From the IMG/VR virus record IMGVR_UViG_3300043420_000229, positions 1-20,683 of that record: 20,683 bases of DNA; one strand, 5' to 3'. Each line of letters starts with the position of its first letter. Positions within the stretch are counted from its first letter, which is position 1. Source of the DNA: a virus. The translations under genes and the position numbers were made by a program. A model generated the notes under the pieces. It did no database searches. It was not told the origin of the DNA and saw only the letters and a list, made by a program, of their open reading frames with translations. Positions 1 to 20,683 of the stretch are shown here, in pieces.

Positions 1-240
1 GGAGGCGAACTCGAGGGTCAGCTTGTCGTTTGCCGTGTCGAGCGTCAGGGTGCCGGTCACGGTCTCGCCGCCGGCTGTGTAGCCGGTGCCGCTCACCTCG
101 TTGGTGACGTCATCAAAATGCTCGTGCGTGTCCTTGTCCGGCGTGTAGCTGCTGGTCACCAGCGCCACCTTGAAGGTGTCGTCGCTGATGTCAGCGTCGG
201 CCAGGTAGTCGAGGAACTTGTTGTAGATGAGGCTGGCCAT
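1..240 (-). CDS. small phage structural-type protein, N-terminal part (cut by window edge)
   Basis: Reading leftward from an ATG at 240, the frame stays open for 80 residues to the window edge, so the C-terminus is missing. The protein starts MASLIYNKFLDYLADADI and continues with DTFKVALVTSSYTP and VSGTGYTAGGETVTG. This opening, a short helix followed by KVALVTSSYTP and a GTGYTAGG turn, is one I recognise from small proteins near the tail or neck genes of many tailed phages. Their biochemical role is unknown to me. The start lies 4 nt past the stop of the preceding 193-residue gene, so it belongs to the same operon. GC content and codon use match the neighbours. The family resemblance is from memory and no function is claimed. 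Confidence 0.8.
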   Translation of the reverse strand, partial: MASLIYNKFLDYLADADISDDTFKVALVTSSYTPDKDTHEHFDDVTNEVSGTGYTAGGETVTGTLTLDTANDKLTLEFAS

Positions 241-244
241 GGAA

Positions 245-826
245 TCAGGGAGTGGTGGCTGCGCCAGCGGCGAAGCTGACAGAGATGGTCAGGTCTGCGC
301 CTGGTGCTGGAACTGTAGGCAAGCCAGGCGTGAAGGTCAGGCCGATGGTCAGGCCTGTGCCCGCCACGGTGGTGATGGGTTCAGCGTAGAAACTGACGCC
401 AATCCGCAGGTCGACGCCGGCCACAAACTGCAGGTCGGCCACCTGCGAGATCAGACTGACGCTCACGTCATGAACCAGGGTGCAGCTGCCGGTGTCGCCG
501 ATGGGGCGATCGACCACCTCCGGGGGACCGGCGTAGCGCCACAGGAAGCCGCCCGTGATGTAGTCGCCAGGGGTGAAGCCTGACAGCAAGCTGTTCGGCA
601 CATCGAAGGCCAGGAAACCGCTGTCCTGCCCGTCGTAGTGATCGACGATCAGATCCTTATCAGCCGTCGACAGGGCAGCGAACGTCACCTCGATCTGTTG
701 ATCTCGCGCTGCGCCGCACAGCAGGGTCGAGCCGTAGATCCCGTTCATACTGCTATGTGGCTGCACCTGAAACTGTGCCGGTGTGACGACACGGGTAGCA
801 GGGGTCAGCGCGGGGAACGTGGCCAT
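245..826 (-). CDS. putative tail protein with C-terminal repeats (193 aa)
   Basis: This 193-residue protein begins at an ATG 3 nt after the stop of the zinc-ribbon gene. Residues 1-127 have a compact beta-rich layout, with VTPAQFQVQPHSSMNG, then IEVTFAALSTADKDLIVDHY, then GGFLWRYAGPPEV and VHDVSVSLI. This resembles small tail proteins that follow the tip gene in some cyanobacterial prophages. The central part (aromatic strand, LSTADKDLI helix, FDVP) is a pattern I associate with minor tail proteins. Residues 137-185 hold three imperfect copies of a strand motif: GVDLRIGVSF, GTGLTIGLTF and GADLTISVSF. The protein ends soon after the third copy in an Ala/Thr tail. There is no signal peptide or membrane segment. 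Location downstream of the tip gene supports a tail or fibre accessory role, but the function is inferred. Confidence 0.7.
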   Translation of the reverse strand: MATFPALTPATRVVTPAQFQVQPHSSMNGIYGSTLLCGAARDQQIEVTFAALSTADKDLIVDHYDGQDSGFLAFDVPNSLLSGFTPGDYITGGFLWRYAGPPEVVDRPIGDTGSCTLVHDVSVSLISQVADLQFVAGVDLRIGVSFYAEPITTVAGTGLTIGLTFTPGLPTVPAPGADLTISVSFAAGAATTP

Positions 827-829
827 GCG

Positions 830-1075
830 TCAACGTTGCCACAGGTGGAGGGGGCAGAGCATCCGAGGATCGCCAGCGATGCGTGCCTTGGCCGCCATGA
901 AGCAGCCGCACTTGCCGCAGCGCCGTGTCTTGTGGTTGAATTGCTCGCAGCTGAAGCATGTGGCCAGCCGATGCCGGTAGGTGTCGTCCGATGCGACGCC
1001 GTGCTTGATGGCCTGGCCAGCGGTGACGACCAGGCTCTCGGCCATGGTGCGGATTGAGGGGGTCGGGGTGGTCAT
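830..1075 (-). CDS. small zinc-ribbon-like phage protein (81 aa)
   Basis: This 81-residue protein starts at an ATG 3 nt after the stop of the tip-protein gene. An internal Met at residue 11 (MAESLVV) is an alternative start. The C-terminal half carries a tight cysteine cluster: C40-x2-C43, C53-x2-C56-x-C58 and a last CP at 74-75 followed by LHLW. This spacing (CxxC, CGKCGCF, CPLxxW) matches a small treble-clef or zinc-ribbon family common in tail regions of cyanophages and other environmental phages, so it probably binds one or two zinc ions. The role is not established. It could be a structural or assembly factor, or a nucleic-acid binding accessory protein. Context, wedged between the tip gene and another tail gene with tiny spacers, argues for a morphogenesis role. 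Confidence 0.8.
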   Translation of the reverse strand: MTTPTPSIRTMAESLVVTAGQAIKHGVASDDTYRHRLATCFSCEQFNHKTRRCGKCGCFMAAKARIAGDPRMLCPLHLWQR

Positions 1076-1078
1076 TGG

Positions 1079-3739
1079 TTAGGAAAGTCCGGGGATTTGA
1101 GCTCTTGCGTTTTCGGTCGCTTCAGCGGCGGTGTCTGCATAGCCAACGACGACGCCATAGACCCATGTCTTGATGACGAAGCTGAATCCGCTCGTGCTGA
1201 CGTCAGGGTCTCCGACGGTTACCGGCAAGCTCGTGAATGTTCCGTCGGCATTCTTGAGTCCCATGATGATTTCGTTCGCTGAAGCAGGCTCGCCGCAAGC
1301 TCCTCCCATGCCACTGGAGAGTGTCTGCGTGCTAGTAGCCTCCCACCTTCTGCCGATTGAGTCAGTGCCAATAATCCCGGCGCCGGTGAATACATAAACA
1401 TTTCCGCCTTCGCTGACACTGCCGCTTGGATTGTATTCCGTATCGGTGACGACGCACTCGCCGCCGCCGCTCGAAATCACGAACGTCCAGCTTTGCTCTC
1501 TTGCCAAGTACGCCCAGCCGGCCTCATCAAAATAAGTGCCGTCAGGCCAGCACCCATCGATCTGCGGCGTTTCGCAGCTCTCGCAGATCACGCAGGTCTG
1601 ATCTCCGTCAGGCAGATGCGCGGTGATAGTGCCGACTTGAGTTGTGCCTTCTGGGCAGGAGGCTGGGGCGAAGTCGCACGGATACGACCCGGCGGGCACA
1701 TCGTAAACCATTCGGTAGTTGTCTAGATATTCATGCGAGCCGGAGCCTGATACTGCGGTTACTACTTGAGTTGATCCATCGCTGAATTGAACAGTCGCCG
1801 AAACCGAGAACCCGCCGGATGTGCATTCTTGATTTCCAGACGTGGTGCTGATGATCGTCGGGACTCCTTTGCTGTCGACGTTGTAAGCCGCAATCCTGCA
1901 AGTCACTACGCTTGTGCAGGAGTTTATGTATTCAAATCTCACGCCCCATGTAGTAGCGCTGCCTGGATCGTCGCAGATTGACCCTGAAGTGCAGATCGGC
2001 TCGCACGGATCCACAGCGTCATCCGGTGGCGTGGGGATCGGCGCCGGCGGCACTGCTGGCGGTGGAGAGCCGCCAGGCTCCTCGTCCTCAGGGAACCCCG
2101 TGAGCGTCGGTTGCTCTGCGGGGTCGCCAGTGCTGATACTTTGCCCCACCTCAGCAGGCACTGACGTATCGGCGCTGCTGTTCTCGTCGCAGTCGATCCC
2201 GGTCCTGATGTTGTCCTCGTAGCCGACGCCCTGGGTTTCAGCCTGTGCCACGGTCAGCGCCACCAGCGACCGGCCCTCAGCGTCGATAGGGAAGTGCGTG
2301 GCCTGGAACACAATCTCGCCGGTGGAGGTCTTCTCGATCTGATCCAGCTCGTAGAGGTAGTCGTGGGTCGTCGTGCTGCCATCGCTGGCGTTCCGCTGGA
2401 ACGTCACCCGCACGATGTCGCCCTCCTCCAGGATCCGGTTGTAAACCTCAGGCCGGCAGGCCCATGCGATCGTGTGCGTTGACCACTTCTGCCGTGCTCG
2501 CTTGTAGGCCATCGCCCGCACCGCGTGAAGCTCATGCGTGCAGAACGTGGACATGTCGTGCTGCTCGACGTTGCTTGAGCTCCGATCGACGGCATAGCCA
2601 ACCTCAGCGGTGCGGGTGACGCCGAACGTGACATCAGGCTGCTGGCGCCACATCGCAAGCATGAGCTTCGGCTTGCGCTGCTCCAGGGGCGTGTATTCCA
2701 CCTGCACGCTGCCAGGGATGATGAAGTCCTCGTTGAACTCAAACTCCCACGGGATCGGGTCGGTCTTGATGGCGTAGGCGCCGTCGATCGGCAGCAGAGG
2801 CCTTAGCCCGCGCTTGCCATTCACCCGCGTCTCGCGCAGCAGGAAGTAAGGGGCATTGCTAGCGATAAAGTCATCAATCGACTGCACTTCTTTCAGGTTG
2901 ATATCGCAATAAAGCTCGTTCGCATCCAAAAACAGCGCAGCGGTCTGCAGTCGCGCCGTGTCGATCATGTCCGCCGGTAGTTTCGCACCTACCTCCATGG
3001 CCAGCTTGAACAGGTCCGCAAAGTTGCTGCTGGGGCCTGAGACGCTATCGGCCAGCCTGGTCACCGTCCGGCCCTCGCGGATGAAGATCTGCACCTCGAG
3101 CGCCCAGTCACCTGATCCGTCCGGGTAGGTGTTCTCGTAGCTCATGGTGCTCAGGCCCTCGCAGGTGCCCTTGCTGCCGCAGTAGTCCGGCACGTTCTGG
3201 AGGGTGTAACCCACACGCTCCACCAGGAAGTTGCCGGGGTCCCAATCGCCTGCCCTCTGGTTGTAGGTCTGGGTGAACGATCCAATGCGACAGGTGCATT
3301 GGAATACATCGCGCACCTGAACGCTGCCCATCGGGCCATCGCCCAGAATCAGGTGATACTTGGCGGTCAGTTCGTTGCTGGCGTCGTTTTGGTATCGCGC
3401 ATCGGTTGCCGGTGGGGTGATGAACACGCCACCACGATCGCCCACACGCCTGGCAAACACGATCGGGACCGCCTGGCCGATGACAGCCGCCTGTTGCTTG
3501 CCGCAGAGCTCTCCCATGGCTCCCTTGGCAGGCTCTTTGCTCGTCGGCGGTTGCGTTTCAACCGATGCTTGCGGTGCTTGCTCTCTAGCCTTAATCCTGT
3601 CCTGATGAACAACCGTTCCGGTAACATCATCGTATACATAATCCTTGTAATAAGCCCATTGACTCGTGTGCTTTATTGAGCTTTTAGTAGCCTGCCACCG
3701 TTCGCGATTGATGTCGTGCCGTTTGCTTTGATTAGCCAT
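1079..3739 (-). CDS. tail tip / baseplate hub protein, gpJ-like, with Cys-rich C-terminus (886 aa)
   Basis: This 886-residue protein occupies the lambda J position after the tape measure and one small tip gene. Its ATG overlaps the upstream stop as TAATG. Residues 1-72 are a polar, charged extension. Residues 73-115 (GELCGKQQAAVIGQAVPIVF and GGVFITPP) are where J-like tip proteins of this kind usually begin, and residues 130-510 form the hub-like core (IPWEFEFNEDFIIPGSVQVEY, LEEGDIVRVTF, YELDQIEK). A Pro/acidic hinge lies at about 545-575 (PEDEEPGGSPPPAVPPAPIP). After it, residues 579-815 contain about 14 cysteines, including CVICESC at 716-722, in a beta-rich, Gly/Ser/Thr-rich region. I infer that the core seals the tail tip and the C-terminal region is exposed, possibly for host recognition. 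Some stretches (around 3600-3720 and 1380-1440) are more AT-rich than neighbours. Tip function is well supported by position; receptor binding is inference. Confidence 0.75.
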   Translation of the reverse strand: MANQSKRHDINRERWQATKSSIKHTSQWAYYKDYVYDDVTGTVVHQDRIKAREQAPQASVETQPPTSKEPAKGAMGELCGKQQAAVIGQAVPIVFARRVGDRGGVFITPPATDARYQNDASNELTAKYHLILGDGPMGSVQVRDVFQCTCRIGSFTQTYNQRAGDWDPGNFLVERVGYTLQNVPDYCGSKGTCEGLSTMSYENTYPDGSGDWALEVQIFIREGRTVTRLADSVSGPSSNFADLFKLAMEVGAKLPADMIDTARLQTAALFLDANELYCDINLKEVQSIDDFIASNAPYFLLRETRVNGKRGLRPLLPIDGAYAIKTDPIPWEFEFNEDFIIPGSVQVEYTPLEQRKPKLMLAMWRQQPDVTFGVTRTAEVGYAVDRSSSNVEQHDMSTFCTHELHAVRAMAYKRARQKWSTHTIAWACRPEVYNRILEEGDIVRVTFQRNASDGSTTTHDYLYELDQIEKTSTGEIVFQATHFPIDAEGRSLVALTVAQAETQGVGYEDNIRTGIDCDENSSADTSVPAEVGQSISTGDPAEQPTLTGFPEDEEPGGSPPPAVPPAPIPTPPDDAVDPCEPICTSGSICDDPGSATTWGVRFEYINSCTSVVTCRIAAYNVDSKGVPTIISTTSGNQECTSGGFSVSATVQFSDGSTQVVTAVSGSGSHEYLDNYRMVYDVPAGSYPCDFAPASCPEGTTQVGTITAHLPDGDQTCVICESCETPQIDGCWPDGTYFDEAGWAYLAREQSWTFVISSGGGECVVTDTEYNPSGSVSEGGNVYVFTGAGIIGTDSIGRRWEATSTQTLSSGMGGACGEPASANEIIMGLKNADGTFTSLPVTVGDPDVSTSGFSFVIKTWVYGVVVGYADTAAEATENARAQIPGLS

Positions 3740-4206
3740 TAGAACTGCATCCCCATTCCAATCAGGTTGTTGTTCATAGTGCGCGGAGGGAACTGCGCGC
3801 CGACAGGTGACAGGCTGCTGCCCAGCTGCAATGTGAACTCGAAGTTAGCCTCAGATGCGCTGGTGATCTCACCCAAAAAAGTCGAGAGCAGCGCTTGGCC
3901 AGCCGGTGGTGAGCTGACGCCATCGGTTATGGGGTCGAATTCGTAGGTCTTCACCTCGAACAGACGCGCCTGCTCAAGCGCCAGGTTGACGGCCTGAACC
4001 ACCACACCAGTGGCCGGGAGAGACAACGTGATGCCGCCCTCGTCGCCCGTGACGCCTGATGCCACACCGGAGGCAGTGAACGCCACATAGACCCAGCTGG
4101 CGCTATCCCAGGTGACGATCGCGTTGCTGTAGAAGTTCTGCCACCGCTGATAGGTAATGCCTGCCGCGTCGTAGATCCGCAGGAACTGAGACTGTGCTCT
4201 GGCCAT
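3739..4206 (-). CDS. putative minor tail / distal tail protein (155 aa)
   Basis: This 155-residue protein lies between the tape measure and the J-like gene. Both junctions overlap: TGATG at 4206 with the tape measure and TAATG at 3739 with the tip gene. It starts MARAQSQFLRIYDAAGITYQ and ends NLIGMGMQF. The middle contains alternating beta strands (SWVYVAFTASGV, GITLSLPATGVVVQAVNLAL) and a helix (LALEQARLFEVKTYEF). The size and fold pattern resemble DUF1833-like or distal-tail proteins. The position is that of lambda M/L/K/I, where distal tail and tip-assembly proteins sit, yet there is only this one gene. I expect it to connect the tail tube to the J-like hub. The function comes mainly from position. 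I see no peptidase motif that would make it a gpK equivalent. Confidence 0.65.
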   Translation of the reverse strand: MARAQSQFLRIYDAAGITYQRWQNFYSNAIVTWDSASWVYVAFTASGVASGVTGDEGGITLSLPATGVVVQAVNLALEQARLFEVKTYEFDPITDGVSSPPAGQALLSTFLGEITSASEANFEFTLQLGSSLSPVGAQFPPRTMNNNLIGMGMQF

Positions 4207-6002
4207 CAGGCGACCCCCACAGCGCGGCGACCGGCATAGGTGCGCAGCCGGGCCATGGTGGCCGATTCGGTGGCACGCATCGCCCTCTGCAGGTCCTGCA
4301 CGGTCACCCAGTTCTGGCCGTCAGACTGCATCACAGGGCCAGTGGTGATGTTGATCTGGGCCGGCTGCATCGCAACGCTGCCGCCTCCAGCCATTGCCCC
4401 ACCAGCCGCCAAGTCGATGACGCGTTCACGGGGGTGCAGGATCGCCGGGAAGCCGCCCTTGCCGTCAACGCCACCCGTACGGGGGCCGTTGCCTGTGTAT
4501 CCACCACCGGCGAAGCTCGGGGCCTCCTGCGGGCCTTGGACCAGGGGGATGTTGGGGATGTTGATGTTGGGCAGGTTGTTCGCCAGGTTGATGGCCGCGT
4601 TCACCTTCTGGATGAAGCTGTTCAGGCTGCTGGTCACGAACGACAGGATGCCATTCCATACGCTCTGGATCATCTGGCCAGCAGCAATGAACGGCGCCTT
4701 GATGGCCTCGGGCAGCCTCTTGAAGATGTCCACAATCCCGTCCCAGGCCTTCTGAGCGAATCCGAGCACCGGCTTGACGTAGAAGTCCAGGTAGGCCTGA
4801 GCCGCGGCCTTGAGCACTCCCCCGATCGCCTTGAAGCCATCGACGAAGAACTGCCCGATCGCCTTGAGCGCCCCGCCGATCTGATCGCGGAATGTGTAGA
4901 TGGCAACGCCACCGGCCACCAGCAGCGCCACCCATCCCACCGGGCCGGTGAAGACGGCAGCGATAGCGGCCAGCAAACCCCCGCCGCCAGTCAACGCACC
5001 AATCAGCGAGCCGATCGTTCCCACCAATCCGGTCAGCATTGCGCCGATCTTGAGCCCTCCCAGCACGGCGCCGAGCTGCACCAGGCCAGGCGTGATGATG
5101 CCAAGCACGGGAGCAAGTGCTACCAATCCGACCCCCAGCGTGGTCACCAGCCCCACCACCGTCTTGAGCGGCCCTGGCAGGTTGTTGAAGATCGGGATGA
5201 TCTGATTGCCGAGGATGTCAGCCGTAGCCGTCAGCAGGCCGATCAAGGGCGTCAGGCCGGCCTCCAGCAGTGGGCCGGCTGCTTTCTGCACGTCGTAGAA
5301 CTTCTCGCCGAGGGTGTCCATGGCGCCGGCGAATCCGCCAGCAGCTGCAAGGGATGCGCCGCCGTACTGCTTCTCAAGTTCCTTGAAGATCAGCTCCTGC
5401 GCTCCGGCGATGTTGCCGGCCTCCTCCATGCTCTTGATCATTTCCTTCTGCGCATCCGTGAACTGAATGCCAGAACGACCCAGTGCCGACACTCCCTGAG
5501 ACGGAGCGTTGAGCGCCTTGGCCATCTGCATCAAAGCGGACGACACATCAGTGCCTGAAATCTGCGCCACGTCTGACGCTGCCCTGGCAACTCGCTCGTA
5601 TTGGTCGACGCCGATGTTGCCGAACGAGGTCAGCAATCCGAAGCCCTTGTTGAAGTCTTCCTCGTTGAACAGCGTCTGTTCGCCCAGGTCTGACGCCAGC
5701 TGCTTGAGGGGCTCCAGATGCTGCGGAGCATTCCCCCCGAGGTTCTGCAGGCCTTTCTCCAGCGCCAGAATGTCGGCTTGATAGCCGCCGAACGTGTCCA
5801 TGACGCCCTTCAGGGCTCCACCGGCAGCAATGGCAGTCAGGGCACCAGTCACGGCGCCGGCGCTCGTGGCCAGCCCTCCGAGGCCCTTGGACAGGCTTGC
5901 GGCTCTGTTCTGCACGCCGCCCAGCGACTTGCCGAGCTTGTCGATGGCAGCCCCACCGGCTACAGCGGCCTTGATCTGCAGCAACGCACTCATCACTGCC
6001 AT
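4206..6002 (-). CDS. tail tape measure protein (598 aa)
   Basis: The tape measure sets tail length and is assembled around the chaperones encoded just upstream. I choose the ATG at 6002 (MAVMSALLQIKAAVAGGAAI) because it lies 2 nt after the GT stop and has AGGAGG 9 nt upstream; the frame extends open to 6179 but that stretch overlaps GT. Residues 60-240 carry the conserved tape-measure region (LASDLGEQTLFNEEDFNKGF, VAQISGTDVSSALMQMAKAL, GRSGIQFTDAQKEM). Residues 280-370 are strongly hydrophobic (GLVTTLGVGLVALAPVLGII, AVFTGPVGWVALLVAGGVAI), as expected of the membrane-inserting segment. Near 497-530 is the FAGGGYTGNGP ... ILHPRERVIDL pattern typical of tape-measure C-termini. At about 0.15 nm per residue, 598 residues imply a tail near 90 nm. 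The next gene overlaps its stop (TGATG). Confidence 0.92.
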   Translation of the reverse strand: MAVMSALLQIKAAVAGGAAIDKLGKSLGGVQNRAASLSKGLGGLATSAGAVTGALTAIAAGGALKGVMDTFGGYQADILALEKGLQNLGGNAPQHLEPLKQLASDLGEQTLFNEEDFNKGFGLLTSFGNIGVDQYERVARAASDVAQISGTDVSSALMQMAKALNAPSQGVSALGRSGIQFTDAQKEMIKSMEEAGNIAGAQELIFKELEKQYGGASLAAAGGFAGAMDTLGEKFYDVQKAAGPLLEAGLTPLIGLLTATADILGNQIIPIFNNLPGPLKTVVGLVTTLGVGLVALAPVLGIITPGLVQLGAVLGGLKIGAMLTGLVGTIGSLIGALTGGGGLLAAIAAVFTGPVGWVALLVAGGVAIYTFRDQIGGALKAIGQFFVDGFKAIGGVLKAAAQAYLDFYVKPVLGFAQKAWDGIVDIFKRLPEAIKAPFIAAGQMIQSVWNGILSFVTSSLNSFIQKVNAAINLANNLPNINIPNIPLVQGPQEAPSFAGGGYTGNGPRTGGVDGKGGFPAILHPRERVIDLAAGGAMAGGGSVAMQPAQINITTGPVMQSDGQNWVTVQDLQRAMRATESATMARLRTYAGRRAVGVA

Positions 6003-6004
6003 GG

Positions 6005-6319
6005 TTAGGAGCCTCCTGCCTTGCTGTTGATCAGGGTCCGGGCGTGAAGCTCCATCACCTGGATGTCCTCCATTATCGCAGCATCGACAGCAATGCCGAA
6101 GACTGCCGCCGTCTGCAGCACCGCCGGATAATCCAGCCCGATCAACCCGCCTGGCCCTGCTCGCCATTGCGTGTGGCATCGCATGAACAGGTCAACCGCA
6201 GGCCACAACTCAGCCCACAGCAGATACTCAGGCGGCTGTAGGTGGTGCGACTCCAGGATCACGCCATAACGCGCCGCATCGGCCTCCAGTTGTGTGGTGT
6301 CGCCCTTGCCGTTGAACAT
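6005..6319 (-). CDS. tail assembly chaperone, GT frameshift extension (DUF1799-like)
   Basis: This frame encodes the T part of a G-GT chaperone pair. It has a formal ATG at 6319 (MFNGKGDTTQLEADAARYG), but no Shine-Dalgarno sequence precedes it and the ATG sits inside a hairpin loop. The frame is open upstream to 6340, where the G gene can enter it by -1 frameshift. The predicted fusion is G residues 1-125, then LTGAVDH, then these 104 residues, giving 236 residues. The segment LWAELWPAVDLFMRCHTQWR followed by GLIGLDYPAVLQ is the DUF1799 signature (WP...LF..C.TQWR.G..G..GLDY), a family found in the T position of lambda-like tails. Stop TAA at 6005 is 2 nt before the tape measure start. In lambda, the T domain recruits tube subunits to the tape measure complex. 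Confidence 0.85.
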   Translation of the reverse strand: MFNGKGDTTQLEADAARYGVILESHHLQPPEYLLWAELWPAVDLFMRCHTQWRAGPGGLIGLDYPAVLQTAAVFGIAVDAAIMEDIQVMELHARTLINSKAGGS

Positions 6320-6346
6320 GTGGTCAACGGCGCCGGTCAGTTTTTT
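6308..6346 (-). promoter_or_regulatory. -1 programmed ribosomal frameshift signal (A AAA AAC plus stem-loop)
   Basis: On the minus strand the G gene ends gcA AAA AAC tga. The heptamer A AAA AAC at 6346-6340 fits X XXY YYZ in the zero frame. An 8-nt spacer (TGACCGGC) follows, then GCCGTTGA (6331-6324), an 8-nt loop CCACATGT, and TCAACGGC (6315-6308), which is the exact reverse complement of the first arm. This is a perfect 8-bp stem at the optimal distance for stimulating -1 slippage. After slippage the next codon is CTG at 6340, in frame with GT. Heptamer, spacing and frame are all visible; the frameshift itself is inferred from the well-known G/GT mechanism. Confidence 0.9.
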
Positions 6347-6714
6347 GCTCGTGCCTTCTCGTGCGCTTCCAGGAACGTCGTCACCAGTGAATCAGCGATG
6401 GCAACGCGATCGAGCAGCTGCGCCTTTGTGCTCGGGGTCATTTCCACAGGCTCACCATCGGCGGTAGTGATGCCTTCCCATCCGGCCAGAATCTCGTCGG
6501 CAATGGCGCGGAACGGAATGTCGTCGATCTCTTCAAAGCGCCGAGCCTTGGCGCCAAGCGCTGATGTCTGCATCAGGACTTCTTCCATCCGGGTCTGCGT
6601 CAGCCGGTTGAAGATTGCGGTGAACTGATGCGTGCGAATCTTGCCACCATCGAGCACCTCACGGATTGAGACGGGGTGCTTGAACGTGGGCGACTGCTCG
6701 AGTACGAAACTCAT
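6337..6714 (-). CDS. tail assembly chaperone, G-like (125 aa)
   Basis: This 125-residue protein is encoded between the tail tube gene and the tape measure, which is the G chaperone position. It starts MSFVLEQSPTFKHPVSIREV and has DGGKIRTHQFTAIFNRLTQTRMEEV, then a helical C-terminal half rich in Ala and charged residues ending EAHEKARAKN. The pattern (VDGG....FTA.F.RL) is typical of phage tail assembly chaperones. The ATG at 6714 follows a 32-nt gap after the tube gene and has only a weak ribosome-binding site. The last sense codons, GCA AAA AAC, precede the TGA stop and form a slippery heptamer, so a minority product should extend into GT. In lambda, G coats the tape measure before tube polymerisation. 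Confidence 0.88.
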   Translation of the reverse strand: MSFVLEQSPTFKHPVSIREVLDGGKIRTHQFTAIFNRLTQTRMEEVLMQTSALGAKARRFEEIDDIPFRAIADEILAGWEGITTADGEPVEMTPSTKAQLLDRVAIADSLVTTFLEAHEKARAKN

Positions 6715-6746
6715 GAGATGTAGGGGCGGTGAGTGTTAACCCTGGA

Positions 6747-7679
6747 TCAGGTGAACGCCAGGGTGAAGTCGTCGTTGCCGGAGGAAGACGGCAGGCAGCG
6801 GAACGGCAGGGTGATGTGCGTCACGCTGTCCGCTTCCACATAGCTGGGAGAGTCGAATGCGGTCTGATCGGCCGTGAAGGTGATGATGTTGCCAGCGGTG
6901 GAACCGTGGACCCAGGTGATGGTCGCCTCGGTCTGGGCAGTGACGGCAGCGATGAAGTCCTTCGTGGCGAATGCGGGCAGCTCGATGGTGATGCTGCCGG
7001 TGGTAACTCGATTGGTCAGCCTGACTTGCTTGGTGCAGCCGGCCTTCTGCTCGAACACCATCTCGGTGCCGAGGCTCAGGCTGAACTCCGTCATGCAAGC
7101 GCTGAAGCCGTGCACGGTCACCGTGGCGGTGTTGTCAGCGTTGACTGCCAGCGGCGTGGCCTGGTTGCTGTAGGTCGGGCTTGGCAGCGACAGCGCGGTG
7201 GGGGCGCCAAAGATGCCCATGTGGCTGAACGCAATCGTGGGGATTGCGCCGACCGACATGCTGATGTCGAACGAGCCGCGGATGCCGGTGATGGCTTGCT
7301 CGCTGCCGTTGTCGATGAAGAACTGCATCGTGTAGCTGTCGAAGCTACTAGATACAGGTGCATAGGTGACGCTGGTGCCGTCCACCACCGTCTCAATCAG
7401 GCCGGAGGCAGTCAGCAGCGGGCCGTAGCGCGGGGCTGTGCCAGCGGTGCCAGAACCAGCGAGCTCAACAGTGGCGCTGATCGGGACGGAGCGCTGCCCG
7501 ATGACGCTCTCACGGCCACCGAAGTAGTTCTGGATCGTCTCGCGCTCGATCAGCTCCATCTCCAGGGGCGTGACGTCGAGCTCGGTGAACAGCAGCGCAT
7601 CAGTCGCCGCTGGTGTGGGATTGGTGCCGTAGGTTGACTCGGCCTTCACCAAGGCCAGACGGTTTCTCCACAGGGCCAT
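6747..7679 (-). CDS. major tail tube protein (310 aa)
   Basis: This 310-residue protein forms the tail tube and sits in the lambda V position, directly before the chaperones. It starts MALWRNRLALVKAESTYGTN, followed by DALLFTELDVTPLEMELIER and then SATVELAGSGTAGTAPRYGP with LLTASGLIETVVDGTSVTYA. This run is highly characteristic of the Phage_tube_2-type tail tube family, as are GIRGSFDISMSVGAIP and the central PTYSNQATPLAVN. The protein is beta-rich with no transmembrane segment. A GGAG ribosome-binding site lies 7 nt before the ATG at 7679, overlapping the upstream stop region (3-nt gap). It should be among the most abundant virion proteins. Length fits the family. Confidence 0.92.
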   Translation of the reverse strand: MALWRNRLALVKAESTYGTNPTPAATDALLFTELDVTPLEMELIERETIQNYFGGRESVIGQRSVPISATVELAGSGTAGTAPRYGPLLTASGLIETVVDGTSVTYAPVSSSFDSYTMQFFIDNGSEQAITGIRGSFDISMSVGAIPTIAFSHMGIFGAPTALSLPSPTYSNQATPLAVNADNTATVTVHGFSACMTEFSLSLGTEMVFEQKAGCTKQVRLTNRVTTGSITIELPAFATKDFIAAVTAQTEATITWVHGSTAGNIITFTADQTAFDSPSYVEADSVTHITLPFRCLPSSSGNDDFTLAFT

Positions 7680-7682
7680 TGG

Positions 7683-7883
7683 TTACTCCGGGTCGGGAAC
7701 AGGGGAAGGCTCCGGCTCATTCTGACAGGCATGAGGAGCAGGGCATACCACGGGCTCAGGCTCCGGCAATGCTTCACCCGGCTGCGCTGTGCGCCTGAGA
7801 CAGACCCACTTGTTGTCCACAAGCTCATAAGATCCGCCCTCTGTTGGCCGTGGCGGAATCGTTGGGGTTGACTTCTTGGCCAT
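7683..7883 (-). CDS. small Pro-rich protein of unknown function (66 aa)
   Basis: This 66-residue frame lies between the tail terminator-like gene (25-nt gap) and the tube gene (3-nt gap). It begins with ATG at 7883 and reads MAKKSTPTIPPRPTEGGSYE, then LVDNKWVCLRRTAQ, then an acidic, Pro/Glu-rich tail with two cysteines. The tube gene's ribosome-binding site lies in its last codons, which suggests translational coupling. I do not recognise a family. The central GSYELVDNKWVC could be one short beta hairpin; the rest looks disordered. Conserved spacing inside the tail operon makes it a likely real gene. It might be a small tail accessory or scaffold peptide, but that is a guess. Confidence 0.6.
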   Translation of the reverse strand: MAKKSTPTIPPRPTEGGSYELVDNKWVCLRRTAQPGEALPEPEPVVCPAPHACQNEPEPSPVPDPE

Positions 7884-7908
7884 GGGCAGGATGCGATGCC
7901 CAACGGTA

Positions 7909-8331
7909 TCAAGCCTGCGTCAGATCGCCCTCCCGCGTCCTGTATTGCACCTCGTAGGTGTGGACCCACCACATGCTGCTGAGGTCTGCAGGATCCAGCT
8001 GGGGATTGTCGTTTGTCGGCACGATGTCAGTGGCCAGGCCGCCGATGGTGGTGTCGGCCATGATCAACGCATGGGCTGAGACGATGATCGGATCCACCAG
8101 CACGTCAGGGATGTCCCCCCGGCAGTGAACGATCACCTCCACGTCCATGGTGTGGTGCAGCTTGCAGGTGCTGTGCCTCTGTGCGCGACCGGGGCCAGGC
8201 TGCACGATCAGCACGGGAGCTTCAGCACGGGCGATGGCTGCCGCCCTGCTGCGGTAGACCGCCGTGACTCCGGTGGTGGAGCCCAGGGTGGTGGTTAGCG
8301 CTGCGAGGATCTGCTCACGAATGCTGGTCAT
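7909..8331 (-). CDS. tail terminator / minor tail protein, gpU-like (140 aa)
   Basis: This 140-residue protein sits just before the tube gene, where the tail terminator (lambda U, or DUF3168-type) is found. It starts MTSIREQILAALTTTLGSTT, with an N-terminal helix, then APVLIVQPGPG, then HHTMDVEVIVHCRGDIPDVL with a strand and helix, and ends MWWVHTYEVQYRTREGDLTQ. The helix, beta-sheet, helix, strand order and the terminal V.YEVQYRT strand match tail terminator proteins, which form the hexameric ring that caps the tube and joins it to the head. The ATG at 8331 overlaps the upstream stop as ATGA. The call rests on fold pattern and position. A head-closure role is the alternative. Confidence 0.7.
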   Translation of the reverse strand: MTSIREQILAALTTTLGSTTGVTAVYRSRAAAIARAEAPVLIVQPGPGRAQRHSTCKLHHTMDVEVIVHCRGDIPDVLVDPIIVSAHALIMADTTIGGLATDIVPTNDNPQLDPADLSSMWWVHTYEVQYRTREGDLTQA

Positions 8332-9116
8332 GGTATCGCCGCTCCGATGGCGTTGACAAGAGCGGTGACCCTGGCATCGAGCAAGGCGAGGTCGAGCGAT
8401 TCGCCGATGGAGTAGAAGGCGAGGCGGGCGTCGGAATAAAAAGACGCTGGATTGGTTGCAAAAACAAAAACGTTTCCGTTAAACGGTATTTGTGATGGTC
8501 TGCTTTCGGTGTAATTTGTAGAGTTTGCGCGAATAGCATACGACGCTGAGCTTGATCTTGAATGCCCTGCAAAGCCAGTGACTGGTGTGCTTACTGGGCT
8601 ATCGTCAAAAGAGTTGCGATTTCTGCTGCCAAATGTCCCAAAAGAGCTACGAACTACGTGAGTGGTTCCTCCATCGGTAACACCGGCACCCATGTAAACC
8701 CTTGATGTGCCCGTTGAAGGTGCTGTTGAAATAAAACAACATTGATGCACGCTATTTTGCGGATCAGCATTGTTGTTCCTGTTGCTATCTAAATACTTCG
8801 TATTTCCATTGCCCTTCAAACCCGTCTCCCTGTCGTAATCCCCCGCCACGAAGTTGTTATTGGTAGGCGCTGTGCCCACCAGCGGCACCAGCGCACCGGC
8901 CAGCGTCCGAGCACCAGCCATGATGCACGATGCCTTGATGGCAGCCCAAATGCCATCGGCCTTGCAGCCGACCACAAATGCGTTGATGGCATCCTTCACG
9001 CCAATCTCCAGCGCCTGCCCGTCAGCTGCCTCAACGGCGGTGATGTAAGACTGCGCGTCAGGGTCGTATCCTGCCGCCGCCGCGAACTGATACGGGTCGA
9101 TGTAGATGATGCTCAT
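8328..9116 (-). CDS. fibre-like / LamG-like virion protein with AT-rich core (262 aa)
   Basis: This 262-residue protein has an N-terminal helical part (residues 1-80: DPYQFAAAAGYDPDAQSYIT, then KDAINAFVVGCKADGIWAAI and CIMAGARTLAGALVPLVGTA). A region rich in Asn, Ser, Gly and Thr follows (82-235: TNNNFVAGDYDRETGLKGNG, TKYLDSNRNNNADPQNS, and strands such as GNVFVFATNPASFYSDARL). The end is a short helical tail. I have seen the GIW.AIKA..I..GARTL.GALVPL..TAPTN..F...DY.R.TGL.G pattern in structural proteins of cyanophages and cyanobacterial prophages, where it precedes a lectin-like beta-sandwich. The DNA for about residues 95-230 (8430-8835) falls to roughly 35-52% GC against about 65% in flanks. 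Junctions on both sides are ATGA overlaps. Receptor or glycan binding is inferred. Confidence 0.72.
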   Translation of the reverse strand: MSIIYIDPYQFAAAAGYDPDAQSYITAVEAADGQALEIGVKDAINAFVVGCKADGIWAAIKASCIMAGARTLAGALVPLVGTAPTNNNFVAGDYDRETGLKGNGNTKYLDSNRNNNADPQNSVHQCCFISTAPSTGTSRVYMGAGVTDGGTTHVVRSSFGTFGSRNRNSFDDSPVSTPVTGFAGHSRSSSASYAIRANSTNYTESRPSQIPFNGNVFVFATNPASFYSDARLAFYSIGESLDLALLDARVTALVNAIGAAIP

Positions 9117-9628
9117 GCCGGTACCAACGTGTAGGCGAGATCAAGGTGATGCGTTGCCATTAGCTCAGTCAGCTCATCCACATGCTCGTCAGTAAGCGCC
9201 ACCTGACTCAATAGCAGCCAGATCGCGCCTTGCATCGCCTGCGGGTTGACGCGGTAGTTCATGGCGTCCTGGATGGCTGAGACAAACACTGCCAGAGCGC
9301 GAGCAAGCTCAGCCGTAGCGGGCATCTGTAGCACCGCGCTGTATGTCGCACTGCCGAGCAGCGCAGAGTAGAACCCCACGTAATCCGGCTCCGGTGGTGC
9401 AGGCGCTGGCAGCTCGATCAGCTCCCAGCCGTGGCGCCATTCCAGCGCATCGAGGTCGACAGTCAACCGCTGCCGTACCGTGAAGCCCTCAACGTCATCG
9501 GGCCGATCTTCCTTGACGATCCGCAACACCAGATAACGCGGGTCGAGATTCACCACGGGTTGATCATCAGCCCTCGGATAACTAAGGGTCTTATGATCGA
9601 TCGTGTCCCAAAGTGCGAGAGTATTCAT
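9113..9628 (-). CDS. fibre-associated protein of unknown function (171 aa)
   Basis: This 171-residue protein lies between the two fibre-like genes, 4 nt after the upstream stop and overlapping the next start as ATGA. It starts MNTLALWDTIDHKTLSYPRA and has LDPRYLVLRIVKEDRP and RHGWELIELPAPAPPEPDYV, followed directly by GFYSALLGSATYSAVLQMPA. The C-terminal half (110-171) is all helical, with AMQGAIWLLLSQVALTDEHV. The Pro-rich link before GFY.ALL.S..Y is a pattern I associate with small proteins next to fibre genes in cyanobacterial prophages, possibly fibre assembly chaperones or linkers. I cannot name a family with certainty. It is soluble, without signal peptide or membrane segment. Its place inside a three-gene fibre block is the main clue. 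Confidence 0.62.
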   Translation of the reverse strand: MNTLALWDTIDHKTLSYPRADDQPVVNLDPRYLVLRIVKEDRPDDVEGFTVRQRLTVDLDALEWRHGWELIELPAPAPPEPDYVGFYSALLGSATYSAVLQMPATAELARALAVFVSAIQDAMNYRVNPQAMQGAIWLLLSQVALTDEHVDELTELMATHHLDLAYTLVPA

Positions 9629-9632
9629 GACT

Positions 9633-10739
9633 TCAGCTCCGGGTGACGTAGAGGGTGACCTTCAGGCCAGCGCCTGCGGTGGTGGAGCCCACCTGGTCAA
9701 TGTCGATCGTGATTTCTGCGTCGTCCGCCAAGGCTGAATCGCTGATCACCGGAGGGATCGCTGCCGTCTCGCTGGTCTTCTCTCCGTCATCAATGCTGAG
9801 CTTGGTGCTCAACACTGACGTTCCGGCTTCGTTGATGTCAACGATCAGATCGCTGCCCACTGGCGCCGTGCCGACTGTTGCCTTCACTGCAGTCAGCGTG
9901 CCAGCAGTTGGCATCCTGAACGTCACCTTCGCGGTGCCCGTTGTGAGGTCTGTCGTTTCGTCGCTGCAGGCGATGATGTAGATGTCTTGAATGGCAAACC
10001 GGGCATCATCGCCAGCGGCCACCGTGCCAGCTGTCGTGCCAACGTCCAGCGCCGCAGCGTTGCCAAGTGTTGGCACCCCACTCAAGTCGCCGTACGCACC
10101 GGTGAAGCCCACCCGGGACATCCCTGCGCCAATGCCCACCACGATCGTGCCGGTCTCAGCTTGAACCCTGGCAACGCTGCCGACACGCTGCACCGTGCCA
10201 GACGCGGGGATCGTGTTGACCAGCGCACCGCCCGCGCCCACGTAGAGCTCATCGCCCAGGGTGTAACTGCCGGTGTTGGTCGGTCTCAGCTCGCCCAGAA
10301 TGATCGCGTCGCCTTCGGCGTTGTTCGCCAGCGTGGTGGTGAGCAGGCCGATGGCCGGCATCTTTGCCGGGTCGGTCGGGTCACAGGCCGCCACCTCGAT
10401 TCGATCGGTGTCGCCTACGGAGCCGGTCGCATAGACGGCTGTGTTGGCCGCCAGGCTGCCGCCGCTGCCGTTCTTGACGTGAACGTAGAAGTTCCCAGCG
10501 ATGCTGCCGTGAATGTGTGGCGCCGTCAGCAGGCCGGTGAGGGTCAGGTCGTCGAACGTCGGGCTGTCGCCTGTGTTCAATCCCAGTGCTGTGCGGGCTG
10601 CGTCGGCATCAGCCAACGCCAGATCAGCGATGGCCTGCGTTGTCGCGTCCTTCGTGGTGCCGGCCTGGTCCATCGGCACCCGCTCGTTACCGGTGAGCGG
10701 TGTCGTTGCGTCAGGCAGCCCGGTGATGGTGGTCGTCAT
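9633..10739 (-). CDS. tail or head fibre-like protein with C-terminal jelly-roll-type domain (368 aa)
   Basis: This 368-residue protein has a modular fibre layout. Residues 1-75 (TTITGLPDATTPLTGNERVP, then DADAARTALGLNTGDSPTFD) are a typical fibre N-terminal segment. Residues 76-205 are beta-rich, with DELYVGAGGALVNTIPASGT, which recalls capsid-associated fibre proteins. Residues 210-250 contain the linker GAYGDLSGVPTLGNAAALDV and GTTAGTVAAGDDARF, a repeat unit common in phage fibres. Residues 253-368 form a C-terminal domain (KVTFRMPTAGTLTAVKATVG, DLIVDINEAGTSVLSTKLSI, DDAEITIDIDQVGS, LKVTLYVTR) of a kind found at fibre tips. Its ATG at 10739 overlaps the connector stop as ATGA. The position, upstream of the tail tube, is unusual for a tail fibre, so it could also be a head or neck fibre. 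Confidence 0.75.
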   Translation of the reverse strand: MTTTITGLPDATTPLTGNERVPMDQAGTTKDATTQAIADLALADADAARTALGLNTGDSPTFDDLTLTGLLTAPHIHGSIAGNFYVHVKNGSGGSLAANTAVYATGSVGDTDRIEVAACDPTDPAKMPAIGLLTTTLANNAEGDAIILGELRPTNTGSYTLGDELYVGAGGALVNTIPASGTVQRVGSVARVQAETGTIVVGIGAGMSRVGFTGAYGDLSGVPTLGNAAALDVGTTAGTVAAGDDARFAIQDIYIIACSDETTDLTTGTAKVTFRMPTAGTLTAVKATVGTAPVGSDLIVDINEAGTSVLSTKLSIDDGEKTSETAAIPPVISDSALADDAEITIDIDQVGSTTAGAGLKVTLYVTRS

Positions 10740-11086
10740 AGTGTCCTCAGCGGTACGCCTGACAGAGTTGTGATGCTCAGGCCCGCCAGCGTTGTGATCA
10801 GCGTGACCGCTGTGATCAGCGTGAGCGCCAGCTGGCAGAATTTGCCGTCGTCAAGTAGCAGCACCTCGCGCACCTGGTAGCTCGAGCCGTCCACCGTGAT
10901 GCTATCGCCGTAGAGCAGGTCGCCAAAGTCGGACGCCTTTGCGGTGAGCATGTACTCCGTGGAGATCACCATCCCGCCGGAGGCCGTCTCGCCCGGCATG
11001 TCGAGAATGCCCAATGCAGTAATGGCGCCAGCCGTGCAGCTGACGCCAAAGTCATCCAGGAAGATCGAAAGGTCTTCCGTGAACAT
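10736..11086 (-). CDS. head-tail connector, gpFII-like (116 aa)
   Basis: This 116-residue protein has an N-terminal domain of about 88 residues: MFTEDLSIFLDDFGVSCTAG, then GGMVISTEYMLTAKASDFGD and LLYGDSITVDGSSYQVREVL. This is the gpFII or Phage_H_T_join pattern (DFG......G, GD.I.V.G..Y.V). In lambda, gpFII joins the head to the tail. Residues 88-116 are a hydrophobic Thr/Leu/Ile tail not expected in the family. At DNA level a 14-bp repeat, TGTGATCAGCGTGA on the plus strand, occurs at 10793 and 10811, 18 bp apart, and encodes TLITAV and TLITTL. The start lies 2 nt after the upstream stop, and the stop overlaps the fibre gene as ATGA. Confidence 0.7.
   Translation of the reverse strand: MFTEDLSIFLDDFGVSCTAGAITALGILDMPGETASGGMVISTEYMLTAKASDFGDLLYGDSITVDGSSYQVREVLLLDDGKFCQLALTLITAVTLITTLAGLSITTLSGVPLRTL
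10793..10824 (+). repeat. 14-bp direct repeat inside the connector gene tail
   Basis: TGTGATCAGCGTGA occurs at 10793-10806 and 10811-10824, 18 bp apart. The repeat lies in the coding sequence of the gpFII-like protein and keeps the frame, giving two copies of a TLIT-xx hexapeptide at its C-terminus. It looks like an in-frame slippage duplication. Confidence 0.75.
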
Positions 11087-11088
11087 GA

Positions 11089-11469
11089 TCAGCCGTACTT
11101 CTTGAGGCCGAAGCCGAAGCAGGTGACAGCGCTGGAGGGGCTGCCGGTCTTGGCGGTGCAGGACAGACGAACGTAACGCTTGAGGTCGTTGCTGTTGAGG
11201 GTGATCACCTCTTTGTAAGCAGCGTTGCCGATGTCGGTGAACGTGCCGCCGGTGACTGCGGTGTAGGTGCCGCCGCTGGCGTCTGACTCTTCAATGCGGA
11301 AGGTCAGGTCAGTGGCAGAGCCTGCAGCGGTGCCGCTGAGGATGATCTGAACGTCGCCCTCGTAGCCGGCCAGGTCGACGCCGGTCTGATCGCCAACGTC
11401 TGTGATGGTGGTGGTGGCCAGGAGGGTGAAGTGCTCGATCTTGTCGAGCGTGAGCTCATGAATCGCCAT
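11089..11469 (-). CDS. putative head decoration / structural protein (126 aa)
   Basis: This 126-residue protein starts at an ATG at 11469 inside the end of the previous gene (14-nt overlap) and reads MAIHELTLDKIEHFTLLATT. It is beta-rich, with VDLAGYEGDVQIILSGTAAG, then TFRIEESDASGGTYTAVTGG and ITLNSNDLKRYVRLSCTAKT, ending FGFGLKKYG. The pattern SD.SGG.Y..V.GG.F and the LN..DLKRYVRL strand are familiar from small structural proteins in the capsid region of marine phages. They are likely capsid-associated beta-sandwiches. The location shortly after the major capsid gene supports a decoration or connector-accessory role, similar in place to lambda gpD though not in sequence. Function is inferred. 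Confidence 0.68.
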   Translation of the reverse strand: MAIHELTLDKIEHFTLLATTTITDVGDQTGVDLAGYEGDVQIILSGTAAGSATDLTFRIEESDASGGTYTAVTGGTFTDIGNAAYKEVITLNSNDLKRYVRLSCTAKTGSPSSAVTCFGFGLKKYG

Positions 11470-11677
11470 TGTTCTTGATGCGACGGGGGCGTGGTTTGCG
11501 TTTGATCGGCTCGGGATCCTGGGTCAGCGGTTGCGCCTCTGAAACTGCTGCCGGGGCCGGCTTCGCCTTGCCGCTGCCGATCAGCAGCCGGGCGTCGCGG
11601 GGGTCCGCCTCCACCACATCGCCAACCCTTGCGGGCTGGCCGGCGATGGAGGTCTGGCGCAGGATCTCAAGCCTCAT
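11456..11677 (-). CDS. small head protein, gpFI-like position (73 aa)
   Basis: This 73-residue protein starts with ATG at 11677, 6 nt after the capsid stop, and ends 14 nt inside the next gene. It reads MRLEILRQTSIAGQPARVGD, then VVEADPRDARLLIGSGKAKP, followed by a Pro/Lys/Arg-rich tail ending RIKNNGDS. The first 43 residues match a common small fold in head gene clusters (flexible start, G.P...GDVVE, D.RLLI..GKA), often placed right after the major capsid gene. Its role may be packaging or connector support, as for lambda gpFI, but that is by position only. The basic tail (KRKPRPRR) could contact DNA or stay disordered. Confidence in being a real gene is good; in function, low. Confidence 0.7.
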   Translation of the reverse strand: MRLEILRQTSIAGQPARVGDVVEADPRDARLLIGSGKAKPAPAAVSEAQPLTQDPEPIKRKPRPRRIKNNGDS

Positions 11678-11683
11678 GGGTCA

Positions 11684-14185
11684 TCAGAGGGTGTTGTTGC
11701 CGCGGCAGAAGGCCTCGGGATGGCGCACAGCCACGTCAACGTCCTGCAGTGCAGTGACGCGCACGCCGCCGCTCTTGTCGTTGGCGTAGGGGTTCACTTG
11801 GATGTCCAGAGCGCCCCACATACCCATGATCATCTGGCTCCACACTCCGAAGAACACATCACCAGTGGCCACCTGGTTGGAGCGCACGGTGTTGTAGCCG
11901 TTGACGGTGCCGCCGGGCTCGAGCACGAACTGAGCGGTGTTGCTGGCCTTCTCGGTGGTCTTGAAGCCGCCGTAGATGGTGCTGTTTGTCAAGTAGCTCA
12001 TCGCGCCGATGTCGGCGTTGTCAGCGGCAACCTTCGACTCCATGCTCACCAGTTCGGCATAGGTCGGGTTGGCAGCGTTGAAGTCCTCGGTGTTGATGCC
12101 GGTGACCAGCTTGAGGCCTTCAGGCTGGCTGCTGGAGCCCAGGCCATAGAGGGCAGCCCGGTCAATCTCCAGGGCGATCACAGTGGCCAGCTCAGTGCGG
12201 ACCATCTGCTCGACGTCGATGGAGCTCTGCAGCATCAGGCGGCGGGAGAACTCGGTGAAAGCGCCGAGGGTCTTGGCCACCAGGCTCACCTGATCAACGG
12301 TGGGCTCGGATTCGGTGGGGTCGCCACCTTCAGCCACCCAGTAGGCAGTCGCGGCGCCGGTCTGGCGAGGGATAGCCACGGGGCCTTGCAGGCCGGTCAG
12401 CATGGTCACGCCGAGGGTGCTCAGGGCCAGGCGGTTGCGGAGCAGCTCGATGAAGCTGCCGGGGCGAGCATCGGTGAACACCAGATCGCCAGCGCTGGAG
12501 GCGTTGCTGACGGTCAGATCGCGGGTCAGAACGTCGTTGGGGGCCAGGATGCCGCGAGGGGTCACGCCCATGCGCTGAGCAGTGGCGTCGGACACTTCGC
12601 GCTCGAAAGCGGCGGCCTCGTAGGCAGCGCGATCGTTGGGCATCATCTGCGCGCGGATCGCCTTCACGAAGCTGAACGAGCGGGCTTCTTTCTCGCTCAG
12701 GCCGATGTCAGCAGAACCACCACCAGAAGCGATGGGCTGAGCAGAACGAGCAGGAGCCGCAGGGGTTGCAGGTTGAGCAGCGGGACGCTTGGCGATCTCG
12801 GCGAGCACCGAGCGCATGGCGTCAGCTTCAGAGGCACCGGATTCGATCAGGCCCTGGGCCAGATCGTCCGCCTTGTGCTCACGGCAGAGGGAAGTGATGG
12901 AGGCGACGCGGGTGCGCTCATCGGCCGCAGCCTGAGCCCGCACTGCCTCCATGTCGATGGTGGAGGGTTCCATGTGGTTGCTGTTGTTGTGGGTCAAGGG
13001 TGCGACCGTGGCCGCGGCAGCACCGGGGGGACCGGAGCTGCTGGTGGCCTTGCGGCCTTGTCCGACCGTGTGGTCGGCGGGGATTGACACGGCGGAGACT
13101 TCCATCGGAGTAAAGGCTGTCACCAGTGCCATGCCTTCCCGGCTGGTGGTGTCGAGCGGTGCATCGATCGAGTACATGAACGACACGTTCCTGATCGTTC
13201 CACTCTCCCAGTCCTGGCGGCGCTTGTATTCTTCGCTGCCCTCGATCTTGGTGTTGGGGCTCCAGCGGGTGCGCACACGGCCGCGGCGATCGTCGCCCAT
13301 CCATGCACGCTCAACGACGCCTAGGACGACTTCAGCGTTGTGGTTCCACAGCCATGGCGCCGCGCCACTGTTCAGGCGGCTCATGTTCATGGCCTCGGGG
13401 TCGTGGCTGAGCACCTCCATCCCGAAGTATCTCTCTACCGGCTGCTCTGAGCTGAATGTGAACTCCACCACCTCAGGATCTTCATCAGCGCGCGCAACCT
13501 CAGCCACCACCGCTGAGCGGTAGAGGGGCTGTGAATTGAGGTCGCGCAGATCCATCGTCGAGGAGTGGCCCTTTGCTGCCATGCTATCGGCTGCCGGTTC
13601 AAACAAAATCGGCTCGTAGTCGTTGTCGTCCAGCCACTGCCGCGCTTGGGTCACGGTGAAGCGCTCGACGTCAAAGCGAATCGACTGGATCACCACCGGC
13701 TCATCGCCGCGGATGCCGTAGATGAAGTCGACGCCAGCGCCACCGGCGTCGCTCTCGCGCCTGAACCGCTCGAACTGGTCAGGGTCGCGCAGTCTGGCGG
13801 CGTGCTCGTTCGGGTATGGCCTGGCCTCGATACTGCGCTCGCCTCGCGCTTTCTTGATGCTCTCGCCCTTGGCGGTGCTCCATGTCTGTCCAGCATCACC
13901 GCCCCAGGCTGCCCATGCAACACGACCGGGTGAGGGGTAGCCGTCCTCGTCTGGGCTGAAGCCTTCGCCCTGTTTGTCCACCTCATGCCTGGCGAACCAG
14001 GCCGCCATGGTGATCACCGTGTCGGGGCTGAGCTCATCGCCGGAGAGAATCTGGCTGGCCCTGCGGGCTGCCACGTCGGTTCCGCCAGCTTCGCCGTCTT
14101 CCTTCCACGCGCGGTAGCGCCGTGCCTCTGCCCTCATGCCTTCCGTGGGCATTAGGTTGATCTCGGTGCCGTTGACGTTGGCCAT
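11684..14185 (-). CDS. prohead protease fused to HK97-fold major capsid protein (833 aa)
   Basis: One 833-residue frame encodes what are usually two genes, protease and capsid. Residues 1-115 (AWKEDGEAGGTDVAARRASQ, WFARHEVDKQGEGFSPDEDG, then RVAWAAWGGDAGQ) and 119-200 (EARPYPNEHAARLRDP ... EPILFEPA) are accessory domains often found before phage proteases. Residues 205-395 form an HK97-type serine protease with the expected triad: H282 in LWNHN, S335 in RNVSFMYS and E362 in PMEVSAVSIPAD. A Thr/Pro/Ala linker leads to a helical delta or scaffold segment (405-465), then a Pro/Ala stretch (468-490). The HK97-fold capsid domain follows from about 495 to 833 (PGSFIELLRNRLALSTLGVT, SLVAKTLGAFTEFSRRLMLQ, SSQPEGLKLVTGI). 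No ribosome-binding site precedes M405. The ATG overlaps the portal stop as TGATG. Confidence 0.92.
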   Translation of the reverse strand: MANVNGTEINLMPTEGMRAEARRYRAWKEDGEAGGTDVAARRASQILSGDELSPDTVITMAAWFARHEVDKQGEGFSPDEDGYPSPGRVAWAAWGGDAGQTWSTAKGESIKKARGERSIEARPYPNEHAARLRDPDQFERFRRESDAGGAGVDFIYGIRGDEPVVIQSIRFDVERFTVTQARQWLDDNDYEPILFEPAADSMAAKGHSSTMDLRDLNSQPLYRSAVVAEVARADEDPEVVEFTFSSEQPVERYFGMEVLSHDPEAMNMSRLNSGAAPWLWNHNAEVVLGVVERAWMGDDRRGRVRTRWSPNTKIEGSEEYKRRQDWESGTIRNVSFMYSIDAPLDTTSREGMALVTAFTPMEVSAVSIPADHTVGQGRKATSSSGPPGAAAATVAPLTHNNSNHMEPSTIDMEAVRAQAAADERTRVASITSLCREHKADDLAQGLIESGASEADAMRSVLAEIAKRPAAQPATPAAPARSAQPIASGGGSADIGLSEKEARSFSFVKAIRAQMMPNDRAAYEAAAFEREVSDATAQRMGVTPRGILAPNDVLTRDLTVSNASSAGDLVFTDARPGSFIELLRNRLALSTLGVTMLTGLQGPVAIPRQTGAATAYWVAEGGDPTESEPTVDQVSLVAKTLGAFTEFSRRLMLQSSIDVEQMVRTELATVIALEIDRAALYGLGSSSQPEGLKLVTGINTEDFNAANPTYAELVSMESKVAADNADIGAMSYLTNSTIYGGFKTTEKASNTAQFVLEPGGTVNGYNTVRSNQVATGDVFFGVWSQMIMGMWGALDIQVNPYANDKSGGVRVTALQDVDVAVRHPEAFCRGNNTL

Positions 14186-15702
14186 CAGTCCTCGGTGGTC
14201 GGGTCAGGTTCCTGCTCTGGTGTGGCGTTCGGTGCGCCGCCCTGCTGATCGTCGGCCGGATTGGTGTCGAACTGCAGGCCCAGCTGTTCGGCCCGGTCCA
14301 CTTCATTGGCACGGGCGATCAGCAGATCCTCGATGTCGCCACCGCTCTCGGCGACGATCTGCGCCTGAGTCTTGAAGCCAGCCCGCACGGCCTTGGTGTA
14401 GGCGTCGACTTCCTTCTGTGGATCCACCCAGGCCCAGCCGCGGGGATACCACTGAACGGCCTCGTAGCGCTCCGGCATGACCTCGTAATCGGGCAGCAGC
14501 AGCTGACCAGCGCCAACAGCAGCGGCCAGCCACCGCTCGTAGATCGGCTGCAGCAGGTGCTCGATCATGAAGTCCTGAAGCATCCGCCAGTGCTCGCGGT
14601 CCTCCAGCAGGCTCAGCCGGCTGCTGCTGTAGTTGCTCTGGCTGAAGTCGCGGCTAATCGTCTCGTAACTGCAGCCGATCGCGGCGGCCACGGAGCGCAG
14701 CATCCCACGCAGGAACGGCTCGAACTGCCCATCAGGGGCGTCGAGCTGGGGAACGTTGACGGTTTCGCCGGGTGCTAGGTACTTGAAGACTCCAGGCTCG
14801 AAGCGAGTCACCTGATCGCCGTCGAGCACCTCGTCGCCCTGGAGCTCACCCTCGGGTGACTGGATGAAGCCCATCAAGCTGCTGTTGGCCCTGGCTCTGA
14901 CCACCTCGGCCTCCTCGTAGCCGTCCAGGTGGTGGAGTCGCTTGATGGCGCTGGCCACCCATGGAGCGCCGCGGGTCTGGCCGGGTCGCTCGGAAACGAA
15001 CAGATGGATGATCTCGGCGGCCGGCACCTCGATCACTTCACCGCCGCGCGCGTTGGCAATGTCGCCCGGGTGCGTTGTGCGGAACGCGTAGCTGATCGGT
15101 CGGCCCCAACGGTTGACCTGAACGCCCATGCGCCACTGGTTCCCGTTGGCATCCTTGCCGTAGCTCTTGCCCTCGTCGCAGTAGTCCGACTCGATGATCT
15201 CGATGCCGAGGGGGATCCGGCTCCGGCCGAACGGTTCGGGGATGATCCGCAGGAACACCTCGCCGGATTCAGCCACGGCCATGATCGCCAGCCGCAGGAT
15301 CTCGGCCATGCTCAGCCGGCCAGCGACGTGGCAGCGATCAGCCCTGCACCAGGTCTGCCAGGCTGCCTCGACGCGGCGGTTGATCGGCTCGTTCAGCCGA
15401 TTGCCGCGTTGCATCCGCACACGGCCTTGCATCCTGATGCCGCGGCCGACGACGTTGGCGCCGATCGCGCGGATGGCCTGACGGGCGTAGGGCGAATCAC
15501 GGACGAGCTGCCGCGAACGGTTCCGCAGCCGTACCAGGCTGCCGTCAATCTCAGCGTCTGCGCTTGTGCTGCTGGTGATCCAGTTGGCAGTCAGCCGGCT
15601 GGCCAGTGCGCCCTCATAGGCTCGCCTGCGCTTCGGGGTGTGCGCCTCGGGCATGGATGCTGCCTTGCCGGCGATGCGACCGCCGCGTGCTTTGGTGGCC
15701 AT
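14185..15702 (-). CDS. portal protein, lambda (gpB) type (505 aa)
   Basis: The portal is the dodecameric ring at one capsid vertex through which DNA is packaged and ejected. This 505-residue protein is the lambda-type family: RNRSRQLVRDSPYARQAIRA, then NVVGRGIRMQ, then ESGEVFLRIIPE, EIIESDYCDEG, VPAAEIIHLFVSERPGQTRG and PWVASAIKRLHHLDGYEEAE. Toward the C-terminus, SNYSSSRLSLLEDREHWRML and YPRGWAWVDPQKEVDAYTKA are hallmark motifs. The end (about 475-505) is an acidic, Pro/Gln-rich tail. Length matches the family. The ATG at 15702 overlaps the gpW-like stop as TGATG and its own stop overlaps the protease-capsid start the same way, so the three proteins should be made in a coupled fashion. Confidence 0.95.
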   Translation of the reverse strand: MATKARGGRIAGKAASMPEAHTPKRRRAYEGALASRLTANWITSSTSADAEIDGSLVRLRNRSRQLVRDSPYARQAIRAIGANVVGRGIRMQGRVRMQRGNRLNEPINRRVEAAWQTWCRADRCHVAGRLSMAEILRLAIMAVAESGEVFLRIIPEPFGRSRIPLGIEIIESDYCDEGKSYGKDANGNQWRMGVQVNRWGRPISYAFRTTHPGDIANARGGEVIEVPAAEIIHLFVSERPGQTRGAPWVASAIKRLHHLDGYEEAEVVRARANSSLMGFIQSPEGELQGDEVLDGDQVTRFEPGVFKYLAPGETVNVPQLDAPDGQFEPFLRGMLRSVAAAIGCSYETISRDFSQSNYSSSRLSLLEDREHWRMLQDFMIEHLLQPIYERWLAAAVGAGQLLLPDYEVMPERYEAVQWYPRGWAWVDPQKEVDAYTKAVRAGFKTQAQIVAESGGDIEDLLIARANEVDRAEQLGLQFDTNPADDQQGGAPNATPEQEPDPTTED

Positions 15703-16268
15703 CAGAACCTCACGAAGACGTTGCGGGGATCACCCAGGCCCTGCGCGATCTTCTCAGCTGCTCGCTCACGGGCGACGATGGCTTTCAGCTGCGCCTCGCG
15801 CTGCATCAGCAGGCCGAGGTCGTTGCTGGTGTAGCTGCGGTTCCCGATGCTGTATTGCTTCGCGCCCTTGCTGACGATGGCCCTGATGGCAGCCTGAACT
15901 GCGTCCAGATCCTGCTCTGCCTGGCTGCGACCATCGAATGCCGTGGGGTCGCCGGTGAATGACAGGGACGGCAGCACCTCGGTGGTTCCGCTGCCGGTGA
16001 CCACCACCACGGCGCCGGACGTGATGCGGCGCTGCCAGTACCAGGTGCCGGCATCCCATTCGGTGGTTGTGGCTGCTGACAGGGACATGTCCCATCCGCC
16101 GTCAGATCGAGCAGCGCCGGCGGCGGTTGCGCCCTCGCCCGCGGTGTTCGTGCGGAAGTCAATCTGCAGGGTCCAGCTGGCCGATGTGGCCGGGACGTCG
16201 TTGACAGACGCAGCGGGCTCGATCCACTGGATTGTGGAGCCGCTGTAGATCAGGGCGGGAACAGTCAA
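15702..16268 (-). CDS. gpW-like head-tail connector with N-terminal beta domain (188 aa)
   Basis: The gene lies directly before the portal, where lambda has W. The C-terminal 74 residues (115-188: QDLDAVQAAIRAIVSKGAKQ, then YSIGNRSYTSNDLGLLMQRE) resemble gpW: helix, two short strands (QYSIGNRSYTS), helix, and a short hydrophobic end (VFVRF). Residues 1-105 add a beta domain (LIYSGSTIQWIEPA, SWTLQIDFRTN, WDAGTWYWQRRITSG, VVVVTGSGTTEVLP), a fusion also known from other lambda-like phages. gpW fills the portal channel after packaging and is needed before tail joining. The start is a TTG at 16268, preceded immediately by an in-frame TAA; no ATG lies nearby. The ribosome-binding site is weak. It follows an 87-nt gap that holds a hairpin. 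Confidence 0.75.
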   Translation of the reverse strand: MTVPALIYSGSTIQWIEPAASVNDVPATSASWTLQIDFRTNTAGEGATAAGAARSDGGWDMSLSAATTTEWDAGTWYWQRRITSGAVVVVTGSGTTEVLPSLSFTGDPTAFDGRSQAEQDLDAVQAAIRAIVSKGAKQYSIGNRSYTSNDLGLLMQREAQLKAIVARERAAEKIAQGLGDPRNVFVRF

Positions 16269-16299
16269 TTTTTAGCCCGCACAACTGCAGACAGTGTAA

Positions 16300-16327
16300 G
16301 CAGCGCGGAGAATAACCCCCGCGCTGC
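16300..16327 (-). terminator. perfect 9-bp hairpin in the 87-nt gap (possible terminator or attenuator)
   Basis: Between the 354-residue gene (stop at 16356) and the gpW-like start (16268), arms GCAGCGCGG (16300-16308) and CCGCGCTGC (16319-16327) pair perfectly around a 10-nt loop. It is the longest hairpin I found outside coding sequence. No T-run follows on the minus strand (TTACACTG), so it is not a canonical intrinsic terminator. It could still pause or attenuate transcripts entering from the two-gene cassette, or protect the 3' end of a processed message. Confidence 0.45.
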
Positions 16328-16355
16328 CCTTGCCGCCGTCTAGCGAGGCGTGAAG

Positions 16356-17420
16356 CTACAGCTCAACCGTCTGCGCGTTGATGCCCGTAGATGGCTCTGA
16401 GCTTTGAGCGAGCCTGACGGCTGCCATCAACTCCTGACCCATCTCCTTTAGCCTTGGCATATCATCCTTCACGGTGATCAGCCCTAGTACGTCAATGCAC
16501 CGCATCTCATCCAGTAATTGGGTGCCATGCGTGCGAGAAAGCGTTTGCAGGTAACCCAGCAGCTCATGGATGGCTTTGCTGGCATCGTGTAGGCGGGCGT
16601 TGTAGGTGCGCACCTCCTGCTCCAGCGTTTGCCGCTGCTTTCGATCGGCTGCATCCAGCTGCTCACGGACGTGATCCACTTCAACCTTGGCCGTGCGCTC
16701 CGCTTTGGTTTCGCGGATTTTGGCCATGGTCTCCTTGAATCGCTCTGCATTGGCAGGCGTCACATCAACCGTTCGATGGCGAGCAGCTTCCACGCGGGCG
16801 GCGGTGGCAGCTTGGAACGATGCCGGAGCTGATCGGATCAGCCCCTGCTGCTCCAGTGCTGGGCGGAGTTCCTCGCGGGCAGCGCGGACATCCTCAGCGG
16901 TGGGGCCGTTGCGGCGTTGATTGCGCTCGGCGTTCTGACACGCCAGCTCCCAGACCTTGGCGATGCCTTGGGCGGCATCGGGGTCGTCGAGGATGGCGGG
17001 ATTCCATGCTCCTCCAGTGCCATCTTCATGGCGTAGCTGTCTCCTAGGAATCAACGGCCGAAGCAGATCGGCTTGTCGCGTGGTCAAGGTAAACCCACCT
17101 CGTAATGACGAGGCGGATCCTTCAATCAAGATGCTTGCCTCATGTATGACACGCTGGTAATCAGCCGCCCTTGGCGAAACAGATTGCAGCCATTCTGGAA
17201 GCTCGTCCTCGAGATACGATTCCCAGCTTTGCTTGCCGTTATCACCTCGAAATAGGCGATTATTGTAGATGTAGCTAAGCGCTGCACCAATACCTTCTGA
17301 GCAGGCTTTGATCTTGTGGTGGTGATTGTCGCGGTCTCGCTTTTCTGAGTCACTCATGGGGCCGCTAGGCAGCCCCAGAGCTTCCTCATTGGCGACCACC
17401 GCGAGGGCGGTCGTTTCCAT
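16356..17420 (-). CDS. accessory coiled-coil protein, DUF3102-like N-terminus (354 aa)
   Basis: This 354-residue protein has no equivalent in the lambda head order. It starts at an ATG at 17420 that overlaps the upstream stop (TGATG), with GAGGAGG 7 nt before it, one of the best ribosome-binding sites in the window. Residues 30-125 (HKIKACSEGIGAALSYIYNN, QSWESYLEDELPEWLQSVSP, RAADYQRVIHEASILIEG) resemble DUF3102-type helical domains, which look like HTH or ParB-related modules. Residues 222-285 are a long charged helix likely to form a coiled coil (MAKIRETKAERTAKVEVDHV). The C-terminus is short and helical. GC drops to about 45% near 17230. I infer a DNA- or protein-binding regulator or exclusion factor; structural and packaging roles cannot be excluded. 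Confidence 0.75.
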   Translation of the reverse strand: METTALAVVANEEALGLPSGPMSDSEKRDRDNHHHKIKACSEGIGAALSYIYNNRLFRGDNGKQSWESYLEDELPEWLQSVSPRAADYQRVIHEASILIEGSASSLRGGFTLTTRQADLLRPLIPRRQLRHEDGTGGAWNPAILDDPDAAQGIAKVWELACQNAERNQRRNGPTAEDVRAAREELRPALEQQGLIRSAPASFQAATAARVEAARHRTVDVTPANAERFKETMAKIRETKAERTAKVEVDHVREQLDAADRKQRQTLEQEVRTYNARLHDASKAIHELLGYLQTLSRTHGTQLLDEMRCIDVLGLITVKDDMPRLKEMGQELMAAVRLAQSSEPSTGINAQTVEL

Positions 17421-17959
17421 CAGGCGACCTCCTCAACCTTGCTGGCTTCGAGGATGGCCATAGCGCGAGCAGGGAGCGCCAGCGGCACGTTGCTGGCAGC
17501 CAGGCTTTTGGTGCAGGCCTGCAGCTTCTTCAGCGCCGGCTCAACGTGCTGCTCAAACACGTTGAGAACACGAATTGCCTTTTCGCGGGCGTCATTGGCC
17601 ATGACCAACCGCACGCTGTCGCCAGCGGAAACCAGTTCGATGCCAAGAGCTGCCCGAACGGCTGCGCGGGCTTCGCGCAGGTATTCCTTGGCGGTGTCAT
17701 TGCTCACCTCAAGGGCGGCGGCAATGGCGCTGTAGCTGGTGTCGCGGCCGTATTCCTCGAACACGATTAGCGCCTTCATGAAGGCGTGAGGCACGGCGCC
17801 ACGCTTTGTGGCGTGCTCAAACTCTTGAAAGAGCACCTCGCTGATGCCGTGCTTGCTGGCGAGGATGGCCTCAACCTGCTCAGCCGTCAAAGCCAGGTCG
17901 CGAAATTTGGGGCGGTCGCTGGCCTCAACGGACCAACGCGAGAAGTCAAACGGAGCCAT
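17420..17959 (-). CDS. accessory helix-turn-helix protein (179 aa)
   Basis: I choose the ATG at 17959 (MAPFDFSRWSVEASDRPKF), giving 179 residues; an ATG at 17989 adds MADLGLASLS and is the main alternative. The frame stays open to a TTG at 18085, but that region looks like a promoter, so I reject it. The protein is all helical. Residues 74-100 (TSYSAIAAALEVSNDTAKEY) have the layout of a helix-turn-helix like those of sigma region 4 or LuxR-type domains. Residues 21-65 (LTAEQVEAILASKHGISEVL) may be a second helical bundle. The C-terminal half has leucine-rich helices (VLNVFEQHVEPALKKLQACT). It shares an overlapping junction with the coiled-coil gene, so the two are probably made together. Function is unknown; DNA binding is inferred. 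Confidence 0.72.
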   Translation of the reverse strand: MAPFDFSRWSVEASDRPKFRDLALTAEQVEAILASKHGISEVLFQEFEHATKRGAVPHAFMKALIVFEEYGRDTSYSAIAAALEVSNDTAKEYLREARAAVRAALGIELVSAGDSVRLVMANDAREKAIRVLNVFEQHVEPALKKLQACTKSLAASNVPLALPARAMAILEASKVEEVA

Positions 17960-18056
17960 TGATAATGAAGCCAACCCGAGGTCGGCCATGAAGGTGGTGC
18001 TGGCCGAGGGCCAGGAGCGGGCCGGGGTCGAGACCGGCTTGTTCCGCCTGTCGCAG

Positions 18057-18089
18057 ACAATAGCAAGCCTGCCACAGGCTGCCAATAGC
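18057..18089 (-). promoter_or_regulatory. promoter-like site with operator-like repeats
   Basis: In the 162-nt gap after the large terminase, the minus strand carries TTGGCA (18085-18080), exactly 17 nt, then TATTGT (18062-18057), a fair fit to a sigma-70 promoter (5/6 and 4/6). The spacer contains the inverted repeat GCCTG-TGG-CAGGC (18079-18067). The heptamer GCTATTG occurs at 18089-18083 and again at 18064-18058, 25 nt apart, flanking the inverted repeat. This arrangement suggests a regulated promoter for the two-gene cassette, possibly autoregulated by its HTH protein. It is inferred from sequence only. Confidence 0.45.
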
Positions 18090-18121
18090 CAGTCGCCTGC
18101 ATTATCGAGACGGCGCTGCGC

Positions 18122-20008
18122 TCACCAGCCGGTAACGAAGCCGGGGCCGCTGGGCTCTGATCGACGGCGGCGCTTCGGTTTGTCGGTGGCCCCAGGCTTG
18201 CGGCGCTCCTCTGCTGCCGCCTCCAGCTGATCCCAAAAACTCGCTCTGCTGTACCTGCGCTTCACCAGTTCCAGGATCGCCAGGCTGTAGACGGTGAGAT
18301 CGAGCGGCTCGTTTCTGGCGCCGCTGGGATTCTCCCAACCGAGCACCTGAAACCCTTTGACCATCTTCGGCACCAGCCGCTCACAGGTCAGGCCCTGCAG
18401 GTACTCCTCCGTCACGTCATTGGGCAGGTGGATCGCGCCAGGGCCGGGGGCGTCTTTCTTGAGCCTGGCGTAAATCGTGCGCTTCAGGGTGTCGCCTCCC
18501 ACCTGATACAGCGTCAGACCTTTCTTGATCGTCTGCCCTCTGGCGTTGACATCCACCCTGGAGCCCTTGCCCAGTGCTGGCGCTGCCTTGGTGCTGCTGC
18601 CCTTCAGTGCCACCACGCCCTCCCTGGCTCGCTGCCTGCAGTACTCGTAGGCCTCCTGGGTGAAGTGGCCGCCGGTATCAACGCCGCAATGCCGGACCGT
18701 CAGAGTGCCGCCGCCCTCCATCGGCCATTCCGTGCGCCTGATGCTGTCGATCTGTTCCCAGGCGTCATCCTCAGCCGGGCTGCCCTCGACTTTCTGATGC
18801 CAGATCCTCCACATCTCCTCCCCACGACCAAAGCCCCAGACGGTGGTTTCAAGCCAGGTGTCTTGGGTGTCAACGGCCATCAGCAGCAGGACGGCGCCCT
18901 CGGGGCAGGTGCCGCTTGAGAACGTCTCCGACTGAGCCCTGGCCATCAAGCCCTCAGCGTTGATCACCGCGACTGCCTCATCCTCCCAGGCCTCGGCTGC
19001 GCGTTTGTTCACCCAGCCTTTGAGCAGCAGGGGGTCGGTCTTCGCCCTGAGAAACTCATCACGGATCTGCTCCCAGCTGGTCCAACCAGCCGGGGCATAC
19101 CACCCAGGCAGGTGAAAGCCTGCGGTGATGCCGTCGCCCTTGGCGGTCGCCTGCCACGCGGCACCGGCCAGCATCGTGGTCTTGTGATGCTCGCTGACGC
19201 GTTCTCCACAGGCCGGGCATTGCGCGAACACCTCACCATCGGGCCGGTCCCACTTCATGTGCTCGCGCCAGCGGAGCACCTCAAGCGATCCGCAGCAGGG
19301 CATCAAGACCGCCAGCAGTCGCCGATCCGATCGAGTCTCGTATTCGCTGGTGATCCTGCACATCCCGCGGGTGCCGGGTGTGCTGGTGATCAGCACCTTC
19401 CCCATGGGGAACGTCGACGTCCTGGCTTCTGCGTTCTCCAGGGGGTCGCCCTTATCGTCTGCCTCGAACGGGTAGGACGACACCTCGTCAGCCAGCAGGT
19501 AGGCCGCAGGCATCGACTGCAGGCCGCTGCCGCTGTTCGCGCCGGTGAGAACGAACAGGCCGCCCCTGAATTCTTTCAGGAACATGGTGTTGCCGCTGTC
19601 CCTGGCCCTCGCGGGTGCGATCAGATCCGACAGGACAGGCGTCTCGCGCAGCAGGGGCTCCAGCCGCTGGCGGTTCAGACGCTTGGCCATGTCGAGCGTC
19701 GGCTGCACCAGCAGGGTCGGTGCCGGCCATAGGTGGATGATCGCCCCGAGCCAGTTCAGGACCACCTCGGTCTTGCCCATCTGGCTGCCGAACATGAGCA
19801 CGACACGACGCCACGGGCTGGAGGGGCTGAGGCATTGCAACGGCTCCCGCAGGTAGGGGGTCCGATCGGTGCGCCACGGGCCAGGCTCCGCTGAGCCCTT
19901 GGTCGACAAGACGCGATGGCGATCGGCCCACTGGTCAACCGTCATCGGGTCGGCCGGCATCAGGCCTTCGCTGAATGCCAGGTCGTGCAGCTCGAATGCG
20001 TCAGCCAT
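18122..20008 (-). CDS. terminase large subunit, lambda gpA type (628 aa)
   Basis: This 628-residue protein powers DNA packaging and cuts the concatemer. Its N-terminal ATPase has Walker A GSQMGKTE at 74-81 after VVLMF, Walker B YLLADEVSSYP at 170-180 (acidic pair D174/E175) and the coupling motif ITSTPGT at 207-213. Zinc-type cysteines lie at 238-239 and in CPAC at 264-267. The C-terminal nuclease half has LLLMAVDTQDTWLETTVWGF, with D380 and D383 as likely metal ligands, and RNEPLDLTVYSLAILELV near 565-582 with D570 as another. Both halves follow the GpA family, as does the length. The ATG at 20008 overlaps the small terminase stop by 8 nt. The C-terminus is Lys/Arg-rich (KPKRRRRSEP), perhaps for portal or DNA contacts. 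Confidence 0.96.
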   Translation of the reverse strand: MADAFELHDLAFSEGLMPADPMTVDQWADRHRVLSTKGSAEPGPWRTDRTPYLREPLQCLSPSSPWRRVVLMFGSQMGKTEVVLNWLGAIIHLWPAPTLLVQPTLDMAKRLNRQRLEPLLRETPVLSDLIAPARARDSGNTMFLKEFRGGLFVLTGANSGSGLQSMPAAYLLADEVSSYPFEADDKGDPLENAEARTSTFPMGKVLITSTPGTRGMCRITSEYETRSDRRLLAVLMPCCGSLEVLRWREHMKWDRPDGEVFAQCPACGERVSEHHKTTMLAGAAWQATAKGDGITAGFHLPGWYAPAGWTSWEQIRDEFLRAKTDPLLLKGWVNKRAAEAWEDEAVAVINAEGLMARAQSETFSSGTCPEGAVLLLMAVDTQDTWLETTVWGFGRGEEMWRIWHQKVEGSPAEDDAWEQIDSIRRTEWPMEGGGTLTVRHCGVDTGGHFTQEAYEYCRQRAREGVVALKGSSTKAAPALGKGSRVDVNARGQTIKKGLTLYQVGGDTLKRTIYARLKKDAPGPGAIHLPNDVTEEYLQGLTCERLVPKMVKGFQVLGWENPSGARNEPLDLTVYSLAILELVKRRYSRASFWDQLEAAAEERRKPGATDKPKRRRRSEPSGPGFVTGW

Positions 20009-20534
20009 CGGCCAGGCTCCTGAGCGCTGTGCGGATCTCTTCCGTGAGCAGCTGATGCGCTGCCCTGGTGTCGGTCATGCTGATCAGCGTGGGGATCACC
20101 CGGTCGGGGATAGCCAACATGCTGTCTCTGACGGTGCGGGCCTTCTTGAACGCCGCGGCCTTGACGTCAGCAGCAGGCACTAGGTCCCCCTGCATGGTCT
20201 GCACCTCTAGCTTCGCCTTCTCCGCCAGGTAGTGCTCACGCCGTGCCTTGCTGTCGTTCAGCCCTGGGATCTGATCGTCAGGGAGTGCGTCGATCCTCTC
20301 CCGCAGGTCCTCCGGCTTGGGCTTGTTTTCCACAGGGTCAGGCCGGCTGACCTTGCTGTTGTGGGTGGCCCTGGTGTTCTTGTTCCACAGCTCAAGCGCC
20401 AAGTCCCGGTCAAGCCACCGCTTACCGTCTTTTTCCACAACGGCGCCTGAGATGCGCCCGTGCTTGACGGCATAGCTGACCGCCGCAGGACTGCAGCCTT
20501 TAAGAACTGCTAGCTCTGAGAACGTAATCAGCAA
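20001..20534 (-). CDS. terminase small subunit, Nu1-like (177 aa)
   Basis: This 177-residue protein should recognise the packaging site and recruit the large subunit. Residues 1-45 form a winged-helix-like HTH (FSELAVLKGCSPAAVSYAVK, then HGRISGAVVEKDGKRWLDRD). Residues 90-170 (LNDSKARREHYLAEKAKLEV, VQTMQGDLVPAADVKAAAFK, ARTVRDSMLAIPDRVIPTLI) match the Nu1 or DUF1441-type helical region in lambda-like phages. The start is most likely TTG at 20534 because an in-frame TAG lies directly before it and no ATG precedes the HTH; the next codon, CTG, is another candidate. AGAGG lies 4 nt before the TTG. The stop overlaps the large subunit start by 8 nt. Confidence 0.88.
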   Translation of the reverse strand: MLITFSELAVLKGCSPAAVSYAVKHGRISGAVVEKDGKRWLDRDLALELWNKNTRATHNSKVSRPDPVENKPKPEDLRERIDALPDDQIPGLNDSKARREHYLAEKAKLEVQTMQGDLVPAADVKAAAFKKARTVRDSMLAIPDRVIPTLISMTDTRAAHQLLTEEIRTALRSLADG

Positions 20535-20683
20535 CTAGCCTCTGACCCTCACTTAAGGGAGTCTAGGGTAATCTCCGGGCTCCTTAAAAGCTCCTTAAAT
20601 GCCCTTGGGGGTGCTGTGCCAGGCAGGCCGGTTAAGAAGCTCCCGGGGCTGCCGCTAGGAAAATCGGGTGCCACAGGATTACC
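20535..20683. other. non-coding region upstream of small terminase: possible cos / regulatory region
   Basis: These 149 nt hold no credible gene. In lambdoid phages with Nu1/gpA terminases, the cos site and its terminase-binding repeats lie here. The region contains an 11-bp tandem repeat (20579-20600) and related half-sites: CTTAAGGGAG at 20552-20561 in inverted orientation and AAGCTCC near 20637. I cannot identify the cos cut itself. Packaging signal, late promoter region or both are possible. Confidence 0.4.
20579..20600 (+). repeat. tandem 11-bp repeat GCTCCTTAAA(A/T)
   Basis: Two adjacent copies, GCTCCTTAAAA (20579-20589) and GCTCCTTAAAT (20590-20600), differ only in the last base. The 11-bp period, about one helical turn, would place two identical protein contacts on the same DNA face. 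Read on the minus strand, the unit is TTTAAGGAGC. Confidence 0.8.

Follow-up and report, generated by a model that had tools for sequence, protein, structure and literature searches.

A two-gene unit occupies the junction between the terL and gpW genes of the virus record analyzed here, and on balance we regard it as a moron-like, early DNA-binding regulator module, probably autoregulated, that was moved into a late-gene slot. The record, which we call the window, is 20,683 bases long and is a fragment of a cyanosiphovirus resembling S-CBS1 and S-CBS3. Both the mosaic history of the unit and its accessory nature are well supported. The two genes, which overlap by one shared base, and their neighbors are:

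18122-20008, gpA-type TerL (Pfam E 6e-86 and 2e-70)
17420-17959, minus strand, HTH protein of 179 aa (ORF call)
16356-17420, minus strand, partner protein of 354 aa, its start overlapping the stop of the HTH gene
15702-16268, gpW-type joining protein (phrog_5774 E 9e-56, phrog_118 E 2e-8)

Synechococcus phages S-CBS1 and S-CBS3, which with S-LBS1 (PMC6157547) we count as the closest known phages, have TerL proteins to which that of the window is 86% identical. Their terminase, joining, portal and head genes and the order of these genes are those of the window, which also encodes a lambda-type portal (Pfam and PHROGs searches). They differ from it in lacking the pair and in having an empty terL-gpW junction, with 29 bp between terL and the joining gene compared with a gap of 1,853 bp in the window; the genes and flanks are real, and the pair does intervene between terminase and gpW, as the initial annotation had it. 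The junction is also empty (29-31 bp, S-CBS1 and S-CBS3 included) in L014-L017, the TerL proteins of which are 94 to 96% identical to that of the window. Most terL-gpW junctions of relatives are shorter than 50 bp and a minority hold inserts of 0.3 to 2.2 kb, and most relatives do not have the pair there, which runs against the idea that it is a constant component of the junction. Elsewhere in the late region, the 188-aa protein at 15702-16268 carries its gpW-like domain at the C-terminus and has an extra N-terminal part (phrog_5774), and an 833-aa protein (11684-14185) fuses a prohead protease-like part (Peptidase_S78, just below cut-off) to the major capsid domain, the major head gene of S-CBS1 being of about the same length.

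Alternative cargo is found in the same slot. In six contigs it holds an HNH endonuclease gene together with a phrog_4652-type gene, and in L018 and others an antisense ribbon-helix-helix ORF lies within the HNH-type insert; the slot of L102 contains a remote version of the pair (type B, below) and that of L012 the start of one. The phrog_4652 protein, to which no function is assigned, accompanies the HNH gene at L018:5349-5936 and also in L013, L021, L026 and L040, and has relatives in 130 phage records, many of them Escherichia phages. Comparable HNH homing-endonuclease inserts of phages include HNHE of skunaviruses, where the HNH gene situated between TerL and portal reportedly has a presumed role in packaging (PMC12724721). 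In its slot the window lacks an endonuclease gene and carries other cargo, yet it keeps the ends of the HNH-type insert found after terL in close relatives. The following features define these ends:

18094-18121, minus strand, left edge of the slot, the 28 bases that adjoin the TerL stop, sharing 93% identity with HNH-type inserts at their left end
16269-16336, minus strand, right edge of the slot, 95.5% identical over 67 bp to the HNH-type insert of L018 at its right end
16337-16349, minus strand, probable remnant of the unit's own terminator, which is intact in relatives, e.g. L006 and L009
16300-16327, minus strand, covarying hairpin of the right edge (stem 16317-16327 with 16300-16310)
16293-16298, minus strand, TACACT, a -10-like element before gpW with TAnnnT equivalents in relatives

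Slot bases are counted here from the one that follows the TerL stop. Bases 1-28 and 1786-1853 resemble HNH-type inserts, bases 26/58-1775 resemble the early-module unit as found in other phages, and the junctions are sharp; the early unit thus lies inside an HNH-type insert. Its arrival would most likely have been by recombination with such an insert, both ends of which were retained. Since the window is a fragment, a second, early copy may lie beyond it, and the direction of the move is thus one that we infer. The junction offers a clear case of gene-order change, in which an insert of the endonuclease type shows where an operon boundary tolerates additions, and different cargo lies between the ends of that insert.

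The perfect hairpin that had been taken to close the cassette is present exactly as described, and it belongs to the slot and not to the unit. Its 11-pair stem is common to inserts unrelated to the pair and shows covariation (8 sequences, with both sides changed in four pairs and a covariation score that no shuffle out of 500 attains); it has no T-run, is not reported by a terminator scan, and adjoins the probable -10 element of gpW. In relatives such as L002, L007 and L009 the pair is followed by a terminator, which in the window is cut off. Of 25 dissimilar empty junctions, 20 have a TAnnnT element 24 to 32 nt before gpW (2000 rounds of shuffling gave a mean of 3.1 and a maximum of 9), and the insert end of the window places TACACT at a similar spot. 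Transcription probably begins anew at gpW, and tolerance of inserts between terL and gpW would then have an explanation; as the junction sequences are related, these observations are suggestive and no proof.

Homologs of the pair are present in about 40 other viral contigs, mostly in the early/replication module, with at most one copy per genome. Close homologs (type A, 58-81% identical) come from IMG/VR contigs in which the surroundings are unlike those of the window; in L002, L008 and L009 the pair is divergent from a primase gene and stands ahead of genes for helicase, methyltransferase, nuclease and recombination functions. Two remote versions were reached, type B through L102 (19 loci) and type D through L163 (15 loci, in early modules). 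Profile comparison with hhalign supports homology of type A with both, giving E 9e-19 for the partner and E 6e-6 for the HTH protein against type D, and E 1e-8 for the partner against type B. The two genes are adjacent in every locus where both could be scored, the exception in spacing being L193, with about 650 bp between them. In a search of 18 records, one copy was found in each of the ten pair-bearing records and the pair was absent from S-CBS1, S-CBS3 and six others. The copy in one of the ten, G026 (L195:8001-9126), has its type B partner gene split over two frames, by a frameshift or an assembly error, and at L198:2900-3166, between primase and a gp43-like gene, all that is left of a type B partner gene is its C-terminal end, which looks like a deletion of the pair. 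Isolated phages gave no match in tblastn searches, for which both proteins of type A and the partners of types B and D served as queries, and two scans of host genome contigs with type A and type D alignments returned no relative.

The early/replication setting of these homologs points to an early DNA-binding or regulatory role in preference to defense or exclusion, and the normal home of the unit would be the early/replication module of cyanosiphoviruses. A place at the head of an early operon is not a general rule, however: type B pairs are divergent from primase or lie between primase and terS. A late function, with the two proteins acting as packaging or head factors of the late operon, could appeal to where the pair lies in the window, between terL and gpW, and to L189, where the pair precedes terS-terL by a short distance. 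We consider this highly improbable given the absence of the pair from S-CBS1, S-CBS3 and most relatives, its own promoter, and its early location elsewhere; a packaging or virion role is disfavored by the many relatives that do without the pair.

Association with primase and helicase genes also raises the idea that the pair is a replication or partition accessory, which would bind an origin or centromere-like site, help primase/helicase or segregation, and could do so from any genome position. The combination of an HTH protein and a coiled-coil partner, common among origin- or centromere-binding proteins, speaks for this idea. In several early modules of types A and B, the palindrome GTAGCAGCGGCTGCTACG or a near variant occurs in the intergenic region between primase and pair (L008:2021-2038, L009:2964-2981, L183:2727-2744, L191:7091-7108, and similar sites) and is a candidate origin or operator. 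It is missing from the window, however; no ParA partner was seen; and G006, which has a primase, and S-CBS3, which has a RepA helicase, lack the pair. We hold a replication or partition role to be unlikely and retain the early regulator as the preferred reading.

Three features are found upstream of the HTH gene:

18057-18085, minus strand, sigma70-type promoter TTGGCA (18085-18080), 17-nt spacer, TATTGT (18062-18057), with a conserved place in four other type A loci
18046-18079, minus strand, inverted repeat GCCTGT...ACAGGC around the -10 element, 87% of cells paired in 5 phages
17960-18050, minus strand, conserved structured 5' leader of ~105 nt with three hairpins, from an alignment of 5 phages

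The promoter-like site proposed in the initial annotation is exact in sequence, and although by score alone it does not rise above chance (one found in a scan, 0.7 expected), a -35/17/-10 layout lies 124 to 127 nt (typically ~126 nt) before the start codon in all five type A loci including the window. L007 has TTGACA-17-TATGAT at this place, and L002 has a weak -35. Similar sites occur 81 to 98 nt before most type B pairs and 76 to 104 nt before most type D pairs, and we find the case for a promoter, made on positional conservation, convincing. The inverted repeat, of general form GCCTGY...RCAGGC, flanks the -10 element on both sides and is a candidate operator. The leader is not coding, because single-base indels separate the phages; across the five sequences 96% of cells pair, with three pairs changed on both sides and 5 of 500 shuffles reaching the score. 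This is modest evidence for an RNA structure from five sequences, and DNA palindromes would explain the paired positions equally well. The stability of the leader by itself is not unusual (z -1.1), and an Rfam search gave only a sub-threshold, chance-level match. We propose that the two genes are transcribed autonomously as one unit, in which a host-sigma70-type promoter would be followed by a structured leader and a translationally coupled pair. Conserved promoter and leader make the regulation of the pair directly testable.

The term moron, which reportedly originates with Hendrix et al. in 1999, denotes transcriptionally autonomous extra phage genes. The layout of a moron, assigned to the cassette at the outset, applies in part. 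The unit is extra between two conserved genes, is absent from that place in close relatives, and has a conserved promoter of its own, judged from sequence alone at five type A loci. It differs from a moron in having no intact terminator, the hairpin not being its own, and no distinctive base composition, and in its cargo, an early-module gene pair with homologs at several other positions. Morons have been noted for the cyanosiphovirus P-SS2 (PMC2784084). A moron in the strict sense, protecting the infected or lysogenic cell by superinfection exclusion or defense, would account for the accessory nature of the unit, its autonomous promoter and its place in a variable slot with alternative inserts. 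Such protection, one of the functions first suggested for the cassette, receives no positive support: no PADLOC model matches the pair at E<=1, close homologs sit in early operons and early/replication modules, the window fragment has no sign of lysogeny, and the annotations of S-CBS1 and S-CBS3 list no integrase. We judge it rather improbable, even though a domain exchange in the partner, described below, could reflect recognition of rivals.

Neither protein reaches a curated cut-off in Pfam, and nothing meaningful was found in PHROGs, in PADLOC or in profile searches of solved structures, which gave no PDB relative above threshold; the pair represents an undescribed family of cyanophage proteins that come in twos. 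Purifying selection acts on both genes, with dN/dS of about 0.1 for the HTH gene and 0.17-0.27 for the partner gene. AlphaFold models were poor (mean pLDDT 55 for the HTH protein and 46 for the partner), and a Foldseek comparison with the PDB, which gave E 0.3 at best, was set aside on this account. The parts of the two proteins, with helices and winged-helix region as predicted in the low-confidence models, are:

HTH protein: N-terminal helices, a winged-helix region at residues ~58-118, and a long helix at 124-156
Partner protein: helical, with a long helix at ~240-298 and a conserved C-terminus

Pfam HTH matches (HTH_10 at E 5e-4, sigma70_r4 and HTH_28) all stay below curated cut-offs. In several relatives of the HTH protein such matches fall at one and the same place, and there the low-confidence model has three helices, a beta hairpin and a long helix, which suggests an HTH domain in the 179-aa protein. 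The likeness of the partner to DUF3102, claimed earlier, could not be upheld. Neither the window nor ten other pair-bearing records contain a match to PF11300 at E<=10, membership was rejected, and what likeness there is comes down to an overall look of small helical domains.

We propose that the HTH protein and its helical or coiled-coil partner form one DNA-binding regulatory complex early in infection, which would use the inverted repeat at the -10 element to control the promoter of the pair and may act in trans on promoters or origins of the phage (or host). Early host-takeover or anti-defense proteins, made from a strong host-type promoter, would share the early location of the relatives and the promoter type. 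The HTH-type signals and the inverted repeat point instead to DNA regulation, and no family match was found; we rate such a function as improbable.

One part of the partner has been exchanged among phages:

17007-17375, minus strand, exchanged N-terminal domain of the partner (residues 16-138), two alleles

The two alleles are 31 to 36% identical, in proteins that are otherwise 74 to 88% identical in the C-terminal part. The window's allele is shared with L002 (58%), and its HTH protein is closer to those of L007-L009. This pattern suggests that the exchanged segment may be a recognition domain. A bolder idea is that the pair is a portable cyanophage regulatory unit, kept at one copy per phage in several positions and endowed with an exchangeable recognition domain; docked in a late slot and transcribed from a host-type promoter, it would impose early control signals on co-infecting relatives. 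We think this distinctly improbable; if true, an ordinary early regulator would have been made into a device of competition or immunity.

The exchanged segment also accounts for what is AT-richer in the cassette. GC content is 0.513 over 17001-17350, which is this domain, in agreement with the initial annotation that parts are richer in AT than their neighbors; over the whole slot the effect is weak (0.600, compared with 0.623 for the window, at the 19th percentile of equal-length windows) and is no foreign mark. The lowest GC of the window lies at 8328-9116 (0.457 around 8451), a stretch that overlaps a 262-aa ORF and is possibly a recent acquisition.
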